From contig NZ_JACJUD010000002.1 of assembly GCF_014174475.1 (NCBI RefSeq), positions 186,001-250,000 of the forward strand: a stretch of 64,000 nucleotides of DNA, in the 5' to 3' direction. This DNA comes from Aquipseudomonas ullengensis (GTDB lineage: Bacteria > Pseudomonadota > Gammaproteobacteria > Pseudomonadales > Pseudomonadaceae). Below the pieces are notes generated by a model. That model worked only from the letters and a program-made list of their open reading frames with translations. It did no database searches and was not told the origin of the DNA. The translations under genes were made by a program, and so were the position numbers. Positions 1-64,000 of this stretch are shown here, one piece after another (positions within the stretch are counted from its first letter, which is position 1; each line of letters begins with the position of its first letter).

Positions 1-1
1 C

Positions 2-742
2 AGTGGCGGCGCAGTAGGCGTCGAGCGCAAGCAGTACATGTTCAGCATGCTGTCTGCACAGGAGGTCGACGGCATGTACGCCAAGGCCTATCAGGAGACG
101 CTGAGCGAGGCCTCTACCCAGGGGGCGCTGGACAAGAACAGCAAGAATGCCGCGCGCGTCAGTGCCATTGCCAAGCGGCTGATTGCCCAGGCGCCGGTGT
201 TCCGTGCCGATGCGGCGCAGTGGGACTGGCAGGTCAATCTGATCCAGAGCGACGAACTCAACGCCAACTGCGGCCCCGGTGGCAAGATCATCGTCTACAG
301 CGGCCTGATCACCCAGTTGCAGCTGACCGATGCCGAGCTGGCGGCGGTGATGGGCCACGAGATCGCCCACGCCTTGCGCGAGCACAGCCGCGAGGCGATG
401 TCCAAGGCCTACGGCACACAGATGGCGACCCAGATGGGCTCAGCCCTGCTCGGGTTGGGTGATGTCGGTAAGCAGATGGCCGATACCGGCGTGGAGTACC
501 TGATGACTCTGCCTAACAGCCGGTCCAACGAAAACGAGGCGGATATCATCGGCCTGGAACTGTCCGCTCGCGCCGGTTACGACCCGAACGCGGCCATCAC
601 TCTGTGGCAGAAGATGAGCAAGGCCGGTGGCGGTGCGCCGCCGGAGTTCATGAGCACCCACCCCTCGTCCACCAGCCGGATCGACGCGCTGCAGGCGGCA
701 ATTCCCAAGGTGATGCCGCTGTATCAGCAAGCCAAGAAGTGA
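2..742 (+). CDS. M48-family metalloprotease, 5'-truncated by the window edge
   Basis: Zinc metallopeptidase of the M48 (Oma1/HtpX/BepA-like) family, expected in the periplasm or at the membrane where such enzymes degrade misfolded envelope proteins. The zinc motif HEIAH lies at about bases 358-372 within a MGHEIAHALREH context, and the third-ligand helix is suggested by SNENEADIIGLE further on. The reading frame is open from base 2 through the first ATG at 38, and those codons (SGGAVGVERKQY) fit the family, so the true start, probably with a lipoprotein signal, lies upstream of the window. A GC-rich hairpin follows the stop. The partner gene, if any, is not visible. Confidence 0.9.
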   Translation, partial: SGGAVGVERKQYMFSMLSAQEVDGMYAKAYQETLSEASTQGALDKNSKNAARVSAIAKRLIAQAPVFRADAAQWDWQVNLIQSDELNANCGPGGKIIVYSGLITQLQLTDAELAAVMGHEIAHALREHSREAMSKAYGTQMATQMGSALLGLGDVGKQMADTGVEYLMTLPNSRSNENEADIIGLELSARAGYDPNAAITLWQKMSKAGGGAPPEFMSTHPSSTSRIDALQAAIPKVMPLYQQAKK

Positions 743-747
743 TGGAA

Positions 748-773
748 AAGCCGGCGCCGAGGGCGCCGGTTTA
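748..773. terminator. bidirectional hairpin terminator
   Basis: An 8-bp perfect stem (751-758 with 762-769, CCGGCGCC/GGCGCCGG) lies between the convergent M48 protease gene and the SnoaL-like gene. On the minus strand it is followed by CTTTTCC, so it can serve both genes. Confidence 0.7.
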
Positions 774-776
774 GTT

Positions 777-1220
777 TCAGGGTAGGGCTTTTTCGGCGAA
801 GGGTTGGGTCTGCAGGCCCAACTGGGAGCGGAAGCTCTCCATGTCGAACATGGTGCAGATTTCGCGAATGTCGCCAGCCGGGGTCAGCGTCCAGAAGGCC
901 ATGGCCGAGATGGAGAGCACCTTGTCGCTGGGCGGATAGCCCAGGGCCGGCTTTTCGATGGTGCCGATCAGGGTGCTCCAAGTGACCACCTTGTTGCCTT
1001 CGGCGATGCATTCTTCGAGTACCACTTCCAGCTCCGGCATGGCGCTGCGGATTTCCTGCACCATGCGGGTAAAACCGTGGCTGTCCAGCGCGCGGCCCAT
1101 GAACGAGCTCTTGTAGAGGAAGTCGGCGCTGTGCAACTGCTCGGCGAGCGCCAGGCGACCCTTGTTCCAACTCAGGTCGATATGCTGGCGTACCCGCTTT
1201 TTCATCTCATCCAGTGACAT
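777..1220 (-). CDS. SnoaL-like / nuclear transport factor 2-fold protein
   Basis: A 147-residue protein of the SnoaL-like polyketide cyclase / ester cyclase group (NTF2-like alpha+beta cone fold). Family members bind small hydrophobic molecules and some act as cyclases or isomerases; no catalytic role can be assigned here. The sequence has the typical start with a helix (MSLDEMKKRVRQHIDLSWNKG), a PELEVVLEECIAEGNKVV strand pair and the C-terminal IREICTMFDMESFRSQLG strand-helix. The start is set by an AAGGAG Shine-Dalgarno about 7 nt before the ATG at 1220. It appears monocistronic. Confidence 0.8.
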   Translation of the reverse strand: MSLDEMKKRVRQHIDLSWNKGRLALAEQLHSADFLYKSSFMGRALDSHGFTRMVQEIRSAMPELEVVLEECIAEGNKVVTWSTLIGTIEKPALGYPPSDKVLSISAMAFWTLTPAGDIREICTMFDMESFRSQLGLQTQPFAEKALP

Positions 1221-1323
1221 TTACTGCTCCTTGGTCGGGCTGGCTGTGCAACTCCTTGCACAGATTACCCAGCCCGATCGAGGTTGGCATCTGCCCCTGG
1301 AATGGGTGTGGCGCAGGCCGTTT

Positions 1324-1908
1324 TCAGCCGCCGGCGCCAATCCCCAGTGCCTGACAGCTCGCGTAGATCGCCAGGGCGGCAAAGGCCAGGGCGGCGAGGC
1401 GACGAATGAGCGTCAGCGGCAGACGATCGGCAGCGAAGTTACCTGCCAATACCACCGGCACGTTGGCCAGCAGCATGCCCAGCGTGGTGCCGATCACCAC
1501 CCAGAGCAGGTCCGGGTACTGCGCCGCCAGCATGACCGTGGCGATTTGCGTCTTGTCGCCCATCTCGGCAAGGAAGAACGCGATCAGCGTGGTCAGGAAC
1601 GGGCCGAAGCGCTTGAGGCGGGACTCTTCATCGTCGTCCAGCTTGTCCGGTACCAGGGTCCACAGCGCGACGGCGGCGAAGCAGGCGGCGAGGATCCAGC
1701 GCAGGGTGGTGGGCGAGAAGAACCCGGCAACCCAGTTGCCGGCGGCACCGGCGACGAAGTGGTTGGCCAGGGTGGCGACGAGAATGCCCCAGATGATCGG
1801 CCAGGGGCGGCGGAAGCGGCATGCCAGGACGAGTGCGAGCAGTTGCGTCTTGTCGCCAATTTCGGCGAGGGCGACGATTCCAGTGGGGACGAGCAGGGAT
1901 TCCAACAT
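1324..1908 (-). CDS. TMEM165/GDT1 (UPF0016) family manganese exporter
   Basis: A 194-residue inner-membrane protein of the GDT1/TMEM165 family, whose bacterial members export Mn2+ (MneA in Vibrio). Both hallmark copies of the E-x-G-D-K-[TS] motif are present: AEIGDKTQLLALVLA near residue 16 and AEMGDKTQIATVMLA near residue 115, each in an inverted-repeat half of about three helices. The gene lies behind a yybP-ykoY manganese riboswitch, which independently supports a manganese function. An AGGA ribosome site sits about 8 nt before the ATG. The name mneA is used for homologues elsewhere, so no symbol is given. Confidence 0.93.
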   Translation of the reverse strand: MLESLLVPTGIVALAEIGDKTQLLALVLACRFRRPWPIIWGILVATLANHFVAGAAGNWVAGFFSPTTLRWILAACFAAVALWTLVPDKLDDDEESRLKRFGPFLTTLIAFFLAEMGDKTQIATVMLAAQYPDLLWVVIGTTLGMLLANVPVVLAGNFAADRLPLTLIRRLAALAFAALAIYASCQALGIGAGG

Positions 1909-1920
1909 CAGGCGGTTCCT

Positions 1921-2107
1921 AAGGGGCGGGTTTGACTGTTCTATGACACGTACTACCTCCCCGCCCCGGGTAAGGTGTGCGTGTCATAGGTCTTGTCAAA
2001 CCCAGGCCGGTTAGGGCCTTGGGTCGCATGCGCCATGCTCTGCGGAGCAAGTGTGTTGACGCATGCCGGGTGAGCGGGCGCTCACGGGAGACTACTCCCC
2101 TAGGACG
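1921..2107 (-). ncRNA. yybP-ykoY manganese riboswitch and expression platform
   Basis: Read on the minus strand, the leader holds the conserved loop GGGGAGUAG (complement of about 2093-2101), the GCGUCAACACAC loop (about 2053-2064) and a CAAGACCUAUG element (about 1984-1994), the recognisable core of the yybP-ykoY class. The 3' part contains nested inverted repeats (1928-1936 with 1995-2003; 1941-1950 with 1980-1989) and a competing pairing (1923-1930 with 1960-1967) just before the ribosome binding site, as expected of a switch acting on translation or termination. The class senses Mn2+. The downstream exporter gene fits. Confidence 0.87.
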
Positions 2108-2113
2108 GGCGGC

Positions 2114-2142
2114 ATTTTGCCCAAACTGCGTTGGGGTGGCAA
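2114..2142 (-). promoter_or_regulatory. candidate sigma-70 promoter for the riboswitch transcript
   Basis: On the minus strand TTGCCA (complement of 2137-2142) and CAAAAT (complement of 2114-2119) are separated by exactly 17 nt, overlapping the last codon of lysP and placing transcription start near 2107, just ahead of the riboswitch. Assigned by pattern only. Confidence 0.5.
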
Positions 2143-2145
2143 CCG

Positions 2146-3609
2146 TCAGTCGTCGCTGCTGCGCACATCCATATCCTGGTAGCTCACCAGTCGGCTGCCC
2201 TTCTTCATGCGATAGCCCAGCCAGATGGCGAGGAACAGCGGCAGGCTGATGTAGGTGGCGACCAGGCCGGCCCAGTCGATGTTGTCGCCGACGAAGGCCT
2301 GGTAGTTCTGCCCGAGGGTGATCACCAGGCACAGGCTGAAGGCGAACAGCGGGCCGAAGGGGAACAGCTTGGCGCGGTAGGGCAGGTCTTCCAGGCGCCC
2401 GCCCTGGGCCAGGTAGCCCTTGCGGAAGCGATAGTGGGAGATGGCGATGCCCAGCCAGGCGATGAAGCCGCACATGCCCGAGGTGTTCAGCAGCCAGGTA
2501 TACAGGGTGCTGTCGCCGACGATGGAGGTGAAGAAACACAGCGCGCCGACCAGGGTGGTGACGTACAGCGCGTTGCGCGGCACGCCGCTGGCGGACAGGC
2601 GGGCGAACAGCTTCGGCGCCTTACCCTGTAAGGCCAGGTTGTACAGCATGCGCGTCGAGGCATACATGCCGGAGGTGCCGGCCGAGAGGATGGCCGTGAG
2701 GATCACCGCGTTCATCACGCTGGCCGCGGCGGCGAAACCGGCACGCTCGAACAGCAGGGTGAAGGGCGACACACTGATGTCGCTGGCATCGTTCTGCATC
2801 AGGCTCGGTTCGGTGTAGGGAATCAGCATGCCGATCACGAAGATCGCCAGGATGTAGAACATCAGGATGCGCCAGAACACCTGGCGGATGGCGATGGGGA
2901 TGTTCTTGCGCGGGTTCTCCGACTCGCCGGCGGCGATGCCGATCAGCTCGGTGCCCTGGAACGAGAAGCCGGCGATCATCGCCACCCCGACCATGGCCTG
3001 CAGGCCGCCGACGAAGGGCGCATCACCGGTGGTGAAGTTGCTGAAGCCGGGGGATTCGATGCCGCTCATGATGCCGAAGATGGTGGCCAGGCCGACACCG
3101 ATGAAGATGAGAACCGTCACCACCTTGATCAGCGCGAACCAGAACTCGCTCTCGCCGAAGCCCTTCACCGAGACGACGTTGAGCAGGAACATCACGCCGA
3201 GGAACAGGGCGCTCCAGTAGATGCCCGGCACGTCTGGCAGCCAGAAGCTCATGATCAACTGGGCCGCCACCAGCTCGGCGGCGATGGTCACTGCCCAGTT
3301 GTACCAATAGTTCCAGCCCTGGGCGAAACCGAAGCCCTCGTCGACGAAGCGGCTGCCGTAGGTGCTGAACGAGCCGGATACCGGCATGTACGCGGCCATT
3401 TCGCCGAGGCTGGTCATCAGGAAGTACACCATTACCCCGATCAGCGCGTAGGCCAGCAGTGCGCCGCCCGGGCCGGCAGTGGCCACGGTGGCGCCCGAGG
3501 CGACGAACAGGCCGGTGCCGATCGAGCCGCCGATGGCAATCATGTTCAAGTGGCGCGGCTTGAGTACGCGGTGCAGGCCCGGCTGGGCGGTGGTCGGTGT
3601 ATCAGTCAC
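2146..3609 (-). CDS. lysP: lysine-specific permease, APC superfamily
   Basis: A 487-residue inner-membrane amino acid:proton symporter. The sequence closely follows E. coli LysP as I remember it: an N-terminal HLNMIAIGGSIGTGLFVASG first helix, MTSLGEMAAYMPVSGSF, GWNYWYNWAVTIAAELVAAQ, GFSFQGTELIGIAAGES and AISHYRFRKGY. About twelve hydrophobic segments are visible. The length matches LysP (489). GabP or AnsP paralogues are alternatives but fit less well. It follows rsmC on the same strand with a 58-nt gap holding a hairpin, so it probably has its own expression. Confidence 0.88.
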   Translation of the reverse strand: MTDTPTTAQPGLHRVLKPRHLNMIAIGGSIGTGLFVASGATVATAGPGGALLAYALIGVMVYFLMTSLGEMAAYMPVSGSFSTYGSRFVDEGFGFAQGWNYWYNWAVTIAAELVAAQLIMSFWLPDVPGIYWSALFLGVMFLLNVVSVKGFGESEFWFALIKVVTVLIFIGVGLATIFGIMSGIESPGFSNFTTGDAPFVGGLQAMVGVAMIAGFSFQGTELIGIAAGESENPRKNIPIAIRQVFWRILMFYILAIFVIGMLIPYTEPSLMQNDASDISVSPFTLLFERAGFAAAASVMNAVILTAILSAGTSGMYASTRMLYNLALQGKAPKLFARLSASGVPRNALYVTTLVGALCFFTSIVGDSTLYTWLLNTSGMCGFIAWLGIAISHYRFRKGYLAQGGRLEDLPYRAKLFPFGPLFAFSLCLVITLGQNYQAFVGDNIDWAGLVATYISLPLFLAIWLGYRMKKGSRLVSYQDMDVRSSDD

Positions 3610-3622
3610 AAAAAGCTCCGGT

Positions 3623-3644
3623 GCATCCGGCCGGGGGCGGATGC
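3623..3644 (-). terminator. hairpin between rsmC and lysP
   Basis: GCATCCG (3623-3629) pairs with CGGATGC (3638-3644). On the minus strand it sits after the rsmC stop and is followed, 7 nt later, by GCTTTTTG, so it may terminate rsmC transcripts or act as a leader structure of lysP. Confidence 0.4.
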
Positions 3645-3667
3645 GTCAGTAGGGTCGAAAGATGAGA

Positions 3668-4666
3668 TTAGCCGCGGCGGGCGCGGTAGATGCGGAAGCC
3701 TTCGGCATCCTTGAGGGTCTGGCAGGCACCCAGGTGCTGTTCGATCAGTGGCGGGTACTTGAGGAAGCTGTTGGCCACCAAGCGTAGTTCACCGCCGCGC
3801 ACCAGGTGGCTGGCCGCCTGGCGCAGCAGGTGTTCGCTGGCCTGGTAGTCGGTGTGCACACCCTGGTGGAAGGGCGGGTTGGTGAGGATTGCGGCCAGTT
3901 CATGGGGAGCAGCGTCGATTCCGTCACCGGCGATCACGTTGGCGTCGAGGCCATTGGCGGCCAGGGTCAGGCGGCTGCTTTCGACGGCGAAGGCGTCGAC
4001 ATCGAGCAGGCTGACCTGGCTTTGCGGATAGCGGCGCTTGAGCACCGCGCCGAGCACGCCAGCGCCGCAGCCGAAGTCGAGCAGATGACCGCTCGGCAGG
4101 TTGTCCAGTTGCTCCAGCAGCAGGGCGCTGCCACGGTCCAGGCGCCCGTGGCTGAACACGCCGGGCAGGCTCAGCACCTGCAGCGGGCCATCGGCCAGGG
4201 CCAGTTCATAGCGTTGCGCCAGGCTGTGCAGGTCGGGGGCGGCGGGGGGCTGTTCCACGGTCACTTGCCACAACTGGCAGTGGCGGGCGCTGTCGAGCTT
4301 GCGCGGCTTGCCATAGGCGGCCAGTTGTTTGGCGGCGCGCTCGATGCCGCCACGTTTCTCGCCGACCAGGTACAGCTCGCGGCCAGCCAGGCGTGCGGCC
4401 AGGGCTTGCAGCAGGTAGTCGGTGAGTTCGCGCGACTTGGGCAGGAACAGCACGGCGCTGTCGAAGGTGCGCTGCGGGGCGCGGGTGTCGAACGCGCTGC
4501 GCTCGGCGAAGCGCGCCTGCAGCAGGCTGTGCTCACCGGCATGCCAGCCCCAGCCATGGGCGCGCGGCAGCTTGCCGAGCAGGTCGTCGGCAGGCAGACC
4601 GGCCAGCAGCAGATCGCCCTGGAACAGCTCCGCCTGGCGCAACAGCACCTCGCTTCGTGGGTCCAT
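3668..4666 (-). CDS. rsmC: 16S rRNA m2G1207 methyltransferase RsmC
   Basis: A 332-residue S-adenosylmethionine-dependent methyltransferase that modifies G1207 of 16S rRNA in the small subunit. The protein has the two-lobed RsmC architecture: a degenerate N-terminal MTase-like domain (about 1-160) and a catalytic C-terminal domain with the SAM motif [13 protein letters not shown] and the N2-guanine motif NPPFHQG. The length matches E. coli RsmC (343). It starts at [15 protein letters not shown], which matches the family N-terminus. Confidence 0.93.
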
Positions 4667-4699
4667 GGCGATCTCCGCGGTAGAAAAAGGGCGCGTAGT

Positions 4700-5668
4700 T
4701 TACCCGTTGACCACCCGCTTGGGCGCACCGGCGAAGAAGTGGCTGGCGTTCTCCGACAACTGACCGACGATGCGTTGGCGTGCCTCGCGACTGCCCCAGG
4801 CATTGTGCGGGGTGATGATCAGGCGCGGAATGTCCGCGGCCAGCAGCGGGTTGCCGTTGCGCGGTGGTTCCTCGCGCAGTACATCGAAGGCTGCGCCGCC
4901 GAGATGGCCAGCGCGCAGCGCGTCGGCCAGTGCCTGCTCGTCGACCAGGCCGCCGCGGGCGGTATTGATCAGCAGGGCCTGAGGTTTCATCAGCGCCAGC
5001 TCGGCGGCACCGATCAGGTTGCGTGTCTCGTCGGTCAGCGGACAGTGCAGGGTCAGGGCATCCACCTGGGGTAGCAGTTCGTGCAGCGGTAGGCGATCTG
5101 CACGCGGCGGGCGGCCGGGCAGGGCGCCGAGCAGCACGCGCATGCCGAAGGCCTCGGCCAGGCGTGCCACGGCGCCACCCAGCTCGCCATGACCGAGCAG
5201 GCCGAGGGTTTTGCCTTCCAGTTCGATGATCGGGAAGTCCAGCAGGCAGAACTGGCTGGCGCGCTGCCAGGCGCCATCGCGGATGGCCAATTGGTAGTCC
5301 GGCAGGCGCGTGGCCAGGGCGAGCAGCAGCATCAGGCAGTGCTGCGCCACCGACGGGGTGCCGTAGCCCTGGCAATTGCATACGCAGATGCCGCGTTCAC
5401 GGGCGGCGGCGAGGTCGACATTGTTGGTGCCGGTGGCCGAGATCAGGATCAGCTTGAGGTCGGGGCAGGCAGCCAGGGTGGCGGCATCCAGTGCCACCTT
5501 GTTGGTGATCGCCACCTGGGCATCCTGCAGGCGTTCAATGACCTGGGCAGGGGGCGTGCTGGCATGCAGGGTCAGCTCGCTGAAGGCTTGGCGCAGCGGC
5601 GCCATGTCCAGGTCGCCGAGGTCGAGAGAGGCGTGGTCGAGGAAGACTGCGCGGGTGGGACTATTCAT
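4700..5668 (-). CDS. D-2-hydroxyacid dehydrogenase, NAD(P)-dependent
   Basis: A 322-residue oxidoreductase of the D-isomer-specific 2-hydroxyacid dehydrogenase family, likely a glycerate/hydroxypyruvate-type reductase; the substrate cannot be set from sequence. The dinucleotide fold has the G-x-G-x-x-G motif in GLLGHGELGG, and the catalytic Arg, Glu and His are in NTARGGLVDE, FDVLREEP and TPHNAWGS. The frame is open further upstream to 5890, but the start at 5668 (MNSPTRAVFLDHASLD) gives the usual family length. It is divergent from the LysE exporter gene. Confidence 0.87.
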   Translation of the reverse strand: MNSPTRAVFLDHASLDLGDLDMAPLRQAFSELTLHASTPPAQVIERLQDAQVAITNKVALDAATLAACPDLKLILISATGTNNVDLAAARERGICVCNCQGYGTPSVAQHCLMLLLALATRLPDYQLAIRDGAWQRASQFCLLDFPIIELEGKTLGLLGHGELGGAVARLAEAFGMRVLLGALPGRPPRADRLPLHELLPQVDALTLHCPLTDETRNLIGAAELALMKPQALLINTARGGLVDEQALADALRAGHLGGAAFDVLREEPPRNGNPLLAADIPRLIITPHNAWGSREARQRIVGQLSENASHFFAGAPKRVVNG

Positions 5669-5747
5669 CAGCTGTGCCTGTTTCGCGTCTGTGGACTGGC
5701 GTAAGGTTGCCACCCTCACGCGTTGATTCCCACTGTTCGGAGGTCGT

Positions 5748-6377
5748 ATGTACTGGGCTGAGTTTCTCACCGTAGCGTTGATCCACCTGCTGGCCGTGGC
5801 CAGTCCCGGGCCGGATTTCGCCATCGTGGTGCGCGAGAGCGTGGCCCACGGCCGCCGCGCCGGGATCTGGACGGCGCTGGGTGTGGGCACGGGGATCTTC
5901 GTGCACGTCGGCTATTCGCTGCTCGGCATCGGCCTGATCGTGTCGCAGTCGATCGTGCTGTTCAACGCGCTGAAATGGCTGGCGGCGGCCTACCTGTTCT
6001 ATATCGGGATCAAGGCCCTGCGCGCCAAGCCGTCCGGCGCGGATGCGCTGGAAGTGGGCACCGATGCTGAAGCGCGCTCGCCGCGTGGCGCCTTCATGAC
6101 CGGCTTCGTGACCAATGGCCTGAACCCCAAGGCCACGCTGTTCTTCCTCTCGCTGTTCACCGTGGTGATCAACCCGCACACGCCGCTGGCGGTGCAGGTC
6201 GGCTATGGCGTGTACCTGGCGTTCGCCACGGCGCTGTGGTTCTGCCTGGTGGCGCTGCTGTTCAGCCAACAGCGGGTGCGCGCCGGCTTCTCGCGCATGG
6301 GCCATTGGTTCGACCGGCTGATGGGCGTGGTGCTGGTTGGGTTGGGGATCAAGCTGGCGTTCACTGAGCTGCGCTGA
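5748..6377 (+). CDS. LysE/RhtB-family amino acid exporter
   Basis: A 209-residue inner-membrane exporter of the LysE (RhtB) family, which expels amino acids or their analogues using the proton gradient. Six hydrophobic helices are visible, and the family signature VASPGPDFAIVVRESVAHGRRAGIWTA-type start is present near residues 17-42, with GLNPKATLFFLSLF around residue 124. A GGAGG ribosome site lies 6 nt upstream of the ATG. Substrate unknown. Confidence 0.9.
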   Translation: MYWAEFLTVALIHLLAVASPGPDFAIVVRESVAHGRRAGIWTALGVGTGIFVHVGYSLLGIGLIVSQSIVLFNALKWLAAAYLFYIGIKALRAKPSGADALEVGTDAEARSPRGAFMTGFVTNGLNPKATLFFLSLFTVVINPHTPLAVQVGYGVYLAFATALWFCLVALLFSQQRVRAGFSRMGHWFDRLMGVVLVGLGIKLAFTELR

Positions 6378-6387
6378 ACGGTGCCGT

Positions 6388-6454
6388 TGTAGGAGCGAGC
6401 TCTGCTCGCGAAGCGCTTTACGGGCCTGATTCGCGAGCAGCGCTCGTTCCTACA
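6388..6454. repeat. REP-like inverted pair
   Basis: Two 25-nt arms (6388-6412 and 6430-6454) form an imperfect inverted repeat with two mismatches, of the pseudomonad REP type (TGTAGGAGCGAG...CTCGCGAA). The left arm is identical to the reverse complement of 45203-45227, showing that the same family occurs twice in this window. It lies in the spacer after the LysE gene and may also end its transcript. Confidence 0.85.
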
Positions 6455-6552
6455 AGTGCTGCGTACCTTCTCAAGACATCGCTATAAAGAAGCTATGTCT
6501 CAGTTACGTGTTGTGTCATCTGACTAGCCGCTTTCCGTGTTGCCGAATGCCT

Positions 6553-6645
6553 CTGGATTCCCGCCTGCGCGGGAATGACGGAGTGGGTGGGACGACGCTG
6601 TGCCACACCTCCTGCCTCGTCATTCCCGCGCAGGCGGGAATCCAG
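6553..6645. repeat. perfect 28-bp terminal inverted repeats, dRS3-like
   Basis: The 28-nt segments 6553-6580 and 6618-6645 are exact reverse complements, separated by 37 nt. Each arm contains ATTCCC-N8-GGGAAT, itself a palindrome, the pattern known as dRS3 in Neisseria and seen as scattered repeats in other proteobacteria. The unit looks like a small non-coding repeat or MITE. ORFs read through it on either strand come from the symmetry and are not genes. Confidence 0.85.
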
Positions 6646-6709
6646 ATCGGTGCCCGGGCGGGCGGAAAGGTTTCTCCCCTGGCAACACATAACTTGGACA
6701 TAGCCATAA

Positions 6710-6739
6710 AAAAGCCCGCCTAGGCGGGGCTTTTTTTAT
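6710..6739. terminator. bidirectional terminator AAAAAAGCCCGCC-hairpin-TTTTTTT
   Basis: AAAAAAGCCCCGCC-type stem with a short loop flanked by an A-run on one side and a T-run on the other (GCCCGCCTAGGCGGGGC between 6713 and 6730). It stands directly downstream of the thiolase gene on the minus strand, so that gene is its main client. Confidence 0.8.
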
Positions 6740-6749
6740 GCCGTGACGC

Positions 6750-7925
6750 TTAGATCAGCTCGATGGCTACCGCAGTGGCTTCGCCGCCGCCGATGCACAG
6801 CGAGGCCACGCCGCGCTTGCCGCCTTTCTTCTGCAGGGCATTGATCAGGGTGACGATCAGGCGCGAGCCGGTGGAGCCGACCGGGTGGCCCTGGGCGCAG
6901 GCGCCGCCGTAGACGTTGACCTTGGCGTGGTCGAGGCCGTGCTCACGCATGGCCAGCATGGTGACCATGGCGAAGGCTTCGTTGATTTCGAACAGGTCGA
7001 CGTCGTCCTTGCTCCAGCCGGTTTTTTTGAACAGGTTACTCATGGCACCGATCGGCGCGATGGTGAACTCGCTCGGGTCCTGGCTCTGGGTGGCGTGGGC
7101 GACGATCTTCGCCAGCGGCTTGAGGCCACGCTTGGCGGCTTCTTCGGCGGTCATCAGGACCAGGGCGCTGGCGCCGTCGGAGATCGAACTGGCGTTGGCG
7201 GCAGTGATGGTGCCGTCTTTCTTGAAGGCTGGCTTGAGGCCCGGGATCTTCTCCAGGTTGGCATTCAGCGGCTGCTCGTCGTCCTTGACCACGACTTCGC
7301 CTTTGCGGCTGGTGACGGTAACCGGGACGATCTCGCTGGCCAGCGAGCCATCGGCAATGGCGGCCTGGGCGCGTTTCAGCGACTCGATGGCGTAGGCGTC
7401 CATCTCTTCGCGGCTGATGCCGTACTTGTCGGCGGTTTCCTGGGCGAAGGAGCCCATCAGGCGGCCGGTACGGGCATCTTCCAGCCCGTCGAAGAACATG
7501 TGGTCCTTGATCTCGCCATGGCCCATGCGCAGGCCGGTGCGGGCCTTCTCGAGGATGTACGGGGCGTTGGACATGCTCTCCATGCCGCCGGCGATCATGA
7601 TGCTGTTGCTGCCGGCCTTGAGCGCGTCATGGGCCTGCATCACGGCTTTCATGCCGGAACCGCACAGTTTGTTGATAGTGGTGCAGCCGGTGGCGGCGGG
7701 CAGGCCGGCATTCAGCGAGGCCTGGCGGGCCGGGCCCTGCTTGAGGCCGGCGGGCAGTACGCAGCCCATGATCACTTCTTCCACGTCGCCAGGCTGGATG
7801 CCGGCACGGGCCACGGCTTCGCGGATGGCGATGGCGCCCAGCTCCACGGCAGGCACACCGGACAGGCTGCCCTGGAAACCACCCATGGGGGTACGGGCGC
7901 CGCTGACGATGACGATATCGGACAT
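6750..7925 (-). CDS. acetyl-CoA C-acetyltransferase (thiolase)
   Basis: A 391-residue type II thiolase that joins or splits acyl-CoAs (acetoacetyl-CoA/acetyl-CoA exchange or beta-oxidation). All catalytic elements are present: nucleophilic Cys in NKLCGSGMKA, the GHPVGSTGSR His loop and the general-acid Cys in SLCIGGGEA. The start at 7925 (MSDIVIVSGARTPMGGF) follows an AGAGG ribosome site; an upstream in-frame extension to 8000 has no support. It is divergent from the acyl-CoA ligase gene; the order matches PA3925-PA3924 of P. aeruginosa from memory. Degradative and biosynthetic roles cannot be told apart. Confidence 0.93.
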   Translation of the reverse strand: MSDIVIVSGARTPMGGFQGSLSGVPAVELGAIAIREAVARAGIQPGDVEEVIMGCVLPAGLKQGPARQASLNAGLPAATGCTTINKLCGSGMKAVMQAHDALKAGSNSIMIAGGMESMSNAPYILEKARTGLRMGHGEIKDHMFFDGLEDARTGRLMGSFAQETADKYGISREEMDAYAIESLKRAQAAIADGSLASEIVPVTVTSRKGEVVVKDDEQPLNANLEKIPGLKPAFKKDGTITAANASSISDGASALVLMTAEEAAKRGLKPLAKIVAHATQSQDPSEFTIAPIGAMSNLFKKTGWSKDDVDLFEINEAFAMVTMLAMREHGLDHAKVNVYGGACAQGHPVGSTGSRLIVTLINALQKKGGKRGVASLCIGGGEATAVAIELI

Positions 7926-7982
7926 CGGGATTACCTCTTGTTGGAAATAGTGGGTACTGCGCAATGGGGGCGATTCTACTCG

Positions 7983-8008
7983 GTGACTAAAAGTGGCCAA
8001 AGAGTCAC
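7983..8008. promoter_or_regulatory. candidate operator in the thiolase/ligase divergent promoter
   Basis: GTGACT (7983-7988) and AGTCAC (8003-8008) form an inverted repeat around a central TGGCCA (7994-7999), in the 173-nt region between the two divergent starts. The words GTGACT and TGGCCA recur before the DUF1302 gene. Binding by the nearby LuxR regulator is a guess. Confidence 0.35.
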
Positions 8009-8098
8009 GGGGAAAATCATTCTTTGGGCTGATTAATGGTCTGGGTCGGGGGCTCTAGATTGGTCGCCAGAGAACAATTCCCCAAAAAGGTATCCGTC

Positions 8099-9781
8099 AT
8101 GCTGCAGACCCGTATCATCCCGCCGGCCGAAAACGCCCACGACACCCCACTGTTGCTCAAGCGTCTGCTGCTGTCCGGCATTCGCTACGAGAAGACCCGG
8201 GAGATCGTCTACCGCGACCTGGTGCGCTACAGCTACGCCACCTTCAACGAGCGCGTGGCGCGGCTGGCCAACGTGCTCAGCGAGGCCGGGGTGAAGGCGG
8301 GTGATACCGTGGCGGTGATGGATTGGGACAGCCACCGTTACCTGGAATGCATGTTCGCCATCCCGATGATTGGTGCGGTGCTGCACACCATCAACATCCG
8401 CCTGTCGGCCGAGCAGATTCTCTACACGATGAACCATGCCGACGATAAGTTTGTCCTGGTCAACAGCGAGTTCGTGCCGCTGTACAAGTCGATCGAAGCG
8501 CAGCTGACCACGGTCGAGAAGACCCTGCTGCTCACCGACGAGGCAGAAAAGACCGCAGACCTGGGCAATCTGGTCGGCGAGTACGAGAACCTCCTGGCGG
8601 CTGCCAGCCCGCGCTACGACTTCCCCGATTTCGACGAGAACTCGGTGGCCACCACTTTCTACACCACCGGTACCACCGGCAACCCCAAGGGCGTGTACTT
8701 CACCCATCGCCAACTGGTGCTGCACACCCTGGCCGAAGCCAGCGTGCTGGGCAGCCTGGACAGCGTGCGCCTGCTGGGCACCAACGACGTGTACATGCCG
8801 ATCACACCGATGTTCCACGTGCATGCCTGGGGCATTCCCTACGCGGCAACCATGCTCGGGCTCAAGCAGGTTTATCCGGGGCGCTACGACCCGGAACTGC
8901 TGGTACAGCTGTGGCAGAAGGAGAAGGTGACCTTCTCCCACTGCGTGCCGACCATCCTGCAGATGGTGCTCAATGCCAAGGCCGGCCAGGGCCTGGATTT
9001 CGGCGGCTGGAAGATCATCATCGGCGGCAGTGCGCTGAATCGCTCGCTGTACCAGGCGGCCAAGGCCCGCGGCATCCAGCTGACGGCGGCTTATGGCATG
9101 TCCGAAACCTGCCCGCTGATCTCCTGTGCACACATCAACGAGGAGCTGCTGGCCGGTAGCGAGGATGAGCGCATCACCTACCGCATCAAGGCCGGCGTGC
9201 CGGTTCCGCTGGTCGAGGCGGCGATCATGTCGGCCGATGGCAAGCTGCTACCTGCTGACGGTGAAACCCAGGGCGAGCTGGTGCTGCGCGCGCCCTGGCT
9301 GACCATGGGCTATTTCCGCGAGCCGCAGAAAGGGGCCGAACTGTGGGAGCACGGCTGGCTGCACACCGGTGATGTGGCGACCCTCGACGACTTCGGTTTC
9401 ATCGATATCCGCGACCGCATCAAGGACGTGATCAAGACCGGCGGCGAGTGGTTGTCGTCGCTGGAGCTGGAAGACCTGATCAGCCGTCACCCGGCCGTGC
9501 GAGAGGTGGCGGTGGTGGGTATTCCTGATCCGCAGTGGGGTGAGCGTCCGTTCTCGCTGCTGGTGCTGCACGATGGCCAGGTGCTGGATGCCAAGGGCCT
9601 CAAGGAACACCTCAAGCCTTTTGTCGAACAGGGCCACATCAACAAGTGGGCGATACCCAGCCAGATCGCAGTTGTTACCGATATTCCCAAGACCAGTGTC
9701 GGTAAGCTGGATAAGAAACGCATCCGGACCGATATCGCCCAATGGCAGGCGGCGGGCAGCGCTTTTCTGTCTACCCTGTGA
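8099..9781 (+). CDS. medium/long-chain acyl-CoA ligase (AMP-binding)
   Basis: A 560-residue ATP-dependent acyl-CoA synthetase. It activates a carboxylic acid, probably a fatty acid, through an acyl-adenylate. Core motifs are the P-loop [11 protein letters not shown] (near residue 195), [11 protein letters not shown], the [12 protein letters not shown] hinge-side motif and the C-terminal catalytic Lys in [11 protein letters not shown]. The start at 8099 follows an AAAAAGG ribosome site; the earlier GTG-type extension to 8036 lacks one. P. aeruginosa PA3924 (annotated medium-chain acyl-CoA ligase) is the remembered counterpart. The neighbouring thiolase and envelope proteins suggest uptake and activation of a lipid-like substrate. 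Confidence 0.92.
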
Positions 9782-9862
9782 GGGCCTGCCTGCGCGCCTT
9801 AGTACTAAAAGCTGAGTTTTGAGCAAACGCTTGGCTCATTAATTGCTGTTTTGCAGCCACTC

Positions 9863-9892
9863 TGGCCAGTTGCGAATTCCGTGACTGGCCGG
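9863..9892. promoter_or_regulatory. inverted repeat upstream of the DUF1302 gene
   Basis: GGCCAGT (9864-9870) and ACTGGCC (9884-9890) form a 7-bp inverted repeat in the 218-nt spacer between the ligase gene and the DUF1302 gene. It includes GTGACTGGCC, echoing the words seen at 7983-8008. Apart from this and a weak TATATT at about 9953 nothing else is recognisable in the spacer. Confidence 0.35.
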
Positions 9893-9999
9893 TCTAGAGA
9901 GGCTGGGGCTGGAAATCACACTTTAGAGGGATCAAGCCTCAGGGCCTGCTAGCTATATTCCGCACCATCCATAACAAAAAAACACATGGAGTAGCGTCG

Positions 10000-11766
10000 A
10001 TGACAACAACCAACCCGTTCTGGCGTCTGGCCAAACTGCCTCTGGCAGTCAGCCTCGCCTCAACCCTCGCTGCCCCGGCATTCGGTGTCACCTTCAACAT
10101 CGGTGAGATCGAGGGTCAGCTGGATTCCTCTCTCTCCGTAGGTGCCAGCTGGTCGGTACGCGGTGCCGAGCCTGCGCTGGTAGGGGCGCGTAATGGCGGT
10201 TCTGCATCGTCTCAGACCGGTGACGATGGCCGCCTGAACTTCAAGAAGGGCGAAACCTTCTCGAAGATCTTCAAGGGCATCCACGACCTCGAACTGAAGT
10301 ACGGCGATACCGGCGTATTCGTTCGCGGCAAGTACTGGTACGACTTCGAGCTGAAAGACGAACAGCGTCTGCTCTATGACATCGACGACCACAATCGCAA
10401 AGAGGGTGCACAGTCCTCCGGCTCGCAGATCCTCGACGCATTCATCTACCACAACTACCAAGTCGCCGAACTGCCGGGCAGCGTGCGCCTGGGCAAGCAG
10501 GTAGTGAGCTGGGGTGAAAGTACCTTCATCTTCAACTCGATCAACTCGATCAACCCGGTCGACGTTGCTGCATTCCGCCGTCCCGGCGCCGAGATCAAGG
10601 AAGGCTTGATCCCGGTCAACATGTTCTACATGTCCCAGAGCCTGACCGATAACCTCTCTGCTGAAGCGTTCTATCAGCTGGAGTGGGATCAGAGCGTTTT
10701 GGACAACTGCGGTACCTTCTTCTCGGTCGACGTAGCAGCTGACGGCTGTACAGATCGCCTGGCAGTACTGGGTAGCGACTTTAATGGTCCAGGCACCCCA
10801 GGATATGTCTACCTTGGCCGTGCGGGTGATCAAGATGCACGTGATAGCGGTCAATATGGCGTGGCCTTGCGCTGGTTCTCGCCTGAGCTGAACGATACCG
10901 AGTTCGGCTTCTACACCATGAACTACCACAGCCGCACACCGATTCTGTCTTACATCTCGGGTCAGGGTGTCTACGGTGTTGAAAACCCGGCTACTGGCGA
11001 GGCATATGCCAAGTACTACCTCGACTATCCGGAAGATATCCGCCTGCATGGCGTGAGCTTCTCGACCAACATCGGCTCTACCGCTGTTGCCGGTGAACTC
11101 AGCTACCGCCCGAACATGCCGCTGCAGCTCAATACGACGGACCTCACTCTGGCGTCGATTGCGCAACTTGGCCCGGTCTTCACAAATAGCCCGATTTTCA
11201 CTAGCGGCCATGCTCAGCCTGGTACCGGTGAGTTGCTCAAAGGTTATGTGCGCAAGCCAGTTAGCCAGGCTCAGGTGACCGTGACCCAGTTCGTCGATCA
11301 AGTTCTGTTCGCCGAGCGTCTGACTCTGGTTGGTGAAGTGGGCTACACCCACGTGAGCAACTTGGGTGAGAACGAACTGCGCTTCGGTCGAGCACCAGAG
11401 TTCGGTTCGGGTGTGCTGCCGACTAATAGTCTCTGCACGGGCCTGGGCAACACTGCTAACCCGGACGAGTGCAACAGCAAGGGCTTCTTCACTGAAACCT
11501 CCTGGGGCTACCGCGCTCGCGCCATCCTCGACTACAACGACGTGTTCGCCGGTGTGAACCTGAAGCCGAACGTGTCCTGGTCGCATGACGTCGATGGCTA
11601 CGGTCCGACCTTCAACGAAGGCAACAAGGCTGTCAGCCTCGGTCTGGATGCCGAGTACCAGAACACCTACACCGCCAGCCTGTCCTACACCGATTACTTC
11701 GGTGGCGAGTACAACACCAACGTTGACCGTGACTTCGTCGCGCTCAGCCTCGGCGTGAACTTCTAA
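10000..11766 (+). CDS. DUF1302 outer-membrane beta-barrel protein
   Basis: A 588-residue exported protein of the DUF1302 family. Residues 1-29 form a Sec signal peptide ending ALAAPAFG-type (LAAPAFG), and the protein ends in SLGVNF, with the C-terminal Phe typical of outer-membrane barrels recognised by BAM. Alternating hydrophobic strands run throughout. The family is repeatedly found next to DUF1329 proteins, often with lipid or steroid metabolism genes or RND exporters, but its role is unproven. A GGAGTAG ribosome site precedes the ATG. The middle (about 10730-11260) uses less biased codons than the ends, suggesting fast-changing surface loops. Confidence 0.9.
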   Translation: MTTTNPFWRLAKLPLAVSLASTLAAPAFGVTFNIGEIEGQLDSSLSVGASWSVRGAEPALVGARNGGSASSQTGDDGRLNFKKGETFSKIFKGIHDLELKYGDTGVFVRGKYWYDFELKDEQRLLYDIDDHNRKEGAQSSGSQILDAFIYHNYQVAELPGSVRLGKQVVSWGESTFIFNSINSINPVDVAAFRRPGAEIKEGLIPVNMFYMSQSLTDNLSAEAFYQLEWDQSVLDNCGTFFSVDVAADGCTDRLAVLGSDFNGPGTPGYVYLGRAGDQDARDSGQYGVALRWFSPELNDTEFGFYTMNYHSRTPILSYISGQGVYGVENPATGEAYAKYYLDYPEDIRLHGVSFSTNIGSTAVAGELSYRPNMPLQLNTTDLTLASIAQLGPVFTNSPIFTSGHAQPGTGELLKGYVRKPVSQAQVTVTQFVDQVLFAERLTLVGEVGYTHVSNLGENELRFGRAPEFGSGVLPTNSLCTGLGNTANPDECNSKGFFTETSWGYRARAILDYNDVFAGVNLKPNVSWSHDVDGYGPTFNEGNKAVSLGLDAEYQNTYTASLSYTDYFGGEYNTNVDRDFVALSLGVNF

Positions 11767-11790
11767 GCAGGTCGGAACATAAGGAAAGAT

Positions 11791-13164
11791 ATGCACATGA
11801 AAACAACAAAATACCTGCTGCAATCCGGTGCCCTGGCTCTGTCCCTGCTGGCTACCAGCGTTATGGCTGCCGTTTCTGCTGATCAAGTTGCCAAGCTCGG
11901 CACCAGCCTGACTCCGCTGGGCGCGGAAAAGGCCGGCAATGCTGACGGTTCCATTCCTGAGTGGACCGGCGGCCTGCCGACCAACGCCGGCGCTGCCGAT
12001 GCGGCTGGCTTCCTGGCCGACCCGTTTGCTGGTGAGAAGCCGCTGTTCACCATCACTGCGCAGAACGTGGATCAGTACAAAGACAAGCTGACCCCCGGCC
12101 AGCTGGCGATGTTCAAGCGCTACCCGGACACCTACAAGATGCCGGTGTACACCACGCATCGTTCGGCTACCGTTCCGCAAAACGTGCAGGACGACACCAA
12201 GTTCAACGCCGCCAACACCAAGCTGGTACAGGGTGGTAACGGTCTGGAGAACTTCAAGACCGCCAACCCGTTCCCGATCCCGCAGAACGGTCTGGAAGCG
12301 GTGTGGAACCAGATCACCCGCTACCGCGGCGGCAGCGTGCGCCGTCTGGTCACCCAGGCGACTCCGCAGGCCAATGGTTCGTTCAGCCTGGTGTACTTCC
12401 AGGATGAATTCACCTTCCCGGCCAACCTGACCGACTACGATCCGAGCAAGCCGAGCAACATCCTGTTCTACTTCAAGCAGCGTGTAACCGCTCCGTCGCG
12501 TCTGGCTGGTAACGTCCTGCTGGTGCACGAGACCCTCGACCAGGTCAAAGAGCCGCGTCTGGCTTGGCTGTACAACGCCGGTCAGCGCCGTGTACGTCGT
12601 GCCCCGCAGGTTTCCTACGACGGCCCGGGTACCGCTTCCGACGGTCTGCGTACCTCCGACAACCTGGACATGTACAACGGTGCTCCTGACCGTTACGACT
12701 GGAAGCTGGAAGGCAAGCAGGAGCTGTACATCCCGTACAACTCCTACGCGCTGGACTCGCCGAAGCTGAAGTACGCTGAAATCATCAAGGCCGGTCACAT
12801 CAACCAGGATCTGACTCGTTACGAGCTGCACCGTGTCTGGCACGTGGTCGGTACGCTGAAAGCCGGCGAGCGCCACATCTACGCCAAGCGCGACATGTAC
12901 ATCGACGAAGACACCTGGCAAGCCGCAATCATCGACCACTACGATGGCCGTGGCGCGCTGTGGCGTGTTGCCGAAGCTCACGCGCAGTACTACTACGACA
13001 AGCAAGTACCGTGGTACACCGTGGAAACCCTGTACGACATCGTCTCCGGTCGTTACCTGTCCATGGGCTTGAAGAACGAAGAGAAGCGCGCTTACGAGTT
13101 CGGCTTCAAGGCTTCGAGCAGCGATTACACCCCGGCGGCCCTGCGCCAGGCGGGCGTGCGCTAA
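11791..13164 (+). CDS. DUF1329 periplasmic protein
   Basis: A 457-residue DUF1329 family protein with a Sec signal peptide (residues 1-26, ending SVMAAVSA). The family is grouped structurally with LolA/LolB-like lipid carriers, which suggests but does not prove binding of a hydrophobic ligand in the periplasm. Typical segments are GSIPEWTGGLP, FKRYPDTYKMPVY, PAPF-like spacing and YVIDEDTW-like MYIDEDTWQAAIIDHYDGRG. It follows the DUF1302 gene by 24 nt with an AAGGAAAG ribosome site, so the two are one operon. An alternative ATG at 11797 would shorten the leader by two residues. Confidence 0.92.
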   Translation: MHMKTTKYLLQSGALALSLLATSVMAAVSADQVAKLGTSLTPLGAEKAGNADGSIPEWTGGLPTNAGAADAAGFLADPFAGEKPLFTITAQNVDQYKDKLTPGQLAMFKRYPDTYKMPVYTTHRSATVPQNVQDDTKFNAANTKLVQGGNGLENFKTANPFPIPQNGLEAVWNQITRYRGGSVRRLVTQATPQANGSFSLVYFQDEFTFPANLTDYDPSKPSNILFYFKQRVTAPSRLAGNVLLVHETLDQVKEPRLAWLYNAGQRRVRRAPQVSYDGPGTASDGLRTSDNLDMYNGAPDRYDWKLEGKQELYIPYNSYALDSPKLKYAEIIKAGHINQDLTRYELHRVWHVVGTLKAGERHIYAKRDMYIDEDTWQAAIIDHYDGRGALWRVAEAHAQYYYDKQVPWYTVETLYDIVSGRYLSMGLKNEEKRAYEFGFKASSSDYTPAALRQAGVR

Positions 13165-13185
13165 GTCGCTCTGCGTAACAAGAAA

Positions 13186-13214
13186 AAGCCGGCCTAGTGC
13201 CGGCTTTTTTCTTT
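13186..13214 (+). terminator. rho-independent terminator of the DUF1302-DUF1329 operon
   Basis: AAAAAGCCGGC-CTAGT-GCCGGCTTTTTTC: a 6-bp GC stem with a T-run, 20 nt after the DUF1329 stop. Confidence 0.88.
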
Positions 13215-13298
13215 GCCGAAAAAATTCCCGGCTTCAAAAGCGGGGGCCAAGGGGATAGGCTGCGGGCAACACTCAGGCAGCGACCCTTGAATCTCTCC

Positions 13299-16034
13299 GT
13301 GACCGATTTATCCCCTGCATCTGCCACCAGCCTCCAGGCCACGCCTGGGGACGGACGTTTCTATCGTCCGCCCCTGCCGGCAGGGCATGTGCGCCGGCCA
13401 CGCCTGTGCGAACGCCTGGCGCAAGGGGTGGATGGGCGTCTGCTGCTGGTCTGCGCGCCGGCTGGTTTCGGCAAGAGCTCGCTGGCCATCGAATTCTGCG
13501 AACGTTTGCCGGTGCAATGGCAGAGCCTGTGGCTTGGCCTGAACCGTCGTGACAGTGATCCCGGGCGTTTCCTCGAGCGCCTGCTCGAAGGGCTGCGCCA
13601 GCACTTTCCAAACCTGGGCGAAGAAGCGCTCGGCATGCTGAAAATGCGCCAGCGCCACCAGCCCTTTGCCTTCGAGGAATGGCTCGACGGGCTGCTCGAT
13701 GAGCTGGGCGGGCGGGTCGATCCTGCCGCACCGCTGTTGCTGGTGCTCGATGATTACCACCTGGCGCAAGGCGCGGTGCTGGATCGTTGCCTGCAGTTCT
13801 TCCTCAATCACCTGCCTAGCGGCTTGCTGGTGCTGGTCACCAGCCGGCAGCGGCCCGACTGGCACCTGGCGCGCCTGCGGCTGTCGCGTCAGCTGCAGGA
13901 GTTGCACGAACAGGACCTGCGCCTGACCCTCGAAGAAACCCGCACGTTGTTGTTCAACCAGGGCGCGAGCCTGGCCGGCGACGAGCTGGATGGCCTGTTG
14001 CAGCGCAGCGAGGGCTGGGCTGCCGGCCTGCGCCTGTGGCTGATCACCGCCAACGAGCGGCAGGAGGCGGACGAAGCCACGCGCGATCTGCATGGCGGCG
14101 AAGGGCTGATCCGCGATTACCTGCTCGAAGAGGTGATCGAGCGTCAACCTGCTGAAGTGCAGTCATTCCTCTATGACACGGCCTGCCTCGAACGCTTTTG
14201 CGTTGAGTTGTGCGATGCCATGCGCGATGCCCACGACAGCGCCGAGATTCTTCAGCACCTGCAGGCCCACCAGGTTTTCCTGGTGCCGCTCGACGAGCAG
14301 GGCCGCTGGTTCCGTTATCACCATCTGTTCACCGACCTGTTGCGCTCCACCTCGGCAGCTCCGTTGTCGCTGCCACCGGCCAGCCTGCACCTGCGCGCCT
14401 GCCGTTGGTTCAGTGGCCAGGGCATGCTGGCCGAAGCGGTGGAACAGGCCCTGCGTGCCGGCCAGCCGGATGTGGCGGCCAGCCTGGTGCAGAATTTTTC
14501 CGAAGAGCAACTGCTGGCCGAGCAGAACGTCGCCATGCTGCTGCGCTGGAAGATGGACCTGCCCGACAGCCTGCTGACCAGTACGCCGCGCCTGATCGTG
14601 CTGTACAGCTGGGCCCTGGCCCTGGCCTGCCAGCTGGATGCCGCCGAGGACCTGGCCAACCAGCTGGCGCGCTTCCTGCCGGCGCCGACCGCTTGCGAGC
14701 AGCAGAGCCTGCTGGCGCAGTGGCTGGCGGTCAGCGGGGTCATCGCGCGCGGGCGCGGCGACAGTCAACGCGCCGAACAGTATTTTTCCGAAGCGCTGGC
14801 GAGCATGCCGCCAGAGCGCTTCGGCCCACGCCTGCTGTGCTTGTCGACGCTGGCCAACCTGGCCGTGGTGCGCGGTGACCTGTGGCGCGCCCGCGGGCTC
14901 AACCGCGAAGCCCTGGAGCTGGCGCAGCGCCAGGGTAATCCGCTGTTCGAGGCGCTCTGTCATTACGACCGCAGCCGGGTGTTGCAGGCGCGGGGGGAAA
15001 TCGTCCGGGCCCTGGAAGAAGTGCGTTGCGGCCTCGAGCGCCTGCGCGATCTGCCCACGCAACGCCTGTACGCCGCTCGGGCGCGGCTGACCTTATACGA
15101 AGGTTTCCTGCTATCCCTGCGCCTGCAGCCGGATGAGGCACGTAGCCGCCTGCAGGCCGGTATCGCTGAGGCCCGTGGCTGTCGCGATATCAGCCTGCTG
15201 ATCGGCTACTGCATGCTCGCCAGCGAAGACGGGCGTAATGGCCGCTTTACCGAAGCCTTTGCGCAGTTGGCGGAAGCCGAGCGGCTGATGCATATCTGGG
15301 ATGTGCCGCCAGTGTATTACCTGGCGATGATCACTATGGCCAAGTGCGAACTCTGGCTGACCCAGGGGCAAGTCGACCTGGCCAATGCCTGGCTGATGCG
15401 CCTGGCCGAAACCTATGGCGGCGATAGCGCGGCCGCGGCCCCGGAGTTCCACCCGCAGCTGCCCTTGCATATCGAACTGCACCGCGCAGCGCTGGAGCGT
15501 CGCCAGGGGTTGCTGAGCGAGGCGGAGCGCCGCTTGCGGGCGTTGATCCTGCATGCGCCGAGTTGCGGTGGGCAGTTGCTGGGCAGCTTTGCGCAGATCC
15601 AGCTGATCCTGCTGCTGTGCGCGGTAGGGCGTGAGCGTGAGGCTCAGCAGCAACTGCATGGCAGCCTGCTGGCAGCCAGCGGCGGCGCCTTGTTGCCGTT
15701 CCACGAGTTGTTGTCGCATCAGCCGGACTGGCTGCGTGCGCAACTGCGCAGTGCGCCGCCATCGCCCCTGGGGGAGAGGTTGCAGGCGCTGCTGCCGGCG
15801 GAGCAGGTGAGTGAGGGGCAGGTGGTCTGCGCCCCGGCGGAGGCGTTGAGCACCCGCGAGCTGGCGGTGCTGGCACTGATCGCCCAGGGTTGCTCGAATC
15901 AGGAGATCAGCGAGCGCCTGTTCATCTCGCTGCACACGGTGAAGACCCACGCCCGTCACATCAACAGCAAGCTGGGGGTCGAGCGGCGTACCCAGGCCGT
16001 GGCGCGGGCCAAGGGCCTGGGGCTGCTGCGCTGA
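13299..16034 (+). CDS. MalT-like LuxR-family regulator with ATPase domain
   Basis: A large STAND-type transcription activator of about 911 residues. It has an N-terminal NTPase with Walker A APAGFGKSSLAIEF and Walker B LLLVLDDYHLA, a middle of TPR-like helical repeats (roughly residues 350-800) and a C-terminal GerE helix-turn-helix (LSTRELAVLALIAQGCSNQEISERL... VKTHARHINSKLGV). Such proteins oligomerise on ATP and inducer binding. The frame is open from a GTG at 13197, but that lies inside the terminator hairpin; the GTG at 13299 (VTDLSPASAT) is my choice, with no strong ribosome site. It directly follows the DUF1302/DUF1329 operon and probably controls it. Confidence 0.85.
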   Translation: MTDLSPASATSLQATPGDGRFYRPPLPAGHVRRPRLCERLAQGVDGRLLLVCAPAGFGKSSLAIEFCERLPVQWQSLWLGLNRRDSDPGRFLERLLEGLRQHFPNLGEEALGMLKMRQRHQPFAFEEWLDGLLDELGGRVDPAAPLLLVLDDYHLAQGAVLDRCLQFFLNHLPSGLLVLVTSRQRPDWHLARLRLSRQLQELHEQDLRLTLEETRTLLFNQGASLAGDELDGLLQRSEGWAAGLRLWLITANERQEADEATRDLHGGEGLIRDYLLEEVIERQPAEVQSFLYDTACLERFCVELCDAMRDAHDSAEILQHLQAHQVFLVPLDEQGRWFRYHHLFTDLLRSTSAAPLSLPPASLHLRACRWFSGQGMLAEAVEQALRAGQPDVAASLVQNFSEEQLLAEQNVAMLLRWKMDLPDSLLTSTPRLIVLYSWALALACQLDAAEDLANQLARFLPAPTACEQQSLLAQWLAVSGVIARGRGDSQRAEQYFSEALASMPPERFGPRLLCLSTLANLAVVRGDLWRARGLNREALELAQRQGNPLFEALCHYDRSRVLQARGEIVRALEEVRCGLERLRDLPTQRLYAARARLTLYEGFLLSLRLQPDEARSRLQAGIAEARGCRDISLLIGYCMLASEDGRNGRFTEAFAQLAEAERLMHIWDVPPVYYLAMITMAKCELWLTQGQVDLANAWLMRLAETYGGDSAAAAPEFHPQLPLHIELHRAALERRQGLLSEAERRLRALILHAPSCGGQLLGSFAQIQLILLLCAVGREREAQQQLHGSLLAASGGALLPFHELLSHQPDWLRAQLRSAPPSPLGERLQALLPAEQVSEGQVVCAPAEALSTRELAVLALIAQGCSNQEISERLFISLHTVKTHARHINSKLGVERRTQAVARAKGLGLLR

Positions 16035-16037
16035 TGC

Positions 16038-16871
16038 TTAGCTGGCCTCGGCCGGGACGTCGAACTCGCGGCGATAGTGCTCGATGACCTGCAGGTTGTC
16101 GTGCTGCCAGGGGTGGAAGTCGCGGCTGAAATAGTCGCAGTAGACCCGCCACAGCGGCCTCAGGATGCCGCGGCTGCCCCACAGCCAGACCAGGCCGTCA
16201 CGCCAGACCCTCCAGTTCCACAGCAGGCCGTCGCGCTTGAGCATGTGCACCAGGCCCTTGAAGGTGTCGAGGGTGAAGAACAGGGTGCTTTGCAACATCG
16301 CCCGACGCCGTAGCCAGACACTGCCGCAGACCTGCTGGTACAGGTCGAACGCCACGGCCTTGTGTTCGCTTTCCTCCAGCGCATGCCAGCGCCACAGGCG
16401 TGCCATGGCCGGGTCTGCGCCTTGCATCCAGTCCGGGTTCTGCAGAATCGCGTCGGCCATGATGGCGGTCAGGTGCTCCACCGAAACGGTCGCCGCCAAC
16501 TGGACCTTCGCCGGCAGGTGCTTGCGCACGAAGGCCAGGCGTCCCTTCAGACGCCGCTCGAGGTAGTCGAGGTCGTAGCCGCTGGCACGCAGGGCGTCGC
16601 TGTAGTGTTCATGCTCGCGGCTGTGGTGCGCTTCCTGGCCGATGAAGCCGCGGATCTGCTGCAGCTGCTGCGGGTCGCTGACCCGATCGCGGTAGTGCCG
16701 CACCGAGTCGATGAAGAAGCGCTCGCCGTCCGGAAACAGCAGCGACATGGCATCGAAGAAGTGGCTCTTGAACGCATCGCCGCCATGCCAGTGGCGTGAC
16801 CACGGCTGAGGAAAGTCGAACCCGGGCTGGCGCGGCTTGATCTGCAGATCAGGCGGGGTAGGGTTGGCCAT
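16038..16871 (-). CDS. PF10118-family predicted metal-dependent hydrolase
   Basis: A 277-residue protein of the 'predicted metal-dependent hydrolase' family PF10118, with a mostly helical ferritin-like pattern. Candidate metal ligands are in IGQEAHHSREHEHY (near residue 95), SVEHLTAIMAD and ALEESEHKAVAFD, a repeated E/H arrangement typical of di-iron or similar sites. The start at 16871 (MANPTPPDLQIKPRQ) has a strong GGGAGG ribosome site 5 nt upstream; the frame is open 21 codons further but without one. It is divergent from an AraC regulator that likely controls it. Substrate unknown. Confidence 0.87.
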   Translation of the reverse strand: MANPTPPDLQIKPRQPGFDFPQPWSRHWHGGDAFKSHFFDAMSLLFPDGERFFIDSVRHYRDRVSDPQQLQQIRGFIGQEAHHSREHEHYSDALRASGYDLDYLERRLKGRLAFVRKHLPAKVQLAATVSVEHLTAIMADAILQNPDWMQGADPAMARLWRWHALEESEHKAVAFDLYQQVCGSVWLRRRAMLQSTLFFTLDTFKGLVHMLKRDGLLWNWRVWRDGLVWLWGSRGILRPLWRVYCDYFSRDFHPWQHDNLQVIEHYRREFDVPAEAS

Positions 16872-16993
16872 GTTGCCTCCCATCTCGTTGTTATGATGGG
16901 TTCGACTATGGCCTTGCCGGCTTTTGTCGGACAAGGTTATCTTCAGCCAATCTCAGGGTCATATCCGGCCACTGGCACTAGCCGAGACTATCG

Positions 16994-18013
16994 ATGAGCA
17001 AGCCGCTGACGTTCAGCTCCGAGTTGGTCCCGATCACCTACGCCGAGGCGCTGCTGACCCTGGCCTGTGAGCGCGGTATGCCGCGCGCGGAGCTGCTGCA
17101 GGCTGCGGGTGTGTCGGCGCAGGTGCTGGAAAATCCGGGCGGGCGTATCTCGTTCATGGATTTTCACCAGCTCGCCAATACCGCGCTGCTGCACTGTGAC
17201 GAGCCGGCGCTGGGCCTGTTGCTGGGGCAGCGGCTGAATGCATCGGCCCACGGCATCCTCGGCTATGCACTGCTGTCCAGCGCCAACCTGGGCAAAGCCA
17301 TCCAGTTCGCCCTGAAGTACTACCGGGTACTGGGCCTGACCTTCGAACTGGAGCTGCTGGAACATGTCGATCACCTTGAGTTGCGTGCCATGGAGTCGGT
17401 CCCCCTCGGGGCGTTGAGCCGTTTTGCCGCCGAAAGCCTGAACGCCAGCCTGTACAGCATTGCCTGCTTTCTGCTCGGCGAGGCGCCGCAGGGCGTGACT
17501 CTGGGCTTCGCCTACCCGGCGCCTGAGCATGCGCCGCGCTATGCAGAAGTGTTCGGTGCGCCGGTGCAGTTCGAGCAGTCGTGGCACTGGTTCAAACTGC
17601 CGCGCAGCTATCTCGAACGGCCCATGGCCCTGGCCAACCCGGCGACCATGCAGATGTGCGAGCAACAGTGCGAAGCGTTGCTGGCCACCCTCGATGTGCG
17701 CGATGGCCTGCTCAGCCGGGTACGCCGCCTGCTGCTGGCGCGCCCGGGCGACTTTCCCGATCTGGACAGCGCCGCCCGCGCCCTGCACACCAGCGGGCGT
17801 AGCCTGCGCCGGCACCTGGCCGTGGCCGGCACCAGCTACCAGCAGGTACTCGATGAGGTGCGTCAGCGCCTGGCGCAGCAGTACCTCAGCACCACCCATT
17901 TGCCGCTGTACGAGATTGCCCTGCTGCTGGGCTTCAGCGACCCGTCCAATTTTCGCCGGGCCTTCCGCAAGTGGACGGGCAAGCAGCCGAGCGATTATCG
18001 TGCCGCCCCCTGA
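16994..18013 (+). CDS. AraC-family transcriptional regulator
   Basis: A 339-residue regulator with an N-terminal effector domain of the Arabinose_bd type (PF12625-like, about 20-210) and a C-terminal AraC double helix-turn-helix ending in the signature YEIALLLGFSDPSNFRRAFRKWTGKQPSDYR. The 122-nt region shared with the divergent PF10118 gene suggests it regulates that gene and perhaps itself. The effector is unknown. The downstream hydrolase gene starts 21 nt after its stop and may be cotranscribed. Confidence 0.9.
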   Translation: MSKPLTFSSELVPITYAEALLTLACERGMPRAELLQAAGVSAQVLENPGGRISFMDFHQLANTALLHCDEPALGLLLGQRLNASAHGILGYALLSSANLGKAIQFALKYYRVLGLTFELELLEHVDHLELRAMESVPLGALSRFAAESLNASLYSIACFLLGEAPQGVTLGFAYPAPEHAPRYAEVFGAPVQFEQSWHWFKLPRSYLERPMALANPATMQMCEQQCEALLATLDVRDGLLSRVRRLLLARPGDFPDLDSAARALHTSGRSLRRHLAVAGTSYQQVLDEVRQRLAQQYLSTTHLPLYEIALLLGFSDPSNFRRAFRKWTGKQPSDYRAAP

Positions 18014-18034
18014 TCTGACCCCGAGGACACGCCG

Positions 18035-18682
18035 ATGCCCGCCAGCCCAACGCCCAGCCTGATCCGCGAAACCTTCCCGGTCGGGCCTTTGCAGTGCAAT
18101 TGCACGATCATTGGCGACCCGCTGAGCAAGAAGGCCATCGTGGTCGACCCGGGTGGCAATCCCGAACTGATCATGGCGCGCCTCGATGCCCACGGCCTCA
18201 AGGTGGTCAGCATCATCCACACCCATGCGCACCTTGATCACTTCCTCGCTTCCGGGCAATTGAAGGAGCTGACGGGAGCCACCCTGCACCTGCACAAGGA
18301 AGACCAGTTCCTCTGGGACAACCTGGAAATGCAGTGCCGCATGTTCGGCGTGCCCTATGTCCCGGTGCCGGCGCCGGATCAGTGGCTGGCCGACGACGAG
18401 GAGCTGGCTTGCGGCTGCGGCGTGGCGCTGCACACGCCTGGGCATACGCCGGGCTCGACCAGTTTCTGGTTCCCGGAAGCCAAGTTGCTGATTGCCGGCG
18501 ACACCCTGTTTCGTCGGGGCATCGGCCGTACCGATCTGTGGGGCGGCGACTACGCGACCATCGAGCGCTCGATCAAGCAACGCCTGTACAGCCTGGATGA
18601 AGACGCCACCGTGGTCACCGGCCACGGCCCGGATACCCTGCTGGGTGATGAGATGCGTGAGAACCCTTTTATCCGTGCCTAA
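18035..18682 (+). CDS. metallo-beta-lactamase-fold hydrolase (glyoxalase II-like, YcbL type)
   Basis: A 215-residue cytoplasmic hydrolase of the MBL fold. The zinc motif THAHLDHF, the His of GHTPGSTSFW, the bridging Asp in AGDTLFRRGIGRTDL and the last His in TGHGPDT are all present. The short length and RGIGRTDLWGGD resemble YcbL-like type of hydroxyacylglutathione hydrolase relatives, which act on thioesters or are of unknown substrate. A GAGG ribosome site precedes the ATG at 18035. Confidence 0.88.
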   Translation: MPASPTPSLIRETFPVGPLQCNCTIIGDPLSKKAIVVDPGGNPELIMARLDAHGLKVVSIIHTHAHLDHFLASGQLKELTGATLHLHKEDQFLWDNLEMQCRMFGVPYVPVPAPDQWLADDEELACGCGVALHTPGHTPGSTSFWFPEAKLLIAGDTLFRRGIGRTDLWGGDYATIERSIKQRLYSLDEDATVVTGHGPDTLLGDEMRENPFIRA

Positions 18683-18765
18683 GAGCAAGGAATCTTCTTC
18701 AACTAACGTGTTCCAATAGCGGTCAGCCGCTCCGGCTGAGTCCTCTGTTCGTGGGAGTCCAATCC

Positions 18766-19440
18766 ATGTTTACCCCTTCACGCCTGATCCTTGTCGCCAC
18801 CCTGGCGGCCCTGATGACGGGCTGTGCTTCGCAAAATCCCTATGACACGCAAAGCTCCGGTGGCGTGAGCAAGACGGCCAAGTACGGCGGCCTGGGTGCG
18901 CTGGCTGGCGCGGTCGCCGGCGCGGCAATCAACCACGACAATCGCGGCAAGGGCGCACTGATCGGTGCCGCCGTTGCCGGTGCAGCGGGTGCCGGTTATG
19001 GCTACTACGCCGACAAGCAGGAAGCCGAGCTGCGTCGCAGCATGGAAGGCACCGGGGTGCAGGTTGAGCGCCAGGGCGACACCATTCAGCTGATCATGCC
19101 GGGCAACATCACCTTCGCTACCGATTCGGCGGATATCGCCAGCAGCTTCTATACCCCGCTGAACAACCTGGCCAGCTCCTTCCGCCAGTACAACCAGAAC
19201 AGCATCGAGATCGTCGGCCACACCGACAGCACCGGCAGCCATCAGTACAACATGAGCCTGTCGCAGCGCCGGGCGCAGAGCGTGGCCAACTACCTGTCGG
19301 CCCAAGGCGTCGACGGTTCGCGCCTGAGCACCCGCGGTGCCGGCCCGGATCAGCCGGTGGCCAACAACGCCACGCCTGATGGGCGCGCGCAGAACCGTCG
19401 GGTGGAAGTGACCCTGCGGCCGTTGCCCGCACAGCAATAA
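18766..19440 (+). CDS. OmpA-like lipoprotein with glycine zipper (YiaD type)
   Basis: A 224-residue outer-membrane lipoprotein. The lipobox is LMTGC near residue 19, followed by a glycine-zipper segment (GGLGALAGAVAGAAI... GAAVAGAAGAGYGYYAD, about 38-85) and a C-terminal OmpA peptidoglycan-binding domain (HTDSTGSHQYN... LSQRRAQSVANYL... NRRVEV). The arrangement matches YiaD-like proteins anchoring the outer membrane to murein. The start at 18766 follows GGGAG; the 5-codon extension to 18751 overlaps that ribosome site and is rejected. Confidence 0.9.
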   Translation: MFTPSRLILVATLAALMTGCASQNPYDTQSSGGVSKTAKYGGLGALAGAVAGAAINHDNRGKGALIGAAVAGAAGAGYGYYADKQEAELRRSMEGTGVQVERQGDTIQLIMPGNITFATDSADIASSFYTPLNNLASSFRQYNQNSIEIVGHTDSTGSHQYNMSLSQRRAQSVANYLSAQGVDGSRLSTRGAGPDQPVANNATPDGRAQNRRVEVTLRPLPAQQ

Positions 19441-19455
19441 GTCCAACGTTACCAA

Positions 19456-19488
19456 CAAGGCCCTCATTCGAGGGCCTTGTTGTTTGTG
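19456..19488 (+). terminator. terminator after the OmpA-like gene
   Basis: AAGGCCCTC-ATTC-GAGGGCCTTGTTGTTTGT: 9-bp stem followed by a T-rich tail. Confidence 0.8.
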
Positions 19489-19615
19489 CCGCCTGTCATG
19501 TGCATGGTGGTGCACAGATTCCTGACTAGACTCTCAACAGAAATTCTCTCTGGCTTGAGCTGGTTCGGTGTGCGTCAGGTGAGCGACGTGCGCCGTCTAA
19601 GGATGACAAAACCGC

Positions 19616-22600
19616 ATGGACGCAACCGCTCCCAACGCCCACGTACGCAAACCCTGGATCCCCTTGCTGGTCTCGGCCCTGTTGATGCTCGGGTTGGGCT
19701 CGCTGGTGAGCTGGCAATGGCTGGCACTGCGTGGCAGTGCCGCTGCCGAGCAGGAGCAGCGCTTCGCCCTAGCCGTGGATGGCGTCGAACAGAGTGTGCG
19801 CGATCGTCTGCGGGCCTATGAAATGGTCCTGCGTGGCATGTCCGGTCTGCTGGCGGGTAGTGCGGATGTGTCGTTTGATGAGTGGCAGCGCGCGGCAGAG
19901 CAGTTGCAGCTGCAGGAGCGCTATCCCGGCATCCAGTCGCTGAGCTGGGGACGCTACCTCAAGGCTGCCGAGCTGCAGCCGTTCATCGAGGCGGAGCGGG
20001 CAGCCGGACGCAGCGAATTCCAGGTGTTCCCACCGGGCCAGCGCGAGCTGTACGCGGTGGTCGACTACGTCAACCCGCTGGACTGGCGCAACCGCCGCGT
20101 GGTGGGTTACGACATGTTCAGCGACCCGACCCGCCGGCAGGCGCTGGAGCAGACCCGCGACAGCGGCGAGTCGCGGCTGACGGGGCCGCTCAAGCTCAAG
20201 CAGGAAACCGAGGAAAGCACCCAGGTCGGCGCCTTGCTGTACCTGCCGGTGTACCGCCGTGATGCGCCGTTGAGCAACCAGGCCGAGCGCCAGGAGGCGC
20301 TGCTGGGCGTGGTGATCGGTTCGTTCCGTATGGGTGATCTGATGCGCGGCATTCTTGGCAGCAGCGCCGAGTTGTTCCGCATCGAACTGCTGGATGTAGC
20401 GGACAAGCAGACCCCGTTGTTGCAGCAAGAGGCCTCGGGTGGGCATATCTCGCGTTTCGAGGCGCAGCGCCCCCTGCATTTCTACGGCCGCGACTGGCAG
20501 CTCAAGGTGCGCAGCATGCCGCGCTACGAGGCCACGCAGCGCAATGGCGATCTCAGCTTCAGCCTGATCAGCGGCCTGGCTGCCTCGCTGCTGCTGTCGT
20601 TGCTGGTCGGTGGCTACCTCTACCTGCGCGAGCGTTCGCTGACCTACAGCGAGCGTCAGAGCCACGATCTGCGTGAGCGCGAGGAGCGCTTTCGGCTGGT
20701 GGTGGAGGCCTCGCCCAACGCCATCGTGCTGGCCGACCGCAGTGGCCGCATCACCATGATCAACCGCCAGACCGAGCTGCTGTTCGGCTATGGCCGTGAG
20801 GAGCTGGTCGGGCAGCCAGTGGAGAAACTGCTGCCCGACGCCATTCGCAGCGCGCATGTCGGCCTGCGCGAGAACTACCAGAGCGCGCCCGAGCCACGGC
20901 GCATGGGCGGTAATCGCGAGCTGTTCGGTCAGCATCGCGATGGCCGTTCGATTCCCCTGGAGGTCGGCTTGTCGCCGATCCGCACCGGCGATGAGCTGCT
21001 GGTACAGGCCGTGATCATCGACATCAGCGCGCGCAAGGCCGCCGAGGAGCGCTTTCGCCAGGTGGTGGAGGCTTCACCCAACGCCATCCTGCTGGTCGAT
21101 GGCAAGGGCCGGGTGGCCATGGCCAACCGGCAGACCGAGGAAATGTTCGGCTACCCGCGCAGCGAGCTGATCGGCCAGCCGGTCGAGAGGCTGCTGCCCG
21201 AGTCCTTGCGCGCCATGCACCCGGGCATGCGCCAGAACTTCTTCAATGACCCCTCGCCACGCAGCATGGGCAACAACCGCGACCTGTTCGGCCAGCACCG
21301 CGATGGCCGCTTGATCCCACTGGAGGTGGGCCTGTCGCCCCTGCGCACCGGTGAAGAGCTGCTGGTGCAGGCGGTGATCATCGACATCAGCGAGCGCAAG
21401 GCGGCGGAGCAACGCTTGCGCGAACAGGCCGAGCAGTTGGCGCTGGCCAACCGCTACAAGTCCGAGTTCCTCGCCAACATGTCCCACGAGCTGCGCACGC
21501 CGCTCAACAGCATCCTGATTCTCAGCGAGCAACTGAAGCAGAACATGGCCGGCAACCTCACCGAGAAGCAGGTCAAGCATGCCGACATCATCTACAAGGC
21601 CGGCAACGACCTGCTGCAACTGATCAACGATGTACTTGACTTGGCTAAGATCGAAGCCGGGCGGGTGCAGCTCAAGCTGGAGCCGCTGAACGTCCACGAT
21701 ATGTTGGTGGAGCTGGATGCCAGCCTGCGGCCGATGGCCGAGATCAAAGGGCTGCGCCTGCTCAGCAGCATTGAGCCCGGTGTGCCACGGGTGATCCATA
21801 TCGACCGTGGGCGGCTGTACCAGATCCTGCGCAACCTGCTGTCCAATGCGCTGAAGTTCACCGAGCACGGCGAGGTCGAACTGCTGATCAACCGCAGCAT
21901 GACGCCCCTGGATGATGAGCGGGAGACCCTCGAGATCGTCGTCCGCGACACCGGTATCGGCATCGCCGCGGAACAACATGAGCGCGTCTTCCAGGCCTTC
22001 CAGCAGATCGATGGCTCCATCAGTAGGCGCTTCGGTGGTACAGGGCTGGGCCTGGCCATTACTCGCCAGCTGGTCGAAGCGCTGGGCGGCAAGATCCGCC
22101 TGGAGAGCATCGCCGGTGCCGGTTCGCGCTTCATCGTGCTGTTGCCGGTGGTGGCTGTGGCTCAGGCCGAGCCGGACGAGCCGCTGAGCAGCGCGCCGCT
22201 GCGCAGCGGGCAGGGGCCGGCGATATTGGTGGTGGAGGATGACCTCAACTTCGCCTCGGTGATCGCCGAGGAGGCCCAGGCCCACGGTTTTTCCAGCGTG
22301 CTCTGCCGCAATGGCAAGCAGGCGATCAACCTGCTGCAGAGCGAGCGCTTCGCGGCGGTGATCATCGACATCCTGTTGCCGGATATCAGCGGCTGGCAGA
22401 TCTACCGACGCCTGCGGGGCCTGGTGCAGTACCGCGATATCCCGGTGCATATCCTGTCCTGCGTGCCGCAACCGCAGGACTGGCACGAGGACGGTACGCG
22501 TTACCTGGTCAAACCCATCGGCCGTGAGGCGTTGGAGCAGGTCTTCCACGATATCGGCAGGCCCGATATCGGCACCCGGCCACTGCTGCTGGTGGAGGAT

Positions 22601-23368
22601 GTCGAGGTCGAGCGCGAGCACTACCGCGAGCACCTGCAGCAGTTGGGTTTTGCGGTGACGGCGGTGGCGACGGCCGAGGCGGCCCGCGATGCCTATGGCG
22701 CGCGGAGTTTCAGTGCCCTGGTGATCGATCTCGATCTGCCCGACGCGGATGGTTTCGACCTGCTGGAACTGCTCAATCGCGAGCGCCCGCTGCATGGCAG
22801 CCAGGTGGTGATCAACACTGGTGTGGACGTTACCCGCGTTGACTTGCAGCACCTGCGCCGTTACTCGGCGGTGGTGGTGCGCAAGAGTGGCGATGATTTG
22901 CGGCCACTCAGCTCTGCCCTGCAGGGCTTCCTCACCACGGTGCGCGAACCGCAGGTCGATAGTTCGGGGCTGGCCGGCAAGCGTGTGCTGCTGGTGGACG
23001 ATGACGTGCGCAACATTTATGCGATGACTGCACTGCTCGATGAAATAGAGCTCATCGTGGTGCCGGCCAAGGATGGCGTGGAGGCGCTGGAATGCTTCGC
23101 CCGCGAACCCTTCGATCTGATTCTGATGGATATGGCGATGCCCAACATGGATGGCTACACCGCCACGCGGCTGCTCAAGGAACAGCACGATTGCCGGATT
23201 CCGGTGATCGCCCTGACGGCCCATGCGATGAAGGGCGACCGCGAGAAATGCATCACCGCGGGCGCCGACGACTACCTGGCCAAACCGGTTGGGCGTCAGG
23301 AACTGCTGGAAATGCTCCAGCGCTGGATCAACACCCCGATCGAGCCGCAGAGTCGAGCACGCCAATGA
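19616..23368 (+). CDS. hybrid sensor kinase: CHASE-PAS-PAS-HisKA-HATPase-REC-REC-REC
   Basis: A 1250-residue membrane kinase. Domains in order: TM1 (about 14-36), periplasmic CHASE sensor (about 75-270), TM2 (about 316-337), PAS1 (358-475), PAS2 (478-598), HisKA with phospho-acceptor His624 in FLANMSHELRTPLNS, HATPase (G box GTGLGLAITRQLV), then three receiver domains with acceptor Asp918, Asp1038 and Asp1172. There is no Hpt domain, so signal passage to a distant regulator needs a separate phosphotransfer protein. The two PAS domains are near-duplicates. It lies 99 nt before a REC-PAS-GGDEF-EAL gene, a likely partner. Confidence 0.92.
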   Translation: MDATAPNAHVRKPWIPLLVSALLMLGLGSLVSWQWLALRGSAAAEQEQRFALAVDGVEQSVRDRLRAYEMVLRGMSGLLAGSADVSFDEWQRAAEQLQLQERYPGIQSLSWGRYLKAAELQPFIEAERAAGRSEFQVFPPGQRELYAVVDYVNPLDWRNRRVVGYDMFSDPTRRQALEQTRDSGESRLTGPLKLKQETEESTQVGALLYLPVYRRDAPLSNQAERQEALLGVVIGSFRMGDLMRGILGSSAELFRIELLDVADKQTPLLQQEASGGHISRFEAQRPLHFYGRDWQLKVRSMPRYEATQRNGDLSFSLISGLAASLLLSLLVGGYLYLRERSLTYSERQSHDLREREERFRLVVEASPNAIVLADRSGRITMINRQTELLFGYGREELVGQPVEKLLPDAIRSAHVGLRENYQSAPEPRRMGGNRELFGQHRDGRSIPLEVGLSPIRTGDELLVQAVIIDISARKAAEERFRQVVEASPNAILLVDGKGRVAMANRQTEEMFGYPRSELIGQPVERLLPESLRAMHPGMRQNFFNDPSPRSMGNNRDLFGQHRDGRLIPLEVGLSPLRTGEELLVQAVIIDISERKAAEQRLREQAEQLALANRYKSEFLANMSHELRTPLNSILILSEQLKQNMAGNLTEKQVKHADIIYKAGNDLLQLINDVLDLAKIEAGRVQLKLEPLNVHDMLVELDASLRPMAEIKGLRLLSSIEPGVPRVIHIDRGRLYQILRNLLSNALKFTEHGEVELLINRSMTPLDDERETLEIVVRDTGIGIAAEQHERVFQAFQQIDGSISRRFGGTGLGLAITRQLVEALGGKIRLESIAGAGSRFIVLLPVVAVAQAEPDEPLSSAPLRSGQGPAILVVEDDLNFASVIAEEAQAHGFSSVLCRNGKQAINLLQSERFAAVIIDILLPDISGWQIYRRLRGLVQYRDIPVHILSCVPQPQDWHEDGTRYLVKPIGREALEQVFHDIGRPDIGTRPLLLVEDVEVEREHYREHLQQLGFAVTAVATAEAARDAYGARSFSALVIDLDLPDADGFDLLELLNRERPLHGSQVVINTGVDVTRVDLQHLRRYSAVVVRKSGDDLRPLSSALQGFLTTVREPQVDSSGLAGKRVLLVDDDVRNIYAMTALLDEIELIVVPAKDGVEALECFAREPFDLILMDMAMPNMDGYTATRLLKEQHDCRIPVIALTAHAMKGDREKCITAGADDYLAKPVGRQELLEMLQRWINTPIEPQSRARQ

Positions 23369-23467
23369 CGGCGCGATATGGTGAGTGCTGCAAGCGGTGG
23401 CAGGCCTCGGGTTGGGGTGGGCAATGTTCAAGGCTGATGGCGCAAGGGCGCGCCATGGGAGGGCTGG

Positions 23468-25603
23468 ATGACGCGGCTGCAGCTTGAAACACCGGTGGAC
23501 AGTCAGGTGTTGCTGGTGGTGGATGATCGCGAGGAGAACCTGGTGGCCATGGAGGCGCTGCTGGGCGATGGCCAGTGGAACGTGCGCACGGTCAACTCTG
23601 GCGAAGCCGCCCTGCAATGCATGCAGTCCGAGGATGTCGGGCTGGTGTTGCTCGATGTACAAATGCCGAAAATGGACGGTTTCGAGGTGGCGCGCCTGAT
23701 GCGTGGCAGCCCGAATACCCGCTACACGCCGATCATCTTCCTCTCCGCCATCGCTCATACCGAGGACTCGGTGCTGCACGGCTATGCCATCGGCGCGGTG
23801 GACTTCATCCTCAAGCCCTTCGACCCCAAGGTGCTGCGGCACAAGATCAATGCCCTGCTTGAGCACGAGCGCCATCGTCACGAGATGCAACTGCTCAGTC
23901 AGCAACTGGACAGTGCGCGGGCCTTCAATGCCTCGGTGCTGGAAAACGCCTCGGAAGGCATCATGGTGATCGGCCAGGATGGCCTGATCAACTTCGCCAA
24001 CCCGGCCATGGCGCAGATGCTTCATGGCGACGTGGCCGACTTGCAGGGCACCCAGTTGCTGTCCTACCTGCGGGCGCCGGAGATGGCGCAGAACTGGCAG
24101 GAAACCGAGTTCTACCGGCACTGGCGCGCCGGCCAGACCTACCGGCTGCACGATGCGGTGCTGAATACCTTCAGCGGCAGCTTCCTGCCTGTTGCGTTGT
24201 CCTGTTCACCGCTGCCGCAGTACCAGAACTCGATGGTGCTGATCGCCCTGGACATGTCTGTGGTGAGCAACTTGCACGCGCAACTCGAATCACAGGCGGT
24301 TACCGATGCCCTGACCGGCCTGCACAACCGACGCGGCTTCAACCAGGCGCTGGAGTCGGCGCTTTCACGCATCGACCGCAGCGGCAAGCGCATGGCGGTG
24401 ATCTACCTGGACCTCGATGGCTTCAAACGGATCAATGACTCCCTCGGCCACGCCGCCGGCGACATTGTGCTGCGCCGCGTGGCCGAGCAACTGAAGACCT
24501 GCCTGCGTCCCTACGACGTTCTCGCGCGCATGGGCGGGGACGAGTTCACTGCGTTGCTCGATTCGCTCGACCACCCGGAGGATGCCGCGCGGGTGGCCGA
24601 GAAGCTGATCGAACTGGTGTCGGTGCGGCACAAGGTGGACGGCATCGAGTTCACCGTTGGTGCCAGTGTCGGCATTGCCTGCTACCCGGAGTGCGGGCAG
24701 ACGGTGGATGGCCTGCTGCGTTCGGCGGACATGGCCATGTACGAGGCCAAGCGCGCCGGGCGTCAGCAGTACCGCTTCTTCTCGCCGGAAATGAACGGCC
24801 GCGCGCGCTCGCGGTTGATGCTCGAAGAAAGCCTGCGCATGGCCATCGAGCAGGACGATTTCGTGTTGGTCTATCAGCCGCAGATCGACCTGGCTACCGG
24901 CCGCCTGCGCGGCTTCGAGGCGCTACTGCGCTGGCAACACCGGGTGGCCGGTACCGTCTCGCCAGGGGTGTTCATTCCGCTGCTGGAGGAAACCCGGCTG
25001 ATCAACCGGGTGGGCGACTGGATCTTCCGCCAGGGCATCAGCCAGTGCCGCTCCTGGCGTGAGCGTTTTGGCGAAGAGCTGGTACTCAGCCTCAACGTCA
25101 GCCCGGTGCAATTCGGTATGCCGCAGCTGGTGGATGACCTGCGCCGGGTGTTGGAGGAGCTGCAACTCAATCCGGCCCAGCTGGAAGTGGAGGTGACCGA
25201 AAGCGCGCTTATGCAGGACCTCGACAACACCCGCGAGCAGTTGCAGCAACTGCGCGAGCTGGGCGTGCGCATTGCCATCGATGATTTCGGCACCGGTTAC
25301 TCGTCGCTGGCGTACTTGCGGCATTTCGAGATCGACACGCTGAAGATCGATCGGCTGTTCATCGCCAACATGCTCGACTCGCCGAAGGATGCCGCCATCG
25401 TCAGCACCATCATCGACCTGGCCCATCACCTCGAACTGGAAGTGATTGCCGAAGGGGTGGAAACCATCGAGCAGCGCGACTGGCTGATCGCCCACCAGTG
25501 CAGCACCATGCAGGGCTTTCTGGTGGCGCCGGGCCTGTCGGTGGACAAGGCCGGCAGTTTTCCGCTGCGGCTCGACTGGTCGACCTGGAAACCCGATGCA
25601 TAA
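23468..25603 (+). CDS. response regulator with PAS, GGDEF and EAL domains
   Basis: A 711-residue cytoplasmic cyclic-di-GMP protein. REC (about 10-130, acceptor Asp63 in LLDVQMPK), PAS (about 150-270), GGDEF (intact MGGDEF at 355-360, with an I-site RPYD at 347-350 for product inhibition) and EAL (E484 in GFEALLRW; also LSLNVSP, VEVTES, DDFGTGYSS, LKIDRLF, EGVET). Both output domains keep their catalytic residues, so it could be bifunctional; GGDEF may only sense GTP. GGGAGGG before ATG 23468 sets the start. Likely in one operon with the kinase upstream. Confidence 0.93.
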   Translation: MTRLQLETPVDSQVLLVVDDREENLVAMEALLGDGQWNVRTVNSGEAALQCMQSEDVGLVLLDVQMPKMDGFEVARLMRGSPNTRYTPIIFLSAIAHTEDSVLHGYAIGAVDFILKPFDPKVLRHKINALLEHERHRHEMQLLSQQLDSARAFNASVLENASEGIMVIGQDGLINFANPAMAQMLHGDVADLQGTQLLSYLRAPEMAQNWQETEFYRHWRAGQTYRLHDAVLNTFSGSFLPVALSCSPLPQYQNSMVLIALDMSVVSNLHAQLESQAVTDALTGLHNRRGFNQALESALSRIDRSGKRMAVIYLDLDGFKRINDSLGHAAGDIVLRRVAEQLKTCLRPYDVLARMGGDEFTALLDSLDHPEDAARVAEKLIELVSVRHKVDGIEFTVGASVGIACYPECGQTVDGLLRSADMAMYEAKRAGRQQYRFFSPEMNGRARSRLMLEESLRMAIEQDDFVLVYQPQIDLATGRLRGFEALLRWQHRVAGTVSPGVFIPLLEETRLINRVGDWIFRQGISQCRSWRERFGEELVLSLNVSPVQFGMPQLVDDLRRVLEELQLNPAQLEVEVTESALMQDLDNTREQLQQLRELGVRIAIDDFGTGYSSLAYLRHFEIDTLKIDRLFIANMLDSPKDAAIVSTIIDLAHHLELEVIAEGVETIEQRDWLIAHQCSTMQGFLVAPGLSVDKAGSFPLRLDWSTWKPDA

Positions 25604-25673
25604 GCCCATGGGGCGTGCTCTGCTGGCAAACGGCTGACGCAGCAGCTGCTTTGCGAACAGAGCCTGCTGCTGG

Positions 25674-26576
25674 CTAGCCAGGAAAGCGCTGGTGCAGCTC
25701 GGCCAGCTCGGCATCCTTGGCCAGCCACAGCTGGTTGACCCACTGCTGGAACTGCAGGCGGTACTGTTCGTCCTGGTCGTAGTTGCGGCTGATGAATTCC
25801 GCAGGGATTTCCAGGCGGGCGAACTGCACCACTACTTCGCCGACACGGCCACAGAGCAGATCCCAGAACCCAGGGTTGCCGCCGGGATAGTGGATGGTCA
25901 CGTTGACGATGGCATCCAGTTGCTCACCCATGGCATCCAGCACGAAAGCGATACCGCCGGCCTTGGGCTTGAGCAGGTACTTGAAGGGTGAAGCCTGCTG
26001 CGCGTGTTTCTGCGGCGTCAGGCGCGTGCCTTCGAGGAAGTTGAACACCGACACCGGGTTGGTCTTGTAGCGGGCGCAGGCCTTGCGCGTGGTGGCCAGA
26101 TCCTGCCCGCGCTTTTCCGGGTGCTTGGCCAGGTATTCCTTGCTGAAGCGCTTCATGAAGGGGAATTCCAGCGCCCACCAGCACAGGCCGATCACCGGAA
26201 CCCAGATCAATTCCTGCTTGAGGAAGAACTTGAGCAGCGGCATGCGCCGGTTGAGCAGGTACTGCAGCACCAGGATGTCGACCCAGCTCTGGTGGTTGCT
26301 GGTGACCAGGTAGGAGTGGTTCAGGTCGAAGCCGTCCAGGCCGCTGACATGCCAGCGGGTGCGGCGTACCTGGTTCATCCAGAACTTGTTCACCCCGATC
26401 CAGAATTCGGCGATGCCATGCATGACGAAGCGCAGGCCGCGCTGGATCGCCGGTACCGGCAACAGCAGCTTGAGCAGCGACACGGCGAACAGTGGCCAGC
26501 AGCAGACCAGGGTATTCAGGGCCAACAGCAGGCCGGCGATAACGCCGCGCAGCGGGGCAGGCAGTAGATGCAGCAT
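25674..26576 (-). CDS. YihG-like 1-acyl-sn-glycerol-3-phosphate acyltransferase family protein
   Basis: A 300-residue PlsC-type inner-membrane acyltransferase, closest by eye to E. coli YihG, which affects phospholipid acyl composition. The catalytic HX4D is SNHQSWVDIL, followed by FFLKQELIWVPVIGLCWWALEFPFMKR and the NFLEGTRLT motif. N-terminal hydrophobic helix at about residues 6-45. The start at 26576 has AGGAGG about 11 nt upstream; an in-frame extension to 26657 is not supported. It is preceded by a 274-nt spacer containing the palindrome at 26811. Confidence 0.88.
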   Translation of the reverse strand: MLHLLPAPLRGVIAGLLLALNTLVCCWPLFAVSLLKLLLPVPAIQRGLRFVMHGIAEFWIGVNKFWMNQVRRTRWHVSGLDGFDLNHSYLVTSNHQSWVDILVLQYLLNRRMPLLKFFLKQELIWVPVIGLCWWALEFPFMKRFSKEYLAKHPEKRGQDLATTRKACARYKTNPVSVFNFLEGTRLTPQKHAQQASPFKYLLKPKAGGIAFVLDAMGEQLDAIVNVTIHYPGGNPGFWDLLCGRVGEVVVQFARLEIPAEFISRNYDQDEQYRLQFQQWVNQLWLAKDAELAELHQRFPG

Positions 26577-26810
26577 GGGGGCTTGAGCCTCCTGGCAGAG
26601 GGGCATTCTGTGTGCCCCGGATTGCTTGAAAACCTTGTGGCAGATGGTCTGCCGCAAGTCGGTTCGGTGCCAAGGTTAACGCTTGTACACTGAACGGCAA
26701 GTGTTGGCTTTGACCTCTTGGTCATGCCTGCTGGGGTTTTCGCAGTTCCCAAACGTGGCGAATTCTAGCGCAAGCGAGGTGAAACCCGCGTCGGTGCCAC
26801 GCGCGTTCTA

Positions 26811-26841
26811 GATGGTTCCCACGCGGAGCGTGGGAACCATC
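26811..26841. repeat. perfect 14-bp palindrome (GATGGTTCCCACGC-GGA-GCGTGGGAACCATC)
   Basis: Arms 26811-26824 and 26828-26841 pair without mismatch around a 3-nt loop. The sequence is of a dispersed pseudomonad palindrome type (GGTTCCCACG...CGTGGGAACC). It stands 10 nt past the pta stop codon on the minus strand and may act as its terminator, though no T-run follows. Confidence 0.8.
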
Positions 26842-26850
26842 AAGCCTGTT

Positions 26851-28938
26851 TCACCCTTTGGCCACCGCCTGGATCGCTGTCAGGGCGATGGTGTAGACGA
26901 TGTCGTCCACCAGCGCGCCGCGCGACAGGTCGTTCACCGGTTTGCGCAACCCCTGCAGCATGGGCCCGACGCTGACACAGTCGGCGCTACGTTGTACTGC
27001 CTTATAGGTGGTGTTTCCGGTGTTCAGGTCGGGGAAGATGAAGACCGTGGCGCGCCCGGCCACCAGGCTGTCCGGGGCTTTCTGCCGGCCCACGCTGGCG
27101 ATGGCGGCAGCGTCGTATTGCAGGGGACCGTCGATCAGCAGTTGCGGGTTCAGCGCCTGTGCGGTGCGTGTGGCTTCGCGAACTTTCTCCACCTCGGCAC
27201 CACTGCCGGAGTCGCCGGTGGAATAACTGATCATCGCCACCCGTGCCGGCACGCCGAAGGCTTCGGCCGAGGCGGCACTCTGCAGGGCGATTTCTGCCAG
27301 TTCCGGGGCCGTCGGGTCGGGGTTCACCGCGCAGTCGCCATACACCAGTACCTGGTCCGGCAGGAGCATGAAGAACACCGAAGACACCAGGTTGTAGCCC
27401 GGCGCGGTTTTGATCAGCTGCAAGGCCGGGCGAATGGTGTTGGCCGTGGTGTGGATGGCCCCGGAGACCAGGCCGTCGACCTCGTCCAGCGCCAGCATCA
27501 TGGTGCCCAGCACCACCGTGTCCTCCAGCTGTGCGGTGGCCATCGGCGCGTTCAGGCCCTTGCCCTTGCGCAACTCGACCATGGGTCCGACGTAACGCTC
27601 GCGAATCAGATCCGGGTCGAGGATTTCCAGCCCGGCGGGCAGCTCGATGCCTTGCGCGCTGGCCACGGCGTGCACCGCTTCCGGCTTGGCCAGCAGTACG
27701 CAGTGGGCAATGCCGCGGGCCTGGCAGATGGCGGCGGCCTGCACGGTGCGCGGCTCGCTGCCTTCGGGCAGGACGATGCGCTTGTTCGCCGCCTGGGCGC
27801 GGCGCACCAACTGGTAGCGGAATGCCGGGGGCGACATGTGTGGCTCGCGCGGGCTGCCACAGCGCTGCTTGAGCCACTCGTGGTCGATATGCCCGGCGAC
27901 GAACTCGGTGACCTTCTCCGCGCGCTCGCGGTCGTCGATGGGGATTTCCTTGTTCAGGCGATTGAGGTTGGTCGCCGTGTCGTAGGAACCGGTGCTCACG
28001 CTGAGCACCGGCAGGCCGCTGTGCAGGGCGCCGCGGCACAGCTCCATGATCCTTGGGTCCGGCGGGAAATCGCTGCACAGCAGCAGGCCGGCCAGCGGCA
28101 CGCCGTTCATTGCGGCCAGGCTGGCGGCCATGATGATGTCGTCTCGATCACCAGGAGTCACCACCAGCACGCCGGGCTTGAGCAGTTGCACGGTGTTGGG
28201 CACGGCGCGGGCGCACAGGACGATCTGCGCCACCCGGCGCTGCTCGTAGTCGCCGGCATTGATCACCCGGGCGCCGAGCAGGTCGGCGATGTCGCGGGTG
28301 CGCGCGGCGTTCAGCTCGTCCTGCCACGGAATGCAACCGAGCAGGCGGAACTCCTCGGTCTTCAGCAGTGGCGAGAGCTGTTGCAGGCGGGCGGCGAAAT
28401 CATCGCCACGCACCTTGTTGAGGATGGTGCCGAGCACCTTCGGATCCTTCGGCCCACCGAACAGCTGCGCCTGGATTTCGATGCGGTCGGACAGTTCGTT
28501 CATCTCCTGGGCGGACTCACCGTCCGGTGCCGATACCAGGATGATCTCGGCATCCAGGCTCTTGGCCAGGTGCACATTGATCCGCGCCGCATAGCTGGCG
28601 TGGCGGGTCGGCACCATGCCTTCGACGATCAGCACGTCCAGGCCCTCGGCGGCCTGCTGGTAGAGGCTGATGATTTCTTCCAGCAGCTCGTCCAGCTGAC
28701 CATCGCCGAGCATGCGTTCGACGTGGCTCAACGCCAGCGGCGTGGGCGGTGTGAGGCCCAAGGTGCGGGCGATCAGTTCGGTGGAGCGCTCCGGGCCCGC
28801 GTCGCCGGGATGCGGCTGGGCTATCGGCTTGAAGAAGCCGACTTTCAGCCCGGCACGTTGCAGGGCGCGAACCAGGCCGAGGCTGATGGAGGTAAGGCCA
28901 ACACCGAAACCGGTGGGGGCAATAAAGAAGGTATGCAT
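26851..28938 (-). CDS. pta: phosphate acetyltransferase
   Basis: A 695-residue Pta converting acetyl-CoA and phosphate to acetyl phosphate and CoA. Domains: N-terminal P-loop dethiobiotin synthetase-like domain (HTFFIAPTGFGVGLTSISLGL), a central DRTGG regulatory domain (about 210-330) and the C-terminal catalytic PTA_PTB domain (FRYQLVRRAQAANKRIVLPEGSEPR... TANTIRPALQLIK... FIFPDLNTGNTTYKAVQR). The length matches the long gamma-proteobacterial form. ATG 28938 has GGAG upstream; the longer frame to 29010 overlaps ackA. It forms an operon with ackA. Confidence 0.96.
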   Translation of the reverse strand: MHTFFIAPTGFGVGLTSISLGLVRALQRAGLKVGFFKPIAQPHPGDAGPERSTELIARTLGLTPPTPLALSHVERMLGDGQLDELLEEIISLYQQAAEGLDVLIVEGMVPTRHASYAARINVHLAKSLDAEIILVSAPDGESAQEMNELSDRIEIQAQLFGGPKDPKVLGTILNKVRGDDFAARLQQLSPLLKTEEFRLLGCIPWQDELNAARTRDIADLLGARVINAGDYEQRRVAQIVLCARAVPNTVQLLKPGVLVVTPGDRDDIIMAASLAAMNGVPLAGLLLCSDFPPDPRIMELCRGALHSGLPVLSVSTGSYDTATNLNRLNKEIPIDDRERAEKVTEFVAGHIDHEWLKQRCGSPREPHMSPPAFRYQLVRRAQAANKRIVLPEGSEPRTVQAAAICQARGIAHCVLLAKPEAVHAVASAQGIELPAGLEILDPDLIRERYVGPMVELRKGKGLNAPMATAQLEDTVVLGTMMLALDEVDGLVSGAIHTTANTIRPALQLIKTAPGYNLVSSVFFMLLPDQVLVYGDCAVNPDPTAPELAEIALQSAASAEAFGVPARVAMISYSTGDSGSGAEVEKVREATRTAQALNPQLLIDGPLQYDAAAIASVGRQKAPDSLVAGRATVFIFPDLNTGNTTYKAVQRSADCVSVGPMLQGLRKPVNDLSRGALVDDIVYTIALTAIQAVAKG

Positions 28939-29002
28939 GCGTTCTCCGTTCTTGAAGGAGCGAGCGGGTTCGACAGTGGGCGCCGGTTTGTTCTTCCCCG
29001 TT

Positions 29003-30190
29003 TCAAGCATTGAGCAGGGCGAGGGTGTCGAGGGCGATCTGCCGCTCCTCGTTGGTCGGTACCACCAGGATGCGCGGGTGGCCGTGGGCGTGAATGGAGC
29101 CCGCGACGCCGCGAATACAGCGGGCGTTGGCTTCCTTGTCCAGGGCCAGGCCGAGCAGCTTGAGGTGGGCTACGGTCTTGCTGCGCACCAGCGGTGAGTT
29201 CTCGCCGATGCCGCCGGTGAAGATCAGGCCGTCCAGTTGTGGCAGGGCACAGCTCATGCCGGCCAGCGACTTGGCCAGGCGATAGCAGAACACTTCGATA
29301 GCCAGGGTCGCGCCGACATGGCCCTGATCACGTGCCTGTTCCAGGCTGCGCATGTCGTTGGACAGGCCGGAGAGGCCGAGCAGGCCGCTTTCCTTGTTCA
29401 GCAGCGTGTCGATGCGTTCCAGGCTCCAGCCCAGGGTCCGCGCCAGGTGGCCGTGCAGGTTGGGGTCGACGTCACCGCTGCGGGTGCCCATCACCAGGCC
29501 TTCCAGTGGGGTCAGGCCCATGCTGGTGTCGCGGCTCTGGCCATCGACGATGGCGCAGGTCGAACAGCCGTTACCGAGGTGCGCCGACAACCAACTGCTG
29601 TCGCCGCTAGCCAGGCCGCTCATCTCGGCAGCGCGATGGCTGACATAACGGTGGCTGGTGCCGTGGAAACCATAGCGGCGCACGCCATGCTCGCGGTACA
29701 GCGGCTCCGGCACGGCGTAGCGATAGGCGTGCTCGGGCAGGCTCTGGTGGAAGGCGGTGTCGAACACCGCTACCTGGGTCAGGCTGGGGAACAGCTTGAG
29801 TGCCGCTTCGATGCCCTGCAGGTTGGCCGGGTTGTGCAGCGGTGCCAAGGGCGCGGTGGCGCGGATCGCCTGCAGGCTCTGCGCATCGATGCGGCAGGCG
29901 GCGGTGAACTGTTCGCCGCCATGCACCACGCGGTGGCCAATGCCATGCAGTTTGCCACCGGCCGCGCCCTGCACCAGCGGCAGCAGTTGGGCGAGGGCCG
30001 CACGGTGGTCGCCGCTGGGCAGCATCAGGCTGTCCTGCTCGCCGCCGCGCTGCCAGTGCAGCACGGCGTCCTGGCTGCCCAGGCGTTCGGCCAGGCCACT
30101 CAAGGTGAATTGCGAATGGGCCTCGTTGACCAGGGCGAACTTGATCGACGAGCTACCGCAGTTGATGACCAGAATATTGCGTGCCGGCAT
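29003..30190 (-). CDS. ackA: acetate kinase
   Basis: A 395-residue acetate kinase making acetate and ATP from acetyl phosphate and ADP. Visible motifs include the N-terminal [50 protein letters not shown] and FTGGIGENS. It lies 64 nt before pta and 9 nt after the DUF3565 gene stop, forming a three-gene transcript for overflow metabolism and survival without oxygen. Confidence 0.97.
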
Positions 30191-30199
30191 GACGACTCC

Positions 30200-30502
30200 C
30201 TATCTGCTCTGTGCACTGTTTGTGGCGTGTTCTCGCTGCTCGGCGGCGCACCAGCCGCAGGCGAAGGGCTGGCCGATGCGCTGCTGGCGTTGCTGCACAT
30301 CCATGACCCAGGCGCGGTTCTGCCAGGGCGGCTGGTGGCGCAGGTGCTGGGTGTGGCCGCAGGACAAATCGGCGACCCAGTGGCCATCTTCGTCCTGGTG
30401 GAAACCCACCAGTAAGCAGGTCGGTATGGCCCGTTTGTCTGGGTTCGGGTCGCTTTCAACCGAGGCCGCAGGTAAACTCGCCGGTTCTTCAATCTTTTGC
30501 AA
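30200..30502 (-). CDS. DUF3565 family small protein
   Basis: A protein of up to 100 residues with a DUF3565 core (LLVGFHQDEDGHWVADLSCGHTQHLRHQPPWQNRAWV). The C-G-H and C-x-x-C (FACGWC) residues suggest a zinc site. The function is unknown; it is often found beside pressure- or anaerobiosis-related genes in pseudomonads, from memory. No ATG is available: the longest frame begins with a TTG at 30502 inside the slyD leader, 14 nt from the slyD start; a GTG at the LLVGF segment would be shorter. The start is therefore uncertain. It leads the ackA-pta operon. Confidence 0.68.
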   Translation of the reverse strand: MQKIEEPASLPAASVESDPNPDKRAIPTCLLVGFHQDEDGHWVADLSCGHTQHLRHQPPWQNRAWVMDVQQRQQRIGQPFACGWCAAEQREHATNSAQSR

Positions 30503-30515
30503 AAGGTCTCACCCT

Positions 30516-31001
30516 ATGCTGATCGCCGCCAACAAGGCTGTCTCCATCGACTATACCCTGACCAACGATGCTGGTGAGGTTATCGACAGCTCTGCCGGCG
30601 GCGCCCCGCTGGCCTACCTGCACGGTGCAGGCAACATCATCGCTGGCCTGGAAAAGGCCCTGGAAGGCAAGCAGGCCGGCGACGAGCTGACTGCTGTCGT
30701 CGAACCTGCCGATGCCTACGGCGAATACAGCGCCGAGCTGGTTGCCACCCTCAATCGCAGCATGTTCGAAGGTGTCGACGAGCTGGAAGTCGGCATGCAG
30801 TTCCACGCCTCCGGCCCGGACGGCGGCATGCAGATCGTCACCATCCGTGACCTCGACGGCGACGACGTGATCGTCGACGGCAACCACCCACTGGCCGGTC
30901 AGCGTCTGACCTTCCAGGTCAAGGTTGTCAGCGTGCGTGAAGCCCTGGCCGAAGAACTGGCCCACGGCCATATCCACGGCGAAGGTGGTCACCACCACTG
31001 A
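30516..31001 (+). CDS. slyD: FKBP-type peptidyl-prolyl cis-trans isomerase SlyD
   Basis: A 161-residue SlyD-type chaperone/isomerase. FKBP half-barrel (MLIAANKAVSIDYTLTNDAGEVIDSS... PLAYLHGAGNIIAGLEKAL), inserted IF flap domain (about 70-130) and a short His-rich tail (HGHIHGEGGHHH) that can bind nickel. The metal tail is much shorter than in E. coli SlyD. ATG 30516 has an AAAGG ribosome site. It is divergent from DUF3565-ackA-pta. Confidence 0.93.
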   Translation: MLIAANKAVSIDYTLTNDAGEVIDSSAGGAPLAYLHGAGNIIAGLEKALEGKQAGDELTAVVEPADAYGEYSAELVATLNRSMFEGVDELEVGMQFHASGPDGGMQIVTIRDLDGDDVIVDGNHPLAGQRLTFQVKVVSVREALAEELAHGHIHGEGGHHH

Positions 31002-31079
31002 TTAGCAGCCTGATTATCGGTTGCGCAATACGACTTATGGTCGTCCCACGCGTAATCGTGGCTGCTAAGCTGAGCTAAG

Positions 31080-31110
31080 CGAAAAAGGCGCCCATGGGCG
31101 CCTTTTTTGT
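31080..31110 (+). terminator. terminator after slyD
   Basis: AAAAAGGCGCC-CATG-GGCGCCTTTTTTG: a 7-bp stem with a T-run. The same type of stem recurs at 60150-60178. Confidence 0.88.
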
Positions 31111-31149
31111 CCTCGGCGCAGATTTTTATGCAGGCTCAAGGAGTTACTC

Positions 31150-31632
31150 ATGAGTGCCTTTCACGATCTCAATCTACGCGCGCTGGACGGCCAGGATCTG
31201 CCGCTGGCGCCGTTCAAGGGCCAGTTGGTATTGGTGGTCAACGTGGCCTCCAAGTGTGGCCTGACCCCGCAATACGCGGGCCTGGAAGCGTTGCATCAGC
31301 AATACCGTGAGCGTGGCTTCACCGTACTGGGGCTGCCGTGCAACCAGTTCGCCGGCCAGGAGCCGGGTAGCGAAGACGAGATTCGCGAATTCTGCAGCCT
31401 CAACTACGGTGTGACGTTCCCGCTGGGCAGCAAGCTGGATGTCAACGGTCCTACTCGCCACCCGCTGTACCGCCTGCTGGCGGGCGAGGGCGCAGAGTTC
31501 CCGGGGGATATCACCTGGAACTTCGAAAAGTTTCTTGTCGGCCGTGATGGTCGCGTACTGGCGCGTTTCTCCCCGCGCACCACGCCGGACGATCCTGCCT
31601 TGCTGCAGGCGATCGACAAAGCGCTAGCCTGA
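31150..31632 (+). CDS. glutathione peroxidase-family thiol peroxidase
   Basis: A 160-residue peroxidase reducing organic peroxides with thioredoxin or glutathione. The catalytic tetrad is visible: Cys in NVASKCGLTPQY, Gln in TVLGLPCNQFAGQE, Trp in ITWNFEKFLV and the Asn of the same segment. The resolving Cys in the LPCNQF loop suggests a thioredoxin-dependent Gpx (BtuE-like). CAAGGAG before ATG 31150 supports the start. Confidence 0.93.
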   Translation: MSAFHDLNLRALDGQDLPLAPFKGQLVLVVNVASKCGLTPQYAGLEALHQQYRERGFTVLGLPCNQFAGQEPGSEDEIREFCSLNYGVTFPLGSKLDVNGPTRHPLYRLLAGEGAEFPGDITWNFEKFLVGRDGRVLARFSPRTTPDDPALLQAIDKALA

Positions 31633-31758
31633 CCGTTCTGGCGCATGGACTCGCTCGATAGCGGGCAAATGCGCCAATGCTTCGGCTGTTTCACCCTCGT
31701 GGCTTGTCGGCTGCTCCCGCGCGCTGCTTAATCGGCTGACTTGCTGAGGAGGCCCGCG

Positions 31759-32496
31759 ATGACCAGTTTTCCCCATGATGACGCGCTCCAATTGGCTTCT
31801 CCGGCCGCCCTGCGTGCGCTGATCGAAAGCCGCCGTGCGGTGCGCCGCTTTACCAGCGAGCCGGTGCCCGATGCGGTGATTCGCGACTGCCTGGACCTGG
31901 CCACCCTCGCGCCCAACTCCTGCAACCTGCAACCCTGGAGTTTCCAGGTGATCCGCGATCCCGAGTTGCTCGCGCGCCTGCACCCGGTGTGCATGAGCCA
32001 GAACGCGGCCAAGGCGCCGCTGATCATCGCCGTGTTGGCGCGCCCGGACACCTGGCGTCAGGCCTGCCGCGACATCGTCACTCACTGGCCGGAGCCCGAA
32101 GTGCCGGGGCGCATCCGCCACTTCTACGCCAAGACCGCGCCGTTCCAATACAACCAGGGGCCGTTGGGGCTACTGGGCTTTCTCAAGCGCCAACTGCTGC
32201 GTGTAGTGGCACTGCGCAAGCCGCTGATGCGTACGCCCAACAGCAAGGCCGACATGCGCATCTGGGCGGTTAAGTCGACCGCGCTGGCGGCGCAGAACCT
32301 GATGCTGGGATTCCAGAGCCACGGCTTCGCCACTTGCCCGATGGAAGGCTTTGACGAGGTGCGCCTGCGCCGCGTGCTCGACCTGCCACGTGCGGCGATT
32401 CCGATCATGCTGCTAGCGGTCGGACGTCAGGGCGAGAAGGGCGTGTACAACCCGCGTCTGCGCTTTCCGCTGGAGCAGCAGGTCACCTGGTTGTAG
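31759..32496 (+). CDS. nitroreductase-family flavoprotein
   Basis: A 245-residue FMN-dependent nitroreductase-type oxidoreductase, likely reducing nitro groups, quinones or enones with NAD(P)H. The N-terminal ALIESRRAVRRFTSEPVPDAV and the FMN contact TLAPNSCNLQPWSFQV are clear, as is the C-terminal MLLAVGRQGEKG. GAGGAGG precedes ATG 31759; the six-codon extension is rejected. It stands just upstream of the TetR/OYE pair, another flavoenzyme module for electrophile defence. Confidence 0.87.
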   Translation: MTSFPHDDALQLASPAALRALIESRRAVRRFTSEPVPDAVIRDCLDLATLAPNSCNLQPWSFQVIRDPELLARLHPVCMSQNAAKAPLIIAVLARPDTWRQACRDIVTHWPEPEVPGRIRHFYAKTAPFQYNQGPLGLLGFLKRQLLRVVALRKPLMRTPNSKADMRIWAVKSTALAAQNLMLGFQSHGFATCPMEGFDEVRLRRVLDLPRAAIPIMLLAVGRQGEKGVYNPRLRFPLEQQVTWL

Positions 32497-32545
32497 GAAC
32501 TGGCTTCTAGGGCTTAATCACTAATATCAATAGTGCTGGGTGAAG

Positions 32546-32561
32546 CGAGACGACCGGTCAT
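32546..32561. promoter_or_regulatory. operator-like site 1 (CGAGACGACCGGTCAT) before the TetR gene
   Basis: A 16-nt sequence identical to 33185-33200. The core GACCGGTC (32552-32559) is a perfect 8-bp palindrome. It lies 12 nt before the TetR start codon, where a bound repressor would block its own transcription. Confidence 0.7.
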
Positions 32562-32572
32562 ATCCTCGCCCC

Positions 32573-33166
32573 ATGAACAACAGCATTCGACTCGACAAGC
32601 GCGACCTGATCCTGGCCAAGGGCTCGGCGGTGATGACCCGCCGCGGCTACCACGGCACCGGGGTGCAGGAGATCGTCCAGGCCGCGGGAATTCCCAAGGG
32701 CTCGTTCTATCACTACTTCGCCAGCAAGGAAGATTTCGCCTTGCACGCCCTCGAGTTCGTCTACCGCCCGCGCCTGCAGCGCTACGCCGAGGCTCTGGCC
32801 AATCCGGCGCTGAGCCCGCGGGCGCGTATCCTCGCCTACTACCTGGAGCTGCAGGAGCATTTTTCCCGCCAGGACAAGGCCGAGTACCACTGCTTCATTG
32901 GCAGCCTGAGTTTCGAGATGGCCGACCTGCTGCCGGCGATCGGCGCCCAGGTCGATGCTATCCAGCAAGCCTCGGTGGACATCCTGCGCGGTTGCCTGGA
33001 GCTGGCGCGTGACGCGGGTGAACTGGCCGCCGACGAGGACTGCGACAACCTCGCGACCTTCATCAACAGCGCCTGGCAAGGCGTGCTGGCACGCCTCAAG
33101 GTCGGCGCCGGTAGCGCACCGCTGAACGCCTTCAACACCCGTCTGGAGCTGCTCCTGCGGCCTTGA
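32573..33166 (+). CDS. TetR-family transcriptional repressor
   Basis: A 197-residue TetR regulator. The N-terminal DNA-binding domain reads DLILAKGSAVMTRRGYHGTGVQEIVQAAGIPKGSFYHYFASKEDF, a clear HTH with the usual aromatic recognition-helix residues (FYHYF). The C-terminal ligand domain keeps Cys residues (YHCFIGSL, RGCLEL, DCDNL), which could react with electrophiles as in NemR, although that is inferred. ATG 32573 gives the usual length; the upstream 11 codons overlap the operator. Paired with the OYE gene 56 nt downstream. Confidence 0.92.
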   Translation: MNNSIRLDKRDLILAKGSAVMTRRGYHGTGVQEIVQAAGIPKGSFYHYFASKEDFALHALEFVYRPRLQRYAEALANPALSPRARILAYYLELQEHFSRQDKAEYHCFIGSLSFEMADLLPAIGAQVDAIQQASVDILRGCLELARDAGELAADEDCDNLATFINSAWQGVLARLKVGAGSAPLNAFNTRLELLLRP

Positions 33167-33184
33167 TTTTTTATTGCCTATAAA

Positions 33185-33202
33185 CGAGACGACCGGTCAT
33201 CT
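33185..33202. promoter_or_regulatory. operator-like site 2 before the OYE gene
   Basis: CGAGACGACCGGTCAT at 33185-33200 repeats site 1 exactly; here the symmetry extends to AGA-c-GACCGGTC-a-TCT (33187-33202), a 16-bp near-palindrome 20 nt before the OYE start codon. Confidence 0.72.
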
Positions 33203-33222
33203 GTCCGGCATTTGGAGTCCTT

Positions 33223-34332
33223 ATGAACGCCCCTGCAAAAGCCCTGTTCCAACCCTTCCAGCTGGGCAACCTGGAGCTGCCGACCCGCGTGGTAATGGCG
33301 CCGATGACCCGTTCCTTTTCCCCGGGCGGCGTGCCCAACGCCAAGGTCGTCGAGTACTACCGTCGCCGTGCTGCGGCCGGTGTCGGCCTGATCGTCACCG
33401 AGGGCACCACCGTCGGCCACAAGGCTGCCAACGGCTACCCGCACGTGCCGCGTTTCTATGGTGAGGACGCGCTGGCTGGCTGGAAGGAAGTGGTCGACGC
33501 GGTACACGCCGAAGGCGGCAAGATCGTTCCGCAGCTGTGGCACGTGGGCAATGTGCGCAAGCTCGGCACCGAGCCGGACGCTAGCGTGCCGGGTTACGGC
33601 CCAAGCGAGAAAATCAAGGAAGGCAACGTGGTTGTGCACGGCATGACCAAGGCCGACATCGACGAAGTCATCGCCGCCTTCGCCCAGGCCGCCCGTGACG
33701 CCAAGGCGATCGGCATGGACGGCGTGGAAATCCACGGCGCCCACGGTTACCTGGTTGACCAGTTCTTCTGGGAAGGCAGCAACCAGCGTACCGACGAGTA
33801 CGGTGGCGACCTGGCCCAGCGTTCGCGCTTCGCCATCGAGCTGATCCAGGCCGTACGCGCCGCCGTCGGCCCGGACTTCCCGATCATCTTCCGCTTCTCT
33901 CAGTGGAAGCAGCAGGACTACACCGCGCGCCTGGTGCAGACGCCGGAGGCCCTGGAAGCCTTCCTCAAGCCGCTGAGCGACGCCGGCGTGGACATCTTCC
34001 ACTGCTCGACCCGCCGCTTCTGGGAGCCGGAGTTCGAAGGCTCTGATCTCAACCTGGCTGGCTGGACCCGCAAGCTGACCGGCAAACCGACCATTACCGT
34101 GGGCAGCGTCGGCCTGGACGGCGAGTTCCTGCAGTTCATGGTCAACACCGACAAGGTGGCCGAACCGGCCAGCCTGGAAAACCTGCTGGAGCGCCTGAAC
34201 AAGCAGGAGTTCGATCTGGTGGCCGTGGGCCGCGCGCTGTTGGTCGACCCGGATTGGGCGCTGAAGGTCCGTGAAGGCCGCGAGCAGGACATCCTGCCGT
34301 TCAGCCGCGAAGCGCTGAAGCAGCTGGTCTGA
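33223..34332 (+). CDS. Old Yellow Enzyme-family alkene/ene reductase
   Basis: A 369-residue FMN-dependent NAD(P)H:flavin oxidoreductase of the OYE family, reducing activated C=C bonds or nitro compounds. Visible: LPTRVVMAPMTRSF (FMN-binding), PQLWHVGN, the substrate-binding VEIHGAHGYLVDQF with a His/His pair, SNQRTDEYGGD and the C-terminal FDLVAVGRALLVDPDWALK. It resembles 'NemA/XenA/OPDA reductase' annotations; the exact subclass is open. TTTGGAG precedes the ATG. The flanking TetR gene and shared operator suggest induction by toxic electrophiles. Confidence 0.92.
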   Translation: MNAPAKALFQPFQLGNLELPTRVVMAPMTRSFSPGGVPNAKVVEYYRRRAAAGVGLIVTEGTTVGHKAANGYPHVPRFYGEDALAGWKEVVDAVHAEGGKIVPQLWHVGNVRKLGTEPDASVPGYGPSEKIKEGNVVVHGMTKADIDEVIAAFAQAARDAKAIGMDGVEIHGAHGYLVDQFFWEGSNQRTDEYGGDLAQRSRFAIELIQAVRAAVGPDFPIIFRFSQWKQQDYTARLVQTPEALEAFLKPLSDAGVDIFHCSTRRFWEPEFEGSDLNLAGWTRKLTGKPTITVGSVGLDGEFLQFMVNTDKVAEPASLENLLERLNKQEFDLVAVGRALLVDPDWALKVREGREQDILPFSREALKQLV

Positions 34333-34379
34333 TCCCTAGGTTTACCCCTGGCGCACGCCTCGGCTGTTGCGCCCCTCTA

Positions 34380-34406
34380 AGCCCCGGCACGCCGGGGCTT
34401 TTTTAT
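34380..34406 (+). terminator. terminator after the OYE gene
   Basis: GCCCCGGC-AC-GCCGGGGCTTTTTTATT: an 8-bp stem with a T-run. Confidence 0.9.
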
Positions 34407-34415
34407 TCGCTGAAA

Positions 34416-34433
34416 TGTAAGCCATTGCTTACA
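34416..34433 (+). promoter_or_regulatory. GacA upstream activating sequence (UAS) of rsmZ
   Basis: TGTAAG-CCATTG-CTTACA, a perfect match to the 18-bp palindrome (TGTAAG-N6-CTTACA) bound by the response regulator GacA. A further CTTACA half-site stands at 34554-34559. The main site is about 175 nt from the predicted RNA start, the usual spacing in pseudomonads. Confidence 0.9.
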
Positions 34434-34479
34434 TGTGCTGTAAGTGTTCGCAGGCAGATTACGCCCGCAGGCGGCGCTT

Positions 34480-34545
34480 TTCTGATTTACATAAATACTA
34501 ACTTATTGAAATATAAAGATTATTTATATTTATGAGTTGTTGCTA
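34480..34545. promoter_or_regulatory. AT-rich linker between GacA site and rsmZ promoter
   Basis: About 65 nt of very AT-rich DNA (TTTACATAAATACTAAC ... ATTTATATTTATGAG) in an otherwise GC-rich genome. In P. aeruginosa the equivalent stretch is bound by the H-NS-like MvaT/MvaU proteins; mvaT itself is in this window at 54743. The function here is inferred from that. Confidence 0.65.
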
Positions 34546-34572
34546 GCTGCCTGCTTACAGCCAGGAGTGGCC

Positions 34573-34600
34573 TTGTGAAGGCGATGAGAGGCGGTAATAT
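34573..34600 (+). promoter_or_regulatory. rsmZ promoter
   Basis: TTGTGA (34573-34578) and TAATAT (34595-34600) are 16 nt apart, placing RNA start near 34607. Confidence 0.6.
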
Positions 34601-34606
34601 GGAGCC

Positions 34607-34740
34607 GTGCCAAGGGAAAGGCGCAGATTGTCAGGACGACAGTCAGGGAACCACTGCAGGATGCAGTTCATCAGGAAGATGGCAGGATTCTCAGGGAGTA
34701 GGGAAGAAAGAGTGGGCAGCTAATCACTGCCCCTTTTTTT
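34607..34740 (+). ncRNA. rsmZ: RsmZ-type small regulatory RNA
   Basis: A 134-nt RNA that sequesters the translational repressor RsmA/CsrA and so switches on secondary metabolism and biofilm genes. The region has eight GGA motifs in A/C-GGA context (AGGGA, CAGGAC, CAGGGA, CAGGAT, CAGGAA, CAGGAT, CAGGGA, TAGGGA), many in loops of short stems (for example CTGCAGGATGCAG), and ends in a terminator GGGCAG-CTAATCA-CTGCCC with seven Ts. It is just upstream of fdxA, the classical rsmZ position, and has a GacA site upstream. Exact ends are estimates. Confidence 0.9.
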
Positions 34741-34762
34741 GCCCGCAAAAAACTGCAGACAG

Positions 34763-34796
34763 AAAAAGGCCCGCATTGCGCGGGCCTTTTGCATTG
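34763..34796 (-). terminator. terminator of fdxA
   Basis: AAAAGGCCCGC-ATTG-CGCGGGCCTTTTGC: stem of about 8 bp with A- and T-runs on the two sides, convergent with the rsmZ terminator. Confidence 0.8.
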
Positions 34797-34804
34797 CGGG
34801 GCGC

Positions 34805-35128
34805 TTAGCGCTCCAGGTGTTTCAGCTTGTCCTTCACGCCATCCCACTCTTCGGCGTCGGCCAGGGCATCTTTCCTCTCGGTGATGTTCGGCCAGACTTC
34901 CGCCAGTTCGGTGTTCAGGGCGATGAACTCCTGCTGGTCTTCCGGGACTTCGTCTTCGGAGAAGATGGCCTGGGCCGGGCATTCTGGCTCGCAGAGGGCG
35001 CAGTCAATGCACTCGTCCGGGTGGATTACCAGAAAGTTCGGGCCTTCGTAAAAGCAGTCCACCGGACAAACTTCCACGCAGTCGGTGTATTTGCACTTGA
35101 TGCAGTTGTCGGTGACGACGAAAGTCAT
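34805..35128 (-). CDS. fdxA: seven-iron ferredoxin FdxA
   Basis: A 107-residue ferredoxin with one [3Fe-4S] and one [4Fe-4S] cluster, as shown by [17 protein letters not shown] and [12 protein letters not shown]. The length and the acidic C-terminal helix ([22 protein letters not shown]) are those of Azotobacter FdI-type proteins. It sits between rsmZ and mutS, as in other pseudomonads. Confidence 0.96.
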
Positions 35129-35266
35129 GTTCTGATTCTCTCCTCAAACAGCGGCCGTGCCCCGTTCTGGGTGGGTCTCCGGCACAAAAAGTGATGGCCT
35201 CGACTCAGGCTGGAGGTCGGGCAATCTTAAAAGCGCGCGGATTCTACCAGTTTGCGAGGCTCGCTG

Positions 35267-37834
35267 TCAGATCCGTGTCTTCCATGTATATAACAGCTCC
35301 AGTGCGCGGCGCGGTGTCAGATCATCGGGATTGATCTTGCCCAATTCTTCCAACACCGGGTGCGGCAGGGTGGCGAACAGGTCGTTCTGCATCGGGGCGG
35401 CGGGTTGGCCGGCCACGCTGCGCGGCGCTTCGTGGGGCAGGCTAGTGGTTTCCAGGCGCGCCAGGTGCTCGCGGGCGCGGGCGATCACCGGCGCCGGCAC
35501 GCCGGCCAGCTGCGCCACGGCCAGGCCATAGCTCTGGCTGGCCGGACCGGGCAGCACATGGTGCAGGAAGACGATGCGCTCGTTGTGCTCGGTGGCATTG
35601 AGGTGCACGTTGGCCACCACCGGCTCGCTCTCGGGCAGCACGGTCAGCTCGAAGTAGTGGGTGGCGAACAGCGTCCAGGCGCGCAGGCTGGCCAGCTGTT
35701 CGGCGGCCGACCAGGCCAGCGACAGGCCATCGAAGGTGCTGGTGCCGCGGCCGACTTCGTCCATCAGCACCAGGCTGCGCTCGCTGGCGTTGTGCAGGAT
35801 GTTGGCGGTCTCGCTCATCTCGACCATGAAGGTCGAGCGGCCGCCGGCCAGGTCGTCGCTGGAGCCGATGCGGGTGAAGATGCGGTCGACCAGTGACAGC
35901 TCGCAGCTTGCCGCCGGGACGAAGCTGCCGATATGGGCGAGCAGCACGATCAGCGCGGTCTGGCGCATGTAGGTCGACTTACCACCCATGTTCGGGCCGG
36001 TGATGATCAGCATACGGGTGTTGTCGTCCAGGCCCAGGTCGTTGGCCACGAACGGCGTATCCAGCACCTGCTCGACCACCGGGTGGCGACCCTGGCTAAT
36101 GCGCATGCAGGGTTCTTCGACGAAGCGCGGGCGATTGAGGTCGAGGTTCAGCGCGCGCTCGGCCAGGTTGCTCAGCACGTCCAGTTCGGCGAGGGCTGCG
36201 GCGGTGTCCTGCAGTGGCGCCAGGTGGCCGATCAGGTGCTCCAGTAGCTCGTCGTACAGCAGTTTCTCGCGAGCCAGGGCGCGGCTCTTGGCTGACAGGG
36301 CCTTGTCCTCGAACTCCTTGAGCTCCGGGGTGATGAAGCGCTCGGCGCCTTTCAGGGTCTGCCGGCGGATATAGTCCGCCGGGGCCGATTCGGCCTGCTT
36401 GCTCGGCAGCTCGATGAAATAGCCATGCACACGGTTGTAGCCGACCTTGAGGTTGGCCAGTCCGGTGCGGGCTTTTTCACGTACTTCCAGATCCATCAGG
36501 TACTGGCCGGCGTTCTCGCTCAGCGACTGCAGTTCGTCCAGCTCGGCGTCGTAGCCGGTCTTCAGCACACCGCCGTCGCGGATTACCGCCGGCGGGTTGT
36601 CGATGATGGCGCGGGCCAGCAGGTCGGCCAGCTCCGGGTAGGTGCGGATGCTGGTCGCCAGCTCGGTCAGGTGTGGAATATCCAGCTGAGACATGCCGCT
36701 TTGCAGCTGAGGCAGGGCGGCCAGGGCATCGCGCAGGCGGGCCAGGTCGCGTGGGCGGGCGTTGCGCAGGCCGATGCGGGCGAGGATGCGCTCGAGATCA
36801 CCGATGTCCTTGAGCTGCGGCTGAATCAGTTCGAATTGGTAACGATCGAGCAGGCAGGCGATGGAGTCCTGGCGGCCTTCGAGCACGGCGCGGTCGCGCA
36901 GCGGACGGTTCAGCCAGCGCGTCAGCAGGCGCGAACCCATGGCGGTCTGGCAACGGTCGACCACCGATTGCAGGGTGTTGTCGCGCCCACCGGCGAGGTT
37001 GGTGTCCAGCTCCAGGTTGCGTCGACTGGCGCCATCGAGGATTACCGTGTCGTCCAGACGTTCGTGGCGCAGGCTGCGCAGGTGCGGCAGGGCGGTGCGC
37101 TGGGTTTCCTTGGCGTAGCCGAGCAGGCAACCGGCGGCGCCGATGGCCAGGCTCAGCTGCTCGCAGCCGAAGCCTTTCAGGTCCTGGGTGGCGAACTGTT
37201 GGCACAGGCTCTTGCGCGCCGTGTCGCGGTCGAAGTCCCAAGGCGCGCGGCGGCGGGTGCCACGGCGCTTGTCCACCGGCAGGCCTTGCGGCCAGTCATC
37301 GGGGATCAGCAGTTCGGCCGGGCTCAGGCGCTCCAGCTCGGCCAGCAGGTTTTCCCAGCCCTTGAGTTCCTGCACGGTGAAGCGGCCGCTGGTGATGTCC
37401 AGGGTGGCCAGGCCGAACAGGCGCTCGTCACCGAGCACGGCGGCCAGCAGGTTGTCGCGACGCTCGTCGAGCAGGGCTTCGTCGCTGATGGTGCCGGGGG
37501 TGATGATGCGCACCACCTGGCGTTCCACCGGCCCCTTGCTGGTGGCCGGATCGCCGATCTGTTCGCAGATCACCACCGACTCACCGAGTTTGACCAGCTT
37601 GGCCAGGTAGCCCTCTGCCGAATGATGCGGGATGCCGCACATCGGAATCGCCTGGCCAGCCGATGAGCCACGCGCGGTCAGGGTGATGTCCAGCAGAGCA
37701 GCGGCCTTCTTCGCGTCCTCGTAGAAAATCTCGTAGAAGTCGCCCATGCGGTAGAACATCAGTTGGTCTGGGTGCTGGTGCTTCAGCCGCCAGTACTGTT
37801 GCATCATCGGCGTGTGGGCGGAGAGGTCGCTCAT
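35267..37834 (-). CDS. mutS: DNA mismatch repair ATPase MutS
   Basis: An 855-residue mismatch sensor. The mismatch-binding Phe-x-Glu is in [15 protein letters not shown] near residue 35, the connector, lever and clamp domains run through about 130-540, and the ATPase has Walker [14 protein letters not shown], the signature [13 protein letters not shown], Walker [17 protein letters not shown] and the His loop FATHYFELT. The C-terminal tail (about 800-855) includes the tetramerisation region. It starts divergently from pncC. Confidence 0.97.
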
Positions 37835-37911
37835 GGTTCTGCTGTCCGGCTTAATTCACAAAGTCGCGTAGTGTACGGTATCCGCCGAAGCCGCTTAACC
37901 CCGGAGAACAT

Positions 37912-38412
37912 ATGGATTCCCTCAGCGTATTGGCCGCCCGATTGGGGCAGAGCCTGCAGGCCATCAAGGCTCAGGTCAGCACCGCCGAATCCTGCACCGG
38001 CGGCGGGATTGCCGAGGCGATTACGCGCATTTCGGGCAGTTCGGCCTGGTTCGAGGCGGGTTATGTCACTTACTCGAATAGACAGAAAATCTTGCAGCTG
38101 GGCGTTCCGGCCGAGCTGTTTATGCGCGTGGGGGCGGTCAGCCAGGACGTGGTCGAGGCCATGGTGCAGGGGGCGCAGAAGAACAGCGCAGCACGTTTTG
38201 CCGTGGCCGTGAGCGGTGTTGCCGGCCCGGATGGCGGCTCGCCGGAAAAGCCGGTGGGTACGGTGTGGCTGGCCTGGGGCGATGGCGAGTTCCTGTATAG
38301 CCAGCGCTGCCATTTTTCCGGTGATCGCGATGCGGTACGCCGGCAGACCGTAGAACGGGCATTGCAGGGCTTGCTCCGACTGGCGGCAGGAGAAAATCCG
38401 CAACAGGGGTAG
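37912..38412 (+). CDS. pncC: nicotinamide-nucleotide amidohydrolase, CinA C-terminal domain (PncC)
   Basis: A 166-residue stand-alone CinA C-terminal domain that deamidates NMN to NaMN in NAD recycling. Motifs STAESCTGGGIAEAITRISGSSAWFEAGYVTYSNRQK, VAVSGVAGPDGGSPEKPVGTVWLAW and DRDAVRRQTVERAL are family hallmarks. Annotated as cinA in many genomes. It lies directly upstream of recA, the standard pseudomonad arrangement. Confidence 0.93.
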   Translation: MDSLSVLAARLGQSLQAIKAQVSTAESCTGGGIAEAITRISGSSAWFEAGYVTYSNRQKILQLGVPAELFMRVGAVSQDVVEAMVQGAQKNSAARFAVAVSGVAGPDGGSPEKPVGTVWLAWGDGEFLYSQRCHFSGDRDAVRRQTVERALQGLLRLAAGENPQQG

Positions 38413-38439
38413 GCGAGCGACTTGCCTTATGGAATACTA

Positions 38440-38455
38440 CTGTCTACTTATACAG
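38440..38455. promoter_or_regulatory. LexA box (SOS operator) of recA
   Basis: CTGTCTACTTATACAG matches CTGT-N8-ACAG. It overlaps the -10 region of a TTGCCT (38422-38427) / TACTTA (38445-38450) promoter with 17-nt spacing, so LexA bound here would block recA transcription. Confidence 0.9.
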
Positions 38456-38499
38456 TTGTTGGTGGGCGATTGGCTCCCTTTGATCACGTGAGGATGGAA

Positions 38500-39552
38500 A
38501 TGGACGAGAACAAGAAGCGCGCGTTGGCGGCAGCCCTGGGTCAGATTGAAAAGCAATTCGGCAAGGGCGCCGTGATGCGCATGGGCGACCACGAGCGCCA
38601 AGCGATTCCCGCCATTTCCACCGGCTCCCTGGGCCTCGACATTGCCCTTGGCATTGGCGGCCTGCCGAAAGGCCGGATCGTCGAGATATACGGTCCGGAA
38701 TCCTCGGGTAAGACCACCCTGACCCTGTCGGTGATCGCAGAAGCGCAGAAGATGGGCGCCACCTGCGCCTTCGTCGACGCCGAACACGCCCTGGACCCGG
38801 ACTACGCCGGCAAGCTCGGCGTCAACGTCGACGACCTGCTGGTGTCGCAGCCAGATACCGGTGAGCAGGCCCTGGAAATCACCGACATGCTGGTGCGCTC
38901 CAATGCCGTCGACGTGATCATCGTCGACTCCGTGGCCGCTCTGGTGCCGAAAGCCGAAATCGAAGGCGAGATGGGCGACATGCACGTCGGCCTGCAGGCC
39001 CGCCTGATGTCGCAGGCGCTGCGCAAAATCACCGGCAACATCAAGAACGCCAACTGCCTGGTGATCTTCATCAACCAGATCCGCATGAAGATCGGCGTGA
39101 TGTTCGGTAGCCCGGAAACCACCACCGGTGGTAACGCGCTCAAGTTCTACGCCTCGGTGCGTCTGGACATCCGCCGTACTGGCGCGGTGAAGGAAGGCGA
39201 CGAGGTGGTCGGTAGCGAAACCCGTGTCAAAGTGGTGAAGAACAAAGTGGCTCCGCCATTCCGTCAGGCTGAGTTCCAGATTCTTTACGGCAAGGGCATC
39301 TATCGCACCGGCGAAGTCATCGACCTGGCTGTGCAGCTTGGCCTGGTTGAGAAATCCGGCGCCTGGTACAGCTACCAGGGCAGCAAGATCGGCCAAGGCA
39401 AGGCCAACTCGGCCAAGTACCTGGAAGACAACCCGGAAGTGGGCAGTGCCATCGAGAAGATCATCCGCGAGAAATTGCTGGTGGCTTCCGGCCCGACCGC
39501 CCGTGCCGAGGCGACTGCCGATGCCGACGATCTGGCTGACCTCGACGCCTGA
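38500..39552 (+). CDS. recA: recombinase RecA
   Basis: A 350-residue RecA. Walker [11 protein letters not shown], the MAW-like [21 protein letters not shown], Walker [12 protein letters not shown], loop L1/L2 ([49 protein letters not shown]) and the acidic C-terminus ([11 protein letters not shown]) are all present. Start chosen at ATG 38500 ([14 protein letters not shown]), 6 nt after GAGG; an ATG two codons earlier is possible. SOS-controlled. Confidence 0.97.
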
Positions 39553-39577
39553 TTGCTGATAGTCGATAGCCCCTGCG

Positions 39578-40042
39578 ATGGCTCTGGTGCTCGATACGTT
39601 GGTGGCTGTGCGGCGTACCGCCATGGATCTGCTGGCTCGCCGCGAGCATGGGCGGGTCGAGCTGGCGCGCAAGCTGCGCCAGCGTGGGGCCACCGATGAG
39701 TTGATCGACAGTGCCCTCGACCGCCTGGCGCAAGAGGGGCTGTTGTCGGAAGACCGCTATCTGGAGAGCTTCGTGGCCAGTCGCGGTCGTGCTGGCTACG
39801 GTCCACTGCGGATTCGCGAAGAGTTGTCCCAGCGTGGTTTGTTGCGTCCAGCCATCGAGCAGGCGCTGGCCGAGTCCGGGATTGACTGGAACGAGCAGTT
39901 GCGTGAGTTGTGGTTGCGCAAGTTCGCCGGCGAGCTACCGATGGATATGCGGGAGAAGGCCAAGCAAGGGCGTTTTCTCGCTTATCGAGGTTTTTCCCAG
40001 GAACAGATTGGCCGCCTGCTGCGCGGTGCCAGTCTCGACTGA
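39578..40042 (+). CDS. recX: RecA modulator RecX
   Basis: A 154-residue RecX, which binds RecA filaments and curbs their activity. It has the three-repeat helical pattern ([26 protein letters not shown]... [43 protein letters not shown]... LRELWLRKF). It starts 25 nt after the recA stop and is cotranscribed in part. Confidence 0.93.
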
Positions 40043-40051
40043 TTCCCCTTT

Positions 40052-40087
40052 GAGCCCGAAGCCTCCCCTCTTCGGGCTCTGTTTTTT
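40052..40087 (+). terminator. terminator after recX
   Basis: GAGCCCGAAG-CCTCCCC-TCTTCGGGCTC followed by TGTTTTTT. Confidence 0.82.
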
Positions 40088-40162
40088 CTGCCGCTATTGA
40101 TTCAAGGCCCGTCCTCTCAGTTTGCAGAGAAGGGCACTTCGTGCGCGGCTGCTCGGCCGGTT

Positions 40163-41242
40163 TCAGCCGTTCTGGGCCCAGTTCTGTGGCAGGTTGATAA
40201 AGTCCACCAGTTCACGCAGGCGGCCATGGTCGCGGGCCTTGAAATGGAAGGCGAGGCGCGTCAGGTCACGCAACTCGGGCTCGTCGTATTCTGCTTCATA
40301 GGAGGCCTGTTGCTGGAAGCCAGGACTCACGCAGAGGTCGATGAACTCCCGGTTCAGCGTATCCAGGGCGACTGGGTGGAGGGGATGGTTGAGGCGAATC
40401 ACGAAGCGATCCTTGAGCCAGCGCGAAGAATGGAAGTTGCGGTAAAAGCGGGCGATTTCCTGGCCCGCCTCTTCGGCGCTATGTACCAGACGAACCAGTT
40501 GCAGGTCGTTGGGCAGGATGTAGCGTCGCTCCTGCAATTGCTCACGCAGAAAGCGCAGGGCTTCTTCCCAGTAATTGCTGCCGGGTTCGTCCAGCAGCAC
40601 GATGGGCACCAGGGGGCTCTTGCCGGTCTGTACCAGGGTCATCACTTCCAGGGCTTCGTCGAGCGTGCCGAAGCCGCCAGGGCAGAGCACCAGGGCATCG
40701 GCTTCCTTGACGAAGAACAGTTTGCGCAGGAAGAAAAAGTGGAAAGACAGCAAATTGCCGGTGCCGTGCACGGTGGCATTGGCACTTTGCTCGAAGGGCA
40801 GGGTGATGTTGAACCCCAGGCTGTTTTCCAGCCCCGCACCTTCGTGGGCGGCAGCCATGATGCCGCCTCCGGCCCCGGTTACCACCATCAGGTCGAGACG
40901 CGTCAGCACCCGGCCGAGGTCGCGGGCGAGGGTATAGGTCGGGTGATCGGCGGGTGTACGCGCCGAGCCGAATACGGTGACTTTGCGGCGGCGTTTGAAC
41001 TGTTCGAGGGTGCTGAAGGCGTGCTCCATTTCCCGTAGGGTCTGCAGCATGATCTTGGCGTCCCAGCGGTTGCGATCGGCCTGGGCCATGCGCACTACGG
41101 TGGTGAGCATCTCACGGTACAGCGGCAGGTTGGGGCTGGCGGCGGGCACGACCAGGGCGCTGAGTTCTTCGATCTTGCTGGTCAGGTCGATGCCGCTGGT
41201 GTGGAAGTGCCGAGACAGGTAATCGTCCGGTTCATAAGGCAT
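40163..41242 (-). CDS. LOG-family protein (TIGR00730-like nucleoside monophosphate phosphoribohydrolase)
   Basis: A 359-residue Rossmann-type protein with the LOG catalytic motif PGGFGTLDEALEVMTLVQTGK and the VVTGAGGGIMAAAHEGA nucleotide segment. Small LOG enzymes release cytokinin bases or nucleobases from 5'-monophosphates; this long form with about 80 N-terminal and 60 C-terminal extra residues is less characterised (PpnN of E. coli is a related long type but differs). Function beyond the fold is unknown. Confidence 0.85.
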   Translation of the reverse strand: MPYEPDDYLSRHFHTSGIDLTSKIEELSALVVPAASPNLPLYREMLTTVVRMAQADRNRWDAKIMLQTLREMEHAFSTLEQFKRRRKVTVFGSARTPADHPTYTLARDLGRVLTRLDLMVVTGAGGGIMAAAHEGAGLENSLGFNITLPFEQSANATVHGTGNLLSFHFFFLRKLFFVKEADALVLCPGGFGTLDEALEVMTLVQTGKSPLVPIVLLDEPGSNYWEEALRFLREQLQERRYILPNDLQLVRLVHSAEEAGQEIARFYRNFHSSRWLKDRFVIRLNHPLHPVALDTLNREFIDLCVSPGFQQQASYEAEYDEPELRDLTRLAFHFKARDHGRLRELVDFINLPQNWAQNG

Positions 41243-41550
41243 GAGACGTCTCCTTCAATACGGATCCGGTCATTTCACATCCGTGGAGCGCCTGATCCTG
41301 TTCAGAGTATGGCTGGGCCATGACGCTTTGAGTGCGTGCTTTTGGCTCTGCAGTGCTGCTTCCTTTTGCCGCGCCACCGGCCATTCGTCCGATCAGTAGG
41401 GCGCCCGGCAATCCTCTGTTTTACTGACAGCTGCCGGAACTTGCGCAGTCAGGCTGCGCAAGTGCAGCTGCCAGAGCAGGCTCAGTCTTGCAATGCAGCG
41501 CAGGCGTCGGTACGGCAGGCCGGCGCGCGTGAGGAATGGGAGGGCAGGGC
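41243..41550. other. 308-nt spacer with a large stem-loop
   Basis: Between the LOG gene and the 64-residue gene. Its only clear structure is a two-stage inverted repeat: CTTGCGCAG (41440-41448) with CTGCGCAAG (41454-41462), and outside it CAGCTGC (41428-41434) with GCAGCTG (41464-41470). No T-run follows, and no ORF with a ribosome site is seen. It may be a leader structure or a binding site. Confidence 0.55.
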
Positions 41551-41745
41551 ATGCCCAAGATCACATTGGAGATCGAGCTGGATATGTACCGCTTGTTGCA
41601 GCAGGCGGCACGGACCAACAACCTGAGTCTCGAAGACGAATGCCTGCGCAGGCTGGATGGCGGTGCGCGACGATCACGCTATATGGAAGCCCTGCTCGCC
41701 GAGCTGCGCGCCGACGATGAGCAGCGCCGCGCGCAGGAAGACTGA
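41551..41745 (+). CDS. 64-residue protein, possible ribbon-helix-helix
   Basis: Unrecognised small protein starting MPKITLEIELDMYRLLQQAARTN with a strand-helix-helix pattern (PKITLEIELDMYRLLQQAA / SLEDECLRRLDGG) resembling ribbon-helix-helix DNA-binding proteins, followed by a charged C-terminal helix. A GGGAGG ribosome site lies 7 nt before ATG 41551, which argues strongly for translation. No adjacent toxin gene is seen. Function unknown. Confidence 0.7.
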   Translation: MPKITLEIELDMYRLLQQAARTNNLSLEDECLRRLDGGARRSRYMEALLAELRADDEQRRAQED

Positions 41746-41753
41746 GCGGCGGA

Positions 41754-42152
41754 TCAGAGGCCGCAGTCGACCTTGCTGAAGCGTTCGGTGGTTACCGGGC
41801 GATTGCTCTTGTACTCGCTGAACTCGTAACGTAGTACTGCACCGCGAGCCAGCAGCTGACGGTAGCCGGTGTTGTTGCAGACACTGGCAGCCAGCTGGCT
41901 GCGCACGGCGTCCGGGTTGCCACGCATCTGGGCGGCATGGTTTTCCCGCACGCTGAGGTGATTGATCAGCTCGTTGCCAGCCACGGTGTAGCCCTGGTCG
42001 AGAATATCTTCGTTGATGGCCCGTGGCGTGCCAACGCTGCTGTCCTTGGCCACCTGGTTGAGCATGCGAGTCAGCTCGAAGTCATTCAGGGAGGCCGCTT
42101 GGGCGGCTGGCAGGATGAAGCTGAAGGCGAGCAAAGTAGCGAGGCGGTGCAT
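41754..42152 (-). CDS. PA3611-like quorum-sensing-regulated secreted protein (QSregVF family)
   Basis: A 132-residue exported protein with a signal peptide cleaved after about AAQA (residue 19). The mature part (SLNDFELTRMLNQVAKDSSVGTPRAINEDILDQGY... NHLSVRENHAAQMR... VCNNTGYRQLL) resembles PA3611 of P. aeruginosa, a quorum-controlled secreted factor of known fold but unclear role. It has two Cys (VCNN; VDCGL), possibly a disulphide. Convergent with the 64-residue gene. Confidence 0.83.
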   Translation of the reverse strand: MHRLATLLAFSFILPAAQAASLNDFELTRMLNQVAKDSSVGTPRAINEDILDQGYTVAGNELINHLSVRENHAAQMRGNPDAVRSQLAASVCNNTGYRQLLARGAVLRYEFSEYKSNRPVTTERFSKVDCGL

Positions 42153-42270
42153 GACAATTCTCCGGAATTCAACGTGACGCTTCGACCGGTGGGCAGTGGA
42201 CTGGTTCAGTCGCCGGCAATCTTACTCTAGACTTGCGCGCCCTTCGCCTTACATCCCGCAGGTTCCCCCG

Positions 42271-42984
42271 ATGAGTCACGCCGTTGCCCGGCTGCGCGCC
42301 GAGCGCCTGGCCCGCAGCCTGAAACCCTTTGTCTCAAGGGGTTCCCGCGCGCCGCGTTGTCCGCAATGTCGGGTTCTCGGCAATTACTGTCTGTGCGCCT
42401 GGAAGCCGCAGGTCGAGGCGCGGGCCGGTGTATGCCTGTTGATGTATGACGTCGAAGCATTGAAACCGAGCAACACCGGCTGGCTGATCGCCGATCTGGT
42501 GGCGGACACCTTCGCCTTTGGCTGGAAACGCACAGAGGTCGATCCCGCCCTGCTGGCGCTACTGGCCGATCCGCAGTGGCAGCCCTATGTGGTGTTCCCG
42601 GGCGAGTATGCGCAGCGGCCGGAGCGGGTGATCAACGAACTGCCTGTCGAGGCGGGCAAGCGGCCGCTGTTCATCCTGCTCGATGCGACCTGGACCGAGG
42701 CGCGCAAGATGTTCCGCAAGAGCCCCTATCTCGACAACCTGCCGGTGCTCAGCCTGCAGCCGGAGCAGTTGTCGCGCTATCGCCTGCGCCGTTCCAATCG
42801 TGATGAGCACCTGTGCACCGCCGAAGTGGCGGCGCTGTGCCTGGAGCAGGCGGGTGATGCACGGGCGGCCGTGGCGCTGGACGCCTGGCTGGACCTGTTC
42901 ACCGAGCGTTACCTGGGCGCCAAGCACCGCTGGCTGGTGGATGAGAACAGCCCCGCGCACCTGGCGGTGAAGGCCTTTCTTTAG
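42271..42984 (+). CDS. tapT: tRNA-uridine aminocarboxypropyltransferase (DTW domain)
   Basis: A 237-residue enzyme that adds a 3-amino-3-carboxypropyl group to uridine in the variable loop of tRNAs (acp3U47 in E. coli, TapT/YfiP). It has the zinc-ribbon CPQCRVLGNYCLC, the catalytic DTW-type motif FILLDATWTEARKMF and the SPYLDNLP/LRRSNRDEHLCTAEV segments. ATG 42271 fits the family start; the ORF extends upstream without a ribosome site. It overlaps the convergent exporter gene by 4 nt. Confidence 0.88.
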   Translation: MSHAVARLRAERLARSLKPFVSRGSRAPRCPQCRVLGNYCLCAWKPQVEARAGVCLLMYDVEALKPSNTGWLIADLVADTFAFGWKRTEVDPALLALLADPQWQPYVVFPGEYAQRPERVINELPVEAGKRPLFILLDATWTEARKMFRKSPYLDNLPVLSLQPEQLSRYRLRRSNRDEHLCTAEVAALCLEQAGDARAAVALDAWLDLFTERYLGAKHRWLVDENSPAHLAVKAFL

Positions 42985-43871
42985 TTGAGCACGGCCTTCT
43001 TCGGCCAGAGTTGGGCGACCAGCATGCCGACGAACATCAGAGCGCAGCCGAAGTAGCCTTTCAGCGCCAGGGTCTCGCCGAGGAATAGCGCGCCGGCGAT
43101 GGCGGCGAACACCGCTTCCAGGGACAGGATGATCGCGGCGTGGGAGGCGATGGCATCCTTTTGCGCGATCACCTGCAGGGTGAAACCGACTGCCACGCCG
43201 AATACACCGCCGTAGAGAATGGCTGGGCCGGCGGCGAGGATCGCGGCGAGCTCGATCTGCTCCGTTGCGATGGCCAGCGCCAGGCTGATCACCGCGCAGG
43301 TGACGAACTGCAGCAAGGCCAGGCGCAGCGGATCGTGGCGGCCGGCGAAGAAGCCAACCAGCAGCACATGCACGCCCCAGACGCAGGCGCCGGCCAGTTG
43401 CAGCCAGTCGCCAGAGGCGACGTGGAAGCCATCGCCGACACTCAGCAGGAACATGCCGAGCACCGCCAGGCCGGCGCCGAGCCAGGTGCCCATGCCGGTC
43501 TTGTGGCCGATGAAAAGGCCGAACAGCGGCACCATGATCACGTACAGGCCGGTGATGAAGCCGGAGTTGGTCACGCTGGTGAACAGCAGGCCGACCTGTT
43601 GCAGGTTGATCCCCAACGCCAGGGCCAGGCCCATGGCCACACCGCCGAACAGCAGGCCACGGTTCATCGGCTCGGGGCCTTTGCCGTCCTTGCGGCGGCC
43701 GAGGAACAGCACCAGTGGCAACACAACCAGGCTGGCCAGGGTGAAGCGCAGGCCGGTATAGAGGAACGGGCCGATGGCATCCATGCCCATGCGCTGGGCG
43801 ACGAAGGACGCGCCCCAGATCATGGCAGTGAAGAGCATCAGCAGGTCGGCGCGAAGGGCGTGGCGGCGCAT
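42981..43871 (-). CDS. DMT-superfamily (EamA) membrane transporter
   Basis: A 296-residue drug/metabolite transporter with ten predicted helices in two EamA halves (LLMLFTAMIWGASFVAQRMGMD... and LAGACVWGVHVLLVGFFAGRHD...). Such proteins export small metabolites; the substrate is not predictable. The start at 43871 (MRRHALRADLLM) is preferred over an in-frame extension to 43946 for length and family fit. It is divergent from erdR. Confidence 0.87.
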   Translation of the reverse strand: MRRHALRADLLMLFTAMIWGASFVAQRMGMDAIGPFLYTGLRFTLASLVVLPLVLFLGRRKDGKGPEPMNRGLLFGGVAMGLALALGINLQQVGLLFTSVTNSGFITGLYVIMVPLFGLFIGHKTGMGTWLGAGLAVLGMFLLSVGDGFHVASGDWLQLAGACVWGVHVLLVGFFAGRHDPLRLALLQFVTCAVISLALAIATEQIELAAILAAGPAILYGGVFGVAVGFTLQVIAQKDAIASHAAIILSLEAVFAAIAGALFLGETLALKGYFGCALMFVGMLVAQLWPKKAVLN

Positions 43872-44044
43872 GGTCGGTCTCGGCAGGAAAAGGCCGCGAC
43901 TGTGCCGCAAAGCGTCGAACTTGACCACCCCGTCAGGCCGCGGCACGCCGAGCGGCGCTTTTCTATCGGCGCATTCCCGCCGGCGCGCGCATCCCTTAAG
44001 CTGTGCACCTCCCGATGGGACCTACAACAAGAACTGGGGATACT

Positions 44045-44695
44045 GTGGCTGCTTACGAAATTCTGATCGCCGATGATCACCCGCTGTTTCGCAGCGCCCT
44101 GCACCAGGCGCTGACCCTGGGCTTGGGCCCCGAAGTACGTCTGGTCGAAGCGGCCAGTATTGCCGAGCTGGAAGCACGCCTGAGTGAGAAGAGCGACTGG
44201 GACCTGGTCCTGCTCGACCTCAACATGCCGGGCGCCTATGGGTTCTCCGGCCTGGTGCTGTTGCGCGGGCAGTATCCGCAGATTCCCGTGGTGATGATTT
44301 CGGCGCAGGAAGAAGACGCCGTTATCGTGCGTTCGCGCGAGTTTGGTGCCAGTGGCTTCATCCCCAAGTCGAGCCCGTTGGAGACTATCCAGCAGGCGGT
44401 GCGTCAGGTGCTCGACGGCGATATCTGGTGGCCGGCGCAGACCGCCGAGGCGGCTGCCATTTCGGCCGAGGCCAAGGCGGCCAGTGCCGGCTTGGCCAGC
44501 CTGACGCCCCAGCAGTTCCGTGTGCTGACCATGGTCTGCGAAGGCTTGCTGAACAAGCAGATCGCCTTCGAGCTGAGTGTCTCCGAGGCCACCATCAAGG
44601 CCCATGTGACGGCCATCTTCCGCAAGCTGGGGGTGCGCACGCGGACCCAGGCGGCGCTGTTGCTGCAGCAGATGGAATCGATTCCCGGGCACTGA
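44045..44695 (+). CDS. erdR: LuxR/NarL-type response regulator ErdR
   Basis: A 216-residue regulator: REC domain (IADDHPLFRSALHQAL; acceptor Asp in LVLLDLNMPGAYGF) and GerE HTH (LTPQQFRVLTMVCEGLLNKQIAFELSVSEATIKAHVTAIFRKLGV). It closely matches P. aeruginosa ErdR (PA3604) as I remember it, which controls ethanol oxidation and acetyl-CoA synthetase with the kinase MxtR. The start is a GTG at 44045 (VAAYEIL) after GGGGA. The neighbour dgkA also matches the P. aeruginosa order. Confidence 0.87.
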   Translation: MAAYEILIADDHPLFRSALHQALTLGLGPEVRLVEAASIAELEARLSEKSDWDLVLLDLNMPGAYGFSGLVLLRGQYPQIPVVMISAQEEDAVIVRSREFGASGFIPKSSPLETIQQAVRQVLDGDIWWPAQTAEAAAISAEAKAASAGLASLTPQQFRVLTMVCEGLLNKQIAFELSVSEATIKAHVTAIFRKLGVRTRTQAALLLQQMESIPGH

Positions 44696-44768
44696 CCCGT
44701 ACTTCACGCTTTTTTGACGACGCCGTGGCTAGAGTGCGCGGCGCACACCCTAAGGATTGTTGTTAATC

Positions 44769-45134
44769 ATGTCGCCATTCAAGGGCCAGACCGGCCTGAA
44801 ACGTATCCTCAACGCCGCAGGCTATTCGTTGGACGGCCTGAGCGCCGCCTTCAAGGGCGAAGCCGCTTTCCGTCAACTGGTGCTGCTCAACGTGGTGTTG
44901 CTGCCGCTGGCCTTCTGGCTGAATGTCAGCCCGGTAGAGCGGGCGCTGATGGTCGCGGTGGGTTTGCTGTCGCTGATCGTCGAGCTGTTCAACTCGGCGG
45001 TGGAAGCGGCCATCGACCGTATTTCCCTGGACCGCCATCCGCTGTCGAAGAACGCCAAGGACATGGGCAGCGCCGCCCAGTTCGTCTCCCTGAGCCTGAT
45101 CGCGCTGGTCTGGGGCATCATCCTGATCGGTTGA
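44769..45134 (+). CDS. dgkA: diacylglycerol kinase DgkA
   Basis: A 121-residue integral membrane kinase (three helices) that phosphorylates diacylglycerol to phosphatidate for membrane recycling. Hallmark: ELFNSAVEAAIDRISLDRHPLSKNAKDMGSAAQFV, with active-site Glu and Asn/Lys. ATG 44769 follows AAGGA. The stop codon is inside the first copy of a GATCGGTT tandem repeat. Confidence 0.94.
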   Translation: MSPFKGQTGLKRILNAAGYSLDGLSAAFKGEAAFRQLVLLNVVLLPLAFWLNVSPVERALMVAVGLLSLIVELFNSAVEAAIDRISLDRHPLSKNAKDMGSAAQFVSLSLIALVWGIILIG

Positions 45135-45156
45135 TCGGTTGATCGGTTGATCGGTT
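45125..45156. repeat. tandem repeat (GATCGGTT)x4
   Basis: Four perfect 8-bp copies, the first overlapping the last codons and TGA of dgkA. Copy-number change would not alter the protein because the stop lies in copy one. Confidence 0.9.
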
Positions 45157-45160
45157 GGAC

Positions 45161-45227
45161 GTAGGTGCGGGCTCTGCTCGCGAAATCGATCCGTACAAGC
45201 GTTTCGCGAGCAGAGCTCGCTCCTACA
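45161..45227. repeat. REP-like inverted pair, second copy
   Basis: Arms 45161-45185 and 45203-45227 form an inverted repeat of the same family as 6388-6454; the right arm is the exact reverse complement of 6388-6412. It separates the convergent dgkA and DUF58 genes. Confidence 0.85.
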
Positions 45228-45251
45228 GGCGTGGGTCGCTCTGCCTCTGCT

Positions 45252-46583
45252 TCAGAGCACGCCAGCCTTTTTCCAGGCCAGGTAGCGCCCCACCAGTTCC
45301 GGCCCCAGCTCGCCAGGGCGGGCATCCAGTACCGGCATGCCGTGGGCCAGCAGGCGCTCGTGCAGGCTGGCGCGTGCGTTCAGATAATCCACCGTGCCGC
45401 AGTAGCCCAGCGCCTGCTCGTAGTTCTGCACGGGCGCCTGGCGCAGACGGTCGAGCACTTCTTCGCGCAGGCTGGCGATCAGTACGCGGTGCTGGCGCCC
45501 CAGGCGCTTGATCGCCGTCAACAATTCCTCGTCATCCTCGTCGCGCAGGTTGGTGACCAGCACCACCAGGGCGCGTCGTTGCTGGCGTGCCAGCAAGGCG
45601 TTGATTGCTGCCGTGTAGTCGGCCGGGCGGTGGGTGCTGTCGAGGGCATAGACGGCATTCAGCAGGGTGCTGATGTGCGCCTGGCCTTTGACCGGAGCGA
45701 CGTACTGGTCCTGGTTGCTGGCAAAGGTCGCCAGGCCCACGGCATCGCCTTGGCGCAAGGCGACGTAACTGAGCAGCAGGCACGCATTGAGGGCGTGGTC
45801 GAAGTGCGCCAGGTCGCCGTCATGGCTGCGCATGCGCCGGCCGCAGTCGAGCAGGAAGACAATCTGCTGGTCGCGCTCGTCCTGGTATTCGCGGGCAATC
45901 GGGGTGCGTTTGCGTGCGGTGGCTTTCCAGTCGATCTGCCGCAGCGTATCGCCGTCGCGGAATTCGCGCAGTTGATGGAATTCCAGACCCAGGCCGCGGC
46001 GCTGGCGCTGGCGTACACCGAGTTGGCTGAGCCAGTCGTCGACGGCCATCAGCTGGGCGCCATACAAGCGGGCGAAATCCGGGTAGACGCGGGTAGCGCT
46101 GGCCAGCTCCAGATAACGCCGGCCCTGCCACAGGCGCAGGGGGCTGGGCAGGCCGAACTCGCAACGGGCAAAGCTGAAGTGGCCGCGCTTGAGCGGGCGC
46201 ACCCGGTAGCCGAACTCGGTCTGCTCGCCGGGGTGCAAGGTCACCTGCTGCGGCAGGAATTCGAAGTCCATGCCGTCGGGCACATGATCGAACAGGCTGG
46301 CCACCAGCGTCTGCTGGTAGTCGTGGTGCACGGTCAGGCGCACCTCGCTCCAGCGTCCGAGGGGCAGATTACCCGGCAGATGGCGTTCCAACCGTGGCGC
46401 GGGCAGGCGGCGCAGCCACAGGGCGTCGACCGCCGCCAGTACCGACAAAGCGAGCAGCAGCCCCCACCAGAGCGGTTGCAGGGTGGCTGGTAGCTTGACG
46501 CGCAGCAACGGCAAGGCGCCGAGCAGCATGGCCAGAACCAGCAGGCCGGCGAGCAGGCCGAGCAGCAGACGCGATGGTTTCAT
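45252..46583 (-). CDS. DUF58 (vWA-like) protein of the MoxR operon
   Basis: A 443-residue protein with two N-terminal membrane helices (about 4-50) and a C-terminal DUF58/vWA-like domain. The core DTLRQIDWKATARKRTPIAREYQDERDQQIVFLLDCGRRM is typical, but the metal-site D-x-S-x-S is replaced by D-C-G-R-R, so MIDAS metal binding may be weak. DUF58 partners are remodelled by MoxR ATPases. Start at 46583 (MKPSRLLLGLL), 37 nt after the moxR stop; last gene of the operon. Confidence 0.87.
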   Translation of the reverse strand: MKPSRLLLGLLAGLLVLAMLLGALPLLRVKLPATLQPLWWGLLLALSVLAAVDALWLRRLPAPRLERHLPGNLPLGRWSEVRLTVHHDYQQTLVASLFDHVPDGMDFEFLPQQVTLHPGEQTEFGYRVRPLKRGHFSFARCEFGLPSPLRLWQGRRYLELASATRVYPDFARLYGAQLMAVDDWLSQLGVRQRQRRGLGLEFHQLREFRDGDTLRQIDWKATARKRTPIAREYQDERDQQIVFLLDCGRRMRSHDGDLAHFDHALNACLLLSYVALRQGDAVGLATFASNQDQYVAPVKGQAHISTLLNAVYALDSTHRPADYTAAINALLARQQRRALVVLVTNLRDEDDEELLTAIKRLGRQHRVLIASLREEVLDRLRQAPVQNYEQALGYCGTVDYLNARASLHERLLAHGMPVLDARPGELGPELVGRYLAWKKAGVL

Positions 46584-46620
46584 GCCGGACGCGGGCCTCG
46601 GGTAGCAGGGCGGGTGTCGA

Positions 46621-47675
<1,055 letters not shown>

Positions 47676-47679
<4 letters not shown>

Positions 47680-48962
47680 ATCGAATTCCTGAGGGTTTGC
47701 AGGTTGGTGACCTGGCGGGTGAAGTCGGCAGCGGACAGCCGTTGCGTGCCCTGGGGGCGCATGGCCTGGCTGATGGCGCTGGTGGGGATACGGGTGAGGC
47801 GGCCGAGAATTTGCCACTGCTCGGCCACGGGCAGGCGCTCGAAGCCGGGGTGGCGATGGCGCGCGCGGCGTTGGATATCGCGTTGCAGGTTGTGTAGCAG
47901 GTGGGCCTGGCCGACACGGCGCATGAGGAAGTCGGCGCTGCCGCGCAGGTGTTCTTCCAGTTGCCGGCGAGCGTGGCTGGGTGGCGCTTGCAGCGGCCCA
48001 TGGCGCATGCCGACATGCCACAGCAGCAGGATGACCAGCAGCGCCAGGGCGGCGAGGGCGGCCGGGAAGTGGCGCAGCAACTGGCTGAACAGGTCGTCGC
48101 GCTCGCTGCTGTAGACCAGGGTGACGCTGCTGTCCTGGCTCAGGTACCAGAGCAGCCAGGCGTTGTCGTAGTCGGCGATGTTTTCGTTCTGCCAGATCCA
48201 GGCGTCGGTCAGCACGGTGATCAGGCCCTTGCCGTGATCCAGTTGCAGCATGTGCGTGCTGTCGCCGCTGTTGGCCCAGGCATGGGCGCGGTTCTGCGTG
48301 TCATACAGGTGGAATTCGGTGTCGAAGTCAATGTAGGCCGGCGCTTCTTCGTTTTCCAGGTAGAGCTTGGTCAGTTCCGGGTAGCGATCTGCCTCGGCCT
48401 GTTCTTCTGGATCATCGGTGGCGGGCTGTGCTTCGTCAGCAGATGGCGCATCTGCTTCCTCTGCGTCCTCGGCCTTGACTGCTTCGCTGCTGTTGTCCTC
48501 GTCGCTGGCCGCCTCGTCGCCGTTTTTACTGTCTTCGTCGAGTTCTTCGCTGAGTTGCTGGTGAATGCCCAGGCTGTTCAGCAGCAGGTCCTCACTCGTG
48601 CCTGCTTCCTCGTCCCAGATGCTCTCGGCGACGAACAGCAGGTGGCCACCCTGGGCGGCCCAGTCGAGTGCCTGGCGCGCCTGCCGTGGCGTCATGTTGT
48701 GGCGGCTACCAAGCAGCATCAGGGTGTGGCCGGCGGGGGGTAGGGTGGACAGTACCTGCAGGCCGTCTGCACGGCTGACGGTGATCTTCTGCAGGCGCAG
48801 GAAATGTTCGGCTGCCAGGTACTCATTGGCCCGGGCTTCCGGTGCGGCGCCGTGCTTGAGGGTTTCTTCGTAGGGCTGCAGTTTTCCGAGCACATACAGT
48901 CCCAGCCCGGCGAGTGCCAGGATGAGGGCGATAGCGAGGAGGATTCTGGCGCGCCGGGTCAT
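47676..48962 (-). CDS. DUF4350 membrane protein of the MoxR operon
   Basis: A 428-residue protein with an N-terminal helix (about 5-24), a periplasmic DUF4350 (GATase-like) domain and a second helix (about 297-318). It has an acidic low-complexity insert (about residues 138-195, rich in E, D, A) between the two halves. The domain TLPPAGHTLMLLGSRHNMTPRQARQALDWAAQGGHLLFVAES is the DUF4350 core. Its stop overlaps the moxR start and its own start overlaps the DUF4129 stop by 4 nt. Confidence 0.85.
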
Positions 48963-50542
48963 GCCGCTGCTCCTTCACGGAACAGCCGCCGCCAGCCTTC
49001 GCAGAGCCCGCGGCGCAGCTGCTCGGGGGGCAGGCGGTGGCCATAGGCGAGGTTCTGCCAGTGGCGGGTCAGGATGCCGCTGAAACGGCTCAGCTCCTCC
49101 TGGTCGAGGCGCTGTACCAGTTGCAGCACTTCGCCCTCGGTGTGCGAGTTTTTCAGCGGCAGGCGGTAATCATGCAGCAGGCGGCTGAGTAGGCCGCGGT
49201 AGAGCAGGCCGAGGGCCTCGCGCGGCTGTTCGGTCCAGAGCCGCTCGGCCTCGCTGGCGATATCGTCGGGCAGGCTTTCCGGCGCCAGTTCCAGGCCGAA
49301 CAGCTGGCTGGGCATTTCGCGTACTCGGCGCTGCGGCAGACCAAGCTGGCTGGCGAAGGTGCGCAGCCAGTCGCGATAGCGCCACAGCAGCAGGGCCACC
49401 AGGCAGGCCAGGGCCGCCCACAGAAGGACTTCGAAGATCAGTGCGACCACGTCCAGCTTCTTCCAGTACTCGCCGAGCTTGAACAGGGTTTCCAGCAGTT
49501 CGAGGAGCCCCTTGGCATCCTCCTTAGTCGGTTCCTCTGCTTTCTTCTCGTCACCGAAGCGCCAACGGGTCACGGTTTCGCGGTTCTCGAAGGGCGGCTG
49601 GTCCAGCAGCTTTTGAATGCCGTCATGGGCGGCCTTGCTGGTCAGCGGTTGCTGCTGCAGGCGCTCGGCGTCCGGACCCTGCGGGTCGTCGTAGGGCACC
49701 GGGCAACTGCTGACGCTGTCCGCCGCCATGGCCTGGGGAGCTGGCGCCAGGCTGAACAGGCCGAAGGCCAGCAGCAGGACATAGGCGCTGCCGGTCAGGC
49801 GCTGGCGCAGGCGGCGGAAGGCCAGCTCGATATCCCAGGCTTCCAGGGCGGTGCGGCGGTTGAGGTAGAGGGTGAAACCGCAGGCCACGTAGAGCGGCTC
49901 GGCGAGTACCAGTACTAGGGCGTAAAGCAGGTTGGACAGGTGTTCCAGCCACAGCCACTGGCCTTGCGCGGCATTCACCAGGCGCTGCCAGTCCCAGTTC
50001 AGTTCTATCTGCTGCGGCAGCATCAGGTAGAACAGGCTGGCGAGGCCGATCCACAGCAATCCTTCCAGATGCATGCCGATCACGGTCAGCCAAGTGGCGC
50101 CGCCGGCATAACGCTGGCCAAGCACCACCAGGCGCTTACCGCGGGCTTCGCCTTTCAGTCCCTCTAGCTGCAGTACCGGCAGATCGAAGCTGCGGGTCGG
50201 GCTGAAGCGTCGCCAGGTCAGGCTGGCCAGCAGCTGCGGTTTGAGCAAGCCGGGCAGGGCGCGCAGGGCCTGCTTGAGCGTCGGTGTATCGCCGAACAGG
50301 GCGTGGGAGAGGATGTACAGCGGCAGGCGTTCCCAGGCGGGTTTCAGCCACCAGAACAGCAGGGCGGCGAGGGTCGGGTGTTGCCACAGCAGCAGCGTGA
50401 TCAGGGTGAACACCGGCAGCGTGACCAACGCCCAGCTGGCCATCAGCAAGCCGGCATGGCGCCGGGCGAGGAGGATGCCCAGGTCCATGGCTTCCCACAC
50501 GCGGCGCGGGCGGATGGCGACGCTGGCGTCAGTCAGGCGCAT
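48959..50542 (-). CDS. DUF4129 multi-helix membrane protein
   Basis: A 527-residue membrane protein: N-terminal hydrophobic region with several helices (about 35-230), a periplasmic part (residues 270-370), a further helix near 375-395 and a C-terminal DUF4129 domain (LFGLELAPESLPDDIASEAERLWTEQPREALGLLYRGLLSRL), a domain often fused to transglutaminases. The start at 50542 (MRLTDASVAIRP) overlaps the SpoIIM-like gene by 14 nt; a TTG six codons earlier is possible. Confidence 0.82.
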   Translation of the reverse strand: MRLTDASVAIRPRRVWEAMDLGILLARRHAGLLMASWALVTLPVFTLITLLLWQHPTLAALLFWWLKPAWERLPLYILSHALFGDTPTLKQALRALPGLLKPQLLASLTWRRFSPTRSFDLPVLQLEGLKGEARGKRLVVLGQRYAGGATWLTVIGMHLEGLLWIGLASLFYLMLPQQIELNWDWQRLVNAAQGQWLWLEHLSNLLYALVLVLAEPLYVACGFTLYLNRRTALEAWDIELAFRRLRQRLTGSAYVLLLAFGLFSLAPAPQAMAADSVSSCPVPYDDPQGPDAERLQQQPLTSKAAHDGIQKLLDQPPFENRETVTRWRFGDEKKAEEPTKEDAKGLLELLETLFKLGEYWKKLDVVALIFEVLLWAALACLVALLLWRYRDWLRTFASQLGLPQRRVREMPSQLFGLELAPESLPDDIASEAERLWTEQPREALGLLYRGLLSRLLHDYRLPLKNSHTEGEVLQLVQRLDQEELSRFSGILTRHWQNLAYGHRLPPEQLRRGLCEGWRRLFREGAAA

Positions 50543-51509
50543 GGCGGTTGCGTCCGGCAAAAACGAAGTAGGCGATCACCAGCAGCCACAGGCCGCCGCC
50601 GACCCAGTATTTGATGGTGGGCGTGGTGTAGGTCATGGAGGACCAGAAGGCTTCGATAAAGGCGGCGATGAGCAGGAACAGGATTACCCCGGCAACCAGT
50701 TGGATGGCGTGCCCGGCGGCCTGGCGCAGCGCTTCGCGGCGGCTCAGCCGGCCGGGGGCAAGCAGTGCCCAGCCTAGCTTGAGCCCGGCGGCCCCAGCGA
50801 AGGCGATGGCGGTCAGCTCGAAGGCGCCGTGGCCAATGACGAAGGACCAGAACGTCTCGCTGTAGCCCAGGCGAGTCAGGTGACCGGCTACGGCGCCGAT
50901 CATCAGGCCGTTGAACAGCAGGAAGAACAGGCTGCCGAGACCAAACAGCAGGCCGCTGGCGAAGGTCTGAAAGCCGATGCCGATGTTGTTCATGATGTAG
51001 TAGCCGAACATCATCCAGTCGTCCCCGGAGTCACGCTCACTGAAGCGACCGATGCGCCGGGCGTCGGGGTCGTACATCTTTTCCATGTTCGATACCTGCG
51101 CGGGGTCGAGCAGGCTGTAGATCAGGTCGGGGAAGCGCCAGGTCAGCAGTCCCATCACGGCCAGGCTGCCGAAGAACAGCAGGCAGGCGCATAGCACCAC
51201 GCGCCATTCGCAGCGAACCCGTTGGGCAAAGCCGGCAATCACGAAGCCGATGATCTGCGCGCCGAGGTGGCTGCGGTGGCGATAGAGCTGCTGGTGGCCA
51301 CGCATGGCCAGTTGTTGCAGCTGGTCGATCAGGTGGCTGCTGTAGCCCCGTTCTTCGGCCAGGGCCAGGTGCTGGCAGAGGTGCCGGTAATCGGCGGCGA
51401 AAGCCTCGCAGGGCTTGCTCTCGGCCTTGCCTTTTTCCAGTTGGCCAAGCAGGCGCTCGAAGCGCTGCCAGTCGGTGTTGTGGAGTTGTTCGAAGAGGTG
51501 CTGTTTCAT
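50529..51509 (-). CDS. SpoIIM-like (DUF95) membrane protein
   Basis: A 326-residue stage II sporulation protein M-family protein; pseudomonads do not sporulate, so its role differs. It has a soluble N-terminus and about five membrane helices (for example GFVIAGFAQRVR, SGLLFGLGSLFFLLFNGLMIGAVAGHL, FVIGHGAFELTAIAFAGAAGL). Start 51509 (MKQHLFEQLHNTDWQRF) overlaps the RDD stop by 4 nt. Confidence 0.87.
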   Translation of the reverse strand: MKQHLFEQLHNTDWQRFERLLGQLEKGKAESKPCEAFAADYRHLCQHLALAEERGYSSHLIDQLQQLAMRGHQQLYRHRSHLGAQIIGFVIAGFAQRVRCEWRVVLCACLLFFGSLAVMGLLTWRFPDLIYSLLDPAQVSNMEKMYDPDARRIGRFSERDSGDDWMMFGYYIMNNIGIGFQTFASGLLFGLGSLFFLLFNGLMIGAVAGHLTRLGYSETFWSFVIGHGAFELTAIAFAGAAGLKLGWALLAPGRLSRREALRQAAGHAIQLVAGVILFLLIAAFIEAFWSSMTYTTPTIKYWVGGGLWLLVIAYFVFAGRNRHAPD

Positions 51510-52228
51510 GCCGACCCCAACAGGCCGCGGGCAATGCTGTTGAGGCGCGCCTCGGCGTGCTCCGGCAGGCATTCCAGCGGTTCAGCGAGGATGGCCGCCA
51601 GTTCGGTACGGCGTGCGGACGACAATCCGCTCTGGCGCTCGGCAAAGCCAAGGATGGCGCGCTGGTCGGCCAGGGTCAGGGCGAAGGGGGCGCGTTCGGC
51701 GTCAGCGTCCGGCAGTGGCGGGCGCAGGCTTTCTTCATCGCGGTAGACCACCAGGGTGCCGGCGGCGAGATCGCCCAGGCGTTTGAAAGTCGTGTTGCTC
51801 AGGCAGCTGAGGGCGCCCAGGCAGTAGCCCATTGGCAGCATGTCGACGAAGCGCAACAGGTTGCGGGTCAGCGACGAACCCCAGCCGACTGGCGTGCCAT
51901 CGTGATGGACGACGCGCAGGCCCATGGCTTTCTTGCCGGGGGTGCGGCCCTGGTAGAGCACTTCGAACAGGACCGGGTACCACCAGTTGACCAGGAAGAA
52001 CAGGATGGTGCCCAGGCCCATGCCGAACTGACCGAGTACGGAAAGGACGATGAAGGCGACCAGCAGAATGGCGCCGCGCGCCAGCAGATCAAGGGCGAAT
52101 GCCAGGGCGCGCACCACCAGGCCGGCGGGGCGCAGGGCCAGATCGATGCCTTCCGGGGTTTCCACCTGATAGCGGGTGTCCAGAAGCAACGGGCTGGCGT
52201 TCGATAAAACCTGTGGGGTTGGCGGCAT
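51506..52228 (-). CDS. RDD-family membrane protein
   Basis: A 240-residue protein with an RDD domain (YQVETPEGIDLALRPAGLVVRALAFALDLLARG... GRTPGKKAMGLRVVH) of two or three helices. Function unknown. First gene of the overlapped operon RDD - SpoIIM-like - DUF4129 - DUF4350 - MoxR - DUF58. 91 nt separate it from the gene upstream. Confidence 0.87.
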   Translation of the reverse strand: MPPTPQVLSNASPLLLDTRYQVETPEGIDLALRPAGLVVRALAFALDLLARGAILLVAFIVLSVLGQFGMGLGTILFFLVNWWYPVLFEVLYQGRTPGKKAMGLRVVHHDGTPVGWGSSLTRNLLRFVDMLPMGYCLGALSCLSNTTFKRLGDLAAGTLVVYRDEESLRPPLPDADAERAPFALTLADQRAILGFAERQSGLSSARRTELAAILAEPLECLPEHAEARLNSIARGLLGSA

Positions 52229-52284
52229 CGGTCAACTGCGTCGAAATGAGCCTGATGCTAGCCAGCAGCAGGGCGCTAAAGCAA

Positions 52285-52306
52285 TCGGGTCGCCGTAGCG
52301 ACCCGA
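52285..52306. terminator. hairpin between the 52.3-kb membrane gene and the RDD gene
   Basis: TCGGGTCGC-CGTA-GCGACCCGA, a perfect 9-bp stem 14 nt after the stop of the upstream minus-strand gene. No T-run follows on the minus strand, so it may be a weak terminator or an RNA-processing site. Confidence 0.5.
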
Positions 52307-52319
52307 ACATCAGGCTAAC

Positions 52320-53084
52320 TCAGTTGGCCGGCGGCAGTACGCCGAAGATGGTGCGATAGAGCACGCCGACGCTGATCACGAACAGCGGCATGGTCCAGAC
52401 CAGGCCGATGCCCAGCGGGATGATGCTCAGCGCCATGATCAGGCCCAGCGCGAGGAACAGGAAGAAGGCCTTGAACCAGTGTTGGCTGATGGCCTTGCGC
52501 GAGGTTTCCAGCGCTTGCCACGGCGACAGGCCGCGCTCGGCCACCAGCGGGATCGCCAGCAGGTAGGCCACGCCCAGGTATATGCCGGGGATGATCAGCA
52601 GCAGCGTGCCGACATAGATGAGCAGAGTCATCAGCAGCGCCGTCACCGCCAGCGGGACGAAGCGGCCGAGGGTGCTGAAGATATCGTTGAACGATACCGG
52701 CTGATCGGCGGCGCGGCGAATGCCGACCATGTTCAGGCCGGCCAGCAGTGGGTAAGTCAGGGCAGAGCCGATGATCGACACGGCGAACTGGCCAATGATC
52801 AGGTTGGTGGCACTGGTTTCGCCGAGAATACCGAGCGCGCCGAGAATGGCGCTGAGCACGGTGGTCACGATGATCATGGCGACGTAGAAGATGACGAAGC
52901 CACCGAAGATGATGCCCTTGGTGCCTTTGACCCGTTGCCAGGCTTCGCCGAGCAGGTCGCCGATGCGGTAGTCATAGCCACGGCTGAGGGCCTCGGCAAT
53001 GCTCGGTACCTGGGTGTTGGCGGGCAACTCCTGCAGGTTGGCACTGGGGGCTGCGTAGGGGTTTGGCGCGGTGGATTCACTCAT
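52320..53084 (-). CDS. hydrophobic multi-helix membrane protein, family unassigned
   Basis: A 254-residue protein with a polar N-terminus (MSESTAPNPYAAPSANLQE) and about five membrane helices. Pattern RVKGTKGIIFGGFVIFYVAMIIVTTVLSAILG... LLAGLNMVGIRRAADQPVSFNDIF... ETSRKAISQHWFKAFFLFLALGLIMA resembles BPSS1780-type and 'glycerophosphoryl diester phosphodiesterase membrane' families. AAGGACAG precedes the ATG at 53084. It may join the downstream MoxR operon. Confidence 0.8.
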   Translation of the reverse strand: MSESTAPNPYAAPSANLQELPANTQVPSIAEALSRGYDYRIGDLLGEAWQRVKGTKGIIFGGFVIFYVAMIIVTTVLSAILGALGILGETSATNLIIGQFAVSIIGSALTYPLLAGLNMVGIRRAADQPVSFNDIFSTLGRFVPLAVTALLMTLLIYVGTLLLIIPGIYLGVAYLLAIPLVAERGLSPWQALETSRKAISQHWFKAFFLFLALGLIMALSIIPLGIGLVWTMPLFVISVGVLYRTIFGVLPPAN

Positions 53085-53241
53085 ATACGACTGTCCTTGT
53101 TGATGGGGTGAAGTTCCAAGCCCGCATGCTATCGGCAGAGCGGGCCAGGCGGCAAGCAGCGCAGGCCGGGGGCGTGAGGCCACGCATGCTTTGCGGGGGT
53201 GGATGCTAGACTGGCGCAGCTTTCAACCTTGGGAAAACGCC

Positions 53242-54675
53242 GTGTCCTCGAGCATCTTCTGGTACGACTACGAAACCACCGGTATCAACCCGCGCTGTGA
53301 TCGCCCCTTGCAGGTGGCCGGTATTCGTACCGATGAACAGCTCAATGAAATCGCCGAGCCGCTGAATATCTACTGCCGGCCGGCCGATGACATCCTGCCG
53401 CATCCGGCGGCCTGTCGAATCACCGGCATCACGGCCCAGGTACTGGAGCAGCAGGGGCTGAGCGAAGCAGAGTTCATGACCCGCGTGCATGCCGAGCTGG
53501 CGCAGCCGGGCACCTGTGGTGCGGGTTACAACAGCCTGCGTTTCGACGACGAAATGACGCGCTACAGCCTGTACCGCAACTTCTTCGATCCCTATGCCCG
53601 CGAGTGGCAGAGTGGCAACAGCCGCTGGGATCTGATCGACCTGATGCGCACCGCTTATGCGCTTCGCCCCGAAGGTATCGAGTGGCCACGTGACGAAGAC
53701 GGGCGGGTGACACTCAAGCTGGAGCGGCTGACCCAGGCCAACGGCATCGACCATGGGCAGGCGCACGATGCGCTGTCCGATGTGCGCGCGACCATCGCCC
53801 TGGCTCGGTTGCTGCGCGAGCGTCAGCCGAAACTCTATGACTATCTGTTCCAGCTGCGCAGCAAGGCACAGGTAATGGAGCAGATTCGCCTGTTGCAGCC
53901 GCTGGTGCATGTCTCCGGGCGTTTTGCCGGAAGCCGGCATTACCTGGCGCTGGTGCTGCCGCTGGCCTGGCATCCGACCAATCGCAATGCGTTGATTGTC
54001 TGTGATCTGCAGGCAGATCCGCAGCCTCTGCTGGATCTGGATGCCGAAACCTTGCGCCAGCGCCTGTATACCCGGCGCGAGCAATTGGCCGAAGGGGAGC
54101 TGCCGGTGCCGCTCAAGTTGCTGCATATCAACCGTTGCCCGGTGGTGGCTCCACTCAAGGTGCTGCGTGAGCAGGATATCGCCCGCCTGCAACTGGATAT
54201 GGGTGAGTGCGAGCGACGCGCCGGGCAGTTGCGTGATGCTAAATCGAGTTGGCAGAACAAGCTGGCGGATATTTATGCCAGTGAAGATTTCGAATCGGTG
54301 GATGATCCGGAGCAGCAGCTTTACTCCGGCTTCCTCGATTCGCGGGATCGGCGCCTGTGTGATCAAGTGCGCCAGGCCAGTGCCCAGCAATTGGCGGGAG
54401 GTAATTGGGCGTTCGCCGATGAGCGTTTGCCTGAGTTGTTATTCCGCTATCGGGCGCGCAACTTTCCGAGCTCTCTGGCTCCGGCTGAAGCCGAACGTTG
54501 GCAAAGTTTCTGTCAGGCGCGCCTGAGCGACGAGCACTATGGTGCTCCGAATACACTGGATAACTTCGAGGCGGCAATGACGCAAGAGTTAGCCGTGGCG
54601 ACTGAGGCGCAGCGTGCGGTATTGCTGGGCTGGCAGGAGTATGCGAACAAATTGCGCGAGCGCTACAGCGGCTGA
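53242..54675 (+). CDS. sbcB: exodeoxyribonuclease I
   Basis: A 477-residue single-strand 3'-5' exonuclease (DnaQ fold, DEDDh): D-E in FWYDYETTGINP, the second Asp in GYNSLRFDDEM, and His/Asp in GQAHDALSDVRATI. It has the ExoI C-terminal domains (KLLHINRCPVVAP... LDSRDRRLCDQVRQ... LLFRYRARNFPSSL). The length matches E. coli (475). The start is a GTG at 53242 after GGGAAA; an ATG frame extends to 53191 with no ribosome site. It removes DNA tails in repair. Confidence 0.94.
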   Translation: MSSSIFWYDYETTGINPRCDRPLQVAGIRTDEQLNEIAEPLNIYCRPADDILPHPAACRITGITAQVLEQQGLSEAEFMTRVHAELAQPGTCGAGYNSLRFDDEMTRYSLYRNFFDPYAREWQSGNSRWDLIDLMRTAYALRPEGIEWPRDEDGRVTLKLERLTQANGIDHGQAHDALSDVRATIALARLLRERQPKLYDYLFQLRSKAQVMEQIRLLQPLVHVSGRFAGSRHYLALVLPLAWHPTNRNALIVCDLQADPQPLLDLDAETLRQRLYTRREQLAEGELPVPLKLLHINRCPVVAPLKVLREQDIARLQLDMGECERRAGQLRDAKSSWQNKLADIYASEDFESVDDPEQQLYSGFLDSRDRRLCDQVRQASAQQLAGGNWAFADERLPELLFRYRARNFPSSLAPAEAERWQSFCQARLSDEHYGAPNTLDNFEAAMTQELAVATEAQRAVLLGWQEYANKLRERYSG

Positions 54676-54699
54676 AATGCAGGGTGTCACGGGAAATAA

Positions 54700-54728
54700 A
54701 AATGCCGGCATAAGCCGGCATTTTTATT
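54700..54728. terminator. bidirectional terminator between sbcB and mvaT
   Basis: AAAAATGCCGGC-ATAA-GCCGGCATTTTTATT: about a 9-bp stem with A- and T-runs, suited to both convergent genes. Confidence 0.87.
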
Positions 54729-54742
54729 GATCGTGTTGTGGA

Positions 54743-55117
54743 TTAGCCCAGCAGCGTGGCCCAACCTTCAACGACAGCAGCGCCCCACTTGGCTTTCCAC
54801 TCTTTCAGAGTCTTGTGGTTGCCGCCTTTGGTTTCGATCACTTCACCGGTGTTCGGGTTCTTGTATTGCTTGACCTTGCGTGCGCGCTTGGCGCCAGTGG
54901 CTTTGGCAGTGCGCGGAGTTTTGCTGGTTTTGGAGTCCGGATCGAGCAGGGCGATGATGTCGCGCAGGGACTTCTGGTATTCGCCCATCAGGGTGCGCAG
55001 TTTGCCTTCGAATTCCAGCTCTTTCTTCAGCTTGTCATCTTGCGAAAGATTTTTCAGGCGCTCTTGAAGTTCTTTGATGGCTTCTTCAGTGGCGCGGTAT
55101 TCGTTGATCAGGGACAT
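54743..55117 (-). CDS. mvaT: H-NS-like xenogeneic silencer MvaT
   Basis: A 124-residue nucleoid protein that binds AT-rich DNA and silences foreign genes. The N-terminal coiled-coil (MSLINEYRATEEAIKELQERLKNLSQDDKLKKELEFE) mediates oligomerisation, and the C-terminal domain carries KQYKNPNTGEVIETKGGNHKTLKEWKAKWG, the MvaT-type DNA-binding motif. A likely target, the AT-rich rsmZ linker, is in the same window. Confidence 0.94.
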   Translation of the reverse strand: MSLINEYRATEEAIKELQERLKNLSQDDKLKKELEFEGKLRTLMGEYQKSLRDIIALLDPDSKTSKTPRTAKATGAKRARKVKQYKNPNTGEVIETKGGNHKTLKEWKAKWGAAVVEGWATLLG

Positions 55118-55506
55118 GTGGGCTCTACCTTAAATTAGCGGGCGGGTGGCGATGGGTAAGTGGAATCAATAATAGACAGGCGTTGGCGTCAAGTAAATAT
55201 GCTTGAAAAGTTTTGCAGAGATTATCTTTTGCGCTCTATTGGGCCTGTATTCACGCAAACTAATTGATCGTGTCATTTGGCCTGCATGGAATACCCGCTG
55301 CGCCAATTCATCCGAACGACATGCAGATTTAACAAACTGCTCGGCAGTTATTGGTGGCCACTTTTCAGGCATAACCGGCGAACTGTTGCGCAGTTGCTGC
55401 GGTGTGCAATTCTCCGCGCGTGCATGGCTTGGGCTGCCGTCGTTACTGAAGTTTTGCGCCGCAGTGGCTAGAATGGCGGCCTTGCGAAGTTTTCGGAGTT
55501 TTCAGC
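55118..55506. other. 389-nt spacer between mvaT and purU
   Basis: More AT-rich than its neighbours. It holds the mvaT promoter region and no convincing gene; ORFs of 68 and 112 residues here lack ribosome sites and family features. Possible purU promoter elements are weak. Confidence 0.6.
55169..55197 (-). promoter_or_regulatory. candidate mvaT promoter
   Basis: On the minus strand TTTACT (complement of 55192-55197) and TATTAT (complement of 55169-55174) are 17 nt apart, about 50-75 nt from the mvaT start. Pattern only. Confidence 0.4.
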
Positions 55507-56358
55507 ATGCGCACTTTTCGGTTGGTCATTGCCTGTCCTGACCGGGTTGGCATCGTGGCCAAAGTCAGTAATTTTCTCGCCACTTACAATGGCTGGATCA
55601 CTGAGGCCAGTCATCACTCGGATAACCAGAGTGGCTGGTTCTTCATGCGCCACGAAATTCGCGCCGATTCGCTGCCCTTCGATCTGCAAGGGTTTCACCA
55701 GGCGTTTGCACCGATTGCCCGTGAGTTCTCCATGGAGTGGCGGGTCACTGACTCGGCGCAGAAGAAACGCGTGGTGCTGATGGCCAGTCGCGAGTCGCAT
55801 TGCCTGGCAGATCTGTTGCACCGCTGGCACAGCGATGAGCTGGATTGCGATATCCCCTGCGTCATTTCCAACCACGACGACCTGCGTAGCATGGTCGAGT
55901 GGCACGGCATTCCATTCCACCATGTGCCAGTCAACCCGCAGGACAAGGCGCCGGCGTTCGCCAAAGTGGCGCAATTGGTCGACGAGTGTGAGGCGGACGC
56001 AGTGGTGCTGGCGCGCTACATGCAGATCCTGCCGCCGCAGCTGTGCGAGAAATTCGCCGGGCGGGTGATCAACATCCACCACAGCTTCCTGCCATCCTTC
56101 GTCGGCGCCAAGCCTTACCACCAGGCGTCGCTGCGGGGGGTCAAGCTGATTGGCGCGACCTGCCACTACGTCACCGAGGAGCTGGACGCCGGGCCGATCA
56201 TCGAGCAGGACGTGGTGCGGGTCACCCATCGCGACAGCATCGAGACGATGGTGCGCCTGGGCAAGGACGTAGAGAAGATGGTGTTGGCCCGAGGCCTGCG
56301 CTATCACCTGGAAGACCGCGTGCTGGTGCACGACAACAAGACAGTCGTGTTCGACTGA
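55507..56358 (+). CDS. purU: formyltetrahydrofolate deformylase
   Basis: A 283-residue enzyme releasing formate from 10-formyl-THF. It has an N-terminal ACT domain (RLVIACPDRVGIVAKVSNFLATY) and a formyl-transferase-fold domain with LHRWHSDELDCDIPCVISNHDD, ARYMQILPPQLCEKF, and the catalytic NIHHSFLPSFVGAKPYHQA and GATCHYVTEELDAGPIIEQD. It precedes the chemoreceptor in the order seen around PA4314. P. aeruginosa has two purU paralogues. Confidence 0.94.
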   Translation: MRTFRLVIACPDRVGIVAKVSNFLATYNGWITEASHHSDNQSGWFFMRHEIRADSLPFDLQGFHQAFAPIAREFSMEWRVTDSAQKKRVVLMASRESHCLADLLHRWHSDELDCDIPCVISNHDDLRSMVEWHGIPFHHVPVNPQDKAPAFAKVAQLVDECEADAVVLARYMQILPPQLCEKFAGRVINIHHSFLPSFVGAKPYHQASLRGVKLIGATCHYVTEELDAGPIIEQDVVRVTHRDSIETMVRLGKDVEKMVLARGLRYHLEDRVLVHDNKTVVFD

Positions 56359-56415
56359 GTTTGCGGGCGCGTCGAGCGTTCGCTTCCGTTCCAAGTGCAG
56401 ACCTGGAGCCTGATC

Positions 56416-56625
56416 ATGAGCGATCCGCTAAAACGCGCCACGGCCAGCCCACCGCCCACCCTGGGCGAGGGATGCCTCAGTCGTTACGATCCAGAAGCGC
56501 TGCAGCCCGAGGATGGTACCGAATTTTCAGGTGCCGCTGAGCTCTGGGAGCAGTTGCAGCAGGAGCAGGGCGCTCCTGTAGAGGTAGGCAAGGCGCAGGT
56601 TGAACCCGCGCCCAAGCCCAAATAG
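56416..56625 (+). CDS. 69-residue protein of unknown function
   Basis: MSDPLKRATASPPPTLGEGCLSRYDPEALQPEDGTEFSGAAELWEQLQQEQ... is acidic, Pro/Glu-rich and probably disordered with one short helix. GGAG stands 9 nt before ATG 56416. It follows purU by 57 nt and ends exactly before the convergent chemoreceptor gene. No family recognised; the frame's coding bias and ribosome site support it. Confidence 0.55.
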   Translation: MSDPLKRATASPPPTLGEGCLSRYDPEALQPEDGTEFSGAAELWEQLQQEQGAPVEVGKAQVEPAPKPK

Positions 56626-58503
56626 TCAGATGCGGAAGCTATCGACCAGTTGCTTCAGGCGTGCAGCCTGTTGCTCCAGGTCGCCGCAGGCACGCAAGGT
56701 GGCCTGCAGGTTTTCCACGCCTTCCTGGTTGAGGGTGTTGATCTCGGTGATGTCCATGTTCAGGGCTTCGACAACCGAGGTTTGTTCTTCCGTGGCGGTC
56801 GCTACCGACTGGTTCATCCCGTCGATTTCGCCAATGCGCTGGGTCACGCTGCCCAGGCGTTCACCGGCCTGGTTGGCGATGGACACACTTTCCTCGCTGT
56901 AGCGCTGGCTTTCGGTCATGGTGCTGACCGATTCGCGGGCATCGACCTGCAACTCCTCGATCATCTTCTGGATTTCCTGCGCCGACTCCTGAGTGCGGTG
57001 CGCCAGGTTGCGTACTTCGTCGGCGACCACGGCAAAGCCGCGACCTGCCTCGCCGGCGCGGGCGGCCTCGATGGCGGCGTTGAGTGCGAGAAGGTTGGTC
57101 TGTTCGGAGATGCTTTTGATCACTTCGAGGATCTGGCCGATGTTCACCGTCTTGCTGTTGAGCGCTTCGATATTGGTACTCGAGGCGCTGATCTTGCTCG
57201 ACAGGTCGTTCATCGCCCGGATGGTTTTCTGCAGCACCTGGCTGCCTTCTTCGGCCAGGTGGCGGGCATCCGAGGCCTGGTGCGAGGCGTCGGCAGCGTT
57301 GCGGGCGATTTCCTGGGCTGCAGCGCCCAGCTCATTGATCGCGGCGGCCACGCTGTTGGTGCGGTTGGCCTGCTCGTCCGAGTTGACCATGGACGAGTTG
57401 GAGGCATTGACCACCAGCTTGGCCACTTCGTTGACCTGTTGGGTGGCCGAGGATACTTCGCGGATCGAGCTGTGGATGCGCTCGACGAACTGGTTGAACG
57501 AGCCCGCCATCTCGCCGAACTCGTCGTGGTTCTGGATCGGCAGGCGTTTGGTCAGGTCGCCTTCGCCCTGGGCGATATCACGCATGGCCTTGCCCATCAT
57601 CAGCAGCGGCTGCATCAGCACGCGGATCAGCATGCTGAGCAGCAGCATGATGATGACCACGGCAATGACCGTGGCGATGATGGCTGATGTGCGGAACTCA
57701 GTGAGCGTGGAGTAGGCCTTCCCCTTATCGATGGACAGGCCGATGTACCAGTTCACCGATGGCAGGCCTTTGACCTGGGTAAAGGTGAGGATGCGCGGTA
57801 CGTCATCCAGTACGACTTCGGAGAAGCCGCTGCTGACGGTCGGCGTGTTCTCCGGGTAGACGTCCTTGAGGGTTTTCATCACCAGGTCCTTGTTCGGGTG
57901 AACGAGGATCTTGCCGTCCGAGCTGACCAGGAAGGCATAGCCCATGCCGTCGAAGTCCAGGGAGTTGATGATCTGCACCAGGGTGGCGAGGCTGAGGTCG
58001 CCGCCGACCACGCCGGATTGGCCCGAAGGGGTGGCGATGGTGATGATCAGCTCACCACTGGCCGCGTCGACATAGGGTTCGGTGAGGGTTGAGCCGCCGG
58101 CGCTCATGGCGTCCTTGTACCAGGGGCGGGTGCGCGCGTCGTAGTCCGCCGGCATGGCTTCTTCCGGGCGCATGGTGAAGCTGCCGTCCGCCGAGCCGAG
58201 GTAGGTGAAGACGAAGGTCGAGGCCAGGACTTTCTGCTCGAGCAGGCTGACCAGGATTTCCGGCGTGGTGTCCGGGTGGATCGACTGGGAGACGTTTTCC
58301 ACCAGCAGGATGCGTCCTGACAGCCAGTTCGAGATGTTGCTCGCGGTCACTGCACCGATGCTGGTGAGTTCATCCTCGATATCGGCCTTGATCGAATTGC
58401 GTTGCAGGTAGTCGTTGTACAGGCTGAACAGCGAGAAGGCGACGATCACCACCAGGGAGGCGGCAATCAGAATCTTGTGGCTGAACTTCAGGTTCTGGGT
58501 CAT
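56626..58503 (-). CDS. methyl-accepting chemotaxis protein, PctA/B/C-like amino acid receptor
   Basis: A 625-residue chemoreceptor. TM1 (about 8-28), periplasmic dCache domain, TM2 (about 280-302), HAMP, and a signalling domain with the hairpin tip [39 protein letters not shown]. The dCache carries the amino-acid-binding pattern [12 protein letters not shown]... LTEPYVD, and the N-terminus [15 protein letters not shown]... [11 protein letters not shown] closely resembles PctA. It probably senses amino acids. ATG 58503 is preferred over the GTG two codons earlier. Confidence 0.93.
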
Positions 58504-58635
58504 GGTCACTTGCGTCCGGTAATTTCTGGCAGCAGTCTGGTTTCTGTCGCAAGGCGCGCAGAAGCTGGCAACTGTGTGCTAACACAACCTATAACGACAT
58601 AAGTGCAGTAAAGCTTTAGCGCGAGGGATGGCAAG

Positions 58636-60135
58636 ATGCCTGCAAATGATTCATTTATTCTCGGCAGCGACCCGCAAGGGCAGCCAATCAGTCAGGCGCT
58701 ACGCCTGACCAACCGCCACGGTCTGGTGGCGGGCGCGACCGGCACCGGTAAAACGGTGACCCTGCAACGGCTTGCCGAGATGTTCAGTGATGCCGGTGTG
58801 GCGGTTTTTGCCGCCGATATCAAAGGCGACCTGTGCGGCCTTGGCGCGGCAGGCAACCCGCAAGGCAAGGTGGCCGAGCGGATTGCCGGCATGTCCTGGC
58901 TCAACCACAGCCCGCAGGCTTATCCGGTCACCCTCTGGGATGTCGCGGGCAAGACCGGGCATCCGCTGCGCACCACCTTGAGCGAAATGGGCCCGCTGCT
59001 GCTGGCCAACCTGCTGGAGCTGAGCGACAGCCAGCAAGCGGCGCTGTATGCCGCCTTCCAGGTGGCCGATCGCGAAGGCCTGCTGCTGCTCGACCTGAAA
59101 GACCTCAAGGCGCTGCTCAATCACCTCAAGGACCATCCCGAGATGCTCGGCGAGGATCGTGCCTTGTTCGCCGGTGCCTCGGCGCAGGCCTTGCTACGTC
59201 GCCTGGCGACGCTTGAGCAGCAGGGCGCCGAAGCATTGTTCGGCGAGCCGGCCTTGCAGCTGGAAGACATTCTTCATCCTGATCGCGATGGACGTGGGCG
59301 CATTCACCTGCTTGATGCCAGTCGCCTGGTGCATGAAGCGCCCAAGGTCTACGCGACCTTCCTGCTGTGGCTGCTGGCCGAACTGTTCGAGCAGTTGCCG
59401 GAGCGCGGCGATGCCGACAAGCCGGTGCTGGCGCTGTTCTTCGATGAGGCGCACCTGCTGTTTGCCGATACGCCCAAGGCGCTGCAGGAACGCCTGGAAC
59501 AGGTGGTGCGGCTGATTCGCTCGAAGGGCGTCGGCGTTTATTTCGTCACCCAGTCTCCTGGCGACCTGCCGGACGACATCCTTGCCCAGCTGGGGCTGCG
59601 CATTCAGCACGGCTTGCGTGCGTTCACCGCCAAGGAGCAGAAATCCCTGCGCGCGGTGGCCGATGGCTTTCGGCCTAACCCGGCTTTCGATTGCCTTAAC
59701 GTGCTGACCGAGCTGGGTATCGGCGAGGCGCTGGTCGGCACCCTGGAAGAGAAGGGCACGCCAGCGATGGTGCAGCGTGTGGCGATTGCCCCGCCGCAGT
59801 CGCGTATCGGGCCGCTGAGCGAGGCTGAGCGAGCGCAGCTGTTGCGCGGCTCGCCCCAGGCTGGACGCTATGACAAACCGGTTGATCGGGAGTCGGCCTA
59901 CGAGTTGCTGATGGCGCGCAAGGCCCCCCCTGTTGCTGAAACTACGACTGAGAAGACGTCGGCCGGCAACAAGGGTGGTGACGACCCAGGCTTTGGCGGT
60001 GCGGCCGGTGAGCTGTTGGGCACGCTGGCTAGCCAGGTGATGAAAACGGCAGTGCGTCAGGCTGCCAACCAGATTGGTCGGCAGTTGGTGCGTGGCTTGA
60101 TGGGCTCGTTGCTGGGTAGCAGCAAGCGCCGTTAA
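58636..60135 (+). CDS. HerA-like DUF853 ATPase (YjgR type)
   Basis: A 499-residue P-loop NTPase of the DUF853/YjgR family. Walker A GATGTGKTVTLQRLAEMF, Walker B LALFFDEAHLLF, sensor FVTQSPGDLPDDI and RIQHGLRAFTAKEQKSLRA, typical of HerA/FtsK-related ring ATPases. The C-terminus has a flexible stretch and then a GELLGTLASQVMKTAVRQAANQIGRQLVRGLMGSLLG amphipathic segment. Cellular role unknown. Divergent from the chemoreceptor. Confidence 0.88.
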   Translation: MPANDSFILGSDPQGQPISQALRLTNRHGLVAGATGTGKTVTLQRLAEMFSDAGVAVFAADIKGDLCGLGAAGNPQGKVAERIAGMSWLNHSPQAYPVTLWDVAGKTGHPLRTTLSEMGPLLLANLLELSDSQQAALYAAFQVADREGLLLLDLKDLKALLNHLKDHPEMLGEDRALFAGASAQALLRRLATLEQQGAEALFGEPALQLEDILHPDRDGRGRIHLLDASRLVHEAPKVYATFLLWLLAELFEQLPERGDADKPVLALFFDEAHLLFADTPKALQERLEQVVRLIRSKGVGVYFVTQSPGDLPDDILAQLGLRIQHGLRAFTAKEQKSLRAVADGFRPNPAFDCLNVLTELGIGEALVGTLEEKGTPAMVQRVAIAPPQSRIGPLSEAERAQLLRGSPQAGRYDKPVDRESAYELLMARKAPPVAETTTEKTSAGNKGGDDPGFGGAAGELLGTLASQVMKTAVRQAANQIGRQLVRGLMGSLLGSSKRR

Positions 60136-60149
60136 GTCAGGGTGAGAAA

Positions 60150-60180
60150 TGAAAAAGGCGCCCGTAGGCGCCTTTTTCTT
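60150..60180. terminator. terminator after the DUF853 gene
   Basis: AAAAAGGCGCC-CGTA-GGCGCCTTTTTC: 7-bp stem, T-run; serves the convergent Pit gene as well. Confidence 0.87.
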
Positions 60181-60200
60181 TGCATGGGTCTATTTGCTCA

Positions 60201-61673
60201 TCAGTTGAACAGGTAGGAGCCCAGGCAGAACAGGCCGGCGGCGAGCGCCATCGAGGTGGGCAGGGTCAGTACCCAGGCCATCAGGATGTTGCTCACGGTG
60301 CTGCCTTGCAGGCCGCTCTTGTTCGCCACCATGGTCCCGGCGACACCGGATGAGAGCACGTGAGTGGTCGAAACCGGCAGGCTATAGATGTTGGCCAGGC
60401 CGATGGCGCAGGCCGCAGTTATCTGCGCGCTCATGCCTTGGGCGTAGGTCATGCCCTGCTTGCCAATCTTCTCGCCGACGGTCTGCACCACGCGTTTCCA
60501 GCCGACCATGGTGCCGATACCCAGCGCCAGGGCAACCGCCAGGATGACCCAGAACGGTGCGTATTCGGTGGTGGCGGTGAGGTCTTTACGCAGCTTGTCG
60601 AGGTCGGCTTTTTCGCGTGCTGGCAGGTTATCCAGCTTGCTGACCTTCTTCGCCGAATCATCCAGGCAGAGCAGGTAGCGACGGATATCGATGCGCTTCT
60701 CTTCGCTCAGGCTGTGGTAGTCCTTGACCCCTTCCAGGTTGCCGAGCAGGGCGGCGATGGTCGGCTCGGTCAGCTTCGGATCGCAGCGGAACTGCTTGGG
60801 CAGCTCGGTGTTGCCAGGCTTGCCGAGTGCCAGGTACTCGGTCAGGGTCGGCGCATTGCGCTGATAGAAGTCGCTCAGGTGAATGGCGGCATCGCGGGTG
60901 CGGTCGATCTGATAGGTGGTGCTGCCCAGGTCCAGAACGAACTTGGCCGGCACAATACCGATCAGCACCAGCATGATCAGGCCGATACCTTTCTGCCCGT
61001 CGTTGGAGCCGTGTACGAAGCTCACTGCCATGGCGGAGAGGATCAGTACCAGGCGATTCCAGAACGGCGGCTTGTTCTTGCCCTTGGTCTCTTTGCGGCT
61101 TTCCGGCGTGCTGTGCACCTTGGGCGTCGGCATCCAGCGCTTGAGCGCAAGCAGCAATATGGCCGCGACGATGAAGCCGGCAATCGGCGACAGCACCAGG
61201 GAAATACCGATGTCGATCGCTTTCTGCCAGTTCACCCCATCGCTCAGCGAGATATCGGTGAGCAGGGCGTTGGCCAGGCCGACGCCGAGAATCGAACCGA
61301 TCAGGGTGTGCGAGCTGGAGGCCGGGATGCCGAAGTACCAGGTGCCGAGGTTCCAGGTAATGGCGGCAGCCAGCAACGAGAACACCATGATCAGCCCGTG
61401 GGCGGTGTTGACGTTGATCAGCAGCTCCACCGGCAGCAGGTGGACGATGGCATAGGCCACACCGACGCCACCGAGCAGCACGCCGAGGAAGTTGAAGATC
61501 CCGGAGAGAATCACTGCCAGATGGGGCGGCATGGCCTTGGTGTAAATCACCGTCGCCACGGCGTTGGCCGTGTCGTGGAAGCCATTGATGAATTCGAAGG
61601 TGAGGACGAATGCCAGGGCGAGCACCAGGCTCAGCACCAGCCAGGCATCAAGCCCGCTGAATAGTTCGAACAT
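60201..61673 (-). CDS. Pit-family inorganic phosphate transporter
   Basis: A 490-residue low-affinity phosphate (probably metal-phosphate):proton symporter. The two PHO4 signature repeats are present: FEFINGFHDTANAVATVIYTKAMPP and VSFVHGSNDGQKGIGL, with PASSSHTLIGSILGVG and LPVSTTHVLSSGVAGT. A soluble insert of about 120 residues (270-390) is longer than in E. coli PitA. About ten helices. Confidence 0.92.
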   Translation of the reverse strand: MFELFSGLDAWLVLSLVLALAFVLTFEFINGFHDTANAVATVIYTKAMPPHLAVILSGIFNFLGVLLGGVGVAYAIVHLLPVELLINVNTAHGLIMVFSLLAAAITWNLGTWYFGIPASSSHTLIGSILGVGLANALLTDISLSDGVNWQKAIDIGISLVLSPIAGFIVAAILLLALKRWMPTPKVHSTPESRKETKGKNKPPFWNRLVLILSAMAVSFVHGSNDGQKGIGLIMLVLIGIVPAKFVLDLGSTTYQIDRTRDAAIHLSDFYQRNAPTLTEYLALGKPGNTELPKQFRCDPKLTEPTIAALLGNLEGVKDYHSLSEEKRIDIRRYLLCLDDSAKKVSKLDNLPAREKADLDKLRKDLTATTEYAPFWVILAVALALGIGTMVGWKRVVQTVGEKIGKQGMTYAQGMSAQITAACAIGLANIYSLPVSTTHVLSSGVAGTMVANKSGLQGSTVSNILMAWVLTLPTSMALAAGLFCLGSYLFN

Positions 61674-61782
61674 GAAGGTAGGATGACAGGCTCGTGAAGG
61701 GGGGGCGATTATGCCAGATATGGCCCCTGAGCCAACCTCTTATCTGCCGGCTGGTTGTGTCGAGCCGTTGCCCCAGCTGGCC

Positions 61783-61977
61783 TCAGTCCGCTTCCTTGGC
61801 CCGCTCAATCTTCTGTATTTCTTGCTGGAATGCCTGGTCCAGAAGGCTGGCTTTCTTGCGCCAGGGGCGGCGCTCGGGGTCTGGCTGGGCGGCGTAGGTC
61901 AGCACTTCGCCGCCATATACATCCTTGTAACGTTGCGCCTGACGCTCCAGTTCGGCGCGCAGTTCGTCTTTCGTCAC
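61783..61977 (-). CDS. 64-residue conserved-looking protein of unknown function
   Basis: V(M)TKDELRAELERQAQRYKDVYGGEVLTYAAQPDPERRPWRKK... is highly charged, with two helices joined by a Pro-rich linker. A similar small protein near PA4291 is remembered in P. aeruginosa. The start is a GTG at 61977; the frame extends to 62046 through less likely sequence. It lies between the Pit and cysNC genes on the same strand. Confidence 0.6.
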   Translation of the reverse strand: MTKDELRAELERQAQRYKDVYGGEVLTYAAQPDPERRPWRKKASLLDQAFQQEIQKIERAKEAD

Positions 61978-62593
61978 GTATTCACCTGAGAGGGGAGTGG
62001 GGTGTGCAGCTAGTGCTGCAGATTGGCCAACTTGCGATCGAAGCAAGTAACGCGGCCGCGATTATAACGAGCAAAACTATCTTTTCCAGATATTACAAAA
62101 AGACTTTATATCCTGCTCGATACACTTCTGAGCGTGTGAGCACTGATTTGGTTCAGTGGAAAGTTGAGTGCGTGGACAGTTAATTGCCCTTTTGGTGCCC
62201 ATGCGTAGCGCGAGTCTTGGCTGCCTGCCCTCTCTGTCGGGGCTGCCCGGTCTGCTTGGTCCGCCTGGAGCTAAGGGCGTAACGGCTGCCGGCTACCAAG
62301 TAACTAAGAGGGCTTATAGCTGTTGTAAGCCCTTGTCTGAATATTCCCTTTATCGCTCGTGCAACTCTTTTGTATTGGCGACCAGGAATGCACTACATGT
62401 TTGCCAGGGCGTCTGGTTATGGCAAATAGAAAGACAATCGCTTGCCACTGTATTTTCGCGAGTTTACTCAGCGTAAGGACAGTTCCCGCCTTGGGTACGC
62501 AATTCGCAGGGCGAGTGGGTCATACCTGTCTTGTGAAAAGTGCGGCGCTCGCCTGACTGAAGGAGAGCGCCGAGGGTGTTGCTGCCTGCCCTG
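61978..62593. other. 616-nt stretch without a convincing gene
   Basis: Lower GC and irregular composition, with a 102-codon open frame at 62168-62476 (a collagen-like GLPGLLGPPGAKG segment) that lacks a ribosome site and family features. The hairpin near 62555-62578 belongs to cysNC. It could hold a decayed gene or a small RNA. Confidence 0.55.
62552..62580 (-). terminator. hairpin after cysNC
   Basis: GGCGCTC (62553-62559) pairs with GAGCGCC (62572-62578), 13-40 nt past the cysNC stop; on the minus strand it is followed by GCACTTTTC, a weak T-run. Confidence 0.6.
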
Positions 62594-64000
62594 TTATTGC
62601 AGCACGCCGCGCTGACGCAGCAGATCGACGATGTGATCGGCCGCCGCTTCGGCACTGTAACGGCTGGTGTCGATGTGGATTTCCGGCGTTTCCGGCGCTT
62701 CGTAAGGCGAGTCGATGCCGGTGAAGTTCTTCAGCTCGCCACGTCGTGCCTTTTTGTACAGGCCCTTGGGGTCGCGTTTTTCCACTTCGGCCAGGGACGT
62801 GTCGACGAACACCTCGATGAATTCACCATCCTCCACCAGGCTGCGGGCCAGCTCCCGCTCGGCGCGATAGGGCGAGATGAAGGCGCTGATCACCACTAGG
62901 CCGGCGTCCACCATGAGGCGCGAGACCTCGCCAATCCGGCGGATGTTCTCCACCCGATCGACCGGGGTGAAGCCGAGGTCCTTGTTCAGGCCGTGGCGCA
63001 CGTTGTCGCCGTCTAGCAGATAGGAATGCACGCCCATCGCATACAGGCGCCGTTCCAGCAGGTTGGCGATGGTCGACTTGCCGGCACCGGACAGGCCGGT
63101 CAGCCAGAGCACGCAAGGCTTGTGGTTGTTGAGCCGGGTGCGCGCCGCCTTGTCCACTTCCACGGCTTGCCAGTGCACGTTCTGCGACCGACGCAGGGCA
63201 AAGTGCAGCATGCCGGCGCCGACTGTCTGGTGGGTGAAGCGGTCGATCACGATGAAGCTGCCCATGTCGCGGTTTGTCGCATAGGCGTCGAAGGCAGTCG
63301 CACGATCCAGGTTCAGGGTGCATACGCCGATCTCGTTGAGTTCCAGGGTTTTGCCTGGCAACTGGTCGAGGCTGTTGACGTCGAGCTGGAACTTGAGCTG
63401 GCCGATGGCGCCGCCGATGGTGCTGGCACCCAGTTTGAACAGATAAGGGCGGCCCGGCAGCATCGCGTCTTCGCTCATCCAGACCAGCGTCGCTTCGAAC
63501 TGGTCGGCTACTTCTGGCGGCGAGTCCGCAGCTGCGATTACGTCGCCGCGGCTGATGTCGATCTCGTCACTGAGGGTCAGGGTTACTGATTGCCCGGTTA
63601 CGGCCTGAGGCAGATCACCATCAAGGGTGACGATGCGCGCCACTGTGCTGACCTTTCCGGACGGCAGTACGCGGATCGCATCGCCCGGCCGTACGCTACC
63701 GCTCAGGATGCGCCCGGAAAAACCACGGAAGTCGAGGTTTGGCCGGTTCACCCACTGCACGGGCATGCGCAGGGCTGCGTGCTCCAGGGTTGCGTCGATC
63801 TGCACCGTTTCCAGGTACTCCATCAGGCTCGGCCCGTGGTACCAGGGGGTGTTGCTGCTGGCGCTGGTCATGTTGTCGCCGCGCAGGGCGGACAGCGGAA
63901 TGCTCTGGATATGTTCGAGGCCCAGCTTGCTGGCGAAGGCGCGGTAGTCGGCGTCGATCTGTTCGAAGACTTCCTGCGAGTAATCGACCATGTCCAGCTT
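62594..64000 (-). CDS. cysNC: CysNC: ATP sulfurylase large subunit fused to APS kinase (5'-truncated by the window edge)
   Basis: The C-terminal 469 residues of the fused sulfate-activation enzyme. Residues up to about 275 here carry CysN domains 2-3 (EF-Tu-like beta-barrels, PVQWVNRPNLDFRGFSGRI, ATLVWMSEDAMLPGRPYLFKLG). The rest is APS kinase (CVLWLTGLSGAGKSTIANLLERRL with Walker A; DGDNVRHGLNKDLGFTPVDRVENIRRIGEVSRLM; FVDTSLAEVEKRDPKGLYKKA). Adenylates sulfate, then makes PAPS. The GTPase domain and start lie outside. cysD should precede it. Confidence 0.95.
   Translation of the reverse strand, partial: KLDMVDYSQEVFEQIDADYRAFASKLGLEHIQSIPLSALRGDNMTSASSNTPWYHGPSLMEYLETVQIDATLEHAALRMPVQWVNRPNLDFRGFSGRILSGSVRPGDAIRVLPSGKVSTVARIVTLDGDLPQAVTGQSVTLTLSDEIDISRGDVIAAADSPPEVADQFEATLVWMSEDAMLPGRPYLFKLGASTIGGAIGQLKFQLDVNSLDQLPGKTLELNEIGVCTLNLDRATAFDAYATNRDMGSFIVIDRFTHQTVGAGMLHFALRRSQNVHWQAVEVDKAARTRLNNHKPCVLWLTGLSGAGKSTIANLLERRLYAMGVHSYLLDGDNVRHGLNKDLGFTPVDRVENIRRIGEVSRLMVDAGLVVISAFISPYRAERELARSLVEDGEFIEVFVDTSLAEVEKRDPKGLYKKARRGELKNFTGIDSPYEAPETPEIHIDTSRYSAEAAADHIVDLLRQRGVLQ

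Follow-up and report, generated by a model that had tools for sequence, protein, structure and literature searches.

A yybP-ykoY manganese riboswitch before a putative Mn2+ exporter gene of the GDT1 family in a Pseudomonas, with a candidate expression platform

The riboswitch and the gene behind it

The window, by which we mean the whole 64 kb stretch of DNA that was analysed, carries on its minus strand, read 5′ to 3′, rsmC (3668–4666), lysP (2146–3609), a riboswitch aptamer (1998–2112) with its expression platform, and a gene for a 194-aa protein of the GDT1/TMEM165/UPF0016 family (1324–1908); the riboswitch thus occupies the 5′ leader of the PF01169 gene that starts at 1908. The name lysP is that of the initial annotation, and NCBIfam places the protein in NF008094, an amino acid permease family. 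Elsewhere in the window, a PrrB/RsmZ small RNA (RF00166) was recognised at 34606–34740 on the plus strand (89.2 bits against 44).

The riboswitch had been proposed from three motifs, all of which were found on the minus strand and in the right order: GGGGAGUAG (2100–2092), GCGUCAACACAC (2062–2051) and CAAGACC (1995–1989). The covariance search suggested at the time returned a match to RF00080 (yybP-ykoY) at 2112–1998 on the minus strand, with 57.0 bits against a gathering score of 45, and bears out the assignment to this RNA family. The cmscan match covers model positions 1–177 of 177 with an E value of 2.1e-12, calculated over both strands of the 64 kb and 4227 Rfam families, and no other RF00080 match occurs across the genome (4.63 Mb in 13 contigs), hence it lies far beyond chance. 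The span first drawn for the element, 1921–2107, takes in most of the expression platform, which is located past the Rfam match, but misses the first five bases at the 5′ end of the model match.

Within the match, the conserved loop GGGGAGUAG (L1, 2100–2092) is followed by CGUCAACA (2061–2054), the order expected of RF00080. UCAACA of the loop GCGUCAACACAC, which played no part in picking the 60 leaders compared below (alignment A1), is invariant among them and its flanking helix covaries, as do the helices of the aptamer in general. The invariance of GGGGAGUAG in A1 is no evidence, because these leaders were chosen by the motif GGGGAGUA. The element before the exporter gene is a manganese riboswitch of a known class (treated in general in the accessible part of PMC7838592).

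The membership of the downstream gene in the TMEM165/GDT1 family, also part of the initial annotation, is upheld by Pfam, with 144.6 bits for PF01169 against a cut-off of 27. The domain is repeated, giving two matched stretches in the protein, and these are the two PF01169 matches of the whole genome. The motif E-x-G-D-(K/R)-(T/S), described for UPF0016 proteins in the available text of PMC7380456, was read twice from the translation, as EIGDKT at residues 16–21 and EMGDKT at 115–120. According to the same portion of that review, V. cholerae MneA changed at E19, E116, D22, D119, K23 or T121 failed to complement a Mn-sensitive E. coli without MntP (PMC7380456). The product is likely a Mn2+ exporter resembling MneA. 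NCBIfam assigned no family to the 194-aa protein, and a PDB sequence search with it gave no solved relative at E 0.01.

A family search of the genome gave no match to MntP (PF02659) and none to PF02742, which we take to be the family with the C-terminal domain of MntR, and the riboswitch together with GDT1 may therefore be the main control of Mn export in this genome. Four TerC matches are present; none of these genes would have such a riboswitch, since the genome holds one RF00080 match. PA4629 may be the P. aeruginosa ortholog of the GDT1 gene. The paper naming PA4629 has it in a small-RNA table, with no mention of a riboswitch there.

The predicted expression platform

A set of 80 GDT1 loci was drawn from named genomes, with Pseudomonadaceae recognised by genome name. 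GGGGAGUA was found upstream of GDT1 in 67 of them, within 300 bases in 66 and further up in one (L077). These 67 comprise all 60 Pseudomonadaceae and seven others (L061, L062, L067, L072, L073, L076, L080), of which six names presumably belong to the Betaproteobacteria and one (L076) to the Bacteroidota, by class membership as we assume it; the latter is perhaps a mislabelled assembly. Alignment A1, made with MAFFT, holds 60 leaders, namely the window, L002–L057, L059, L060 and L071. It leaves out the 14 loci with no GGGGAGUA inside 300 bases, and also the seven of other groups, which were treated apart. L077 stands outside A1 on account of a long insertion in its aptamer, between the conserved helix and GGGUUUGACGAGACC (leader at ~3745–3906); its platform is kept and it still scores 48.8 bits with RF00080.

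Helix P1 pairs its 5′ strand GUCCUAGG (2106–2099) with the 3′ strand CCUAUGAC (1990–1983), and the latter is common to a competing (anti-P1) hairpin, whose 5′ arm CUAUGACACG (1989–1980) pairs with the 3′ arm CGUGUCAUAG (1950–1941). In the minimum-energy fold of the window this hairpin is extended by the outer arms GGGUUUGAC (2003–1995) and GUCAAACCC (1936–1928), with six pairs recurring in the consensus fold. The anti-P1 hairpin is paired in 99.0% of 600 cells of A1 and has changes on both sides at five of its ten pairs; 0 of 500 shuffles were as high on each of five measures, and slid versions were at most 46.4% paired. Its pair at column 295 is lost in four leaders (L049, L059, L060, L071). 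P1 is paired in 86.7% of 480 cells, with one position (columns 8 and 247) pairing in none of the 60 leaders. One of its eight pairs has changes on both sides, a count reached by 217 of 500 shuffles; none of the 500 shuffles attained its covariation score of 0.046, but P1 with a slide of +2 scores higher (0.058), though with only 63.3% paired. Covariation of P1 on its own appears thin.

The base at column 245 belongs to both helices. At columns 10, 245 and 295 the letters are A-U-A in 49 leaders; five have G-C-G, three A-U-U, two A-U-G and one G-U-U. In L017, L024, L036, L052 and L057 the shared base changes with both of its partners, from A-U-A to G-C-G, and both helices are kept via the change at all three places, which would be as expected of mutually exclusive helices. 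The five leaders may represent fewer than five events, because related leaders are not independent. The CCUAUGAC strand thus appears to alternate between P1 and the long competing hairpin, and this competition is well supported. Competition between the closing helix P1 and a structure further downstream is a mark of membership in RF00080, and it is found here.

A further helix, S2, joins the loop of the competing hairpin to the stretch directly 5′ of the Shine-Dalgarno sequence, pairing GGGGCGGG (1967–1960) with CCCGCCCC (1930–1923). It is paired in 97.5% of 477 cells of A1. Its covariation is weak, with one pair changed on both sides (a count reached by 88 of 500 shuffles) and further pair types at a level that 494 of 500 shuffles reach, and slid versions score higher. 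The A1 statistics understate S2, because in L060 and L071 MAFFT misaligns the S2 arm. Counted without the alignment, at the best register and with no shuffled control, 6–9 bp were found in 61 of 61 sequences (A1 plus L077). The outer C is changed to U in eight sequences, four of which have A opposite (L033, L060, L071, L077). These eight form 63 pairs with their own 3′ arms against 57 with the consensus arm, and L059 is the only one that fits the consensus arm better than its own. Separately, a fluoride riboswitch (RF01734) was seen in L059 at 5030–5093 on the plus strand (51.5 bits), ~450 bases past the end of GDT1.

The hairpin loop also matches the stretch before the start in the seven leaders from other groups, in five of them as GGCCGG/CCGGCC. 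Shuffled loop and pre-start pieces match equally well at rates of 0.3 to 10.5% per sequence, hence single cases are weak and it is the agreement over seven that carries weight. We suggest tentatively, and with considerable doubt, that a four-strand expression platform, consisting of the strand alternation and S2, is common to the GDT1 leaders of Pseudomonadaceae and of some other Proteobacteria, with the letters GGGGCGGG/CCCGCCCC in one group and GGCCGG/CCGGCC in the other.

The Shine-Dalgarno region UUAGGA lies at 1922–1917, and its AGGA ends eight bases before the AUG at 1908–1906. In the free fold of the window it is paired with the 5′ strand UCCUAGGGG (2105–2097). This pairing was considered as a general OFF lock and rejected: its value is 0.86 in the window, but the mean over the 60 leaders is 0.39 and the median 0.28. 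The start context CCUGAUG is common in the leaders and can fold with the UUAGG of the Shine-Dalgarno into a weak local hairpin (window 1922–1906, minus strand).

When P1 was forced in the window leader, long-range pairing of the Shine-Dalgarno fell from 0.94 to 0.12 and S2 rose from 0.0 to 5.1 pairs. Mean S2 pairs rose from 0.09 to 8.5, with a gain of more than three in 60 of 60 leaders and five of the seven others, a gain that is partly made by the method, because S2 and the competing hairpin exclude each other in a nested fold. The response of the Shine-Dalgarno was less uniform: its long-range pairing dropped by over 0.1 in 32 of the 60 leaders, increased by over 0.1 in 13 and shifted by a smaller amount in 15, and among the seven other leaders it fell in three and rose in two. 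The gain in its mean unpaired probability was small (0.21 to 0.27), with 41 of the 60 leaders showing a higher value. The folding model puts the mean cost of the P1 state at 11.3 kcal/mol, therefore Mn2+ would have to act during transcription. Release of the Shine-Dalgarno on closure of P1 thus has partial, moderate support from folding, and we consider it an evenly balanced prediction.

We propose that, with Mn2+ bound, the aptamer would be closed by P1 (2106–2099 with 1990–1983), upon which the loop segment 1967–1960 would pair with 1930–1923 and leave the Shine-Dalgarno free. Without Mn2+, the 3′ strand of P1 would be captured by the hairpin 1989–1980/1950–1941, extended by 2003–1995/1936–1928, and the Shine-Dalgarno would be held in long-range pairing. 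At high Mn2+ the exporter would then be translated and Mn2+ removed, closing a feedback loop. Mn2+ as the ligand of the window copy, an ON direction of the switch and translation as the controlled step are what we infer, and Mn2+ turning translation on is the most likely mode. As the leader RNA carries a manganese-sensing switch, the exporter is most likely made only when Mn builds up.

The same riboswitch could instead work on transcription, with the untranslated, Mn-free leader terminated by Rho, or else by the competing hairpin, Mn2+ letting the polymerase pass and ribosome access being secondary. This is a possibility that we take seriously, though we lean against it. It would accommodate the non-uniform computed release of the Shine-Dalgarno over relatives, and the E. 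coli mntP leader undergoes Rho-dependent termination that is partly relieved by Mn2+, according to the accessible part of PMC11647493. Against it, direct reading of the window found no U run after the competing hairpin or S2 before the start codon, and in the available part of a study of V. parahaemolyticus, RNA-seq of the Mn-induced mneA showed no drop in coverage at the riboswitch (PMC13274385). We also discarded an intrinsic terminator within the platform, as the window shows no U run and a scan of the leader gave no terminator-like site on this strand.

A leader peptide was sought in the frame that opens at the AUG within CCUAUGAC and runs for 22 codons in the window, but we do not take it as kept. 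This frame begins with AUG, GUG or UUG in 60 of 60 leaders, and CCGCCC lies a multiple of three bases away in 47. It was rejected because its frame relative to GDT1 varies (0, 1 and 2 in 21, 15 and 24 of the 60 leaders) and it ends after no more than five codons in L002, L003, L037 and L044, while in others it continues beyond the GDT1 start.

S2 may, alternatively, not be a helix of the Mn-bound state: together with the competing hairpin it could form a pseudoknot that blocks the ribosome in the Mn-free state, a reading we hold to be rather improbable. The folding tools used consider nested pairing, and pseudoknots lie outside their scoring. The order of the strands, with the S2 5′ arm inside the hairpin loop and the 3′ arm 3′ of the hairpin, is that of an H-type pseudoknot, and at the 12 loci checked the best loop match ends 6–16 bases before the start codon; in L057 it is a match to the Shine-Dalgarno itself. 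In the window, however, the S2 3′ arm (1930–1923) shares bases with the hairpin's outer arm (1936–1928). If S2 did form a pseudoknot with the hairpin, this would be a coupling of Mn2+ aptamer to ribosome for which the accessible portions of the literature examined hold no description. The leader of L057 (Denitrificimonas) has a hairpin loop, AACCUUA, that is fully complementary to its Shine-Dalgarno stretch, UAAGGUU.

The promoter and the conservation of the locus

A candidate sigma-70-type promoter, TTGCCA-17-CAAAAT, is present at 2142–2114, from which transcription would be expected to start near 2107. It had been described as overlapping the end of lysP; the proposal stands in substance, but the site begins three bases after the lysP stop codon (2148–2146) and there is no overlap. 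The consensus scan found one site against 0.4 expected in the scanned stretch. A lenient pattern (TTGNNN, 16–18 bases, NANNNT, 11–15 bases 5′ of GGGGAGUA) recurs at this position in 59 of the 60 leaders, with the single miss, L052, cut by a contig end, and column information over the 60 leaders peaks at the TTG of the first hexamer and around the second. The hexamers sit within a loose inverted repeat, CUUGCC...GGCAG (window 2143–2114, minus strand), that is near-perfect in L002 and not palindromic in other relatives; it could be a regulator site or chance.

The exporter could in principle be expressed mainly by read-through from lysP, which lies on the same strand as the riboswitch and ends 33 bases before the aptamer match, with the promoter of the riboswitch weak or unused. 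We regard this as very unlikely: relatives with rsmC rather than lysP upstream retain the promoter elements at the same position, so the promoter travels with the riboswitch and not with lysP, and its conservation, being independent of lysP, sustains the initial proposal of a riboswitch with its own promoter. In 54 of 60 Pseudomonadaceae loci rsmC ends at most 150 bases upstream of GGGGAGUA, and besides the window lysP occurs in two of 80 loci. The remaining six comprise L002 and L003, with lysP in between, L014 and L015, with rsmC at 211 and 307 bases, and L052 and L057, where no rsmC was found. The window, L002 and L003 have lysP between rsmC and the riboswitch. With rsmC directly upstream in the 54 loci, lysP seems to be an insertion in the lineage of the window, or a gene lost elsewhere.

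The link between RF00080 and GDT1 drawn at the outset is kept in relatives. A match above the cut-off precedes GDT1 in 63 of 80 loci (15/17, 16/17, 16/17, 10/17 and 6/12 in five batches) and in 56 of 60 named as Pseudomonadaceae; the other four (L009, L017, L033, L040) have GGGGAGUA at the right place and no RF00080 match above the cut-off. Neither GGGGAGUA nor an RF00080 match was found before GDT1 in L058, L063–L066, L068–L070, L074, L075, L078, L079 and L081. Sampling of the genus gave a match in 198 of 199 genomes (own genome included), above the cut-off in 197. A decayed or non-sensing relative of the riboswitch is scarcely credible, given this retention, a full-length match above the cut-off and covarying helices.

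Two observations concern the class more broadly. Four leaders of other groups (L067, L072, L076, L080) score 89.8 to 95.1 bits with RF00080, against 45.3 to 58.0 bits in Pseudomonas leaders, and their matches extend into the platform; the Rfam model may fit this group best. In L085, L086 and L097 a second manganese riboswitch precedes an MntP-like gene (product judged by eye), with a leader unlike those of GDT1.

Comparison with known manganese-responsive leaders

Taken as a whole, the locus very probably holds a Mn2+-sensing yybP-ykoY riboswitch with its own promoter before the Mn2+ exporter gene, of the GDT1 family, of a Pseudomonas. The pairing of riboswitch and exporter is already known, common in bacteria and ordinary in kind: in the available text of one review, 328 of 333 screened strains with a UPF0016 gene had it under yybP-ykoY (PMC7380456), hence sensor and effector are a known pair. 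Among the matches listed from the open-access literature, judged by title and the start of the abstract, no paper dealt with the platform in Pseudomonas.

The window resembles the RF00080 class in its full-length model match, its conserved loops and its place in the leader of a Mn-related transporter; no departure from the aptamer model was found, and the downstream platform is that of its lineage. E. coli mntP has the same class of riboswitch and, in the accessible part of PMC11647493, a leader whose ribosome binding site is freed by Mn2+; its exporter, however, belongs to the MntP family, for which the genome of the window has no match. The mneA genes of V. cholerae, induced by Mn2+ (PMC7380456, available portion), and V. 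parahaemolyticus (PMC13274385, likewise in part) share with the window a GDT1/UPF0016 exporter behind a yybP-ykoY leader, but belong to a different genus, whereas the window gene follows lysP; the comparison covers gene family and riboswitch. The circuit is thus one of standard metal homeostasis, and the added value lies in a platform model that names exact bases to mutate, from which the route from Mn2+ switch to ribosome in Pseudomonas could be learnt.
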